Below are positions 1 through 48,121 of a DNA stretch of 48,121 nucleotides, piece by piece. Position 1 is the stretch's first letter, and each line of letters opens with the position of its first letter. Source of the stretch: an uncultured beta proteobacterium. GTDB taxonomy: Bacteria > Pseudomonadota > Gammaproteobacteria > Burkholderiales > SG8-41. The stretch lies in contig CAIWNB010000058.1 of the NCBI GenBank assembly GCA_903913965.1, positions 1 through 48,121 on the forward strand. Direction: 5' to 3'. A program made the translations under genes and the position numbers. The notes below the pieces were generated by a model. The model was not told the DNA's origin, did not search any database, and saw only the letters and a list, made by a program, of their open reading frames with translations.

Positions 1-95
1 GTACCGATCACACAACCGGCAAACGCATAGGCCAGCACCGAGGGCTGCAAAGCCACTGAAAACCCGAGCATCAAATTGCCGAATACGCCGTCCAT
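1..95 (-). CDS. tctA: Tripartite tricarboxylate transporter large membrane subunit, 5' fragment
   Basis: Only the first 31 codons lie in the window; the gene continues past the left edge. The ATG at 95-93 shares its A with the TGA of the upstream tctB (TGATG), as expected for translationally coupled tct genes. The visible peptide starts MDGVFGNLMLGFSVAL and carries on as a hydrophobic stretch, which matches the N-terminus of TctA-family permeases. In this family TctA is the roughly 500-residue, about 12-helix inner-membrane channel that imports carboxylates together with TctB and a periplasmic Bug/TctC protein. The identification rests on a short peptide plus very clear context. Confidence 0.8.
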   Translation of the reverse strand, partial: MDGVFGNLMLGFSVALQPSVLAYAFAGCVIG

Positions 96-574
96 CAGAG
101 GCCCCAAGGACTGCGTGGCAGCTGCACTTTAAGCAGCGTGGCGAACAGATAATAAGAAATAAACGCGAAACCCAGCGCCACCGATGCGGTCGCGAGCGGC
201 TTCTTGCGCTCGACCACACCGAGGATAAACACCAGCACTGCGATCATGGTCAGACGGTAGCCGATGCGCTCCAGGGCAAAAGTCGCCGCTGCACACACCG
301 CCAGCAACACCAGTCCGCGCCGGCCCTCGCTCCAGTCGATGCTGTTGAGCAAGGGCGAACCGCTGCCACGCAGAACGATCAACAAGCCGAGGCCACCGAG
401 TATCGCCGCCAGCAACAAGGGCACGCTGCCGGGGCCGGGTGCGGCCATTGAACCCAACGGATAAACGCGGTTCTCCCACGCCACAAACGCTGCAATCGCC
501 ACCAACACAAGACCGGCGACATGATCGCCGCGCAGACCACGTTGCACTGCGGTCGGAGAAACCGATTCATCCAT
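95..574 (-). CDS. tctB: Tripartite tricarboxylate transporter small membrane subunit (TctB family)
   Basis: A 159-residue protein with four predicted membrane helices at roughly residues 17-35, 48-66, 87-105 and 110-148, the size and topology of TctB. TctB is the poorly conserved small subunit of TTT carboxylate importers and works with TctA in the inner membrane. The segment around residues 38-50 (YPLGSMAAPGPGSVP) resembles the conserved loop after helix 1 in this family. It starts 2 nt after the stop of the upstream Bug gene and overlaps the tctA start by one base, so all are probably co-transcribed. The substrate cannot be read from the sequence. Confidence 0.85.
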   Translation of the reverse strand: MDESVSPTAVQRGLRGDHVAGLVLVAIAAFVAWENRVYPLGSMAAPGPGSVPLLLAAILGGLGLLIVLRGSGSPLLNSIDWSEGRRGLVLLAVCAAATFALERIGYRLTMIAVLVFILGVVERKKPLATASVALGFAFISYYLFATLLKVQLPRSPWGL

Positions 575-576
575 AC

Positions 577-1545
577 TTATTTATCCTCTACCTTGCCAAT
601 GACTTTGACCACTTCAGCGAGCCGCCTGGCATCGGCGGCCCAGTATTTCGCAAACTCCGGTGCGTCAAGATACTGCACCGGTGAATTCACACGCGCCATC
701 GTGGCACGAAAATCAGGATCCTCCACCGCTTTTTTGGTGGCCTCGCGCAAGGTCTTAAGCACCGCGTCCGGTGTGGCCTTGGGCGCGAACATGCCGGCCC
801 AGATGTAATACTCGACATCCTGCCCGAGCTCTTTGAACGTCGGCACCTGCGGAAATGCCTCATGCCGTTTCGCGCCCCAGCCAATGATTGGACGTAATTT
901 GCCGGCATTGACCTGCGCGCTAATCGAGGCCGGACCACCGACCGTCATTTCGACGTGGCCGCCCAACACCATGGTGATGGCAGGCCCGCCGCCGGTGCTA
1001 TGCACCGCGCGCATCTTCAACTTGAACGCATGCAAAAACATTTCCACCGGCAGATGCAAAGCACCGTAGACACCCGAGGTCGAAAACGACAACTGCCCCT
1101 GTTTCTGTCGCGCCAGCGTCACCAGCTCAGGCAACGTCTTGACGGGCAATGAAGGATGCACCACGAGTATCACCGGGTCAGCCGAAATCAAGGCAATCGG
1201 CGCGAGTTGATCCAGCGTATAGGCGGGCTTCTGATCAAACAACCTGTCCGCCTCTGGCAGCACCGAGACGCTGGAGAGCGCCATCATGATGGTGTAGCCG
1301 TCGGGCTTGGCGTTGGCTACCGCCGCATTGCCGACCTTGCCACCGGCACCGGGACGGTTGTTGATGGTCACCGGCTGCTTGAGAATTTTCTCCAGCGCGG
1401 CGGCGGTCGGACGCCCTGTGATGTCCGCCACGCCCCCGGGCGGAAACGGCACGATCATGGTGATCGGACGCGCCGGATAGATCTCCTGCGCCGCAGCGGC
1501 AAAACCCATCGACGCCAGCATGAAACCAAGCATTACTCTACGCAT
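577..1545 (-). CDS. Bug/TctC-family periplasmic solute-binding protein (first copy in operon)
   Basis: A 322-residue secreted binding protein. The start chosen is the ATG at 1545, because GGGAGGA lies 6 nt upstream; a longer frame reaches 1572 without a better site. A signal peptide (MRRVMLGFMLASMGFAAAAQ) is followed by the Bug hallmark YPARPITMIVPFPPGG, then the NNRPGAGGKVGN motif near residue 70 and a PDGYT motif. Proteins of this family bind carboxylates in a Venus-flytrap fold and deliver them to TctAB, or act as sensors. Direct linkage to tctBA suggests that this copy serves the transporter. The ligand is unknown. Confidence 0.93.
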   Translation of the reverse strand: MRRVMLGFMLASMGFAAAAQEIYPARPITMIVPFPPGGVADITGRPTAAALEKILKQPVTINNRPGAGGKVGNAAVANAKPDGYTIMMALSSVSVLPEADRLFDQKPAYTLDQLAPIALISADPVILVVHPSLPVKTLPELVTLARQKQGQLSFSTSGVYGALHLPVEMFLHAFKLKMRAVHSTGGGPAITMVLGGHVEMTVGGPASISAQVNAGKLRPIIGWGAKRHEAFPQVPTFKELGQDVEYYIWAGMFAPKATPDAVLKTLREATKKAVEDPDFRATMARVNSPVQYLDAPEFAKYWAADARRLAEVVKVIGKVEDK

Positions 1546-1586
1546 GCTTCCTCCCGTTGTTTTGCCGCGCACCGCCTGCAGACGAC

Positions 1587-2474
1587 TCAGGCCACCGGAT
1601 TCTCGAGCGTGCCGATCGGTTCGATGGTGATCGCCACCACATCGCCCTTTTGCAGATATTTCGGCGGATTAAAACCAATGCCAACACCCGCGCAGGTGCC
1701 GGTGGCAATCAGATCGCCCGGGTCCAGCGTCATCACGCGCGAGAAGGTTTCGATCAGCGTCGGAATGTCGAAGATCAACTGGCTGACCAGCGCATCCTGC
1801 CGCAATTCACCGTTCACTTTCGTGATCAGGCGCAGTTGGGTCACATCCTTGATCTCGTCTGAGGTAACGATGCATGGCCCCATCGGGCAATAACTGTCGA
1901 GGCTCTTGCCGAGAAACCACTGGCGATGCTGGTTTTGCAGCGTGCGCGCGGTGGCATCGTTGATGACGGTGTAGCCGTAGACGTGGTCATAGGCATCCTT
2001 CTTCGAGATGCCGCGGCCGCCGGTACCGATGACGACACCGAGTTCGCCTTCGTAGTCGGTCGAGTTGCTGTAATCGAGATAACTCAGAATCGGCTCGCCG
2101 GGCCCGATCACCGAATTGGGCCATTTGGTGAACGGAATCGGCAGCTCAGGAATCGCGTTCTTGCCCGCACTCGCATCGACGCCGCTGTTGTGAAATTCAT
2201 GCGCGTGGTCGTAATAATTCTTGCCCACGCACAACACGTTCTTCGCCGGGCGCGGGATCGGTGCCAGCAGTTTTACACTGCCAAACGCCAGACGTCCTTC
2301 GCCGCTCTTCACCGCCGTGCGTGCGCGTTTCAAGCCATTTTTGCCGAGCGCGATAAACGCCGTCATGTCTTTCGGCAAGCGGGTCGTCGCCGCCAGATCA
2401 ACGATGCTGTTGGATTCAACATCGTGCACGCCGATGCGCGCACCCTTGTCATCAGAAAAAGTAACCAGACGCAT
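1587..2474 (-). CDS. Fumarylacetoacetate hydrolase (FAH) family protein
   Basis: A 295-residue enzyme. An N-terminal segment of about 70 residues precedes the FAH catalytic fold, which begins with the motif LCVGKNYYDHAHE near residue 80. The metal-binding acidic residues are visible in DYEGELGVVIG (around 140) and in the following NDATAR segment. The C-terminus has the usual LDPGDLIATGTCAGVG motif. Family members cleave C-C bonds or isomerise or decarboxylate oxo-acids, for example in aromatic meta-cleavage or acylpyruvate metabolism. The SD GGAG sits 7 nt before the ATG. Its position between two Bug genes suggests that it processes the imported carboxylate; the exact reaction cannot be assigned. 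Confidence 0.9.
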   Translation of the reverse strand: MRLVTFSDDKGARIGVHDVESNSIVDLAATTRLPKDMTAFIALGKNGLKRARTAVKSGEGRLAFGSVKLLAPIPRPAKNVLCVGKNYYDHAHEFHNSGVDASAGKNAIPELPIPFTKWPNSVIGPGEPILSYLDYSNSTDYEGELGVVIGTGGRGISKKDAYDHVYGYTVINDATARTLQNQHRQWFLGKSLDSYCPMGPCIVTSDEIKDVTQLRLITKVNGELRQDALVSQLIFDIPTLIETFSRVMTLDPGDLIATGTCAGVGIGFNPPKYLQKGDVVAITIEPIGTLENPVA

Positions 2475-2512
2475 TGAAGTTCTCCATCATTCAAAAACAA
2501 AATCGACTTTGT

Positions 2513-3481
2513 TCAATCGGCACGCGCACCGGACGCCTTGACCACTTTCGCCCATTTGGCGATGTCGTCGTTGAGATATTTCTCGAACTCGGCGGGGTTC
2601 ATGCTCATCGGTTCGGCGCCCTGCTCGTTCCAGGTTTTCTTCACATCAGGTCGCGCCGCAATGCGCACGATCTCGGCGTTCAGGCGGTCGATCACCGCTT
2701 TGGGCGTACCGGCAGGCACCATCACGCCAAGCCAGATCGTCGCCTCATAATCCTTGACGCCGGCCTCGCTGACAGTGGGCACATCGGGCAGCACGCTCGA
2801 GCGCTTGAGCCCGGTGGTGCCGAGCGCGCGTACGCGGCCGCCCCTGACCATGGGCGTCATGGTCGTGATCGCATCAAACATGATCTCGACCTGCCCGGAC
2901 ATCACACCGGTGCGCGCCTCCGAACTGCCCTTGTAGGGCACATGAGTGATGTCAACGCCGGCCATCGACTTGAACAACTCGCCGGCCAGATGATAGGGCG
3001 TGCCGTTGCCCGACGATGCGTAGTTCATGCCGTGCGGCTTGGCCCGCGCGATGGCGACCAGTTCCTTCACCGATTTGGCCGGCACCGAGGGATGCACCAC
3101 CATCACCAGATCCGAATAATTGATCGGCGCCACCGGCACGAACTCCTTCATCAGCGCAAACGGCTTTTTCTGGATCAGTGATTCGTTGATGGTGTGCGTG
3201 TTGGACATCAGTAACAGCGTGTAGCCGTCGGCGGGGGAACGCGCCACCAGCTCGGTGCCGATGATGGACCCGGCACCGGGACGATTGTCGATCACGAACG
3301 ATTGCCCGAGCGGTTCCTGCAGGCGTTGGCTGAGATAGCGTGCATAGATATCCGCCGGTCCCCCGGCGGCGAAGGGCACAACCACGCGCACCGATTTCGA
3401 CGGGTAGGTTTGTGCCTGCGCGAGGAGTGCTGTAAAAAGCAGCGACGCCAAGGTCAAGGCGGTGCGAAAGGACAGGTTCAT
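2513..3481 (-). CDS. Bug/TctC-family periplasmic solute-binding protein (second copy in operon)
   Basis: A 322-residue protein read from the ATG at 3481, which has a GAGGAG ribosome site upstream. The frame is open to 3577, but the extra residues lack signal-peptide character. The N-terminus MNLSFRTALTLASLLFTALLAQAQ is a signal peptide. It is followed by YPSKSVRVVVPFAAGGPADI, the DNRPGAGSIIG motif and SPADGYTLLLMSN, all diagnostic of the Bug family. It is the first gene of the operon, 38 nt before the FAH gene. It differs clearly in sequence from the other Bug protein of the operon, so it is probably not a recent tandem duplicate and may have a different ligand. Confidence 0.93.
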   Translation of the reverse strand: MNLSFRTALTLASLLFTALLAQAQTYPSKSVRVVVPFAAGGPADIYARYLSQRLQEPLGQSFVIDNRPGAGSIIGTELVARSPADGYTLLLMSNTHTINESLIQKKPFALMKEFVPVAPINYSDLVMVVHPSVPAKSVKELVAIARAKPHGMNYASSGNGTPYHLAGELFKSMAGVDITHVPYKGSSEARTGVMSGQVEIMFDAITTMTPMVRGGRVRALGTTGLKRSSVLPDVPTVSEAGVKDYEATIWLGVMVPAGTPKAVIDRLNAEIVRIAARPDVKKTWNEQGAEPMSMNPAEFEKYLNDDIAKWAKVVKASGARAD

Positions 3482-3842
3482 AAGGGGCTCCTCACCATTG
3501 CGGGATCGCGGAAAGGCGCCAGTATCCGGCCCGATCGTGCTGCGGTCAACCAAGCCGGCGACGTTTCGCACCGGCACTTGACCTCACGCGGCGGCGACAG
3601 AAAGCGTCCGCAGATGCAGCGCTCATCATCATCTGGCATGGCTCGTCCGCGCGGCGCCGCGGCGTGCTTGCCAGCGACGCTGGCGATGACTAATCTAGCC
3701 CCCCGCCGTTGCCGCTTAACGGCGGCACATCCTGCGGCTTCGTGGGCTGTGAAGCGCGCCTGGCCGCGCACCAGAAACGACACGACGCACACCACCAATA
3801 ACGCGCAGCGAAAATTGTTGCCGTCACGACAAAGGCTCACCG
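3482..3842. other. Divergent intergenic region with two palindromes
   Basis: These 361 nt separate the minus-strand carboxylate operon from the plus-strand MFS gene and must carry both promoters, though no convincing -35/-10 pair was found. Two inverted repeats are visible: GCCAG/CTGGC at about 3670-3684, and an 8-bp stem at 3703-3710 with 3718-3725 (CCGCCGTT/AACGGCGG, 7-nt loop). Neither is followed by a T-run, so they do not look like terminators. A 120-codon minus-strand frame covers the region but has no homology I recognise, and it overlaps the start of the Bug gene. Confidence 0.5.
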
Positions 3843-5156
3843 ATGGATACCGCAGAAAACACGGTCATGAAGCGCATGCTGGCGCGCGTCGTCGCGGCCC
3901 AACCGCATGAAATGCGCGCGCTGCTGTGGTCCTTCGCCTATTTCTTCTGCCTGCTCGCCGGCTACTACGTGCTGCGACCCGTGCGCGACGAGATGGGGCT
4001 CGCCAGCGGCATCAAGAATCTGCCCTGGCTGTTTACAGCGACTTTTTTTGTCATGCTGGCGGTGGTGCCGATCTATGGCGCGCTGGTGGCACGCCTGCCG
4101 CGCCAGCGCTTTATCCCGCTGGTCTATCACTTCTTTGTCATCAACATTGTGATCTTTTGGGTCTTGCTCACTCAAGGCATCGCACTCGCCGTTACCGCGC
4201 AGGTGTTTTTCGTCTGGATCAGCGTCTTTAACCTGTTTGCCGTATCGGTGTTCTGGTCGTTCATGGCCGACCTCTACGGCGCCGAACAGGGCAAGCGGCT
4301 GTTCGGCTTCATCGCGGCCGGCGGTTCGGCCGGTGCGCTGCTGGGGCCGTCGATTGCGGCGGGGCTCGCCGAGCCGCTCGGACGCGCCAATCTGTTGCTG
4401 ATCGCCGCCGTGCTGCTCGAATGCGCGGTGTTTTGCGCAATGCGCCTGGAAGCAGCCGCTGCCGTCTTCAAAGCCTCGGCGCAAGAGAGCACGCCAACCG
4501 CGCCAGCATCGAAAGGCTTCGGTGGCAGCTGGATTGGCGGCATCCTGATGATCGTGCGTTCGCCTTATCTGGCCGGCATCGCGACCTGGGTGGCGCTGCT
4601 GTCTCTGGCCGGCACCTTTTTGTATTTCCAGCAGGCCAACATCGTCTCCGCACTGACCGACGACCCCAACAAACGCACCGCCATCTTCGCGCGCATTGAT
4701 CTGGCGGTCAGTTTGCTGACGGTGATCGTGCAGTTTCTTGCCACCGGCAAACTGATCAAACGCTTTGGTGCGGGCCCGGCGACCGCCTTTCTGCCCTTCG
4801 TATTTGCCGCCGGTTTTATCGCGCTTTGGGCAACCCCCATGTTATGGGTGGTAATTGCTTTTCAGGCCTTGCAGCGGGCGGCCAACTTTGCCATCGCCAA
4901 TCCGGCGCGCGAAGTGTTGTTCACAGTGGTCGAGCGCGAGGAGAAATATAAAGCCAAGAACGTCATCGACAACGTGGTGTTTCGCGGCAGCGACGCCTTG
5001 TCCGGCTGGCTGTTCTCGGCCTTGCGCGGACTCGGTCTCGAACTCGGATCGATCTCGCTGGCGACGGTGCCGGTGGCGGCGTGCTGGCTGGCGCTGTCAC
5101 TGGCACTCGGCCGCGCGCATGAGCGCAAGGCTACAGACGCCAAAGCCGCGCCCTGA
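3843..5156 (+). CDS. MFS-type transporter, distantly like NTP/NDP exchangers
   Basis: A 437-residue polytopic protein with about 12 hydrophobic segments and a hydrophilic central loop around residues 205-222. The N-terminal region HEMRALLWSFAYFF followed by YYVLRPVRDEMG is characteristic of a proteobacterial transporter group that automated annotation calls MFS and that resembles the ATP/ADP translocase (TLC) family. The C-terminal half contains EREEKYKAKNVIDNVVFRG, also typical of that group. The substrate is unknown. It is convergent with the selenoprotein gene, leaving only 3 nt between the stop codons. No strong Shine-Dalgarno precedes the ATG; this start gives the usual family N-terminus. 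Confidence 0.8.
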   Translation: MDTAENTVMKRMLARVVAAQPHEMRALLWSFAYFFCLLAGYYVLRPVRDEMGLASGIKNLPWLFTATFFVMLAVVPIYGALVARLPRQRFIPLVYHFFVINIVIFWVLLTQGIALAVTAQVFFVWISVFNLFAVSVFWSFMADLYGAEQGKRLFGFIAAGGSAGALLGPSIAAGLAEPLGRANLLLIAAVLLECAVFCAMRLEAAAAVFKASAQESTPTAPASKGFGGSWIGGILMIVRSPYLAGIATWVALLSLAGTFLYFQQANIVSALTDDPNKRTAIFARIDLAVSLLTVIVQFLATGKLIKRFGAGPATAFLPFVFAAGFIALWATPMLWVVIAFQALQRAANFAIANPAREVLFTVVEREEKYKAKNVIDNVVFRGSDALSGWLFSALRGLGLELGSISLATVPVAACWLALSLALGRAHERKATDAKAAP

Positions 5157-5159
5157 CGC

Positions 5160-5675
5160 TCAGGCCAATTGCAACAACTTGAGCGCCCGCTCGATCACGT
5201 CATCGGCGATTTGCTTTAACTCGTCGGCGCTGCGGTTCTGGATCGGGTGCGGCGTATAGACCACCGCCGGCTCAAAACCCAGCGCACGCGACTGCACCTC
5301 GACCGCATCGCGAAATTCGGTCGTGATGATGGAGACACCGGCGATGCCGCGGCTGTCAAAGTTCATCAGGTCGTGCAGACTGCACGACGTGCATGAGCCT
5401 CAGTCGGAAAGCCCGATCATCACCACATCAACCGCGGCGGCGATTTTCTGCAGGTTCTCCGTTGTCGCGACCTTGGCGTTGGTCGGTTTGCCAACACGCA
5501 CGGTGTTCAAGCCGCGTTCACGCAAGCGCAGCTCGACCTGATTAAAAAACTCGTCGGTACGTGTCTTGCCAATATCAAAGAGACCGATGGTTTTTCCAGC
5601 CAGCGATGGCGGTGGCGTCAGCCGCGCGCGTTTAACCGGTGACATTTCTGACGTCGGATCCCGCATCCAGTTCAT
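5160..5675 (-). CDS. UGSC-family selenoprotein; in-frame TGA at 5400-5402 read as selenocysteine
   Basis: Reading through one TGA gives a 171-residue protein with selenocysteine at position 92. The residues around it read IGLSD-U-GSCTSCSLHD, which contains the UGSC motif that names a known (seleno)protein family. Without readthrough the frame splits into a 91-residue piece and a 68-residue piece in the same frame, each with no family match of its own. The N-terminal half has a Rossmann-like beginning (AGKTIGLFDIGKTRTDEFF) and the C-terminal half continues as an alpha/beta domain. The ATG overlaps the upstream stop (ATGA), and a purine-rich GAGGGGG site lies just ahead. The role is unknown but likely redox, given Sec next to Cys95 and Cys98 and the thioredoxin-like neighbour. 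The selenocysteine machinery is not in this window. Confidence 0.88.
5364..5399 (-). promoter_or_regulatory. Candidate bacterial SECIS element for the UGSC selenoprotein
   Basis: Directly 3' of the TGA there are 11 nt and then a perfect 7-bp stem, GTCGTGC / GCACGAC, closed by the 5-nt loop AGTCT (plus-strand coordinates 5370-5388). The loop begins 18 nt after the UGA and has G as its second base. From memory, E. coli fdhF has a very similar apex (GC-AGGUCU-GC) 17 nt after its UGA. The flanks can add outer pairing (TCAT with ATGA, GGCT with AGCC). There is no bulged U in the upper stem. The element lies inside the coding sequence, as bacterial SECIS elements do. Confidence 0.75.
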
Positions 5676-6790
5676 TCCCCAATCCCCCTCATATCCCTAA
5701 CTTCCCTGGTCACCAACTGCAATTCAGCTTTATTGCGCCCGGCCAACCAGCCCGGCAACACCGCTGAAAACAAACCGGCCTGACCGCCGGCACGCACCAC
5801 GACAATGCCGTCGTCGTGAAACTTAGGAATCATTTCGTCAGCGCGCCCCGCCGCCACGCCCTCACCAATGCCGTCGAGCCCGGCGAGTATCTCGCGTCCC
5901 GGCCGTATCGTTGCCTCATACAAAGCGCGTTCGATCTCACGCCGGCCCCACCCCGCTTCCCTGTAGATACGGTAATGCTCGGGCGAGAGCACAACGATGG
6001 CGCGCGCCGATTGAGTCAGGCGCACATGCCCCATGCGCACGAGATGCGTGGCGAAAGAACGCGACAGCCCCGCAGGATCACGCGTCTTTTGATCAACAAA
6101 CGCTTCGACGCCATGGCCCTGAAACAGCGTCACCGCCGAGCGGCCGCGCGGAATGCCGCGCGCCACCGACAGCGGCTCCCAATCCGGATCAGTTTCGTCC
6201 TCGGCAAAACACAAGGTAATCTTGCTCGGCGCACCGAGTGTGGCGCGGTCGGCCTCACCGGGCTTGCCGCCACCGACGTTGCGCACAATTAGATTCAGTG
6301 CGCGGCCGATCGTCAGGTTGGCACGATTACCCTGCCCCAGCGCATTCACACCTGCATTCATGCCGATCGCCTGAGTCACCGGACCGTTGACGATAATCAC
6401 CGGTGAGGAAAAATAGGTTGTCGCCAGCACCCCGTGCAGGGTGAACAATGGATCCAACGCGGCTTCCAGCACCGCCAGCAACACCGGCATGTATTCGGGT
6501 TTGCAACCCGCCATCACCGCATTGATCGCCACTTTCTCGATCGTGCACGGCGCCAGATAAGGCGGAATATTACCGATCACCTCGGTGGGCTTGCGACTGC
6601 TGCCCTTCAACATACGCAGCACGCGCTCATCGGTCGGCGGCGTCACCGGCAGACCATCACTCCAGCCCCGTTCAAAGCAAATTTCCATCGGGTCGGCGTG
6701 CGCGCTGTATTCGATCTTGCGTGCCGCCAGAACGATGCCGCCCTTATGCCTGGCTTCCAACCGCTCGGCCACCCCGGGCTCGAGAGTCAA
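5672..6790 (-). CDS. Conserved protein of unknown function, partner of the UGSC selenoprotein
   Basis: A 372-residue soluble protein that I know only as a conserved neighbour of UGSC-type genes; no catalytic function is established. Visible blocks are FERGWSDGLPVTPPTDERV (about 38-56), the PPYLAPCTIEKVAINAVMAGC region (about 76-97), GMNAGVNALGQGNRANLTIG (about 143-162), and an acidic CFAEDE motif near 193. The start shown is a TTG at 6790 with a GAGG 4 nt upstream; the first ATG is 33 codons later and would remove conserved sequence. The frame is the same as that of the upstream thioredoxin-like gene, only 6 nt away across a TGA, so the two may be one selenoprotein. The 3' end overlaps the UGSC gene by 4 nt, implying translational coupling. 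Confidence 0.75.
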   Translation of the reverse strand: MTLEPGVAERLEARHKGGIVLAARKIEYSAHADPMEICFERGWSDGLPVTPPTDERVLRMLKGSSRKPTEVIGNIPPYLAPCTIEKVAINAVMAGCKPEYMPVLLAVLEAALDPLFTLHGVLATTYFSSPVIIVNGPVTQAIGMNAGVNALGQGNRANLTIGRALNLIVRNVGGGKPGEADRATLGAPSKITLCFAEDETDPDWEPLSVARGIPRGRSAVTLFQGHGVEAFVDQKTRDPAGLSRSFATHLVRMGHVRLTQSARAIVVLSPEHYRIYREAGWGRREIERALYEATIRPGREILAGLDGIGEGVAAGRADEMIPKFHDDGIVVVRAGGQAGLFSAVLPGWLAGRNKAELQLVTREVRDMRGIGE

Positions 6791-6799
6791 CGAACCTCA
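6764..6799 (-). promoter_or_regulatory. Hairpin after the TGA that ends the thioredoxin-like frame (possible second SECIS)
   Basis: After the TGA at 6797-6799, a stem CTCG-A-GCC / GGC-CGAG forms with a single bulged A on the 5' side and the 6-nt loop CGGGGT. The loop starts 20 nt after the UGA and has G at its second position, which fits general bacterial SECIS geometry. In GC-rich coding DNA such hairpins also arise by chance, so this is suggestive only. Confidence 0.35.
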
Positions 6800-7144
6800 C
6801 CCGGGCTGGGTTGCGGGCAGGCCATCGCCAAGGCCGGCGATACCGGTCAGACGCTGCCACGCCGCGCGATCCCACCCCATCACGCGCTCGACTTCCAGAC
6901 CGTCCTTGTAGCGTATCAGCGTCGGCGTCGCCTTGATCGCATTCAGCCATGAGACATCCAGCGCACGATCGTCGATCATACTGGCGACGCCGCCGGGAAA
7001 TTGTGGATCGTCCTGCGAGACCACCTGAAATGGCATCGAATGCGCAGCCGCCTCGCGCAATTGCGGTACGATCATTGCGCAGGTCGGGCATGAGCGTTTA
7101 ACGAAGGCGGCCAGCCCATCGGCAACAAGAGGGTTCGGTTCCAA
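6797..7144 (-). CDS. Thioredoxin-like protein with CPTC active site
   Basis: A 115-residue thioredoxin-fold protein. The active site is CPTC at residues 19-22 in FVKRSCPTCAMIVPQL, and the conserved cis-proline is visible in KATPTLIRY near residue 74. It has no signal peptide, so it is probably cytoplasmic. The start is a TTG at 7144: AGGA lies 6 nt upstream, and an in-frame stop just beyond rules out an earlier start. It is the first gene of the minus-strand selenoprotein cassette, and a likely role is to reduce or oxidise the downstream partners. If the TGA at 6797-6799 is recoded, this is the N-terminal domain of a 490-residue protein with Sec at position 116. Confidence 0.82.
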   Translation of the reverse strand: MEPNPLVADGLAAFVKRSCPTCAMIVPQLREAAAHSMPFQVVSQDDPQFPGGVASMIDDRALDVSWLNAIKATPTLIRYKDGLEVERVMGWDRAAWQRLTGIAGLGDGLPATQPG

Positions 7145-7172
7145 GGTTCATCCTGCTATGATTTGTGCGTGA

Positions 7173-8138
7173 ATGCGCGACGCCATGATAGATCATCCTT
7201 CCCCACCATGCAGCCTGCCGTGCCCCGATGTGCAGCGGCGACGACTGCTGCAATATCTCTGCACCGCCTCGCTGGCCGGCGCAACCGCTGTCATGGCGGC
7301 TGAGACACCCACACTGCTGCGCCGTGCGGTGCCGCGCAGCGGCGAGCTGCTGCCCGTGATCGGGCTGGGCACTTATCTGGTTTTGGATGTCGCCGCCGAC
7401 GCGCCTGAAATCGGCGAGTTGCGGGACGTACTGCGCGGCTTTGCCGATGGCGGCGCCAGCGTGGTCGACAGCTCGCCGATGTATGGCATGGCCGAAGCGC
7501 GCACCGGTGACCTCACCGCTGCGCTGAAGCTGCGCGAGCGGCTCTTTCTCGCCACCAAGGTGTGGACCAGCGGTCGCGAGGCGGGCATCGCGCAAATGAA
7601 TAACTCCCTGCGACTGATGCGCACGACGAAGATCGACCTCATGCAGGTGCATAACCTGCTCGATACCGCCACGCACATGAAGACCATGCGCGAGTGGCAA
7701 CAGGCCGGTACTCTGCGTTATCTCGGTATCACGCACTATCATGCCGGCGCCTATGCGGCCCTGGAAAAACTGCTGAAGACGCGTGAATACGATTTTGTGC
7801 AATTCAACTATTCACTGGCCGAACGCGAGGCCGAAACGCGCCTGCTCGACGTAGCCGCGGAGAGCGGCACAGCGGTGATCATCAACCGGCCCTTCGCCCA
7901 GGGCGAACTGTTCCCGCGCGTGCGCGGCAAGCCACTGCCGGCATGGGCGGCGGAATTCGACTGCGAGAGCTGGGCGCAATTCTTTCTGAAATACATACTC
8001 GGGCACCCGGCGGTCACCTGCGTCATCCCGGGCACCGGCAAACTTGCGCATTTACGCGACAACCTGAAGGCCGGTAGCGGACGCCTGCCAGACGCCACCA
8101 TGCGGCGGCGCATGGCGTCTTACCTCGACGGTCTGTAA
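7173..8138 (+). CDS. Aldo/keto reductase with Tat-like signal
   Basis: A 321-residue protein with a twin-arginine-like leader (QRRRLLQYLCTASLAGATAVMAA), followed by an AKR barrel. Residues of the AKR tetrad are recognisable: Asp and Tyr in VVDSSPMYG (about 105-113), Lys in ATKVW (about 128) and His in QVHNLLD (about 161). The C-terminal CVIPGTGKLAHLRDNLKA is the usual NADP-binding segment. It probably reduces or oxidises carbonyl compounds; the Tat-like leader suggests export with bound cofactor, unusual for this family. ATGs at 7173 and 7185 are both possible starts and neither has a strong ribosome site. It is divergent from the selenoprotein cassette, 28 nt away. Confidence 0.87.
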   Translation: MRDAMIDHPSPPCSLPCPDVQRRRLLQYLCTASLAGATAVMAAETPTLLRRAVPRSGELLPVIGLGTYLVLDVAADAPEIGELRDVLRGFADGGASVVDSSPMYGMAEARTGDLTAALKLRERLFLATKVWTSGREAGIAQMNNSLRLMRTTKIDLMQVHNLLDTATHMKTMREWQQAGTLRYLGITHYHAGAYAALEKLLKTREYDFVQFNYSLAEREAETRLLDVAAESGTAVIINRPFAQGELFPRVRGKPLPAWAAEFDCESWAQFFLKYILGHPAVTCVIPGTGKLAHLRDNLKAGSGRLPDATMRRRMASYLDGL

Positions 8139-9035
8139 ATGGCTCGCTTTGCACGCTATGGGCGCCGCTGCTGGCTCTTCGCCGCGCTGCTGCTGGCGGG
8201 CTGCAGCACACTGCAACTTAGCTACAACCAGGCCGACCTGCTGCTGGCCTGGCGTGCCGACAGTTACTTTGATTTTGAATCGGCGCAAAAGCGTGACTTT
8301 CATCAGCGCCTCGACCGACTGCTGGTCTGGCACCGGCGCGAGCAACTGCCGGAATACGCCCGCTTCGCCAACAACGCCGTCGAGCGCGCACGCGACGGTG
8401 TCAGCCGCGAAGATATTCTCTGGGTGATCGACGGCCTGAAGACTCATTACCGGACCATTGTTGATCATGGCATCAACGACTCCGCCGAACTGCTGGCCAC
8501 GCTCAGTCCCGCACAGCTGCGCGTGCTGCAAAAACAATGGGCCAAGGACAACGTGCGCTTTGTCGAAGAAAACGAGCTCGACACCAGCATTGATAAGCGT
8601 AAACGCGCCCGGCTCAAACGCACGCTAGGCCAGATATCCGACTGGACTGGCAGCCTGTCGCGCGCGCAGGAGCAACAAATCGAACAACTGATCGAAGCTA
8701 TTCCGCTGTTTGAACATCTACGTCATCAGGATCGTTTGCGGCGTCAGGCCGAATTTGCCGAACTGCTGAAACTACGCAGCCAACGCCAGGAATTCCAGCC
8801 CCGACTGCATCACTGGTTACGCGAATGGGAACGCGGGCGCAGCGCCGAATACGAACGTGTCGCCGCCGAGGTGCAGGAGCGCCGTATCGATTTTTTTCTT
8901 GCGCTCGAAAAATTGCTGACGCCGGCGCAACGCGAGCGCGCGTTAAAACGTCTTGAGGGCTTCGGCAACGACTTCAAGACCCTCAGCGATCGCGCAGCCG
9001 CAACCGCCCTGACTGCTACAATCGCCGCGCTATAA
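8139..9035 (+). CDS. DUF6279-type lipoprotein
   Basis: A 298-residue protein whose leader ends in a lipobox (LLLAGCSTLQLSYNQADLLLAW, Cys at about 22), so it is probably lipid-anchored. The rest is highly charged and mostly helical, with many Arg/Glu/Gln residues. The N-terminal YNQADLLLAWRADSYFDF and the repeated LTPAQRE-like helices match proteins annotated as DUF6279 lipoproteins, whose function is unknown. The ATG follows the aldo/keto reductase stop with no gap, so the two are likely co-transcribed. Confidence 0.82.
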   Translation: MARFARYGRRCWLFAALLLAGCSTLQLSYNQADLLLAWRADSYFDFESAQKRDFHQRLDRLLVWHRREQLPEYARFANNAVERARDGVSREDILWVIDGLKTHYRTIVDHGINDSAELLATLSPAQLRVLQKQWAKDNVRFVEENELDTSIDKRKRARLKRTLGQISDWTGSLSRAQEQQIEQLIEAIPLFEHLRHQDRLRRQAEFAELLKLRSQRQEFQPRLHHWLREWERGRSAEYERVAAEVQERRIDFFLALEKLLTPAQRERALKRLEGFGNDFKTLSDRAAATALTATIAAL

Positions 9036-9055
9036 CTTCCGTCAACGTTAACACC

Positions 9056-10213
9056 ATGCCCGCCTATCGCCACCCTATCGCGTCCAAACTACCGCGCGTC
9101 GGCACCACGATTTTTACTGTCATGTCGCGCCTGGCGCAGGAACACAATGCGATCAATCTGTCGCAGGGCTTCCCGGACTTTGAATGCGCAGCAGAGTTGC
9201 GTGCACTCATTCCGAAATATTTCAACGCCGGGCTGAATCAATATCCGCCGATGGCCGGGGTGGTGGCGCTGCGCGAAATCATCGCTGAAAAATCCGCCGC
9301 ACTCTACGCCACCGATTACGACCCCGAGCACGAGGTCACCGTAGTGCCCGGCGCTACCTACGGCATTTTCACGGCGGTGAGCGCCTTTGTGCGTCCAGGC
9401 GACGAAGTGATCGTGCTCGAACCGGCCTACGACAGCTATGTGCCGGCGATCGAGGTCAACGGCGGCACGCCGGTTTTTGTGCGTCTGCAATATCCGGATT
9501 ACAGCATTGACTGGCAGGCGGTCGCGCGCGCCATCACGCCAAAGACGCGCATGTTGATTATCAACACGCCGAATAATCCGACCGCCAGCGTTTTATCCGC
9601 GGACGATATGCGGGCACTCGAAAGCCTGTTGCACGACACCAATATCATCGTCATCAGCGACGAGGTTTATGAACACCTGATCTACGACGGCGCGCGGCAT
9701 GAAAGCGTCTCGCGTTATCCGGGGCTGGCCGAACGCAGCTTTGTCGTCTCCTCGTTCGGCAAAACCTATAGCGTCACCGGCTGGAAAATGGGTTACGTGC
9801 TGGCGCCGAAGGAGCTGATGGCGGAATTCCGCAAGGTTCATCAGTTCAACGTCTTTGTCGCCAACGGCCCGCTGCAGCATGTGCTGGCAGAACACATGAA
9901 AGACCGCGACGCCTATCTTTCACTTAATGCCTTTTACCAGCGTAAACGCGATTTCTTTCTCGAACAATTGCAGGGTTCGCGCCTGCGGCCGCTCACTTCA
10001 CGCGGCACTTTTTTTCAGAACCTTGCCTACGACGCCATCTGCGACGAAAAAGACAGTGAGCTGGCGGTACGCCTGACCCGGGAAAAGGGGGTGGCGGCGA
10101 TTCCGTTGTCGGTGTTCTATCACGACGGCCATTGCGACCGCGTGCTGCGTTTCTGCTTCGCCAAATCCGAGGCCACGCTGGCGCGCGGCGCGGCGATCTT
10201 GCGTTCGCTTTAA
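9056..10213 (+). CDS. PLP-dependent methionine-type aminotransferase (YbdL-like)
   Basis: A 385-residue fold-type I aminotransferase. The N-terminus HPIASKLPRVGTTIF with NLSQGFPDFE is typical of the YbdL/KYAT methionine aminotransferase group. The PLP lysine lies in SSFGKTYSVTGWKMGY (Lys at about 239), preceded by NTPNNPTASV and ISDEVYEHL, which hold the conserved Asn, Asp and Tyr. These enzymes transaminate methionine or aromatic amino acids with 2-oxo acids and can act in methionine salvage. It lies 20 nt after the lipoprotein gene on the same strand. The exact substrate cannot be proven from sequence. Confidence 0.9.
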   Translation: MPAYRHPIASKLPRVGTTIFTVMSRLAQEHNAINLSQGFPDFECAAELRALIPKYFNAGLNQYPPMAGVVALREIIAEKSAALYATDYDPEHEVTVVPGATYGIFTAVSAFVRPGDEVIVLEPAYDSYVPAIEVNGGTPVFVRLQYPDYSIDWQAVARAITPKTRMLIINTPNNPTASVLSADDMRALESLLHDTNIIVISDEVYEHLIYDGARHESVSRYPGLAERSFVVSSFGKTYSVTGWKMGYVLAPKELMAEFRKVHQFNVFVANGPLQHVLAEHMKDRDAYLSLNAFYQRKRDFFLEQLQGSRLRPLTSRGTFFQNLAYDAICDEKDSELAVRLTREKGVAAIPLSVFYHDGHCDRVLRFCFAKSEATLARGAAILRSL

Positions 10214-10220
10214 GCGCCGG

Positions 10221-10988
10221 CTACTGTGCCCAGTGTATTTCCCGCGCCGTCGCAGCCCCTATCATCGTTTGCTCCAGACTGCGCGGAATATCCGCCTCGC
10301 TGCGTGAGCGCGGAATACGCCCGCCCATGATCTCGGCGCGTTGCTGCGGCAACAAAGGTTGTGCATCAGGCGCGGCAAAACCCTCTGGGTAAATGGGCAT
10401 ATTGGTCGCCGGATCGTATTTATCCGTAGCGCCAAAGGTATGCAGCAGTTCGTGCGCAATGACCACATTATTGGCGCCCTCTTGTTCCGCACTCGCAAAC
10501 GCATTGGCAATCACGATCATGCCCCCGCGCAAACCGAGCGAGTGAGCCAGCGCGTGATTGGCAAGCGGCGCGAAATACTGCACAAACACGCGGACATGCG
10601 GACGTGGCCCATCGTAGCGGTCATGACGCCACGCCCACCAGCGCAGACGCAAACTCCACGCCGCATTTTCAATCGCATTACCATGTTGCGGTGCCAGCGG
10701 TGGCCGGTCGATGACAGCCGGCGCCAGATAAACCTCGATGGGATCGCGCAATCCAGGCCGATAATGTTGCGCTTGCTCGCGCATGAACAGGCGCAGCGGC
10801 TGGATCACGTCACGGTGCAAACCGCCAATATAAGCTGCGGAGGCTGCACTCGCGTCACCGTTGATCGGATAAACCACCACGCGCAGGGTTTCCGACCATT
10901 CTATGGTGCGTTGCCGTGCTTTCCACGCGCTTTGGGCCACGACAAGCAGCACGATACAAAGCAGGGTTATGCGGATTGTTTTTGCCAT
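10221..10988 (-). CDS. Membrane-anchored metallopeptidase-like protein (HExxHxxGxxD)
   Basis: A 255-residue protein with one N-terminal hydrophobic segment (residues 6-20), a signal anchor or signal peptide, placing the rest outside the cytoplasm. The motif HELLHTFGATD at about residues 185-195 fits HExxHxxGxxD, a metzincin-type zinc site with Asp as third ligand. EIMGGRI about 35 residues later could supply the Met-turn. The remainder matches no family I can name. It is convergent with the aminotransferase (7 nt between the stops) and divergent from the Bug gene at 11063. Protease activity is inferred from the motif alone. Confidence 0.7.
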   Translation of the reverse strand: MAKTIRITLLCIVLLVVAQSAWKARQRTIEWSETLRVVVYPINGDASAASAAYIGGLHRDVIQPLRLFMREQAQHYRPGLRDPIEVYLAPAVIDRPPLAPQHGNAIENAAWSLRLRWWAWRHDRYDGPRPHVRVFVQYFAPLANHALAHSLGLRGGMIVIANAFASAEQEGANNVVIAHELLHTFGATDKYDPATNMPIYPEGFAAPDAQPLLPQQRAEIMGGRIPRSRSEADIPRSLEQTMIGAATAREIHWAQ

Positions 10989-11062
10989 TAGAAGCCATCA
11001 ACGCCGGTTTGGGTGCAAAATTGCGATTATGCTTGCTACCGTAGAACTTTAGAGGAGTCATC

Positions 11063-12025
11063 ATGCACCATATGCTTACCCGTTGGACCCTGATTTCCTG
11101 CGCCCTCGTCGCCGCACCGGCTATCGCCCAGCAATATCCAAGCAAACCCGTGCGCATCATCGCGCCATTCGCCCCCGGCGGCGGCACCGACTTCATCGCC
11201 CGGGTAGCGGCTGCCAAGCTCACCGAAACACTCGGCCAGACCGTCATCGTTGATAACCGACCGGGTGCCGGCGGCACGCTGGGCGCGGAACTCGGTGCCA
11301 AGGCTGTGCCGGATGGCTATACGCTGACTCTGGTTGCAGGCAGCTATGCGGTGAACCCCAGCCTCTACAAGGTGAATTTCGATTCGAATAATGACATCAC
11401 ACCGATCATCCAGCTCTCACAAGGGCCGTTTCTGGTGGTCGTGCATCCCGCCCTGCCGGTTAAAAACATCAAAGACCTGATCACGCTGGCGAAGAAAAAA
11501 CCGGATGGACTGACCTATGCCTCCAGTGGAACGGGCAGCATCATCCATCTGGCCACTGAACTCTTCAGCGATATGGCCGGCATCAAAATGGTACACGTGC
11601 CTTATAAAGGCACCGGGCCGGCCTTGACCGACACCATCGCGGGACAGACACAGTTACTGTTCAGCAGTATCGCTGTGGCGGTGCCACAGGTGAAAAATAA
11701 CCGCCTGCGCGCAATCGCCGTCACCACGATGAAACGGGTTGACGCGTTTCCGGATGTTCCGACGATCAATGAATCAGGCCTTAAAGGCTATGAAACGGTG
11801 TTGTGGCACGGCTTGATCGGCCCGAAAAATCTGCCGCGCCCGATTGTTGACCGCGTGAATGCGGATCTGAACAAAATCCTGCAGGCCAAAGATATGCAGG
11901 ACAAACTGGCGGGAGATGGTGTCACCGCGGCCGGCGGCACACCCGAACAATTCGCCGCCACCATCAAACGCGACATCGATACCTGGCGCAAAGTAGTACA
12001 GAAAGCCGGCGTCAAAGCAGAATAA
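11063..12025 (+). CDS. Orphan Bug/TctC-family periplasmic binding protein
   Basis: A 320-residue binding protein with a signal peptide ending near AIAQQ, the motif YPSKPVRIIAPFAPGGGTD, DNRPGAGGTLG at about residue 68 and PDGYTLTLVAG. The ATG at 11063 has GAGGAG 5 nt upstream. There is no permease gene beside it; it stands alone between a divergent gene and a terminator. Orphan Bug genes are common in Burkholderiales and may share a TctAB pair elsewhere or take part in sensing. It is a third, distinct copy relative to the two at 577-3481. Confidence 0.93.
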   Translation: MHHMLTRWTLISCALVAAPAIAQQYPSKPVRIIAPFAPGGGTDFIARVAAAKLTETLGQTVIVDNRPGAGGTLGAELGAKAVPDGYTLTLVAGSYAVNPSLYKVNFDSNNDITPIIQLSQGPFLVVVHPALPVKNIKDLITLAKKKPDGLTYASSGTGSIIHLATELFSDMAGIKMVHVPYKGTGPALTDTIAGQTQLLFSSIAVAVPQVKNNRLRAIAVTTMKRVDAFPDVPTINESGLKGYETVLWHGLIGPKNLPRPIVDRVNADLNKILQAKDMQDKLAGDGVTAAGGTPEQFAATIKRDIDTWRKVVQKAGVKAE

Positions 12026-12045
12026 ACGTCTGCATGACAGCAATC

Positions 12046-12071
12046 AAAGGGGGCGCCAGCCCCCTTTTTTT
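12046..12071 (+). terminator. Rho-independent terminator after the orphan Bug gene
   Basis: The stem GGGGGC-GCCA-GCCCCC, flanked by AAA and a run of seven T, starts 21 nt after the Bug stop. On the other strand the T-run is shorter (TTTG), so termination of metZ transcription coming the other way is possible but weaker. Confidence 0.88.
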
Positions 12072-12075
12072 ACGC

Positions 12076-13248
12076 TTAGGCCAAACCGCGCGCGAGATCG
12101 GTCTTCAAATCAGCGACGGCTTCCAACCCGACCGCGACGCGCAACAAGCCGTCCTTGATCCCGGCGGCAGCGCGCGCCTCCGGTGAGATACGACCATGCG
12201 TGGTGGTAGCGGGATGGGTGATAGTCGTCTTGGTATCACCGAGATTCGCCGTGATCGACAACAGCCGCGTGTTATCAACGACCCGCCAGGCGGCTTCCTT
12301 GCCACCCTTGACGTCGAATGCAACGATGCCGCCGCCGCTCTTCTGCTGGCGCATCGCCAGCGCATGTTGCGGATGCGAAGGCAGGCCCGGATAGTAAACG
12401 CGTTCGACGCCAGGCTGCTGTTCGAGCCAGCTCGCGAGTTCGAAGGCCGCTGCCGATTGCGCTTCCATACGGATGCGCAGTGTCTCCAGGCCTTTCAGAA
12501 TAATCCACGCATTAAACGCCGAGAGCGTGACGCCGGCCGTGCGCAGAAATCCGAACACACCGGCATGGATCACTTCTCGTTTACCGAGCACCGCACCGCC
12601 GAGCACGCGGCCCTGGCCATCCAGATATTTGGTAGCGGAATGAATCACGATATCTGCGCCCAGCGAAAGCGGCTGTTGCAACGCCGGCGAACAAAAACAG
12701 TTATCAACCGCCAGCAACGCGCCATGTTTGTGCGCGATCGCAGCAATTGCCGCGATATCCGAAATCTCGGTCAGCGGATTTGACGGCGTTTCCAGAAACA
12801 TCAGTTTGGTATTGGGCTTGACCGCTTTTTCCCACGCGGACACATCAGTCGCCGAAACGAAGCTCGACTCAAGACCAAATTTCTTGAAAATGTTCACAAA
12901 CATCTGAATCGTCGAGCCAAACACGCTTTGCGAAACAATCACGTGATCGCCGGCTTTGAGCAGCCCCATGGTCATCGCCAGGATCGCCGCCATCCCTGAA
13001 GATGTGGCGATACAACACTCCGCACCTTCGAGTGCAGCGAGCCGCTGCTCGAACACATTCACTGTCGGGTTGGTGAAGCGCGAATAGATCGGGCCCGGCT
13101 CGCGTTCGGCAAAACGCTCGGCGGCCTGCGCCGCCGACTTGAAAACAAAACTGGAGGTCAGATAGAGCGCCTCGCTGTGTTCGCCAAACTGGCTGCGTTC
13201 AATGCCGGCACGTACCGCCAGTGTATCGAGCTGATATTTATCGTCCAT
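12076..13248 (-). CDS. metZ: O-succinylhomoserine sulfhydrylase
   Basis: A 390-residue Cys/Met-metabolism PLP enzyme. It makes homocysteine directly from O-succinylhomoserine and sulfide in methionine synthesis. The PLP lysine is in HSATKYLDGQGRVLGG at about residue 207, and the N-terminal TLAVRAGIERSQFGEHSEALYLTSS segment is characteristic of MetZ. I chose the ATG at 13248 rather than 13260, because the AAGGA and GGGA sites are correctly spaced only for the former. It sits downstream of purF but has its own promoter and SAM-II riboswitch, so it should be repressed when S-adenosylmethionine is plentiful. Confidence 0.93.
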   Translation of the reverse strand: MDDKYQLDTLAVRAGIERSQFGEHSEALYLTSSFVFKSAAQAAERFAEREPGPIYSRFTNPTVNVFEQRLAALEGAECCIATSSGMAAILAMTMGLLKAGDHVIVSQSVFGSTIQMFVNIFKKFGLESSFVSATDVSAWEKAVKPNTKLMFLETPSNPLTEISDIAAIAAIAHKHGALLAVDNCFCSPALQQPLSLGADIVIHSATKYLDGQGRVLGGAVLGKREVIHAGVFGFLRTAGVTLSAFNAWIILKGLETLRIRMEAQSAAAFELASWLEQQPGVERVYYPGLPSHPQHALAMRQQKSGGGIVAFDVKGGKEAAWRVVDNTRLLSITANLGDTKTTITHPATTTHGRISPEARAAAGIKDGLLRVAVGLEAVADLKTDLARGLA

Positions 13249-13265
13249 GTCGTATCCCATCCTTC

Positions 13266-13303
13266 AAAAACAGAAAACCCGATCAGCTTGCGCGGACCGG
13301 GTT
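13266..13303 (-). terminator. Leader terminator of metZ (riboswitch expression platform)
   Basis: AACCCG and CGGGTT can pair across a 16-nt loop, followed by TTCTGTTTTT, just before the metZ ribosome site. The loop contains 11 nt (13282-13292) exactly complementary to aptamer positions 13368-13378, so aptamer folding and this hairpin can be coupled. The stem is only 6 bp, so it is moderate in strength. Confidence 0.65.
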
Positions 13304-13308
13304 ATGGC

Positions 13309-13392
13309 TCGCTTTAGCCGTATTTATTGATCGCGTAAAGTCTGATTATTCAGAAACCCGCGGCGCCCGCAAGCTGATTTTCAAATCGGCGC
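13309..13392 (-). promoter_or_regulatory. SAM-II riboswitch aptamer upstream of metZ
   Basis: Read on the minus strand, the element contains the conserved SAM-II blocks in order: GCGCC-GATTTGA, then GCTTGCGGGCGC (whose GGCGC pairs with the first GCGCC as P1), and then AATAAATACGGCTAAAGC for the pseudoknot. These are the invariant features of the S-adenosylmethionine-binding metA/SAM-II class. An extra insertion of about 30 nt (about 13331-13360), able to form CGCG...CGCG with an inner TCTGA/TCAGA stem, lies between P1 and the AAUAAA segment. The gene controlled, metZ, is a methionine-synthesis gene, as expected. Confidence 0.85.
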
Positions 13393-13399
13393 AATGACG

Positions 13400-13428
13400 A
13401 ATCTAAACGTCGGACATCATATTGTCAA
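13400..13428 (-). promoter_or_regulatory. Sigma70-type promoter of metZ
   Basis: TTGACA (13428-13423), a spacer of exactly 17 nt, and TAGATT (13405-13400). The predicted start, about 7 nt downstream, falls right at the first base of the SAM-II aptamer, which supports both calls. Confidence 0.82.
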
Positions 13429-13453
13429 CGCACCGTGACGGTTAGCGCATTCG

Positions 13454-14971
13454 CTAGTCAATGACTTCCAGATTCAGATCCAGCTGCGACGCCGATGAAC
13501 GCGCTTGTTTGGCACCGTCACGACGTTGCGTTTCAACGCCGTCGAGATACTCGCGGGTCACATCACCGGTAATGTAGTTACCACTGAAACAGGAGTCTTC
13601 AAACCGCGTTACCAACGGATTCACCGAGCGCACATCGTCAACGAGTGCGCTGAGATCCTGATAGATCAACTGATCGGCGCCGATCTCGCGGGCAATCTGG
13701 TCGTCATCGCGTCCGCAGGCAATCAATTCATCACGGGTCGGCATGTCGATGCCATACACATTCGGATAACGCACGGGGGGCGCCGCCGAGGCGAAAAATA
13801 CCTTGCGCGCACCGGACTCGCGCGCCATCTGGACGATTTCGCTGCTAGTCGTACCACGCACGATTGAATCATCGACCAGCATCACGTTTTTGCCCTTGAA
13901 CTCCATGCCGATCGCATTGAGTTTTTGCCTGACCGACTTACGCCGTGTCGCCTGACCCGGCATGATGAAGGTACGGCCGATATAGCGGTTCTTGATAAAA
14001 CCTTCGCGGTACGGAAGGTTAAGGCGATTCGCCAGTTGCATGGCCGACGGACGACTGGAATCAGGAATCGGGATGACCACATCAATATCAAGGTTCGCGT
14101 ACTGGCGGCGTATCTTGTCGGCCAGACTCTCACCCATGCGCAACCGCGTCTCGTAGACGGAAATGCCGTCGATCACAGAATCCGGGCGGGCAAGGTACAC
14201 ATATTCAAACAGACAGGGACTCAATGACGGATTCGTCGCGCACTGCTGCGAGTAAAAGTTGCCATCTTCGTCAATAAACACCGCCTCACCGGGCGCAATA
14301 TCGCGCACCACCTGAAAGCCCAGCGCATCGAGGGCCACCGATTCCGAGGCCAGCATGTATTCGGTTCCGGCGTCAGTTTCCAGCTTGCCGTAAACCAGCG
14401 GACGGATGCCGTAGGGATCGCGGAACGCGAGCAAACCATAACCGGCGATCATCGCCACCACCGCGTAGGCGCCACGGCAGCGCCGGTGGACGCCCGAGAC
14501 CGCCGCAAAAATTGTCGCCGGATCGAGCTTGTAGTTAGTCGTGGCCTCCTGCAATTCGTGCGCCAGCACGTTGAGTAGCACCTCGGAATCCGAACTGGTG
14601 TTGACGTGGCGAAGATCCTGACGGAATAGTTCGCGCTTCAACTGGTCAGTGTTGGTCAGATTACCGTTATGCCCAAGCACGATGCCAAACGGTGAGTTGA
14701 CGTAAAACGGTTGCGACTCCGCAGCCGATGAAGCCGAACCCGCTGTCGGATAACGCGTATGCGCAATACCGCAGGCGCCCGGCAAGGAACGCATGTTGCG
14801 CGTACGAAATACATCACGCACCATGCCGCTGCCCTTGTGCATATGAAAGGTCGCGCCTTCAGCGGTGGCAATACCCGCCGCGTCCTGTCCGCGATGCTGT
14901 AGCACCAGCAAGCCGTCATACAACAGCTGGTTCACATTATTCTTTGCAACCACACCCATAATGCCGCACAT
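13454..14971 (-). CDS. purF: Amidophosphoribosyltransferase
   Basis: A 505-residue enzyme that makes 5-phosphoribosylamine from PRPP and glutamine, the first step of purine synthesis. The start at 14971 gives MCGIMGVVAKNNVNQLLYDG, placing the nucleophilic cysteine at position 2 after Met removal; upstream in-frame codons are not used. The glutaminase domain (about 1-235) has the LQHRGQDAAG motif, and the PRTase domain has the PRPP loop VMLVDDSIVRGTTS near residue 365. It follows cvpA by 8 nt, the classic cvpA-purF pair. Confidence 0.97.
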   Translation of the reverse strand: MCGIMGVVAKNNVNQLLYDGLLVLQHRGQDAAGIATAEGATFHMHKGSGMVRDVFRTRNMRSLPGACGIAHTRYPTAGSASSAAESQPFYVNSPFGIVLGHNGNLTNTDQLKRELFRQDLRHVNTSSDSEVLLNVLAHELQEATTNYKLDPATIFAAVSGVHRRCRGAYAVVAMIAGYGLLAFRDPYGIRPLVYGKLETDAGTEYMLASESVALDALGFQVVRDIAPGEAVFIDEDGNFYSQQCATNPSLSPCLFEYVYLARPDSVIDGISVYETRLRMGESLADKIRRQYANLDIDVVIPIPDSSRPSAMQLANRLNLPYREGFIKNRYIGRTFIMPGQATRRKSVRQKLNAIGMEFKGKNVMLVDDSIVRGTTSSEIVQMARESGARKVFFASAAPPVRYPNVYGIDMPTRDELIACGRDDDQIAREIGADQLIYQDLSALVDDVRSVNPLVTRFEDSCFSGNYITGDVTREYLDGVETQRRDGAKQARSSASQLDLNLEVID

Positions 14972-14979
14972 AACGTCAT

Positions 14980-15471
14980 CTACCCATAGTTGATGTGCTT
15001 CGATAAATCGGACGGCAACCACACTTTTACCGTGTTTGCCAATGCTTCAAGCGGTGCGCTGGTCAGCGCCTGTCGCCATTCCGGCGTACTGGGCAGGGCG
15101 GTCAGCCCCGCCAGCAGCACCATAACCATCACGACTGCCAATCCCCTGACGAGTCCGAATACGGCGCCCAGCAGACGGTCGGCAAATCCAAGTCCCACGC
15201 GTTTGATCAAACCGGATAGCGCAATCGCGAGCAAGGTCGATGCCAGCAAAACCATCAAAAAGACGGCCAGAAAGCCCACCAGCAAACGCAAGGATTCATT
15301 GCTCAGATTGGCGGGAAGCATCGCCGCCACCTCAATCGCAAAGTACTGCGCGACAAGGAAAGCCACAACCCAGGATGCCAGCGACAACAATTCACGAACA
15401 AAGCCGTGGATGACGCTGAAGAGGACCGATACGCCGATGATTGCCAACACTGCGTAATCGATCCAGGTCAT
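14980..15471 (-). CDS. cvpA: CvpA family inner-membrane protein
   Basis: A 163-residue membrane protein with four hydrophobic helices (about 4-20, 28-47, 64-86, 103-121). The beginning MTWIDYAVLAIIGVSVLFSVIHGFVRE is typical of CvpA. The family is named for colicin V production in E. coli and is linked to envelope or stress phenotypes; its mechanism is unclear. It lies just upstream of purF and 5 nt after dedD, the usual proteobacterial order. Confidence 0.94.
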   Translation of the reverse strand: MTWIDYAVLAIIGVSVLFSVIHGFVRELLSLASWVVAFLVAQYFAIEVAAMLPANLSNESLRLLVGFLAVFLMVLLASTLLAIALSGLIKRVGLGFADRLLGAVFGLVRGLAVVMVMVLLAGLTALPSTPEWRQALTSAPLEALANTVKVWLPSDLSKHINYG

Positions 15472-15476
15472 GGCGG

Positions 15477-16187
15477 CTATTTGGCCACCACGTTGCCGTT
15501 GAGGCCGGCCGCCTTCAGACGGTCTCGCGCTTTCTCCGCCGACTCGCGGGACGCGAAGGGGCCGGCGCGCACACGCGTAATATCGCCGTTGGAAGTCGGC
15601 ACGACTTCGGTATAGCCCTTAACCCCGGCGGCGACGATTTGCTCGCTCAGCAGTTTGGCCTTGCCCGGGTCAGCCAGTGCGGCAATCTGTACAACGTAAC
15701 CTGCACTGTCCTTGGCTGCGGTCTTGGCCGGTTTGGGTTTGCTCTTCGCTTCAGTTTTCGTTTCTACAGCCGGCGGCGGTGTAGGTGCCGCCTCGGCATC
15801 AACCACGACGGGGGCTTTGACCTTGGGCTTGGCCTCTGGTTCTGGCATTTTAACGACAGCGGGCTCGGGGCTTTTAGCGACAGCCTGCAAAGGCTGAGGG
15901 GCTGGCGCGACCTTCTGCATTTCTACCGGTGCAACAACCGGCGCCGGCTCGGCGGCGAGCGGCTCAGACTTGTTGGCGGCAACTGACTGCACGATCTTGG
16001 AAGTAAAGACCCCCGCGTTTTGCGACGGGATCTGGATGCTGATGTCCTGGTTGACCGATTTTGGCTCGTGATCGAGGATCATCGGCAAAAAAACTGCGAC
16101 AACGGTCACCAATGCAATGGCGCCGATCAGGCGACGGCGCGCGCGTTTCTTCAGCTGCAGTTCTTCTTCGCTAATCGGTGTCGCCAT
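15477..16187 (-). CDS. dedD: SPOR-domain protein (DedD-like)
   Basis: A 236-residue single-pass protein. Its order is a charged N-terminus (MATPISEEELQLKKRARRR), one membrane helix (about 21-40), a Pro/Ala/Lys-rich linker (about 85-155), and a C-terminal SPOR domain (about 160-236) with GYVVQIAALADPGKAKLL. SPOR domains bind denuded septal peptidoglycan, and DedD helps constriction during cell division. The start at 16187 was chosen because the 11 upstream codons are not conserved in character. It lies between folC and cvpA, the canonical position. Confidence 0.9.
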   Translation of the reverse strand: MATPISEEELQLKKRARRRLIGAIALVTVVAVFLPMILDHEPKSVNQDISIQIPSQNAGVFTSKIVQSVAANKSEPLAAEPAPVVAPVEMQKVAPAPQPLQAVAKSPEPAVVKMPEPEAKPKVKAPVVVDAEAAPTPPPAVETKTEAKSKPKPAKTAAKDSAGYVVQIAALADPGKAKLLSEQIVAAGVKGYTEVVPTSNGDITRVRAGPFASRESAEKARDRLKAAGLNGNVVAK

Positions 16188-16244
16188 AAATTTGGAATCC
16201 GGAAGCCTTACCCAGTGCAATTGACCCGCGACCCACGCGCTGCT

Positions 16245-17510
16245 TCAAGCGTTGATTTCCCGCATGACTGCAGCGACGGTAAGAAACGATCCGAAAACGA
16301 TGATTTTATCATCGTCGCGTGCATTTTTGCAGGCTTCGCGCCACGCTTGAGCCATGTTGGCGAACTCAAATGCAGGCGCTTCGATACCCGCCTGCACCAA
16401 CGCAGCGGACAATTCGCCGGCCGTCGCACCGCGCGGCCCCTCACTACTGCCAATATACCAATGCGTAAAAGCAGTCTTGAGCGCCTCCATCACGCCTGCA
16501 ATGTCCTTGTCTTTGAGCATGCCGCATACCGCAATGATCGATCCCTTGGAATCAGGCAATTCCGCCAGATTGGCGGCAAGCACCCGCGCCGCATGGGGAT
16601 TATGCGCGACGTCCAGCACCACCAGCGGCCGCCCGGGCAAAACCTGAAAGCGCCCGGCAATTTCAGCGGTTAACAGGCCGCCACGCAGATCGGCAGCAGT
16701 CAGCGGCAAACGCTGGCGCAACGTATCGAGCGCGGTCAGGCAGGCTGCCGCGTTGGCGATCTGGCAACCACCACGCAATGCCGGCCACGGCAAGCCATTG
16801 CGTTTGACGCGCGGCCCCCAATAACGCCACTGCTGACGATCGGCAACACAGCCAAAATCACGATCAATCAGCATGAGATCGGCACCGATCGCTGCGGCAT
16901 GTGCAACGACTGTCGCGGGTGGATCGGCATCGGCACAAATCGCCGGTCGGCCGGCGCGAAAAATGCCCGCCTTTTCGTAACCAATCGCCTCGCGCGTCTC
17001 GCCGAGAAAAGCCTGATGATCGAGATCAACACTGGCGATGATGGAACAATCGGCGTCGAATATATTGACCGCATCAAGACGACCGCCCAGTCCCACCTCG
17101 AGGACGATTGCGTCGACCATCTCAGCAGCGAATATGAGCATCGCAGCAAGCGTGCCAAATTCAAAATACGTCAGCGAGACATCGCCACGCGCCACCTCGA
17201 TGCGTTCGAATGCGGCACACAGCGCTGCGTCATCAACGACGGCACCGCCGACGCGCACACGCTCGTTGTAGTGCAACAGATGGGGCGAGGTGTAACACCC
17301 AACACGGTAGCCGCCCTGCGCGAGCATCGCTTCGAGCATGGCGCAACACGATCCCTTACCGTTAGTACCGCCAACCGTAATGATCGGACAAACAGGATTG
17401 ATGCCCAGTGCAAGGCGCACCGTCTGTACACGCTCGAGACCGAGGGCGATCGCCTGCGGATGCAGTTGCTCCAGGTAGGCGAGCCACTGCGCTAGCGTTT
17501 GTGGAGTCAA
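16245..17510 (-). CDS. folC: Bifunctional folylpolyglutamate/dihydrofolate synthase
   Basis: A 421-residue Mur-ligase-family enzyme that adds glutamate to dihydropteroate and folates. The ATP-binding loop is TVGGTNGKGSCCAML at about residues 46-60, and LGLERVQTVRLALG matches the known N-terminus. The start is probably a TTG at 17510; the in-frame stop just upstream coincides with the accD stop at 17529-17531, so no earlier start exists. It is co-oriented with accD and dedD. Confidence 0.95.
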   Translation of the reverse strand: MTPQTLAQWLAYLEQLHPQAIALGLERVQTVRLALGINPVCPIITVGGTNGKGSCCAMLEAMLAQGGYRVGCYTSPHLLHYNERVRVGGAVVDDAALCAAFERIEVARGDVSLTYFEFGTLAAMLIFAAEMVDAIVLEVGLGGRLDAVNIFDADCSIIASVDLDHQAFLGETREAIGYEKAGIFRAGRPAICADADPPATVVAHAAAIGADLMLIDRDFGCVADRQQWRYWGPRVKRNGLPWPALRGGCQIANAAACLTALDTLRQRLPLTAADLRGGLLTAEIAGRFQVLPGRPLVVLDVAHNPHAARVLAANLAELPDSKGSIIAVCGMLKDKDIAGVMEALKTAFTHWYIGSSEGPRGATAGELSAALVQAGIEAPAFEFANMAQAWREACKNARDDDKIIVFGSFLTVAAVMREINA

Positions 17511-17528
17511 GCTTGGGCTTGCCGCAGA

Positions 17529-18395
17529 TTAAACAGCGGCGGGCTGGCGCAGCAACAGCGTGATCAACGCGCTCAGTCTCGAGCGCATTTCACGACGGTC
17601 GACGATCATGTCGATCGCACCGTGTTCGAGCAAAAATTCCGCACGCTGAAAACCTTCGGGCAACGTTTCACGCACGGTTTGCTCGATCACGCGCGGCCCG
17701 GCGAAACCAATCAGCGCCCCCGGTTCAGCGATGACCACATCACCAATCAGTGCAAAACTCGCCGAAACCCCGCCCATTGTCGGGTCGGTCAACACAGAAA
17801 TAAAAGGCAATTTTTTCGCGCTCAATTGCGTCAACGCAGCGCAGGTTTTGGCCATTTGCATCAGGGACAGCAAACCTTCCTGCATGCGTGCCCCACCACT
17901 CGCGGTGATGCAGACAAACGGCATATTCTGTTCGACGCAAACCTGCACGCCGCGCACAAACCGTTCCCCGACGACCGACCCCATCGATCCACCGAGAAAG
18001 CGGAATTCAAATGCAGCTGCGACCAAAGGTACCGCATTGACGCTGCCCTGCATAACCACCAGCGCATCATCCTCTTCGGTCTGCTTGCGTGCATCCTCAA
18101 GGCGTTCGGCGTAGCGGCGGCTGTCGCGAAATTTCAGCGTATCGACTGGCAGCACCTCGGCCCCAATTTCAAACCGGCCACCGGCATCAAGAAGTGCGTC
18201 GAGACGCTCGCGTGCCGAGAGACGGTCATGGTGTCCGCACTTGGGGCAGACGAACAGATTTTTTTCAAGGTCGGTCCGGTAGAGAACGGCCTCACAGGCG
18301 GTGCATTTGCTCCATAAGCCTTCCGGCACGACCTTTTTAGGACTACCGGTGTCGCGCTTGATCTTTGGTGGCAACAGTTTCTGTAACCAGCTCAT
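17529..18395 (-). CDS. accD: Acetyl-CoA carboxylase carboxyltransferase subunit beta
   Basis: A 288-residue subunit of the cytoplasmic carboxyltransferase that makes malonyl-CoA for fatty-acid synthesis. The N-terminal zinc ribbon is visible: CTACEAVLY and VCPKCGHH (four Cys at about 33-55). It is followed by the crotonase-like carboxyltransferase domain with [11 protein letters not shown] near residue 163 and [13 protein letters not shown] near 205. The SD AAGGGG is 5 nt before the ATG. It is 9 nt after trpA, the usual trpBA-accD-folC cluster. Confidence 0.97.
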
Positions 18396-18404
18396 GGCGT
18401 CCCC

Positions 18405-19205
18405 TTATTGGCGATCGATGGCTGCGCGTATATCCCCGACCAGAACGGATATGTTTTGCAGCACGCTGTCCGCACTGCTCTTTTCAATTTCTTCGACCAG
18501 GCGACTACCGACGACAACAGCATCTGCAATTTCAGCCACCGCCCGCGCTGTCTCGCCGTCGCGTATGCCAAAGCCGACGCCGATCGGTATTTTCACGCGT
18601 TGCCGCAGCTGCGCGATCTTCTTCCGTATTTCCTCGACGTCAAGGTTCGCCGAACCGGTAACACCGCGCAGGGAAACGTAATACACGTAACCGCGTGCGA
18701 GCAATGCAATCTGCTCAATCCGCTCATCGACCGAGGTGGGTGCAATCAGAAAGATCGGCGCAATGCCATATCCCTCGAGAAGCGACGAAAGCTTGACCGA
18801 TTCTTCGGGCGGATAATCAACCACCAACACACCGTCAACGCCGGCACTGCTTGCTGCGGCGGCGAATTTCTCATAGCCCATCGCCTCGATCGGATTGGCA
18901 TATCCCATCAAGACCACCGGCGTATGGTCGTTAGTTTTACGAAACTCGGCGACAAAACCGATCACCGTACGCAGGGTCGTGCCTTTTTGCAATGCGCGCT
19001 CGCTCGAACGCTGGATCGTTGGACCGTCCGCCATCGGGTCGGAGAAAGGAACACCCAGCTCGATCACGTCCGCACCTGCCGCCGCCAGCGCATGCATCAC
19101 CGGCACCGTCATCGCCGGGGCAGGGTCACCCGCGGTAAAAAACGGAATCAGCGCCTTGCGTTTTTGCTTGGCCAGGTCGGCGAAAGTGTTTTCAATTCTC
19201 TTCAT
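18405..19205 (-). CDS. trpA: Tryptophan synthase alpha chain
   Basis: A 266-residue TIM barrel that splits indole-3-glycerol phosphate to indole, which is channelled to TrpB. The catalytic Glu is in [20 protein letters not shown] (about 46-65), together with the catalytic Asp of the same motif. The C-terminal [10 protein letters not shown] phosphate loop is present. It is separated from trpB by 80 nt that hold a terminator-like hairpin, unlike the very tight spacing usual for trpBA. Confidence 0.97.
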
Positions 19206-19233
19206 GGAATCGCGCTACTTTATGATTACGTAT

Positions 19234-19260
19234 AAAAATCCCGCGGAACATACCGCGGGG
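19234..19260 (-). terminator. Terminator-like hairpin between trpB and trpA
   Basis: The stem CCCGCGG-TATGTT-CCGCGGG (7 bp, one further C available on the 5' side) is followed by ATTTTTAT on the minus strand, 29 nt before trpA. A second perfect palindrome, GAGCGTT-T-AACGCTC, lies at 19270-19284 right after the trpB stop. As the two subunits are needed in equal amounts, full termination here would be surprising; partial termination or mRNA stabilisation is possible. Confidence 0.6.
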
Positions 19261-19285
19261 CGTTGCCACGAGCGTTAAACGCTCA

Positions 19286-20485
19286 CTAAAACGTGAGGCC
19301 CGATTTTTCAGCGACCGTATGCATATCCTTGTCACCGCGACCAGACAGATTGATCAACAGTATCTGGTCTGACTTCATATGGGGCGCAATTTTTGCCGCA
19401 TAGGCTAGCGCGTGACTCGACTCCAGCGCCGGGATAATACCCTCGAGACGACACAGGTTATGGAAAGCCGCCAGCGCCTCGTCGTCTGTAATCGAAACGT
19501 ATTCGGCGCGTCCGCTGTCTTTGAGCCAGGCATGTTCAGGACCAACCCCCGGATAATCAAGGCCGGCGGAGATCGAATGCGTCTCGATGATCTGCCCGTC
19601 TTCATCCTGCATGAGGTAAGTGCGATTGCCGTGCAACACGCCGGGACGGCCGGCGGTTAGGGTGGCGGAATGTTTGCCGCTTTCAATCCCCAGGCCCGCG
19701 GCCTCAACACCGATGAGACGGACATTCTTGTGCGGTATGTAAGGGTGAAAGATACCCATGGCGTTAGAGCCACCGCCGACACAGGCCAACACGGCATCCG
19801 GCTGCCGGCCAGTCTGCTCCTGCATTTGCTGGATCGACTCACGCCCAATGACCGACTGAAAATCACGCACCATCATCGGGTAGGGATGCGGCCCCGCAAC
19901 GGTACCGATGATGTAAAACGTGCTCTCGACGTTGGTTACCCAGTCGCGCATCGCTTCATTGAGCGCATCCTTGAGTGTTTTTGATCCCGACTCCACCGGC
20001 ACCACAGAAGCCCCCAGCAACTTCATGCGATAGACGTTTTGCGCCTGTCGCTTAATATCCTCGGACCCCATGTAGACGACGCATTCCATGCCGTAGCGCG
20101 CGGCGATGGTGGCGGTTGCGACGCCATGCTGGCCGGCCCCCGTCTCGGCGATAACACGCTTCTTGCCCAGACGACGCGCCAGCAACGCCTGGCCCACCGT
20201 ATTATTGATTTTGTGTGCACCGGTATGGTTTAGATCCTCGCGCTTTAGGTAAACCTGAGCCCCGCCGAAATGTTCGGTCCAGCGCCGCGCGTGATAGACC
20301 GGGCTTGGTCGTCCTACATAGTGTTTAAGTTCGTAGTCGAATTCGGCACAGAATTCCGGATCCTCACGGTAACGAGCGTAGGCTGCCTTCAATTGATCGA
20401 GCGCTTCGATCAGCGTTTCAGCCACAAACACGCCGCCATAGGGGCCGAAATGTCCCTTTTCGTCCGGAAGATCACCCATCTGCAT
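19286..20485 (-). CDS. trpB: Tryptophan synthase beta chain
   Basis: A 399-residue PLP enzyme that condenses indole and serine to tryptophan. The PLP lysine is in [16 protein letters not shown] at about residue 86, and the glycine-rich phosphate loop [12 protein letters not shown] lies near 230. The start was chosen at the ATG at 20485, with AAAGG 8 nt upstream inside the end of trpF; a GTG at 20494 is the longer alternative. It overlaps trpF by 14 nt, suggesting translational coupling. Confidence 0.97.
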
Positions 20486-21098
20486 CACGTACACCTTTAA
20501 AAAAATCGTTCATTTTCCGCGCATCCTTGATACCCGGTGACGATTCGATGCCTGAACTAACATCGACCGCGCAGGGCCTGACGCGCCGGATCGCTTCTAT
20601 TACATTGCCGTTATTCAATCCACCCGAGAGCACAATAGGTAGTGGTAGTTTTGTTGGTATCAAATTCCAGTCAAAACTTTCACCGGTACCGCCCGGAACG
20701 CCGGCTACAAACGCGTCGAGCAACAAACCCCGCGCGCTTTCATACTGTAGGGCGTATTGTAACAAATCCACCCCCGGCCTCACGCGCAGCGCCTTGATGT
20801 ACGGCCGCCGAAACTGTGCACAATAATCCGATGTTTCATCACCGTGAAACTGCAACAGGCCCAGAGGTACCTCGTCGATAACGCTGGCGACGTCAGCCGC
20901 GTTTGCATTCACGAAAAGGCCGACCGTGGTTACAAAGGGCGGCAGCGCACGGATAATTTCGGCGGCACGCCGGGCACTGATATGTCGGGGACTGGGCGGA
21001 TAGAAAACAAACCCGAGCGCATGCGCCCCAAGCTCCGCAGCGGTGATCGCATCTTCAGCCCGTGTCAGGCCGCAAATTTTTACTGTGGTCTTATTCAT
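20472..21098 (-). CDS. trpF: Phosphoribosylanthranilate isomerase
   Basis: A 208-residue TIM-barrel enzyme converting phosphoribosylanthranilate to CdRP in tryptophan synthesis. The catalytic Cys is in [12 protein letters not shown] (about 9) and the catalytic Asp is in [16 protein letters not shown] (about 178). The start codon overlaps the truA stop by 4 nt (ATGA), and the 3' end overlaps trpB, giving a truA-trpF-trpB chain. No trp leader peptide or attenuator was found. Confidence 0.96.
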
Positions 21099-21889
21099 AA
21101 TCCCGGTACATTAAACCACACGCTGCGCGACGGCACCTGCCCCAAAAAACCCGCCTCATAATCAACACCAGTCAGATAAAGCCCCGCACCGGATATCGTC
21201 GGTGCCGCAAGGGAACGGTCGCGGCTTTCAAGTACCTCATATGCCCACCCCGCCACTTTGCGCCCGGAGCCGATATAAACAAGTGTGCCAACGATATTGC
21301 GCACCATATGATGCAAAAATGCGTTGGCTGCCAGTTCAAAGACAACATAATCGCCACGACGTTCAATCCTGATTTGGCGCAGGTGTCGAACAGGCGATTT
21401 TGCCTGACATTCCGAGGAACGAAAGGCGCTGAAATCATGCTCGCCTGTCAGGGCCAGTGCAGCCTCCTGCATCGGCGCAATATCCAGGCGCTGGTGTATC
21501 CAGCCGACGTGATCTCGATTGAGCGCCGGTCGCACAGGCTGATCAAGCAAAAGATAGTGGTAGCGCCTCTCGAGTGCGCCGTAGCGTGCATGAAAGGTCT
21601 CCGGGACGACGCGCACCCACTGCACGGCAACAGCATCAGGCAAATGTGCGTTAACACCACGCACCCACGCGGTATCGGGGCGCGCGACATCACAGTCAAA
21701 ATGCACCACTTGTGCTGTGGCGTGGACGCCTGCATCCGTCCGGCCGGCGCAAATGGTCGCCACACGTTCGGCGGCGACGGCCGATAGCGCACGCTCTACG
21801 GCATCCTGCACGGAACAGCCGCTTTTCTGCGTCTGCCAGCCACAAAACCGGCTGCCGTCATATTCGATGCCTAATGCAAAGCGCGCCAT
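21095..21889 (-). CDS. truA: tRNA pseudouridine(38-40) synthase
   Basis: A 264-residue enzyme that makes pseudouridine at positions 38-40 of the tRNA anticodon stem-loop. The catalytic Asp is in the conserved CAGRTDAGVHATAQVVHF motif, about residue 52. FRSSECQAKSPVRHL and FLHHMVRNIVGTL are further TruA signatures. The ribosome site GGTGAAACG directly follows the T-run of a terminator. It heads the truA-trpF-trpB-trpA-accD-folC block. Confidence 0.97.
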   Translation of the reverse strand: MARFALGIEYDGSRFCGWQTQKSGCSVQDAVERALSAVAAERVATICAGRTDAGVHATAQVVHFDCDVARPDTAWVRGVNAHLPDAVAVQWVRVVPETFHARYGALERRYHYLLLDQPVRPALNRDHVGWIHQRLDIAPMQEAALALTGEHDFSAFRSSECQAKSPVRHLRQIRIERRGDYVVFELAANAFLHHMVRNIVGTLVYIGSGRKVAGWAYEVLESRDRSLAAPTISGAGLYLTGVDYEAGFLGQVPSRSVWFNVPGL

Positions 21890-21898
21890 CGTTTCACC

Positions 21899-21936
21899 AA
21901 AAAAAACTGCCGCTCGTCTTACTGAACGGGCGGCAG
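21899..21936 (-). terminator. Rho-independent terminator between fimV and truA
   Basis: The stem CTGCCGC / GCGGCAG, with a 16-nt loop and eight T, begins 27 nt after the fimV stop. The T-run ends only 10 nt before the truA ATG, so truA needs readthrough or a promoter of its own very close by. Confidence 0.82.
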
Positions 21937-21962
21937 CATGTTCTGCAACAAAAAATCTGAAA

Positions 21963-24746
21963 TCAGCTCAAAGATTCTAGCAGTGCGTTGGCCTCTGCCT
22001 GCTGAGCGACGTCACCGTCCTTGATGACTTCCCGCAATATTTCGATTGCTCCGTCTTTGTCACCCATTTCCTGGTAAGCCTTGGCAAGATCGAATTTAGT
22101 CTGGACGTCGTACCAGTGATCATCTTTCGGGCCGGCGTCTGCGACTGCAGCTTCTCCCGCAGAAATCTCGGTTTGCGGGATTTCAAAATTGAGACTGATA
22201 TCGTCAAGATTCAACGCCGGTAATGATGGCGACGCTGGCGCCCCCAGCTCCTCCGGCTGATCCATCGGGACATCAAGATTGAGATCCGGCATCGAAAAAG
22301 CTTCAGTACCGCTCTTGACCTGCTCGCCCAACTCAAAATCAACATTCCCTGACATCGAACTCGCCATCTCAGGGGTCATAACGACAGTTTCATCCCCACT
22401 GAAGTCAGCTTCCGCAGCGACAGGCGCCGCCGGTTCAACAACTTCCTCAGAGTCAAAATTAAAATCAATCATATTGCTGCTGGCGGCAACCTTTGCCCCA
22501 TCCGCCGCCGCATTTACCTCGCTACCGTCTGGAATATCGAGAATGAGGTCAGGCGTCTCCGCAACGATTGGGGCCGGGGAATGTATATCGAGCGAAATAT
22601 CAAGTTCCTGCCCCGGCTCTGCAGGAGCAGCCATGGTATCGGCAGATTCAGCAATTGGACTCCGCATCGCCGACATCTCGGCGGCCAACCCCGCCAATTC
22701 ACCTGGCTTCATCAGGACTGTCTTGTCCGCATCCAACTCAAAGTCAGGCTTGGCGGATGTGGAAACGCCCTCGTCTTGCGCAAGTTCAAGATCAAAATCG
22801 AGATCAGTTCCACCCGTTGCAATCGCAGCAGGCAACTGCTCTTGAGGCACATCGCGTCCTGCGTCATACATGGCATTTTCAGGATCAAGCGCGTAACCCA
22901 AACCAGCGGCGCGCAGCCAAAGATCACCAGTGCCGCCGGTCTGCGCAAAGAGATCTTTTGCAACAGTTTCAAACAGTTCTTTATCCTTGCGACCTGCGTA
23001 AATTTGCAAGAGTTTGAGTTTGACCTCTTCGTGGCCCGGATTTTTAGCCAAAGCGTCTTTTAAAACTTCCTCTGCCTGCACATCACGACCGAAATTCAAG
23101 TAAAGATCTGCTTCGGCAAGCGGATCGACATCATCGACCATCGGCAAGCCAACAGGCACCGCCACTGCCGGCGACAGACTGCCTCCCTGCGGCGTCAGTC
23201 CGGTGTCATTCTGCGCTCCGCCCATTTGAGCGTCCGACTGAGAACGACGACGACGTGCGACCACATAACCACCCACACCGAGTAGCGCCAGCAGTCCCGC
23301 GCCGCCCAAATAGATCGGCTCCGAGGTCAACTGTTCCAAAAGATCCGGCTCAGGCGGAGGCGGTGGGGGAGGCGCAACAGGTTTGGGCTTGGCTTTGGGC
23401 GCAGCCTCCGCCTTGGGCGGTTCGACCGGTTTATCGGCTTCCTTTGCAGCATCAACTTTGGGGGCCTCTTTCGCCGGCTCAGACTTCGGCACTTCTTTCG
23501 TAGCTTCCGCTTTCGGAGCTTCCGTCTGCACGGGCGCCGCTTTGGCAGACTCAGGTTTGCTGCCGGGAGCCATGCCCTTCAACTCCATCAAACGCTGCAT
23601 TTCCTTGATACTCTTTTCCAGCTGTGCGATTCGGGTGTTAGCCTCGACCAAAGCCTTCTCACGCACGACAGCATCATCTTCGAGCGCACGCAATTTCTCT
23701 TTTGCAGCGGCATCGCCCTTGCCAGATTTTTTATTACTGACGTCCGCCTCACCCTTGGCCAGCTTGACCACTTCCTTCGGCACTTCCTTGGCTGCCGACT
23801 TGTCATCAACGGGCGCAATCTTGCCCCGCGCAATCCCCCTGGACTCTGTCGCCGGCGAGTCTCCGGCAGCGTCAGCAACCTTCTGCCGGTAGGCGTTCCA
23901 GTTTGCAGCCTGGACACGGATTTCCTTGGCAGCCTCCTGCGGAAGAATTTCGGCAAGCTTTTCGGCATCAGGGATACGAAGTATCTGCCCAGACTTCAAG
24001 CGATTCATATCGCCCGAAAATGCTTCGGGGTTACTCTTGTACAACCCGACCAGAGTCTGTTCGAGTGTAACGCCGTCAGGTTTCACCGCCGCCGCGATCC
24101 GCGCAAGCGTATCGCCCCGCTTCACCGGACCATATTCACGCTCATTGGCATTCGGTGCCTTGACCGGTGCGGGCGTAACAGCCTTGGATTTTTCTGCAGG
24201 GACGGGCTTGACCAGCGCCGCCTTGGGTTCCTTCGCCTCCGGTTGCTCCGCTGCCGCCGGCGCAACCCGCTGCACCGGAGCCATCTCTTGTGCTGTAGGT
24301 GCAACCACCGGGCTTACAACCGGCGCGACCGCCACCGTCGAAGGCACGCCGGGCGGATCGATCAAAGCCGTGTATTCGCGAACAAGACGCCCTCGCGACC
24401 AGCTCAATTCAACCAGCACGCTGATAAAGGGTTCGCTGACAGATCTCGATGATGTGATTTTTACGTAGGGCTGCCCGTCGCCCCGTCTCTCAATACTCAG
24501 CCGCGCCCCGATCAGGGCCGGACTGTAAATAATATTCGCTTTGGTGAAGGTATCCGGTGACGCCAAACGAATCGCCAGACTGGACAGTTCATCTTTTTGA
24601 ACCGAAACCAAATCAATTTCTGCTGCAAGGGGTTGCCCCAAAGCCGACAAAATCGTCAGTTTGCCCAGCCCCGCCGAGAACGCCGACGGCGGCAGAAGCA
24701 GCATCATTGCAGCCAATACCCACGATTTATACGGCAAATTTAACAC
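21963..24746 (-). CDS. fimV: FimV family polar/pilus assembly protein
   Basis: A protein of about 927 residues, if it starts at the GTG at 24746 (AGAGGG lies ahead and the signal peptide VLNLPYKSWVLAAMMLLL follows directly); the frame is open to 24791. The domain order is: signal peptide (to about 25), conserved FimV N-terminal domain beginning GLGKLTILSALGQPLAAEIDL, LysM domain (about 205-265), coiled coil (about 350-388), Pro/Lys/Ala-rich linker, one membrane helix (about 478-497), an acidic cytoplasmic region with repeated DFDLE-like segments, and a C-terminal FimV domain with DVQTKFDLAKAYQEMGD. FimV binds peptidoglycan and organises type IV pili and poles. The asd-fimV-truA order is typical. 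Confidence 0.92.
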   Translation of the reverse strand: MLNLPYKSWVLAAMMLLLPPSAFSAGLGKLTILSALGQPLAAEIDLVSVQKDELSSLAIRLASPDTFTKANIIYSPALIGARLSIERRGDGQPYVKITSSRSVSEPFISVLVELSWSRGRLVREYTALIDPPGVPSTVAVAPVVSPVVAPTAQEMAPVQRVAPAAAEQPEAKEPKAALVKPVPAEKSKAVTPAPVKAPNANEREYGPVKRGDTLARIAAAVKPDGVTLEQTLVGLYKSNPEAFSGDMNRLKSGQILRIPDAEKLAEILPQEAAKEIRVQAANWNAYRQKVADAAGDSPATESRGIARGKIAPVDDKSAAKEVPKEVVKLAKGEADVSNKKSGKGDAAAKEKLRALEDDAVVREKALVEANTRIAQLEKSIKEMQRLMELKGMAPGSKPESAKAAPVQTEAPKAEATKEVPKSEPAKEAPKVDAAKEADKPVEPPKAEAAPKAKPKPVAPPPPPPPEPDLLEQLTSEPIYLGGAGLLALLGVGGYVVARRRRSQSDAQMGGAQNDTGLTPQGGSLSPAVAVPVGLPMVDDVDPLAEADLYLNFGRDVQAEEVLKDALAKNPGHEEVKLKLLQIYAGRKDKELFETVAKDLFAQTGGTGDLWLRAAGLGYALDPENAMYDAGRDVPQEQLPAAIATGGTDLDFDLELAQDEGVSTSAKPDFELDADKTVLMKPGELAGLAAEMSAMRSPIAESADTMAAPAEPGQELDISLDIHSPAPIVAETPDLILDIPDGSEVNAAADGAKVAASSNMIDFNFDSEEVVEPAAPVAAEADFSGDETVVMTPEMASSMSGNVDFELGEQVKSGTEAFSMPDLNLDVPMDQPEELGAPASPSLPALNLDDISLNFEIPQTEISAGEAAVADAGPKDDHWYDVQTKFDLAKAYQEMGDKDGAIEILREVIKDGDVAQQAEANALLESLS

Positions 24747-24891
24747 CGCCCACCCTCTTGTTATTTTGAGCCACAAGTAAATTAACATCAAATAGTTAGG
24801 CTTGCAAGCTCACCTTGCCTCTAACGATCTCTTTCTATCGACCTGCCCGGATTAACAATTTGATCAACGGCACAACAAAACGAGAAATTGA

Positions 24892-24915
24892 GACCCGGGT
24901 ATATAACGCCCGGTC
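24892..24915 (-). terminator. Weak hairpin after asd
   Basis: GACCGGG and CCCGGGTC can pair with one bulged base around a TATA-containing loop, followed by a moderately T-rich stretch (TCAATTTCTCGTTTTG). It could terminate asd transcripts ahead of fimV, but the pairing is imperfect. Confidence 0.35.
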
Positions 24916-24932
24916 AAACACACTGCGGTGCC

Positions 24933-26060
24933 CTAATCTTCCAGCAAGATTCTCAGCATGCGCCGCAGGGGTTCTGCCGCCCCCCACAACAGCTGGTCAC
25001 CCACGGTAAACGCCGACAGGTAATGACCGCCCATTGCCAATTTGCGCAGGCGCCCTACGGCAATTTGCAAGCCTCCTGTCACCGCGGCTGGCGTCAGTTC
25101 GCGCTCGGAAGGTTCTCGACGATTTTCAACGAGCTTAACCCATTGATTTGCAGATGAAATAATCGACAACAACTCATCAATTGGCACGTCACGCTTGAGT
25201 TTGATCGTCAGCGCCTGGCTATGGCAACGCATCGCCCCGACCCGCACGCACAAGCTATCGACCGGGATGGCGGGCACACCGAAACTATCGCCACGGCCCA
25301 ATATCTTGTTGGTCTCCGCGCCGCCCTTCCATTCTTCAAGCGACATGCCGTTACCCATGTCCTGGTCGATCCACGGAATCAGATTACCAGCGAGCGGTAT
25401 GCCGCGAAAATTCTCCATCGGCAAAGAGCCATCGTTCTGCTTGGCCTTAACCTTGCGGTCGATCTCCAGAATTGCCGAGGCCGGATCAGCCAGCAAATCG
25501 CGGACCTCGGCATTGACCTGACCAAACTGGTTGAGCAATTCCCGCATATGCTGCGCGCCACCACCAGAAGCCGCCTGATAGGTCATGCAGGTCATCCATT
25601 CGACCAGATCCGCCGCAAACAGGCCATGCAGCCCCATCAACATGCAACTAACGGTGCAGTTGCCGCCAATATAATTTTTAACCCCCTTGGCCAGCGCGCC
25701 CTTGATCACCCCGAGATTGACCGGATCGAGCACGATCACGGCGTCGTCCTTCATGCGCAGGGTCTTGGCGGCATCGATCCAATAACCTTGCCAGCCGGCG
25801 GCGCGCAGTTTGTCGTAAGTAGCGATGGTGTAGTCGCTGCCCTGACAGGTCAGGATTACATCCAGTTTTTTTAATGCCTCAATATCCGACGCATCCTGGA
25901 GCGGCGCACTGTCACGACCAACCGACGGCCCCTTGCCGCCAACCTGCGAAGTCGTAAAAAAAACCGGCTCGATCAGGGCGAAATCGCCCTCGGCCTGCAT
26001 GCGCTGCAGGAGCACCGATCCGACCATTCCCCGCCAACCGACAAATCCGACGCGTTTCAC
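24933..26060 (-). CDS. asd: Aspartate-semialdehyde dehydrogenase
   Basis: A 375-residue NADP enzyme that makes aspartate semialdehyde for lysine, threonine, methionine and diaminopimelate synthesis. The start is most likely the GTG at 26060, giving [21 protein letters not shown]; an AAGAG site lies 6 nt upstream, and the longer frame to 26078 begins with TTG. The catalytic Cys is in [15 protein letters not shown] at about residue 135. The length matches the Gram-negative Asd type. It lies between leuB and fimV. Confidence 0.96.
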
Positions 26061-26098
26061 TTTGAGCTCTTTCCGCAACGCAGTTGCAATATAAGGTG

Positions 26099-27166
26099 TT
26101 AACCGAGGGCGGCCACCACCGCGTCACCCATTTCTATGGTGCCGACACGGCGCGTTTCCGTTTCGTAAATGTCAGCGGTGCGATAGCCCTGCGCCAGCAC
26201 CTTCTTGACCGCCGCCTCGATGCGCCGCGCCGCCTCTTCCTGATTAAAGGTATAGCGCAGCATCATCGCGGCGGACATGATGGTCGCCAGCGGATTGGCC
26301 ATGTTCTTGCCCGCGATATCCGGCGCCGAGCCGTGTGCAGGTTCGTAGAGTCCCTTGTTATTGACGTCGAGCGAAGCCGAGGGCAGCATGCCGATCGAAC
26401 CGGTCAGCATGGATGCCTCGTCGGAGAGAATATCGCCAAACATGTTGCCGGTGACGATCACATCGAACTGCTTGGGCGCACGCACCAACTGCATCGCAGC
26501 GTTATCAACATACATGTGGGACAGCGCAACCTCGGGATACTTTTTCGCCATATCGTTGGCGATCTCACGCCACAAGCGACTGGTCTCGAGAACGTTCTCC
26601 TTGTCCACCGAACACAGCTTGCGACCGCGCTTCATAGCCGCCTGAAAGCCGACATCCAAAATGCGGCGGATTTCCGGCTCGGAATAGAGCATGGTGTCAA
26701 AGCCTTCGCGCTCACCGGCGGCGTTGGTGCGGCGGCCGCGCGGCGAACCGAAATAGATGTCGCCGGTCAGTTCGCGCAAAATCAAAACATCCAGCCCCGC
26801 CACCAGTTCCGGCTTGAGCGAAGAGGCGCTGGCCAGCTCCTCAAAAAGAATCGCCGGACGCAGATTGGCAAACAAGCATAACTCCTTGCGCATGCGCAAC
26901 AAGCCCTGCTCGGGACGCATTTCGCGCGGCAAGGCATCATACTGCGGACCACCAACCGCACCGCACAGCACCGCGTCGGCTTCCTTGGCCAGTTTGAGCG
27001 TGGCGGCCGGCAAGGGATCACTGGCGGCGTCATAACCAGCACCACCATAGGGCGCGGCTTCCAGCTCCATATGCAGGCCGTCGCGCTTGATGATTTCCAG
27101 CACGCGCATCGCCTGCGCGATGATCTCGGGACCAATGCCGTCACCGGCCAAAACCGCAATCTTCAT
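26099..27166 (-). CDS. leuB: 3-isopropylmalate dehydrogenase
   Basis: A 355-residue NAD-dependent enzyme that oxidatively decarboxylates 3-isopropylmalate in leucine synthesis. The start at 27166 gives [15 protein letters not shown] and has GAAGGG upstream; 13 earlier in-frame codons are not family-like. The motif [15 protein letters not shown] (about 139-153) and the [14 protein letters not shown] Mg/isopropylmalate site (about 240-253) are present. It follows leuD by 87 nt. Confidence 0.97.
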
Positions 27167-27253
27167 CTTTTCTTTCCCTTCAGGGGCATGGCCAAGACAG
27201 CTCACAACAGCGCGCGACGCAACCTCCGTCTGCCGCTCGTAAAGCCGCCGGCT

Positions 27254-27892
27254 CTAGTTAAACAACCACGGACGCTGGAGGCGACGGGCGTCTTCAAAAA
27301 TCTTGATGCGTTCAGCGTGTTCAAGCGTCAGCCCGATTTCATCAAGGCCGTTCTTCAGGCAATGCTTACGGAAGGCGTCGATCTCAAACGAAAAATGCTC
27401 GCCCCCCGGGGTGCTGATGGTCTGTTGATCGAGATCGATCGCCAGACGGTACCCTGATGCCGCCTCAGACTCCTTGAACAAACGATCAACTGTCGACGCA
27501 TCGAGTTTGATCAGCAACAGCCCGTTCTTGAAACTGTTGTTATAAAAAATATCAGCGAAACTCGGCGCGATAACAGCTTGAAACCCGTACTGCAGCAACG
27601 CCCAGGGCGCATGCTCGCGCGAGGAACCACAACCGAAATTTTCACGCGCCAGCAATATCTGTGCGCCCTGATAACGCGGCTGATTCAGGATGAAATCCTT
27701 GTTCAGCGGGCGCTGTGAATTATCCCGACCGGGCTCGCCCTGATCGAGATAACGCCACTCGTCAAAGAGGTTGGGGCCATAGCCCGTGCGCAGGATCGAT
27801 TTCAGAAACTGCTTGGGGATGATCGCATCGGTATCGACATTGGCGCGATCGAGCGGCGCCACCAAACCTTCGCGGGAAACAAATTTTTCCAT
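27254..27892 (-). CDS. leuD: 3-isopropylmalate dehydratase small subunit
   Basis: A 212-residue small subunit of isopropylmalate isomerase, which works as a heterodimer with LeuC. The N-terminus [21 protein letters not shown] and the swivelling-domain motif [18 protein letters not shown] (about 80-97) are diagnostic. It starts 12 nt after leuC. Confidence 0.97.
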
Positions 27893-27904
27893 GGCTAACT
27901 CCTG

Positions 27905-29311
27905 TTACAGCGTACGTGCATCGACAAAATGGCCAGCCACCGCAGCCGCGGCAGCCATCTCGGGGCTGACCAGATGCGTGCGACCGCCGGCCCCCTGACG
28001 CCCCTCAAAGTTGCGGTTGGAGGTCGAGGCACAACGCTCGCCCGGCGACAGCTGGTCGTCGTTCATGCCCAGACACATCGAACATCCCGGCTCGCGCCAC
28101 TCGAACCCCGCCTCGATAAATATCTTGTCGAGACCTTCGGCCTCGGCCTGGCGTTTAACCAGCCCCGAACCCGGCACCACTAGCGCGAGTTTGATATTGG
28201 CCGCCACCTTGCGCCCACGCGCAATGGCCGCGGCAGCTCTCAAGTCCTCAATGCGCGAATTGGTGCAGGAACCGATGAACACCTTGTCCGGCTTGATCTC
28301 GACGATCGGCGTATTCGGCTGGAGACCCATATATTTCAGTGCGCGTTCAATGCCCTCACGCTTGACTGGATCGGCCTCTTTGGCCGGATCCGGAACAAAG
28401 CCATCGATGGTCGTCACCATTTGCGGCGAGGTACCCCAGGTCACCTGCGGCTGTATGGCTGTCCCATCCAGGGCAACCACGCTGTCGAATGCGGCGCCTT
28501 CGTCGCTCTTCAGCGTACGCCAGTAAGCCACCGCCTTGTCCCACACCGCGCCAGTGGGCGCCAGCGGACGTCCTTTCACGTAGTCGATCGTGTTGTCGTC
28601 TACTGCCACCATCCCGGCGCGCGCACCGGCCTCGATGGCCATATTGCACAGGGTCATGCGACCCTCCATCGATAGCGCGCGGATCGCACTGCCGGCAAAC
28701 TCGATCGAATACCCGGTGCCACCGGCGGTGCCGATCTTGCCGATGATCGCCAAGGCAATATCTTTCGCACCAACTCCTGCGCCGACATTACCCTCAACGA
28801 CCACCTGCATCGCCTTCGTTTTTTTCTGTGTCAGGCACTGCGTCGCCATGACGTGTTCGACTTCCGAGGTACCGATACCGAAGGCGAGACAACCAAAGGC
28901 CCCATGCGTGCTGGTATGCGAATCGCCACACACGACGGTCATGCCGGGTAGCGTGGCACCATTCTCCGGTCCGATCACATGCACAATGCCCTGACGCTCG
29001 TGACGAAACGGGTAATAACTCAGTGCGCCACTTTCCTGAATATTGGCGTCGAGTGTCTCGACCTGCAGACGCGACACCGGATCGGCAATCCCCTTGTCCC
29101 AGTCCTTGGTCGGGGTGTTGTGATCGGCGGTGGCGACAATCGAACTGATGCGCCAGACCTTGCGCTGCGCCAGCTTCAAGCCTTCGTAGGCCTGCGGACT
29201 GGTCACCTCATGCACCAGATGACGGTCGATATAAATGAGCCCAGTGCCATCGGCATCTTCGTGCACGAGATGGTCCTGCCACAGTTTGTCGTAGAGAGTT
29301 TGAGCGGCCAT
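27905..29311 (-). CDS. leuC: 3-isopropylmalate dehydratase large subunit
   Basis: A 468-residue aconitase-family subunit with a 4Fe-4S cluster. The three ligand cysteines are in [12 protein letters not shown] (about 347) and [13 protein letters not shown] (about 407 and 410). The [13 protein letters not shown] substrate motif is near residue 130. The start at 29311 gives [16 protein letters not shown]; an open frame extends to 29395 but is not family-like. No Shine-Dalgarno is evident before this ATG. It is the first gene of leuCDB. Confidence 0.97.
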
Positions 29312-29482
29312 GGATAAATTGCTTTTCAGATTTGGCGCGGGAGCTGCCGAATGCGCGGTTCGATTGCGGCACGCCCCAGCAATGGGAAACCACAAGCAGG
29401 CACTGCCCGCTCGCCCCTAGGGTGCTTCCTAAGCCATTGGAAACGCGGGAGTATCCCACAGATCGAGTATTACGCGCCAGCC
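29312..29482. other. leuC upstream region
   Basis: A 171-nt gap ahead of leuC. On the minus strand two imperfect copies of a GTTTCC-ATGGCT-like segment occur (about 29411-29437 and 29373-29396), which could be a tandem regulatory site or chance. No leader peptide with a run of Leu codons was seen, and no clear terminator for the MFS gene upstream. Confidence 0.3.
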
Positions 29483-30640
29483 TCAGACTGGCGCTGCGGC
29501 CGGCGCATCGCGCAAATTTCGCCACAAAATAAACAGGCCGACGAAAGCACACAGCCCGGCACCGCTAAAGGTCAGGCCGGGACCCAGGTTTTCCCACGCG
29601 CTGCCGGCATACAAGCCGCCGATCGTACCGCCGAGCCCGAAAGCGACACTGGTATAGATGGCCTGCCCGCGCGCCTGGTGTCTGCCGCTGAATATCTGAT
29701 TGACGTAGCCCAACGCCGAGGCATGAAAAGAACCAAAACTCGCCGCGTGCAGGGTCTGCGCAAACAGCAGCATGGCAAGACTGTCAGCACACCAGGCAAT
29801 GATCATGAAACGTAAGCCGGCGAGCGCGAAGCTCGCCATCAACACCGCGCGCAGTGAAAACCGCCGCAGCAAATGGGCCAGCCAGTAAAAAATCGCAATC
29901 TCACAGACCACCCCCAGCGTCCACAACCCGCCCACCGCGCTTTTGCTATAGCCGTGGTCAACGAGAAAGATCGAATAGAAGGTGTAATACGGGCCATGGG
30001 CCACCGACATCAAGGCGCAGGCCGAGAACAGGGCGATCACCTGCGGCTTGCGCAGCAGCCCGGCGAGTGAAGAAGGTGCGCCGGCATGTTCGGTGCGCGG
30101 CGCATCGGGCACCCAAAGCAAAAACGCCGCGGCAAAAATCAAGATCGCCAGCATGATCCAGGGCAGCACCGCCACCGCAAAAAAATCCAGCACAGTGCCG
30201 ATCAACGCGACGGCAGCGATGAACCCAAGCGAACCCCACACCCGCACGCGACCATAGCGGCCGGCATGCGCGCCCAGATGAGACAGCGTGGTTGACTCCA
30301 GGAGCGGCAGCGCAGCGCTGAGACAAAAACTCATCAGCAACACGACTGCGAACACCGCCTCAAAGCTGGATACAAAAAAGAGTCCGCCGAATAATAGCGT
30401 GCCGGCAATGCTGCCGATGCGCGCGACGCGCAACATGCGGCCATCACGATCCGCCAGCCAGCCCCACAAATGCGGCGCGAAGATACGCACCAGCTGCGGC
30501 AAAGACATGAGAATGCCGATGCCCGCAGCGGTGATCCCGAGGTTGCTCAGGTACAAACTGAAATAAGGTGCGAACGCACCAAGATAGGCGAAATAGAAAA
30601 AATAGGCGCCCGCCAGCCGCCAGTAGGGCGGTTTACTCAT
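29483..30640 (-). CDS. MFS transporter, HcaT/MFS_1-like family
   Basis: A 385-residue protein with about 12 membrane helices. The opening PYWRLAGAYFFYFAYLGAFAP and the motif GWLADRDGRMLRV between helices 2 and 3 match the 3-phenylpropionate permease (HcaT)/nucleoside-permease-like MFS group. The YGRVRVWGSLGFI segment near residue 130 is a signature of the same group. The substrate is unknown. It starts 33 nt downstream of aroC and is probably co-transcribed with it. Confidence 0.87.
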   Translation of the reverse strand: MSKPPYWRLAGAYFFYFAYLGAFAPYFSLYLSNLGITAAGIGILMSLPQLVRIFAPHLWGWLADRDGRMLRVARIGSIAGTLLFGGLFFVSSFEAVFAVVLLMSFCLSAALPLLESTTLSHLGAHAGRYGRVRVWGSLGFIAAVALIGTVLDFFAVAVLPWIMLAILIFAAAFLLWVPDAPRTEHAGAPSSLAGLLRKPQVIALFSACALMSVAHGPYYTFYSIFLVDHGYSKSAVGGLWTLGVVCEIAIFYWLAHLLRRFSLRAVLMASFALAGLRFMIIAWCADSLAMLLFAQTLHAASFGSFHASALGYVNQIFSGRHQARGQAIYTSVAFGLGGTIGGLYAGSAWENLGPGLTFSGAGLCAFVGLFILWRNLRDAPAAAPV

Positions 30641-30673
30641 GACGGCGCGCCGCGCGAAGCACGACGCACATAA

Positions 30674-31837
30674 TCATGCTTCGTCGGGGTCGGGGTTTTC
30701 GCTCGTCGCAGCGCTGCGTAAACGCGATACCACAGCGGCCGGCGCCTGCGCTGCGATGCGCGGCGTCGCACTCAACACATCGGCGTTTTGAGCACGATGA
30801 CGCAAAGCGTGATCCATCAGCGTCAACGCCAGCATCGCCTCGCAGATCGGCGTGGCACGAATACCGACACAGGGATCGTGACGACCGTGGGTTTCGATGC
30901 TCGCCGCATGACCCGCCGCATCAATGGTACGGCGCAACAAACGGATGCTTGAGGTCGGTTTTACGGCGACATGAACGACCACATCCTGGCCGCTTGAAAT
31001 ACCGCCCAGAACGCCGCCAGCGTTGTTGGAGAGAAACCCCTGTGGCGACATTTCATCCGAATGTTCGGTGCCGCGCTGCGAAACGGCGTCGAAACCCGCG
31101 CCAATTTCAACGCCTTTGACCGCGTTGATATTCATCATGTTGTAAGCGATATCCGCGTCGAGGCGGTCGTAGACGGGCTCCCCCCAACCAACCGGTACAC
31201 CGGTGGCGATGGTGGTGATGCGCGCGCCGACCGAATCGCCGGACTTGCGCAGCTTGTCCATGAATTCTTCGAGCTGCGCAACGTAGGCGTCATCCGCCAC
31301 GAAGAACGGATTGGCGTTCACGCCCTCCCACGATTTGAACGGCACTTCGATTGGCCCGAGTTGCGACATATAGCCGCGCACGACAATGCCGTACTTTTCA
31401 TGCAGCCATTTTTTGGCAATAGCCGCCGCCGCCACTCGCACCGCGGTTTCGCGCGCCGATGAACGCCCGCCGCCGCGGTAATCACGGATGCCATATTTCT
31501 GCGCATAAGTGTAATCAGCATGTCCGGGGCGAAAGCTGTCCTTGATCTTCGAATAGTCTTTGCTGCGCTGATCGGTGTTGCGAATCAGCAGACCGATCGG
31601 CGTACCGGTGGTCTTGCCCTCAAACACACCGGACAGTATCTCGACCTTGTCTTCCTCGCGACGCTGCGTGACGTGACGCGAAGTGCCGGGCTTGCGGCGA
31701 TCGAGGTCACCCTGAATATCGGCTTCGCTGATTTCAAGACCAGGCGGGCAACCGTCCACCACGCAGCCGATGGCCGGGCCGTGACTCTCGCCGAAGGACG
31801 TCACGCAGAACAGTTTGCCTAGTGTGTTGCCTGACAT
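30674..31837 (-). CDS. aroC: Chorismate synthase
   Basis: A 387-residue FMN-dependent enzyme that makes chorismate, the branch point for aromatic amino acids and folate. Signatures are [18 protein letters not shown] (about 16-33), the [14 protein letters not shown] motif (about 103) and [24 protein letters not shown] (about 120), of which the [10 protein letters not shown] part is diagnostic. The C-terminal tail past residue 360 is Ala-rich and probably disordered. Confidence 0.97.
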
Positions 31838-31914
31838 GATGTACCTGTTTTAAGCCGCAAATTAAGGCGCGAGTTTAGCATAGCGGGCGATACCCCCCCG
31901 CCGCCGCTGGAGCC

Positions 31915-34900
31915 TCAACCCGTCTGTGTTTCAATCTCGCCAGGTGGCACTGGGGCGACATAACCAATGATCATCAACAAACCGCCGACAACAAGGAAGG
32001 AGACGATGCGCTCAACGGTACCAACGCTGGCAAGATCAAGCAAAAACAACTTGCCGACTGCCGCCGCCAGCAAGGCCGCACCGGCGAGCCAAAACGAACG
32101 CCGCAATCCGCGCGTAGCCAACCACATCACGATCAGGGCCGTCAGCGTCCAGACAATCGACAGCGTCATCTGCACGGTCATCGAATTAAACAAATCGACC
32201 GCGGCATACGGCACGCCGTACCAATGATGGATACAGCGCAGCAACACCGCGTTAAGCCAGACAAAACCGAGCACTGCCAGCATCACTAACCGCGACTGAC
32301 GCGCCGAACGCGGCGCGCGCGCCCAGCCGTAGCACGCCATCAGCACCACGATTTGCGCCAGGTCCACCGGGTTGATCAATGGCCAAAAAGGCCACGGTGT
32401 CGCCACCGACACATCGCCGCTCGACCACACGGACCAGCTGGCCACGAACGCGGCCAGCGCCCCCAGACCCAGGTCACGGCCGGTGGTGTCATCACCTCGC
32501 CACCAGCATGAACTCCAGCGGTCCAGCACGAGCAAAGCAGTCGCAGGTACCGCGCCCCACATCGCAAACGCCCAACTCGAAGCAGGCCAGGCGAGCGCGC
32601 AACGCCAGGCCAGCTCCCACGCCAACAACCCCACCGACAACCACACGGCAAACACTGTCTGTGCATCGGCGCCAAGGCTGATACCGGCGCGCCGCTGACA
32701 GCGCAGGATATAAAACAATGCGGCAATCGCAGCGCCCCACGCCGCCCAGGCCAGATCCGCCGCAGGATGCAATTGGCGGTGGATCTGCAGATACAGCGCC
32801 ACCACCATCGCCAACAGCAGCAATAACACAATACGTCGCGCGGCCGTCCAGTCGATCCAGCCACCGAAGATTTCAAACAGCAGCGCAGTGGCGGCAACCA
32901 ACCCCAGCCCATAGGCAATATGCAAATCAGGATCATGATGCCAGTTGATATAGGCAAGCCCCGAGACCAGCCAGAAACCCAATCCCCACAACAACACCCA
33001 ATGACTCACCGCAGTCGCGGCGACGTTCTCGCGTTCACGCAAACGGTAACGCAGTGCTCCAGCGAGCAGACCGATCAGACCCAGCGACGCGCTACCCGCG
33101 AAGTGCCGATGATCGAACAACCATAGCCCTTCCCAGGTTGCCAATGCCGCCATCAAAACCCAGCCGCTGCGATAGCGCGCGCCGTGTACGGTGGCTATGG
33201 CATCCTGCGCCTGCCAGTGCAAACACCAGAAAAATACTGCAAATGCGAGCGGCCAGGCCGCCAGTCCAAGGCCTGCCAGCGGATGTTGTCCATTGGCGAA
33301 CAAACCAAGAATACCCAGCGCGATCAGCGGCAGATGGGCGCGGGTAATCAAGCGCAGCGCCTTCCAGCCGAGGCAGCCGCCGATGGTTTCGGCAAGTGCA
33401 AAACTCACCGCGGCAAACATCACTGCCGCAGCCTGCGCGTCTTGAGGCGGCAAGCCATCGTGCAGCGCGCGCCAGCCACCGGCAAACCACCAGCCGAACG
33501 CCCACAGCAGTATGACGCCAGGCGCAGCCTCACCAGCTTCGTGCAAAACCTCGCGATACTTGTGCATCAGCCATGCAGTGATCAGCGCCGCCACGGTAAT
33601 TAGGGCACACCCCAGAACGAAGTCATTGAACCATGGTTGCGTGCGATCGTAGTCGGCGTCATGCATCAGGAACAGACAGGCCCCCGCACACTGCAAGAGC
33701 AGACCAAACAAGCGTGCGAACAGCCGCGACTGACGCAAACCCATCCAAACGATGGCCGCGCCTTCGAGCGTCCACAGGGCGAAGGTGGGGTAGGCATCCA
33801 GCGCGAAGAACAACGCCATCGTCGCCAATACCACGGCGAGCGCAAGATAGGCCTCGCCGAGCAAACGCAGGCCCTCGCGCCGCAGGACCATGACGGCCAG
33901 CAGCGCATACAACGCCGCCCCGAGTCCGGCGCTCCACGCCAGACCATAGGGCAAGTCGCGCACTAGTCCGGCCTGCATAAATGCCACGCTGAGCGGCGTG
34001 CCGAACACCAGCGTTCCATCAACCAGCCCGCGCAACTGCAGCGGCTGGCGTTGCGCAAAAAGGATGGGAATCACCAAATACATGGCGAAGAACAGCAGCA
34101 CAAAGGGTTCAATCGTCGCAAACAACTCGGGACGGTAATGCGCCTGCCCCCAGAAAACGCCGGCCACAAAGGTAAAAATAAAACCGGTCAGATTGAGGTC
34201 TCGCCAGGCCTTGAACCAGCTGATGGCGAGAATAAAAGCATTCAGTAGCGTGTAATACGAAAACAATGCCACCGGCTGATCAGCTTCACTGCCGGCGAGG
34301 ATGGGGGCCAGAAACGCACCCGTGAGTCCCACAACGGCGAGCACTTTCGCATCCTGACGCACGGCCATCAGGGTCGCAGCCACTCCCAGCAGCATGAACA
34401 GTGCAAAACCCAACCCCGGGTGGATCAGTGCAAACACGCGCAAGGCAAAGAACACATCGAGATACAACACACCAATGCCGGCGCCCTGCAGTATCAAGCC
34501 ATAGAGACGGCGGCGCATCGACAAACGCCAACCCGCCGCCAGCAACGCGAGGCCGGCCAGCGCCACTGCAGCCAGCCTGACAGGCACCGGCAGCACCGCG
34601 TGTTCGTAGGCGTATTTGAGCAAAAAGCCCACGCCAAAAAACAAGACTAGCGCACCGACCTTGGCGACAATATTTCCGGCCAGCAGACGTTGCCAGAAAT
34701 TGGCAGGCGAGACTGTATCAATGGGCGGGGCTACGTTCACATTAGCAGCCAACGCAGCCTTCTGCACTGGCGCATCAGCGGCTTGCGGGTGCTGCGCCGC
34801 AGTCGTTTTACCTTCGCCGGGATTCGCTACAGGCAGCGATACAGCAGGCGCCACGAGACCAGGCAGCGCAGTATCCTGCGTCGTATCCAACGGCGCTTCG

Positions 34901-35235
34901 GCATCCACCGCATCGACACGCGCAGCCCCCTCCGGAACCGCCGCGTCCATCGTTGTTGCTGACGCCACCGGATGCGGCTCAGTCACTGCATCCGGTTGTT
35001 CCAGCTTGCGCAAACGCCAGTGTATGTCTTCGAGTGACTTGTAAATGTGGTCGACCTTGCGCTCGAGTTCGGCAAGCCGGCGTGCCGCACTTTTTTCATC
35101 CTGCGCCTGCCCGCCATGCCGCGAGCGATAGACTGCCCCCGCCACCGTACCGACGATCGCGCCGGCCAGCGCACCGCTGCCATGGCCGAGCAACCCACCC
35201 ACCACCGCACCGACCAGCAAACCGAGCAACCACAT
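31915..35235 (-). CDS. Large DUF2339 polytopic membrane protein
   Basis: A protein of about 1106 residues. It opens with a glycine-zipper-like helix (LLVGAVVGGLLGHGSGALAG), then a coiled-coil segment (about 50-85, AELERKVDHIYKSLEDIHWRL), then an Ala/Pro/Thr-rich linker to about residue 170. A long run of more than 20 membrane helices follows, beginning NFWQRLLAGNIVAKVGALVLFFGVGFLLKYA, the DUF2339 signature. Function is unknown. The start at 35235 has AGAGGGG 7 nt upstream; an ATG two codons earlier (35241) is too close to that site. It follows the LplT-PlsC gene by 12 nt. Confidence 0.88.
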   Translation of the reverse strand: MWLLGLLVGAVVGGLLGHGSGALAGAIVGTVAGAVYRSRHGGQAQDEKSAARRLAELERKVDHIYKSLEDIHWRLRKLEQPDAVTEPHPVASATTMDAAVPEGAARVDAVDAEAPLDTTQDTALPGLVAPAVSLPVANPGEGKTTAAQHPQAADAPVQKAALAANVNVAPPIDTVSPANFWQRLLAGNIVAKVGALVLFFGVGFLLKYAYEHAVLPVPVRLAAVALAGLALLAAGWRLSMRRRLYGLILQGAGIGVLYLDVFFALRVFALIHPGLGFALFMLLGVAATLMAVRQDAKVLAVVGLTGAFLAPILAGSEADQPVALFSYYTLLNAFILAISWFKAWRDLNLTGFIFTFVAGVFWGQAHYRPELFATIEPFVLLFFAMYLVIPILFAQRQPLQLRGLVDGTLVFGTPLSVAFMQAGLVRDLPYGLAWSAGLGAALYALLAVMVLRREGLRLLGEAYLALAVVLATMALFFALDAYPTFALWTLEGAAIVWMGLRQSRLFARLFGLLLQCAGACLFLMHDADYDRTQPWFNDFVLGCALITVAALITAWLMHKYREVLHEAGEAAPGVILLWAFGWWFAGGWRALHDGLPPQDAQAAAVMFAAVSFALAETIGGCLGWKALRLITRAHLPLIALGILGLFANGQHPLAGLGLAAWPLAFAVFFWCLHWQAQDAIATVHGARYRSGWVLMAALATWEGLWLFDHRHFAGSASLGLIGLLAGALRYRLRERENVAATAVSHWVLLWGLGFWLVSGLAYINWHHDPDLHIAYGLGLVAATALLFEIFGGWIDWTAARRIVLLLLLAMVVALYLQIHRQLHPAADLAWAAWGAAIAALFYILRCQRRAGISLGADAQTVFAVWLSVGLLAWELAWRCALAWPASSWAFAMWGAVPATALLVLDRWSSCWWRGDDTTGRDLGLGALAAFVASWSVWSSGDVSVATPWPFWPLINPVDLAQIVVLMACYGWARAPRSARQSRLVMLAVLGFVWLNAVLLRCIHHWYGVPYAAVDLFNSMTVQMTLSIVWTLTALIVMWLATRGLRRSFWLAGAALLAAAVGKLFLLDLASVGTVERIVSFLVVGGLLMIIGYVAPVPPGEIETQTG

Positions 35236-35247
35236 CGCCATTCCCCT

Positions 35248-37131
35248 CTAGCGCCAATCGCCGCGCAGCGCGTGCACGGTCTGTTGCAGAAACTCCGGCG
35301 TCGCTTGCGCAGGCGCCACCACATCGCCACCGACCAGCGCCACTTTGCGCCACGGCCGCAGGCGCGCCGGCCGCGACATTGCGCGACCATCGATACGGCT
35401 GAAAAAACTGCCCCACAACCCGCGCAGTGCAAGTGGCACTACCGGCACCGGCGTGCGCGCAAGAATGCGCGTGACCCCGGGCTTGAACGGATACAAATCA
35501 CCGTTGTCGGTGATGCGTCCTTCTGGAAAGATGCCAACCAGATCGCCCGCGCGCAACGCAGCGTCGATCTCTTCATAGGCCCGTTCAAGCAGCAGCGGAT
35601 TCTCCTTTCTCGGCGCGATCGGAATCATGCGGCCGGTGCGAAAAATAAAACTCAACACCGGCATGCGGAAGATCTGATGATCCATGACAAAACGAATTGG
35701 CCGGCGGCTGGCGGCAACAATGATCAAGGCATCCACAAAGCTGACGTGGTTGCAGACAATCAAGGCCGCGCCCTCATCGGGAATATTCTCCAGCCCGCGC
35801 TTCTCCAGCCGATAAACGGTATGCATCAGCAGCCAGATTAAAAAGCGCATCAGGAACTCTGGCACCAGCGTATAGATATACACTGCCACCAGCGCATTCA
35901 ACAGACCAATGGCCAGAAAAATCTGCGGGATGGTATAGCCTGCGTATAACAGCAGTGCCGACAACGCCGCCGAAGCCACCATGAACAGCGCGTTAAGAAT
36001 ATTGTTACCGGCAATGATGCGCGACTGGTGACTGCGCTCAGAACGGGTCTGGATCAGGGCATAGAGCGGCACGATATAAAAACCGCCAAAGACACCGATC
36101 ATCACCAAATCAAAAAGAATGCGCGCACTGCCTGCCCGCGCCAGAAATTCTGCCGCACCGATGAGCGCCGCACCACCACCAACCGGACTCGCAAAAAACA
36201 GATCCAGCGCAAACACGCTGAGACCGATCGAACCAAACGGTACCAGGCCGATTTCAACCTTGTGCCCCGACAGACGCTCGCAGAACAGTGAGCCAGAGCC
36301 TACGCCAACCGAAAATACGGCCAGCATCACGGTGGCAACCTGTTCGTTGCCACCCAACACCTCCTTGCAATAATTCGGCAACTGCGTAAGCAACGTCGCC
36401 CCATAAAACCAGAACCACGACACGCCCAGCACGGACAAGAACACCGTACGGTTACGACGGGTAAACTGCAGATTGGCCCAGGACTCGGTAAGCGGGTTCC
36501 AGTTGATCTTCAGATCGGGCGCCGCCGGTGGGGCGGCGGGAATCGCGCGGCTGGCGAGATACCCCAGCACTGCAATCGAGACGACGGTGGCCGACACATA
36601 CAGCGCGAACTGCGCCTGCGCCACCAACAGACCGCCCAGGATGGTACCCAGTAGTATGGCGAGAAAGGTGCCCATTTCAACCAGTCCGTTGCCGCCGACA
36701 ATCTCGGTGGGCCGCAGATGCTGCGGCAGGATCGAGTATTTGACCGGTCCGAAAATGGTCGAATGCAGCCCCATCAAAAACAACACCGCCATCAGCAACG
36801 CGACGTTCTGAAAAAAGAAGCCGGCGGCCCCGGCAAACATAATGGCGATTTCGAGCAGCTTGACGTAGCGGATGATCGACGCCTTGTCGTATTTGTCAGC
36901 AATCTGCCCGGCGGTGGCGGAAAACAAAAAGAAGGGCAGAATGAAAAGTCCGGCGCACAGGTTGACCAGTGTGCCGGGATTGATTGCGGTCAGGCTGGCG
37001 GCATGAAACGCCAGCAGGATGACCAGCGCGTTTTTGTAAACATTATCGTTGAACGCACCCAGAAACTGGGTGCAGAAAAACGGCAGAAACCGCCGCTCAC
37101 GCAACAAGCCAAACTGACTCTGCTCTGACAT
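35248..37131 (-). CDS. LplT-like MFS transporter fused to PlsC-type acyltransferase
   Basis: A 627-residue fusion. Residues about 10-405 form an MFS domain like the lysophospholipid flippase LplT (FLGAFNDNVYKNALVILLAF near the start). Residues about 425-627 form a PlsC/LPLAT acyltransferase with HX4D in NHVSFVDALI (about 450) and the FPEGRIT glycerol-phosphate motif (about 530). The combination suggests import of lysophospholipids and their re-acylation in the inner membrane. The acyl-ACP synthetase domain found C-terminally in Aas-type fusions is absent; the frame ends after the PlsC domain. A GGGGGGG run precedes the ATG. Confidence 0.9.
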   Translation of the reverse strand: MSEQSQFGLLRERRFLPFFCTQFLGAFNDNVYKNALVILLAFHAASLTAINPGTLVNLCAGLFILPFFLFSATAGQIADKYDKASIIRYVKLLEIAIMFAGAAGFFFQNVALLMAVLFLMGLHSTIFGPVKYSILPQHLRPTEIVGGNGLVEMGTFLAILLGTILGGLLVAQAQFALYVSATVVSIAVLGYLASRAIPAAPPAAPDLKINWNPLTESWANLQFTRRNRTVFLSVLGVSWFWFYGATLLTQLPNYCKEVLGGNEQVATVMLAVFSVGVGSGSLFCERLSGHKVEIGLVPFGSIGLSVFALDLFFASPVGGGAALIGAAEFLARAGSARILFDLVMIGVFGGFYIVPLYALIQTRSERSHQSRIIAGNNILNALFMVASAALSALLLYAGYTIPQIFLAIGLLNALVAVYIYTLVPEFLMRFLIWLLMHTVYRLEKRGLENIPDEGAALIVCNHVSFVDALIIVAASRRPIRFVMDHQIFRMPVLSFIFRTGRMIPIAPRKENPLLLERAYEEIDAALRAGDLVGIFPEGRITDNGDLYPFKPGVTRILARTPVPVVPLALRGLWGSFFSRIDGRAMSRPARLRPWRKVALVGGDVVAPAQATPEFLQQTVHALRGDWR

Positions 37132-37428
37132 CGCCCCCCCTGGTATTCAATCCACCCAACACTGCCGCCAGCAAAACCTGCGGTCATTCCGCCCCGCACC
37201 CTGCGCCTACCGCTGTTGCGGCAGGCCAGCCTGCGGTGGAACAGCCGCCCCTGCACTGCGTCGTATTGCGCTTCGCCACACCCGGCGCCGCGCACAGCGC
37301 CATACCCAATGGTCTGCGCAAATTATAAACGCTGCGCTTCCACGCCCCCTGATGCGCAGACATCCTGCAGCGCCAATATCGACTAAAATTCGTGCTCATC
37401 AACGCCGCCAAACACTCATTCACAAACC
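37132..37428. other. Divergent intergenic region upstream of thyA
   Basis: These 297 nt separate the minus-strand fusion gene from thyA. A -10-like TAAAAT (about 37384) lies 40-45 nt before thyA, but without a convincing -35. Frames crossing the region on the minus strand have no recognisable family and look like chance. No RNA gene was seen. Confidence 0.4.
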
Positions 37429-38223
37429 ATGCGCGCTTATCTAGACCTGATGCAACACGTGCTTGACCACGGTGCCCGCAAAAGCGACCGCACCGGCACT
37501 GGAACGCTCAGCGTGTTCGGCGCGCAATTGCGTTTCGATCTGGCCGCCGGCTTTCCACTGCTGACCACCAAAAAAGTTCACCTCAAATCGATCATTCATG
37601 AACTACTGTGGTTTCTGAAGGGTGATACCAACACGCGCTACCTGAAGGAAAATGGCGTCACCATCTGGGACGAATGGGCCGACGCCAACGGCGATCTCGG
37701 CCCGGTCTACGGACACCAGTGGCGTTCCTGGCCGTGCCCCGACGGCGGTCACATCGACCAGATCAGCGAAGTACTCGCGCAAATCCGCAACAATCCGGAT
37801 TCACGCCGCATGATCGTCTCGGCCTGGAATGTGTCGGATCTCGGTCGCATGAAGCTGATGCCCTGCCATGCGTTCTTCCAGTTTTACGTCGCTGACGGCA
37901 AACTGTCCTGCCAGCTGTATCAGCGCAGCGCTGATTTTTTTCTTGGTGTGCCGTTCAACATCGCCTCGTATGCATTACTCACCATGATGATCGCGCAGGT
38001 CTGCGACCTCCAACCGGGCGACTTCGTGCATACCTTCGGCGATACCCACCTCTATCTCAACCACCTCGACCAGACGCGCGAACAGCTGTCGCGCACGCCC
38101 CGCGCGTTACCGCTCATGCGACTTAATCCCGCGGTCAAGAATCTCTTCGATTTCAAATACGAAGATTTCACACTCGAAGGTTATGACCCGCATCCGGCAA
38201 TCAAAGCGCCGGTCGCCATATGA
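37429..38223 (+). CDS. thyA: Thymidylate synthase
   Basis: A 264-residue homodimeric enzyme that methylates dUMP to dTMP with methylene-tetrahydrofolate. The nucleophilic Cys is in [12 protein letters not shown] at about residue 146, and [19 protein letters not shown] is the folate/dUMP-binding block. The length equals that of the E. coli enzyme. Its stop overlaps the folA start (ATGA), a functional pairing because ThyA produces the dihydrofolate that FolA reduces. Confidence 0.98.
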
Positions 38224-38801
38224 GTGAGGCATCAGGGGTCAAGCTTGAGACGCCAAAAACGGCCGGCGACCACGCCTCAGACCTCCCCCCCCAGGCCTCA
38301 CGGCTCTCCGTCATCGTCGCCATGGCACGCAATCGCGTGATCGGTGCCGGCAACAAAATCCCCTGGCATCTGCCAGCCGAACTCAAGCTGTTCAAGACCA
38401 TCACGATGGGCCACCACATCATCATGGGCCGCAACACCTGGGAATCGATCGGCCGCCTGCTGCCGGGCCGCACCAGCGTGGTCGTCACGCGTCAGCCGGC
38501 CTATCGCGTTGAAGGTGCACTAATGGCCTCCTCACTTGAAGCGGCCATCCGGGCCTGCCGCGGCGATGACGAGATCTTCATCATCGGCGGGGCGCAACTC
38601 TATGCCGCCGCGATGCCACTGGCCAACCGCCTCTATCTGACCATTGTTGAAGCAGATGTTGCAGGCGACGCCTACATGCCGGAATTCGATTTAAGCGAAT
38701 GGCACAAGCAATCGTCGCATGCGTTTACTGCCGACGACAAAAACCCCTATGATTACGTGCAGACGGTTTACGAAAGGGCTGTGCTGGCTGCCAACGCCTA
38801 A
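38220..38801 (+). CDS. folA: Dihydrofolate reductase
   Basis: A 193-residue enzyme reducing dihydrofolate with NADPH. The core begins [27 protein letters not shown], with the catalytic acidic position replaced in this alignment by the usual PAELKLFK context. [10 protein letters not shown] and the [13 protein letters not shown] cofactor motif follow. Usual bacterial enzymes are about 160 residues; the first 29 residues here are an unmatched hydrophilic extension. The ATG at 38220 overlaps thyA by 4 nt. No internal ATG precedes the core, so the extension is likely real unless a non-ATG start is used. Confidence 0.95.
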
Positions 38802-38958
38802 GCCGCAGAAAAAATCGGCAATGAGACCAGCGCCAATACTGCCGCCAGCCATATCGCCAAAGCCGATCCACTCGGTAAAAAAATGGGCGATGGGGTGGAT
38901 AAAAACCCTCAAGTAGAAGTGGCGATAGCCGCTAACAGCCGCAACTCTTAACTACATC
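38802..38958. other. folA-glycosyltransferase gap with coding-like composition
   Basis: The 157-nt gap between convergent genes stays open on the plus strand in the folA frame until a TAA at about 38949. It is also open on the minus strand as a hydrophobic peptide (RHFYLRVFIHPIAHFF followed by TEWIGFGDMAGG). The minus-strand codons almost all end in C or T, which looks like coding sequence. It has no clear start or ribosome site, so it may be the remnant of a lost gene. No terminator was found. Confidence 0.3.
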
Positions 38959-39879
38959 TCAGGACATAAAGTCGTAGGCACGAATCTCTTTGAGGTTTCC
39001 AAGCGCGAGGGAGACCTCTGCCGCCTGAAACCAGCGCTGTAACCTAAAATTCACTGCCAGCTCAAAATCTTCGCGATTTTCCGCAAAAAATAGGTGTGCC
39101 GACTCTATCAATTCTCGAATGCGTTCTGCATTGCCCGTCCGGGCCTCGATCTCTGCGAGAACCATGTGGCTATTGAGGCACTCGACCGGAAAATTGCCCG
39201 GCAGGGCACGACAGACGATGTCCAGGTAATGGCGGGCGGCGGAATAGTCACCAGCCCTGTATCGATTGTAGCCAAGGAACCAATGGTAACGGTACCACTG
39301 CGGCGCCTTACCTAACGCACACTCCAGACGCTGCCGGTAACGTTCGGCCTTTGCTGCCAGTCGCGAGTGATCCGGAAAATGCCTGACGGGTAAATCCGGA
39401 TACCAGCCGGCCTTGAGCCCGCGCTGCCGCATGTCGGTCTGCAACACATCATGAACCAACCCGCTATCACGCACCTCGCGGCGTGCGAGCACCAGCTTGT
39501 AGTCCTCGAAAGTTGTCCCTGCAATCTCGGTAAGCCAGGGCACAAAGTAGCCAGCGGGCCCTGACGGCTCCTCGCTCTCGATCATTCGCCGCACCGCATC
39601 CCGATCCAACCGCTCATCGGCATCAAGACGTAATGCCCAAGGCGTTACCACATTTTCGAGTAATTCATTTCGTAAAGGCGCAAGACTAAAGCACTCCTCG
39701 GCCATCAGCTGGCGAGGTAGCGCTTCGATTCCCCAACGCGCCTTGAGGAGTTCCGGCGTGCCATCGGTCGAGCCAGTATCGGCAATCAGGATTGAATCGA
39801 AAAGATCTGCGATAGGCCCCAGACAGTCGGGCAAATTGTGCGCTTCATTGAGCACCACCATGCAAAGCGTCACATGCAT
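38959..39879 (-). CDS. Family 2 glycosyltransferase
   Basis: A 306-residue GT-A glycosyltransferase. It starts MHVTLCMVVLNEAHNLPDCL, then DSILIADTGSTDGTPELL (about 36-53), and has the DXD-like metal site LRLDADERLDRD at about 88-99. The C-terminal part (about 190-300) is helical and TPR-like, as in WaaE/KdtX-type enzymes and related tailoring transferases. The start at 39879 has GGAG 7 nt upstream, while the longer frame to 39969 runs into the neighbouring gene. It follows the PaaK-like gene by 4 nt. The sugar and acceptor are unknown. Confidence 0.85.
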   Translation of the reverse strand: MHVTLCMVVLNEAHNLPDCLGPIADLFDSILIADTGSTDGTPELLKARWGIEALPRQLMAEECFSLAPLRNELLENVVTPWALRLDADERLDRDAVRRMIESEEPSGPAGYFVPWLTEIAGTTFEDYKLVLARREVRDSGLVHDVLQTDMRQRGLKAGWYPDLPVRHFPDHSRLAAKAERYRQRLECALGKAPQWYRYHWFLGYNRYRAGDYSAARHYLDIVCRALPGNFPVECLNSHMVLAEIEARTGNAERIRELIESAHLFFAENREDFELAVNFRLQRWFQAAEVSLALGNLKEIRAYDFMS

Positions 39880-39883
39880 GTAA

Positions 39884-41284
39884 TCACTCCGCAAATTCGC
39901 AACGAAAATCCTCGTATTTACCGCTTGTGCCACGAGAAATATTTTCGCGATAGACAATTCCCAAAACAAAGGTATTGCCCAAGCGACGATGAATAGCAGC
40001 CTTCAGCGCCGGCTCCATATCGCGCGAATACTGCGGCCCGACCACCAGATGCACCTCAATGCAATCGAGACGTTTCTGCACAAACTGATACTGCCGGATG
40101 CCCGGCAGGTCCGGCTCCTTGACCAGATCGCACAAGGGCCAGCGTTTCTCGCCGTTCGGCAAGTGCATCATGTTGCGCTCGCGGCCGCGAATTTCGCGGA
40201 TCGTCGGCAGGCCACGTCCGCACGTACACGCCTCACCTGGCACTGCATAATCGCCAATCTCATAGCGAATCAGGGGCATCGCAAACTTATGCAACGCCGT
40301 CACCAGCACCCGGCCGGCCTGTCCCGGCGCGCAGGGTCTGTTGTCTTCATCGACAATTTCCACCAGCACATTCTCGGACTGAACGTGATAAACATCCCGC
40401 TGCGGACATTGGAGGGCAATATATCCGACCTCCTTCGCACTATACATATCGGTGAGCGGCACATTCCACGCCCCGCGTACCAGGGTGCGCAACTCCGGCC
40501 CCACCACCTCGGATACGCTTCTGACCTCACGCAAGCGTGGCAGCTGCAAACCGCGCGCCATGAATGCAAGTGCGAGCTGGCGGATATTTGAGGCATAACT
40601 CAACAGATAAACCGGATCCCGTTCGCACAGCCAATCGACCTGTTGCGAAAGATCTGTGTCGATATGCAGGATTGCGCAATCGCCGGTCATAAAGGCCGCA
40701 TCGGTGGCCGGCCCCCAGCCAGCCGCGCTGCCTCCTGCTGGCGCATAACGAACGGCAGCGAGCCGGCCGCTTAGATCGCGGCGATGCCACAAATGATCAC
40801 GCAGCGTAAATGCATTCCAGAACAACTGCTCGAGCAAGGCGCTCCGAAAAACCACCGGTGTCCCGGTAGATCCGCTGGTCTCGCCGGAGGCAATGCCGCC
40901 GTGCGAAGGCGGCATGCTCGCGGCAAACAATGCGGCCCCTGCCGACTGCACATCTCTTCGCGTCAGCGCCGGCAGGCGGGCAAAGACCTCAGGCGTCAAT
41001 ACACTGCCCGCGTTAAATCCAATCTCAGCGAAGCGCGCCTGGTAGTACGGCACTTGTTCGATGGCGTGGCATACCACACTGTTCAGTTGCGCAAATTGGA
41101 ACTGCGTAATGCGCTCGACCGTCCACCACTCGCTTTGCATGAGCTGATACTGCAGGGCTAGCGCGAGTGCTCCGGCATTGTCCGGCACCGCCGGCCAAAC
41201 CTGTCCGGGAATGGACGAGCGCAAAAGGCCGCTGTTATCGTTGGCGTCGCCTTGATTGTGAATGCGGCTGTCGTCCGAAATCAT
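39884..41284 (-). CDS. PaaK/CapK-like adenylate-forming ligase
   Basis: A 466-residue protein of the phenylacetate-CoA ligase-like group. The adenylate loop is SGETSGSTGTPVVFRS (about 131-146). DMYSAKEVGYIALQC, with the conserved acidic/Gly motif, is near 282, and IRYEIGDYAVPGE, the A8-like hinge, is near 363. A zinc-like CTCGRGLPTIREIRGR follows. Catabolic PaaK is about 435 residues and usually sits in a paa operon. Here the partner is a glycosyltransferase, suggesting activation of an acyl group for a surface glycan or lipid. The start at 41284 has AGGA 8 nt upstream; the longer frame begins with TTG. Confidence 0.8.
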   Translation of the reverse strand: MISDDSRIHNQGDANDNSGLLRSSIPGQVWPAVPDNAGALALALQYQLMQSEWWTVERITQFQFAQLNSVVCHAIEQVPYYQARFAEIGFNAGSVLTPEVFARLPALTRRDVQSAGAALFAASMPPSHGGIASGETSGSTGTPVVFRSALLEQLFWNAFTLRDHLWHRRDLSGRLAAVRYAPAGGSAAGWGPATDAAFMTGDCAILHIDTDLSQQVDWLCERDPVYLLSYASNIRQLALAFMARGLQLPRLREVRSVSEVVGPELRTLVRGAWNVPLTDMYSAKEVGYIALQCPQRDVYHVQSENVLVEIVDEDNRPCAPGQAGRVLVTALHKFAMPLIRYEIGDYAVPGEACTCGRGLPTIREIRGRERNMMHLPNGEKRWPLCDLVKEPDLPGIRQYQFVQKRLDCIEVHLVVGPQYSRDMEPALKAAIHRRLGNTFVLGIVYRENISRGTSGKYEDFRCEFAE

Positions 41285-41359
41285 TCGATCAATCCTGCCA
41301 TGGCCAGCCGGCAATAGGTCACACGCCGTATCGAAAACGTCGCTCAGCAGCAGGCTCGC

Positions 41360-43606
41360 CTAATTCTGCGCCACGCAATCGACGTAATAGCGCGAACGCC
41401 GGCTCGTTTCATCCGCCACCAGGCCATGAATATCGGTGTCAAAGCCGGGGAACTTCTGGTTAAACGATTTGGCGAACTTCAGATAGCGCACGATGATCGC
41501 GTTAAAACGCTCGCCGGGAATCAACAGCGGAATGCCAGGCGGATACGGCGTCAACAGCACGCTGGTGATGCGCCCTTCAAGGTGGTCGATTTCGACGCGT
41601 TCGATCTCGCGATGCGCGAGCTTGGCCCAGGCATCGGCGGGACGCATCGCCGGTTCCATGTTCGACAAGTACATCTCGGTGGTCAGGCGCGCAATGTCGT
41701 TGGCTTTGTAAACGCCGTGGATCTGCGAGCACAAATCACGCAGACCGACTTTTTCGTATTGCGGATACTTGCCGACAAACGCCGGCAGGATGCGCCACAG
41801 CGGACGGTTGTTGTCGTAGTCGTCCTTGAATTGCTGCAGCTCGGTAACCAGGGAATTCCAGCGGCCCTTGGTGATGCCGATGGTGAACATGATGAAGAAC
41901 GAATAAAGACCCGTCTTCTCGACAATGATGCCGTGCTCGGCGAGGTACTTGGTGACCACCGCAGCCGGCATGCCCGGGTTGGAGAACGCACCCGACACAT
42001 CAAGACCCGGCGTGATGACCGTAGCCTTGATCGGATCAAGCATGTTGAAGCCCGGCGCCAGATCACCAAAGCCGTGCCAGCGGTCATTCGACTTCAACAC
42101 CCAGTCTTCGCGGTTGCCGATGCCCTCTTCAGCGAGTTGCTCCGGGCCCCACACCTTGAACCACCACGACTTGCCGAATTCGTCGTCGATCTTGCGCATG
42201 GCGCGACGGAAGTCGAGTGCTTCGAGTATCGATTCCTCAACCAGCGCGTTGCCGCCGGGCGGCTCCATCATCGCCGCCGCCACATCGCAGGAGGCGATGA
42301 TCGAATACTGCGGCGACGTCGAGGTATGCATCAGATACGCTTCATTGAAGGCGTGGCGGTCGAGCTTGCGCGTATCACTGTCCTGCACCAGGATCTGCGA
42401 GGCCTGCGAGAGGCCGGCGAGCATCTTGTGCGTGGACTGCGTGGCAAAAATCATCGACTCTTTGCAGCGCGCACGATCGGTGCCGATGGCATGCATGCCG
42501 CGGTAAAAATCGTGGAAGGTAGCGTGCGGCAACCAGGCCTCGTCGAAGTGCAGGGTATCGACCTTGCCGTCGAGCATTTCCTTGATGGTGTCGACGTTGT
42601 AAACCACGCCGTCGTAAGTGCTCTGCGTCACCGTCAACACACGCGGCTTCGATTTTGATTCACGCGCAAACGGATTGGCGGCGATTTTCTTCTGGATGTT
42701 CTCCCACTTGAATTCCTCGAGCGGAATCGGGCCGATGATGCCGAAGTGATTGCGCGTCGGCATCAGAAACACCGGGATCGCGCCGGTCATGGTAATCGCA
42801 TGCAGGATGGATTTATGACAGTTGCGGTCGACCAGCACGACGTCGCCCGGCGCCACGGTCGAGTTCCACACCATCTTGTTGGAGGTCGAAGTGCCGTTCG
42901 TCACAAAGAACAAATGGTCGCAGTTGAAAATGCGCGCGGCATTGCGCTCCGACGCCGCCACCGGCCCCGAGTGATCGAGTAACTGGCCGAGTTCATCGAC
43001 CGCGTTACAGACGTCGGCACGCAGCATGTTCTCGCCAAAGAACTGGTGGAACATCTGCCCGACCGGGCTCTTCAGAAAGGCCACGCCACCCGAGTGCCCC
43101 GGGCAGTGCCAGGAGTAGGAGCCGTCCTGCGCGTAGTTGGTCAGCGCACGGAAGAACGGTGGGGCCAGGCTGTCGAGGTAGGAGCGCGTTTCGCGGATGA
43201 TGTGACGGGCGACGAACTCCGGCGTGTCCTCAAACATGTGAATGAAGCCGTGCAACTCGCGCAGGATGTCATTCGGAATATGGCGCGAAGTCTTCGTCTC
43301 GCCATAGAGGTAAATCGGGATGTCGGTATTGCGAAAGCGGATTTCTTCGATGAATTTACGCAGGTTGAGCACCGCCGGATCGAGTTCGGGGCCCGGCGTA
43401 AATTCTTCGTCGTCGATCGACAGAATGAAAGCCGATGCGCGCGACTGCTGCTGCGCGAACTGCGAGAGGTCGCCGTAACTGGTCACCCCAATGACCTCGA
43501 CCCCCTCTTCTTCGATCGCTTTGGCCAGCGCGCGTATGCCCAGACCGCTGGCATTCTCCGACCGGTAGTCTTCATCAATGATGATGACTGGAAACTTGAA
43601 TTTCAT
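41360..43606 (-). CDS. PLP-dependent arginine/lysine/ornithine decarboxylase (class I)
   Basis: A 748-residue fold-type I decarboxylase of the AdiA/LdcC/SpeC family. The domain order is an N-terminal flavodoxin-like wing (about 1-135, KFKFPVIIIDEDYRSENASGLGIRALA), the PLP domain with Lys in ATQSTHKMLAGLSQAS (about 385), and a C-terminal domain. SYSWHCPGHSGGVAFLKSPVG (about 165-185) is a family signature. The substrate among Arg, Lys and Orn is not certain from the motifs; arginine is typical for such betaproteobacterial enzymes. The SD GAAGGA is 6 nt from the ATG. A 14-bp palindrome lies between it and mrp. Confidence 0.9.
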   Translation of the reverse strand: MKFKFPVIIIDEDYRSENASGLGIRALAKAIEEEGVEVIGVTSYGDLSQFAQQQSRASAFILSIDDEEFTPGPELDPAVLNLRKFIEEIRFRNTDIPIYLYGETKTSRHIPNDILRELHGFIHMFEDTPEFVARHIIRETRSYLDSLAPPFFRALTNYAQDGSYSWHCPGHSGGVAFLKSPVGQMFHQFFGENMLRADVCNAVDELGQLLDHSGPVAASERNAARIFNCDHLFFVTNGTSTSNKMVWNSTVAPGDVVLVDRNCHKSILHAITMTGAIPVFLMPTRNHFGIIGPIPLEEFKWENIQKKIAANPFARESKSKPRVLTVTQSTYDGVVYNVDTIKEMLDGKVDTLHFDEAWLPHATFHDFYRGMHAIGTDRARCKESMIFATQSTHKMLAGLSQASQILVQDSDTRKLDRHAFNEAYLMHTSTSPQYSIIASCDVAAAMMEPPGGNALVEESILEALDFRRAMRKIDDEFGKSWWFKVWGPEQLAEEGIGNREDWVLKSNDRWHGFGDLAPGFNMLDPIKATVITPGLDVSGAFSNPGMPAAVVTKYLAEHGIIVEKTGLYSFFIMFTIGITKGRWNSLVTELQQFKDDYDNNRPLWRILPAFVGKYPQYEKVGLRDLCSQIHGVYKANDIARLTTEMYLSNMEPAMRPADAWAKLAHREIERVEIDHLEGRITSVLLTPYPPGIPLLIPGERFNAIIVRYLKFAKSFNQKFPGFDTDIHGLVADETSRRSRYYVDCVAQN

Positions 43607-43625
43607 CGTTGTTCCTTCTGAATGC

Positions 43626-43639
43626 CGACCGGCCGGTCG
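43626..43639. promoter_or_regulatory. 14-bp perfect palindrome upstream of the decarboxylase
   Basis: CGACCGGCCGGTCG lies 19 nt before the decarboxylase start codon. Its form resembles TetR-type operators, and it could also act as an RNA hairpin near the ribosome site. No regulator gene is adjacent. Confidence 0.35.
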
Positions 43640-43656
43640 TTGTTTGCGCGTGAACG

Positions 43657-44745
43657 CTAGGTGTTCTGCACGACGATTTTTGGAAATGCCGCCGAATGAT
43701 CCTGCTGTTTCTCGGCGATCTTCACCGCCACGCGGCGGGCAATCTGGCGGTAGATTTCAGCCGCACGCCCGTCTGGGTCGGCGACCACCGTCGGCCGGCC
43801 TGAATCAGCCTGCTCGCGAATTTTGATGTCGAGCGGCAACGACCCGAGCAGATCAATACCGTAGTCCTTCGCCATGCGGTCGCCGCCGCCGGAACCGAAG
43901 ATGTCTTCTTCGTGGCCGCATTTCGAACAGATGTGCAGGCTCATGTTCTCGACTACGCCGAGGATAGGAATGTTGACCTTCTCGAACATCTTGAGACCCT
44001 TGCGCGCATCCATCAGCGCGATGTCCTGCGGCGTGGTGACGATCACCGCACCGGTGACCGGCACGCGTTGTGCCAGCGTCAATTGAATATCACCGGTGCC
44101 CGGCGGCAGATCGACCACCAGATAATCGACATCGCGCCAGTTGGTTTCGTTCAGCAGTTGCTCGAGCGCCTGCGTCACCATCGGGCCGCGCCACACCATC
44201 GGCGTTTCGACGTCGATCATGAATCCAATCGACATCGCCTGTATGCCATGCCCCACCATCGGCTCGATGCGCTTGCCGTCTTTGGATTCGGGTTTGCCTT
44301 TAATGCCCAGCATGGTCGGCTGCGACGGTCCGTAGATATCGGCGTCGAGTATGCCCACCGAGGCGCCCTCAGCGGCGAGCGCCAGCGCCAGATTGACGGC
44401 CGTAGTCGATTTACCCACGCCGCCCTTGCCCGACGCCACCGCGATGATATTTTTTACGCCCGGCACCAGTTTGACGCCGCGCTGCACCGCATGCGAGACG
44501 ATTTTCATCGTCACATTGGCACTCACCGTGCCCGCCCCCGGCAGCGCCTTGAGTTTCGCCTCAACGGCGGCGCGCATCGGCTCGATCTGCGTTTTCGCCG
44601 GATAGCCGAGCAACACGTCGAGCGTGACGTTGTTGCCGTCGACCTTGATATTGCGCGCCTCTTTGCCGGTGATGTAGTCCTTGCCGGTGTTTGGATCGAT
44701 CAGTTCGCGTAATGCGTCTTTGACCTGCTGTTCGGTGATGGTCAT
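43657..44745 (-). CDS. mrp: Iron-sulfur cluster carrier protein (Mrp/ApbC)
   Basis: A 362-residue P-loop ATPase that carries and transfers Fe-S clusters in the cytoplasm. An N-terminal MIP18/DUF59 domain (about 1-80, ALRELIDPNTGKDYITG) is followed by the deviant Walker A motif AVASGKGGVGKSTTAVNLA (about 98-116). The cluster-binding CxxC is in HICSKCGHEEDIFG (about 275). The start at 44745 gives MTITEQQVKDALRE; the frame is open to 44973 but that part is not conserved in character. It is divergent from metG, a common arrangement in proteobacteria. Confidence 0.95.
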   Translation of the reverse strand: MTITEQQVKDALRELIDPNTGKDYITGKEARNIKVDGNNVTLDVLLGYPAKTQIEPMRAAVEAKLKALPGAGTVSANVTMKIVSHAVQRGVKLVPGVKNIIAVASGKGGVGKSTTAVNLALALAAEGASVGILDADIYGPSQPTMLGIKGKPESKDGKRIEPMVGHGIQAMSIGFMIDVETPMVWRGPMVTQALEQLLNETNWRDVDYLVVDLPPGTGDIQLTLAQRVPVTGAVIVTTPQDIALMDARKGLKMFEKVNIPILGVVENMSLHICSKCGHEEDIFGSGGGDRMAKDYGIDLLGSLPLDIKIREQADSGRPTVVADPDGRAAEIYRQIARRVAVKIAEKQQDHSAAFPKIVVQNT

Positions 44746-44963
44746 GGGGTGTCCCGGTTGACTGCAGTGAGGGCGGAATTCTAAACAATTACCACGGCAA
44801 AGCCCATAGGAAAGCCTTAAATCGCACAGGCGGTTTGTTACAATCTCGCGCTTGATCCGCAAGCCAAACCCATGACCCGCACACCCGCTGCCAACACGGC
44901 CCTGCCAAACGCCCGCGCAAGCGCGCTTGGCGATCCGCGACGGCGCACCACTGGCGCACGCCC
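44746..44963. other. Divergent mrp-metG promoter region
   Basis: These 218 nt must hold both promoters. TTGTTACAATC-like AT-rich sequence near 44833-44845 is the best candidate region. An ATG at 44872 opens a frame that is not in register with metG. No structured RNA was recognised. Confidence 0.35.
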
Positions 44964-47069
44964 ATGACCCCACGCAACATATTTGTCACCACGGCTCTGC
45001 CGTATGCCAACGGCTCCTTTCATATCGGCCACATCATGGAATACATCCAGGCCGATATCTGGGTGCGGTTCCAGCGCATGCAAGGCCATCAGCTGCATTT
45101 TGTATGTGCGGACGACGCCCACGGCGCGCCCATCATGCTCAAGGCGGAATCGGAAGGCATCACGCCCGAACAACTCGTCGGCCGCATCGCCGCCGAACGT
45201 AAAAAATACCTCGAAGGTTTCCACATTGCCTTCGACAACTGGCATTCGACTCACTCGCCGGAAAACACCGCGCTGTCGCAGGAGATTTACGGCAAGCTCA
45301 AAGCCGCCGGCCTGATTTACACGAAGTCGATCGAGCAATTCTTCGATCCGGTCAAGCAGATGTTCCTCGCCGACCGCTATATCAAAGGGGGCTGCCCGAA
45401 ATGCAGCGCCGCCGACCAGTACGGTGACGCCTGCGAAGTCTGCGGTGCCGTCTATGCACCGACCGAGCTGAAAAACCCCTATTCATCGCTCTCCGGCGCG
45501 CCGCCGGTGATGAAATCGTCAGAGCACTACTTTTTCAAACTGTCCGATGCGCGCTGCCGCGACTTTCTCAAACAGTGGCTCGACGAGGCCGGACACCTGC
45601 AACCGCAAGTCGCCAACAAGGCGCGTGAGTGGCTGACCGGTGACGGCGACAAGGCGCTGGGCGACTGGGATATCTCGCGTGACGCGCCCTACTTTGGCAT
45701 CGAGATTCCGGACACCGGTGGCAAGAAGTTCTTCTATGTCTGGCTCGATGCGCCGATCGGTTATCTGGCGAGCTTCAAGAATTATTGCGCGAAGAAGGGT
45801 ATCGACTTCGACCGATTCCTCGCCGACCCGACGACCGAACAGGTGCATTTCATCGGCAAGGACATCATCTACTTCCACACCCTGTTCTGGCCGGCGATGC
45901 TGCACTTTGCCGGCAAGAAAACCCCCAACCAGGTCAATGTCCACGGCTTCATCACGGTGTCGGGCGAAAAGATGTCGAAGTCGCGCGGCACCGGCATCAG
46001 CCCGCTGCGCTACCTTGACGTCGGCATGAACCCGGAATGGCTGCGCTATTACATCGCCGCCAAGCTCAATGCCAGCGTCGAAGACATTGATTTCAACCCG
46101 GACGACTTCATGGCGCGGGTGAACAGCGATCTGGTCGGCAAGTTCGTCAATATCGCCAGTCGCACCGCGCCTTTCCTGACCCGCCTCTTCGACAACCGTT
46201 TGTCGGCGCAACCGGGTTCCGGCGACGCTGAAGCCAAACTGCTGGGGGAAGTGCGCGCCTCACGCGACCTCATCAAGCAGCATTACGAGCAGCGCGAGTT
46301 CGGCAAGGCGCTGCGTGAAGTGATGCGCCTGGCCGATCTGGCCAACGAATATCTGGCACAAACCGCGCCGTGGGCGCGCGCCAAAGACCCCGCCTTGCAG
46401 GCATCAGTACAGAACATCTGCAGCACCAGCCTTGAAGTATTCAGGCTGCTGACGATCTATCTCAAACCGGTGCTGCCCGAACTCGCGCAACAGGTCGAAG
46501 CCTTTTTGAATATTCCACCGCTCGACTGGTCGCATGCCGACGAGCGCTGTGCGTTGGGCGGCAGCCAGATCAATGCCTATGCCCACCTGATGACCCGCGT
46601 CGAAGAAAAACAACTCGATGCCCTGCTCGATATCGAAAAGGAAACCGCAAAAATGACGAACACGACTCCGCATCCGGCTACGCCTGCAAAAGCAGGCGTA
46701 GCGCCCCCACCCCAACCCTCCCCCGCTAGCGCAGGGGAGGGAGTAATTTCCATTGACGATTTTTCCAAAATTGATTTACGCATCGCAAAAATCGTCAATG
46801 CAGAAACGGTCGAAGGCGCCGACAAACTCCTGCGCCTCACACTGGACGTCGGCGCGCTGGGCACCAAGCAGGTGTTCGCCGGCATCAAATCGGCCTACGA
46901 CCCGGCCACACTGGTCGGCCGCCTCACCGTGATGGTGGCCAATCTCGCACCGCGCAAAATGAAATTCGGCATGTCGGAGGGTATGGTGCTGGCCGCCTCA
47001 GGCGATACACCGGGCCTCTTTATTCTGTCGCCCGATGACGGCGCGCAACCCGGCATGAAGGTGAAATAG
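44964..47069 (+). CDS. metG: Methionyl-tRNA synthetase
   Basis: A 701-residue class I synthetase. The HIGH-type motif is in [17 protein letters not shown] (about 15-31), the zinc knuckle is [18 protein letters not shown] (about 144-161) and the KMSKS motif is at about 335-339. The anticodon-binding helical domain ends near 560. The C-terminal tRNA-binding domain (about 597-701, [17 protein letters not shown]) is the EMAP-II/Trbp111-like dimerisation part. The linker at about 572-593 is Pro/Ala-rich and encoded by two palindromic repeats. The start is an ATG without a strong Shine-Dalgarno; it gives the standard [16 protein letters not shown] beginning. Confidence 0.98.
46677..46743. repeat. 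Palindromic repeat pair inserted in frame in metG
   Basis: There are two hairpins in a row. The first is a perfect 11-bp stem, 46677-46687 with 46692-46702 (GCTACGCCTGC, AAAA loop). The second is an 8-bp CCCTCCCC/GGGGAGGG stem at 46716-46723 with 46734-46741. The CCCCAACCCTCCCCC...GGGGGAGGGAG type of element is a dispersed intergenic repeat in many GC-rich proteobacteria and encodes a PPPQPSP-like peptide. Here it adds about 22 residues between the domains without breaking the frame. Confidence 0.7.
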
Positions 47070-47152
47070 GGCTGGATTTGCGCCAGCGCAAAGACAAGAC
47101 CGTGCAACCGGTGTATTAAATAGGCTTGTCCGACTGAAGCCGAGGTCCCACC

Positions 47153-47170
47153 ATGCCGCAGCGCCGATGA
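47153..47170 (+). CDS. Possible 5-codon upstream mini-ORF of the SulP gene
   Basis: An ATG at 47153, with GAGG 7 nt upstream, opens the peptide MPQRR; its TGA overlaps the SulP ATG (ATGA). The SulP start itself has no good ribosome site, so ribosomes could be delivered by coupling. This could equally be chance. Confidence 0.25.
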   Translation: MPQRR

Positions 47171-48121
47171 TCAGCTTCTCGCGTCATTTCGCCTTCCACC
47201 CCAAGCTGATTGACAGCCTCAAGGGCTATAAACGCGCCACCCTCATCGCCGACGTGCTCGCCGGCATCACGGTCGGCATCGTCGCCCTGCCGCTGGCGAT
47301 GGCGTTTGCGATTGCCTCGGGGGTCAAACCCGAGGCCGGTATTTTTACCGCCATCATCGCTGGCTTCATCATTTCCGCACTCGGCGGATCACGCGTGCAA
47401 ATCGGCGGCCCCACCGGCGCCTTTATCGTCATCGTCTATGGCATTGTGGCCACCTATGGCCTCGCCAACCTGCTGATCTGCACCTTCATGGCCGGCTGCA
47501 TGCTGCTGGCGATGGGCATGTTGCGTTTGGGCGTGCTGATCAAATTCATTCCAGTGCCGGTAATCATCGGCTTCACCAACGGTATTGCCGTGCTGATCTT
47601 CCTCTCACAGATCAAAGACTTTCTCGGCCTGCAAACCGGCCCCCTGCCGGCAGAATTTTTTGCGCAAATCAAAACGCTGGGCGGCGCACTGCACACCACC
47701 GACGGCTACACAGTGGCGACCGCCACCGCATCGTTGTTATTGTTGGTCTTGTGGCCGGCGACGTTCAACAAAAAACTGCCCGCCCCGGTCGCTGTGCTGG
47801 TGCTGGGCGGACTGGCCGCCGCCTTTTTCGAGCTGCCGGTCGAAACCATCGGCAGCCGTTTTGGCGGCATCCCGCAAACCTTGCCGGCGTTCGCCGCGCC
47901 CGACCTGAGTCTCGAACATCTGCGCCATTTGATTGTGCCGGCGGTCACCATCGCACTGCTCGGCGCGATTGAATCACTGCTCTGCGCGGTAGTTGCCGAT
48001 GGCATGATCAAGGACAAGCATGACGCCAACCAGGAGTTAATCGCGCAGGGCATCGCCAATATCGTGGTGCCGTTTTTCGGTGGCATCCCGGCCACCGGCG
48101 CGATCGCCCGCACCAGTACCA
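47167..48121 (+). CDS. SulP family inorganic anion transporter, 5' part
   Basis: The first 318 residues are present and the frame stays open to the right edge. The N-terminus runs FHPKLIDSLKGYKRATLIADVLAGITVGIVALP, in which DVLAGITVGIVALPLAMAFA is the SulP signature of the first membrane helices. About nine to ten helices are visible, with GGPTGAFIVIVYGI near residue 80 and ALLGAIESLLCAVVADG near 265. SulP proteins carry sulfate, bicarbonate or other anions; the C-terminal STAS domain would lie outside the window. The length is compatible with a normal family member. Confidence 0.9.
   Translation, partial: MISFSRHFAFHPKLIDSLKGYKRATLIADVLAGITVGIVALPLAMAFAIASGVKPEAGIFTAIIAGFIISALGGSRVQIGGPTGAFIVIVYGIVATYGLANLLICTFMAGCMLLAMGMLRLGVLIKFIPVPVIIGFTNGIAVLIFLSQIKDFLGLQTGPLPAEFFAQIKTLGGALHTTDGYTVATATASLLLLVLWPATFNKKLPAPVAVLVLGGLAAAFFELPVETIGSRFGGIPQTLPAFAAPDLSLEHLRHLIVPAVTIALLGAIESLLCAVVADGMIKDKHDANQELIAQGIANIVVPFFGGIPATGAIARTST

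Follow-up and report, generated by a model that had tools for sequence, protein, structure and literature searches.

The window, a 48,121-nucleotide stretch of DNA from an uncultured beta proteobacterium, carries at positions 5160-5675 of the minus strand a gene for a selenoprotein of the UGSC family. When the complement of 5675-5163 is translated with TGA as U, it yields 171 residues (171 codons plus stop) followed by a terminal TGA, with the in-frame UGA at 5400-5402 placing selenocysteine (Sec) at residue 92, inside the motif D-U-G-S-C-T-S-C (DUGSCTSC, residues 91-98). An earlier reading of the locus from the letters alone (hereafter, the sequence-only reading) had described two frames of the same register parted by a single TGA and the motif that arises when this codon is read as Sec, and translation confirmed both. 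Its coordinates hold, but it had not stated that the gene lies on the minus strand, nor had it included the partner gene and the family-wide expansion described below; the plus-strand reading of this frame, which runs into stops, was discarded. The proposed family membership is borne out by the PF24696 profile, which scores 126.3 bits against a cut-off of 25, while the NF041046 model, "UGSC family (seleno)protein", scores 122.2 bits, narrowly under its cut-off of 125. The U-G-S-C (or C-G-S-C) motif that characterises the family is also present. As the sequence-only reading had expected of standard gene callers, ORF calling with table 11 breaks the gene up, leaving an ORF of 91 aa with a remnant downstream of it, and most UGSC genes are split or truncated in this way by automatic annotation. 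This is a genuine selenoprotein gene of the known UGSC family and, taken alone, a further member of it.

The gene belongs to a conserved cluster. Directly upstream and on the same strand lies a gene of no known family (5672-6790, up to 372 aa), which we call the partner, and whose stop codon overlaps the UGSC start in an ATGA at 5675-5672, so that the two genes are probably translationally coupled. Six nucleotides further upstream, a minus-strand ORF at 6797-7144 encodes a thioredoxin-like protein of 115 aa with a CPTC motif (TIGR01068, E=5e-4, a weak match below the cut-off), beyond which an aldo/keto reductase gene diverges on the plus strand (7173-8138; PF00248, 95 bits). On the other side, the UGSC gene converges with a plus-strand MFS-like transporter gene (3843-5156; PF07690 just below cut-off), followed on the minus strand by genes for a TctC/Bug-type periplasmic solute-binding protein (2513-3577; PF03401, C58:2528-3343) and an FAH-family hydrolase (1587-2474; PF01557). 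The order aldo/keto reductase, thioredoxin-like protein, partner, UGSC, MFS-like transporter, TctC and FAH hydrolase is largely kept in homologous loci of other genomes. There, the aldo/keto reductase gene is conserved upstream, the MFS-like transporter keeps its position (52-97% identity), the TctC protein has an ortholog in 10 of the loci (68-77% identity, and 96% in L020), and the FAH hydrolase is found at 79-81% identity (98% in L020). Wherever a homologous locus has the partner in reach, the thioredoxin-like gene lies immediately upstream of it, and the product of the thioredoxin-like gene is a candidate electron donor of the unit in the window. No relatives of it were found at the other UGSC copies of the source genome, indicating that it belongs to the subgroup of the window. 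The conserved locus is also carried by metagenome-assembled genome (MAG) records titled "Bordetella parapertussis" (L020-L023, L025, L027, L028, L030 and L042); unnamed betaproteobacterial MAGs share it with these records, and the species label looks wrong.

Downstream of the in-frame UGA, a hairpin can be folded at 5370-5388 (minus strand), with a perfect stem of 8 bp formed by GUCGUGCA (5388-5381) and UGCACGAC (5377-5370), a 3-nt loop GUC separated from the UGA by 19 nt, and an energy of -10.9 kcal/mol when folded alone. All these values lie within the constraints published for bacterial SECIS elements (bSECIS), namely a loop of 3-9 nt with a G within its first two positions, a stem of 4-16 bp, a spacing of 16-37 nt and an MFE <= -7.5 (PMC13188914). 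The sequence-only reading had given a 7-bp hairpin at 18 nt with G in the loop; the hairpin and its G stand, and the other two values are corrected to 8 bp and 19 nt. The hairpin exceeds what chance would give: when codons were shuffled synonymously, the hairpin score of the window copy was reached in about 1% of cases, and across all copies the observed score was reached at a median frequency of 0.015. We gathered 97 complete UGSC copies from the source genome and others, all of which (97/97) have U at the Sec site, and 89 distinct sequences entered the pairing analysis. In the fixed register, 88% of the stem cells are paired, a share that drops to 19-47% if the partner strand is shifted. At the second stem pair, 53 of these sequences have C-G and 34 have G-C, with the pairing kept. 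This exchange follows a Cys/Gly versus Trp codon difference and is therefore partly tied to the protein. The agreement with the published constraints and the register conserved across copies support the bSECIS reading, and the hairpin is present in most, not all, of the copies examined. Three genes with an in-frame UGA (L120 1425-1952, L126 6851-7363 and L147 5985-6509) have no good SECIS hairpin in the usual place according to a simple rule. An Rfam scan of the window at gathering thresholds gave no match.

Conservation of the UGA extends to 28 homologous loci whose proteins are 68-98% identical, which excludes a sequencing or assembly error. The source genome encodes SelA (545 bits), SelB (428.5 bits), a SelD that itself has a Sec motif (GGGUGCK) and a tRNA-Sec with anticodon TCA (75.5 bits), in agreement with the earlier claim that the organism makes selenoproteins. 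The findings that the sequence-only reading had named as speaking against it (no selB or selC in the genome, an unrelated residue at position 92 in homologs, or a cysteine codon in place of TGA) were all looked for and none was encountered. Therefore, the sequence evidence for a UGSC selenoprotein is very strong: the hairpin 19 nt downstream would guide SelB in bringing Sec-tRNA(Sec) to the UGA at 5402-5400, and we regard this as almost certainly the way in which the protein is made.

The UGSC gene of the window is one of many. The source genome has 19 UGSC matches, each containing one TGA and no other stop, and the pairwise identity between their UGSC domains has a median of only 25%, indicating that these copies are old. 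UGSC was found in all 36 genomes searched of the taxonomic family of the source (its own included), at 2 to >50 copies each, and in only three of 274 sampled genomes of the class, again including its own. A 5.7-Mb MAG (G276) has 58 UGSC matches, 51 of them with a single TGA as their only stop. Although MAGs can mix strains, one that is rated 100% complete and made of about 30 contigs (G294) still has 21 matches.

In the source genome, a partner domain of ~350 aa accompanies every UGSC copy (19/19), being fused C-terminally to it in 12 cases and encoded by an adjacent gene on the same strand in seven. Among 60 genomes, the 39 that have UGSC are precisely the 39 that have the partner, and SelA was matched in 37 of these 39 (one contig-end fragment, one weak) versus five of the other 21. 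The two genes need not touch, since some loci homologous to that of the window have other genes between UGSC and a partner situated about 5-8 kb upstream of it. The two-part nature of the system is thus well supported: the UGSC protein and the product of 5672-6790 are very probably the two halves of an obligate unit, which elsewhere in the genome is a single chain. Searches of the partner against Pfam and NCBIfam, alone or as an alignment, gave nothing beyond chance-level scores, and neither single-sequence nor profile searches of PDB sequences retrieved a relative of the UGSC half or of the partner half. The GOS paper (PMC2398784) had already recorded UGSC fused to a domain named Unknown_1, which could be the same as the partner. 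Variations of the arrangement occur, such as a UGSC-partner fusion with another stand-alone partner gene and another UGSC gene behind it (L059 1887-3446), or two tandem partner genes preceding one UGSC (L128 5995-8642). In G276, at least one clear relative (L176 on C76) and a weaker one (L177 on C80) are fusions that keep the UGSC-partner layout with CNAGIT instead of UGSC, having neither Sec nor Cys; their partner half is well kept (about 275 bits). The retention of both domains in these two suggests that the partner may have a role without Sec.

The units of the source genome are associated with transport genes. TctC proteins occupy 14 of the 29 immediate neighbour slots of its units versus four of 79 randomly sampled genes of the same genome (p=9e-7), a comparison in which the gene caller under-calls equally in both sets, and the excess holds at an assumed TctC frequency of 10% (p=2e-7). 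TctC genes are, however, so common in this genome, with at least 150 matches (481 first-look candidates, of which 150 were scored), that the neighbourhood alone says little on any single copy. These solute-binding proteins represent a very large expansion of their own in the source genome. Elsewhere, the units have neighbours such as MmgE/PrpD, hydroxyacid dehydrogenase, malate/lactate dehydrogenase, FAH and glyoxalase, in addition to LysR, thiolase, TauD and amidohydrolase families.

An AlphaFold2 model of a fused copy (L061), built from 34 relatives and covering UGSC and partner, has high confidence (pLDDT 90.6, pTM 0.90), in further support of a two-part unit, and places Sec (residue 95 in this copy) after a strand (87-93) and before a helix (96-111). 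The PDB fold matches of the UGSC half are flavodoxin-like or Rossmann-like (flavodiiron protein, MdaB, azoreductase, NQO1 and FMN reductase), and the top 50 contain no thioredoxin. An E-value under 0.001 is reached by a single match, a GTPase whose superposition is poor, and we therefore speak of a flavodoxin-like topology and not of homology to any matched fold. The UGSC domain is thus predicted to have a flavodoxin-like alpha/beta architecture in which Sec sits where the helix following the third core strand begins, and the C of U-G-S-C is likely the resolving thiol. The literature has suggested a likely Trx-like fold for UGSC (PMC2398784), which the flavodoxin/Rossmann-like PDB matches do not support and which we set aside. 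The model of the partner (pLDDT 87.4) has no confident fold match; its weak PDB matches, to cyclic amide hydrolases, class I fumarase and chorismatase, have TM-scores <0.3 and an rmsd mostly >10 A, and we do not take them as signs of homology.

Sequence profiles weakly relate the Sec half to the Sec subunits of glycine, sarcosine and D-proline reductases. The window protein matches the C-terminal part of the GrdB (E=1.8e-5) and GrdF (E=4.8e-5) profiles, and some fused members have weak matches to the PrdB, GrdB, GrdF and GrdH profiles. In the window protein, the match covers the Sec region (residues 76-169 to 331-421 of the profile) and scores far below the cut-off of the GrdB/PrdB family, represented by PF07355, TIGR01917 and TIGR04483 (TIGR01917, 23.8 bits versus 602), and PF07355 has no match in it or anywhere in the source genome. 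The one correspondence at residue level came from a profile comparison with GrdB-like Cys proteins (E=2.5e-4, probability 43%), in which the Sec aligns with the first Cys of their N-C-P-x-C motif. A phylum-wide search for GrdB recovered only short Cys proteins with C-terminal similarity. Five proteins of 312-326 aa (frame length; L169, L170, L171, L173 and L174) from genomes of this phylum have an N-C-P-[VI]-C-H motif and match the C-terminal half of PF07355, and are possible Cys relatives of the Sec reductases.

To our knowledge, no substrate, cofactor or activity has been reported for any UGSC protein. For glycine reductase, it is established that protein B uses its Sec to attack the carbon of the substrate. 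The weak similarity to GrdB, GrdF, GrdH and PrdB, together with the obligate second domain, the divergence of the copies and the transporter link, suggests that the UGSC-partner pair is a protein-B-like reductase unit, and, as to the redox role proposed in the sequence-only reading, the evidence points to a substrate-specific reductase subunit over a general thiol oxidoreductase. The unit would then act like protein B of glycine, sarcosine, betaine or D-proline reductase: with the partner domain helping to hold a small organic acid, Sec would attack an activated carbon of this acid and displace a leaving group, and thiols, supplied in the window by the thioredoxin-like protein (6797-7144), would then free the Se adduct. 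We advance this mechanism, with its thiol release of the adduct, only tentatively, drawing on the analogy with known reductases. Different copies may serve different acids, many of them imported via TctC-dependent transporters, and from the neighbourhoods we infer such substrate specificity. Against a reductase stand the weakness of the GrdB/PrdB similarity and its confinement to the Sec half, the partner model that lacks a confident fold match, and the C76 and C80 proteins of G276, which keep both domains with neither Sec nor Cys. Nevertheless, Sec insertion, a two-part unit, a protein-B-like reductase and substrate-specific copies together form the explanation that we favour, with slightly more confidence than doubt.

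The rival that survives best, although we find it rather unlikely, takes Sec as the nucleophile of a non-reductive enzyme acting on organic acids, such as a lyase, hydratase, hydrolase or transferase. The neighbours are indeed often dehydratases, hydrolases or CoA enzymes, the weak fold matches of the partner are cyclic-amide hydrolases and class I fumarase, and rare members have lost Sec and Cys while the rest is kept. However, enzymes almost always employ Sec for a selenol that becomes oxidised or alkylated, loss of the resolving C of U-G-S-C is rare, the similarity is to Sec subunits of reductases, and the TM-scores of those partner matches are below 0.3. Unlikelier still is the supposition of the GOS paper that UGSC proteins have a thioredoxin-like fold and serve as general thiol oxidoreductases or in peroxide defence, with the partner then being an accessory. 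The UxxC motif, the thioredoxin-like gene upstream in the window cluster and the likely Trx-like fold assigned in the literature (PMC2398784) would fit such a role, whereas the predicted flavodoxin/Rossmann-like fold, with thioredoxins missing from its top 50 matches, does not, and dozens of divergent paralogs beside varied catabolic neighbours are a poor fit with general defence. We give little credence to the idea that the units bind, sense or chaperone (a metal, selenium species or TctC ligand) rather than catalyse: despite their one-to-one association with solute-binding proteins at many loci and the frequent binding of small molecules by flavodoxin-like domains, Sec is costly and yet kept in 97 of the 97 complete copies. 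Finally, a UGA that is a true stop, a mutation or an assembly error, leaving two fragments or a pseudogene, would agree with the automatic ORF calling that cuts the gene in two, but is hardly credible given a TGA conserved in 28 homologous loci and 19 paralogs, a SECIS conserved with a compensatory pair, and the complete Sec machinery of the genome.

Few selenoproteins are as common in natural waters as those of the UGSC family, which have no known function. As a second, unnamed domain is found in every complete neighbourhood of the source genome, UGSC should not be studied alone; the neighbouring transporters give candidate substrates for the units, and the predicted fold is unexpected. With about 50 copies of a single selenoprotein family, one betaproteobacterial genome would be on a par with the largest selenoproteomes known, and the use of dissolved organic acids by these bacteria would depend in part on the supply of selenium. 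In the searchable literature, we found no description of the TctC link, of genomes with tens of copies or of a partner that is obligate across genomes, although absence there is not proof of novelty. In context, the gene of the window is part of an obligate two-part selenoprotein system that is hugely expanded in one bacterial family, which suggests an uncharacterised family of selenium enzymes, multiplied in some bacteria like their uptake proteins. More speculatively, it could represent a new class of two-part, Sec-dependent and substrate-specific reductases for TctC-imported organic acids, amplified alongside the solute-binding proteins in one family of Burkholderiales, a proposal that we consider possible but less than probable.

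With the published UGSC family (PF24696, NF041046 and the marine selenoproteome papers), the window protein shares the full-length domain, the U-G-S-C motif and the SECIS directly downstream; in contrast, the partner found here has no family model. GrdB, GrdF, GrdH and PrdB are Sec subunits of substrate-specific reductases, as proposed here for UGSC, which shows weak, repeated similarity to them around Sec. UGSC is nevertheless only about 170 aa long, resembles GrdB in its C-terminal part alone, and has a partner without sequence relationship to any library family. Expansion by substrate, to which we liken that of UGSC, is also a feature of grdB in Cloacibacillus porcorum MFA1, where there are eight Sec-containing grdB genes, one pair of which has been implicated in fluoroacetate reduction (PMC10838667). 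Finally, very many selenoprotein genes in one genome recall the largest selenoproteomes reported, those of Olavius algarvensis Delta1 (57) and a Methylomirabilota MAG (63), which are reported to comprise many families (PMC13188914). Here, in contrast, a single family accounts for 51 clean copies in one 5.7-Mb MAG and, whereas the review of these record selenoproteomes names mainly anaerobic groups (PMC13188914), the expansion described here belongs to a Burkholderiales lineage.
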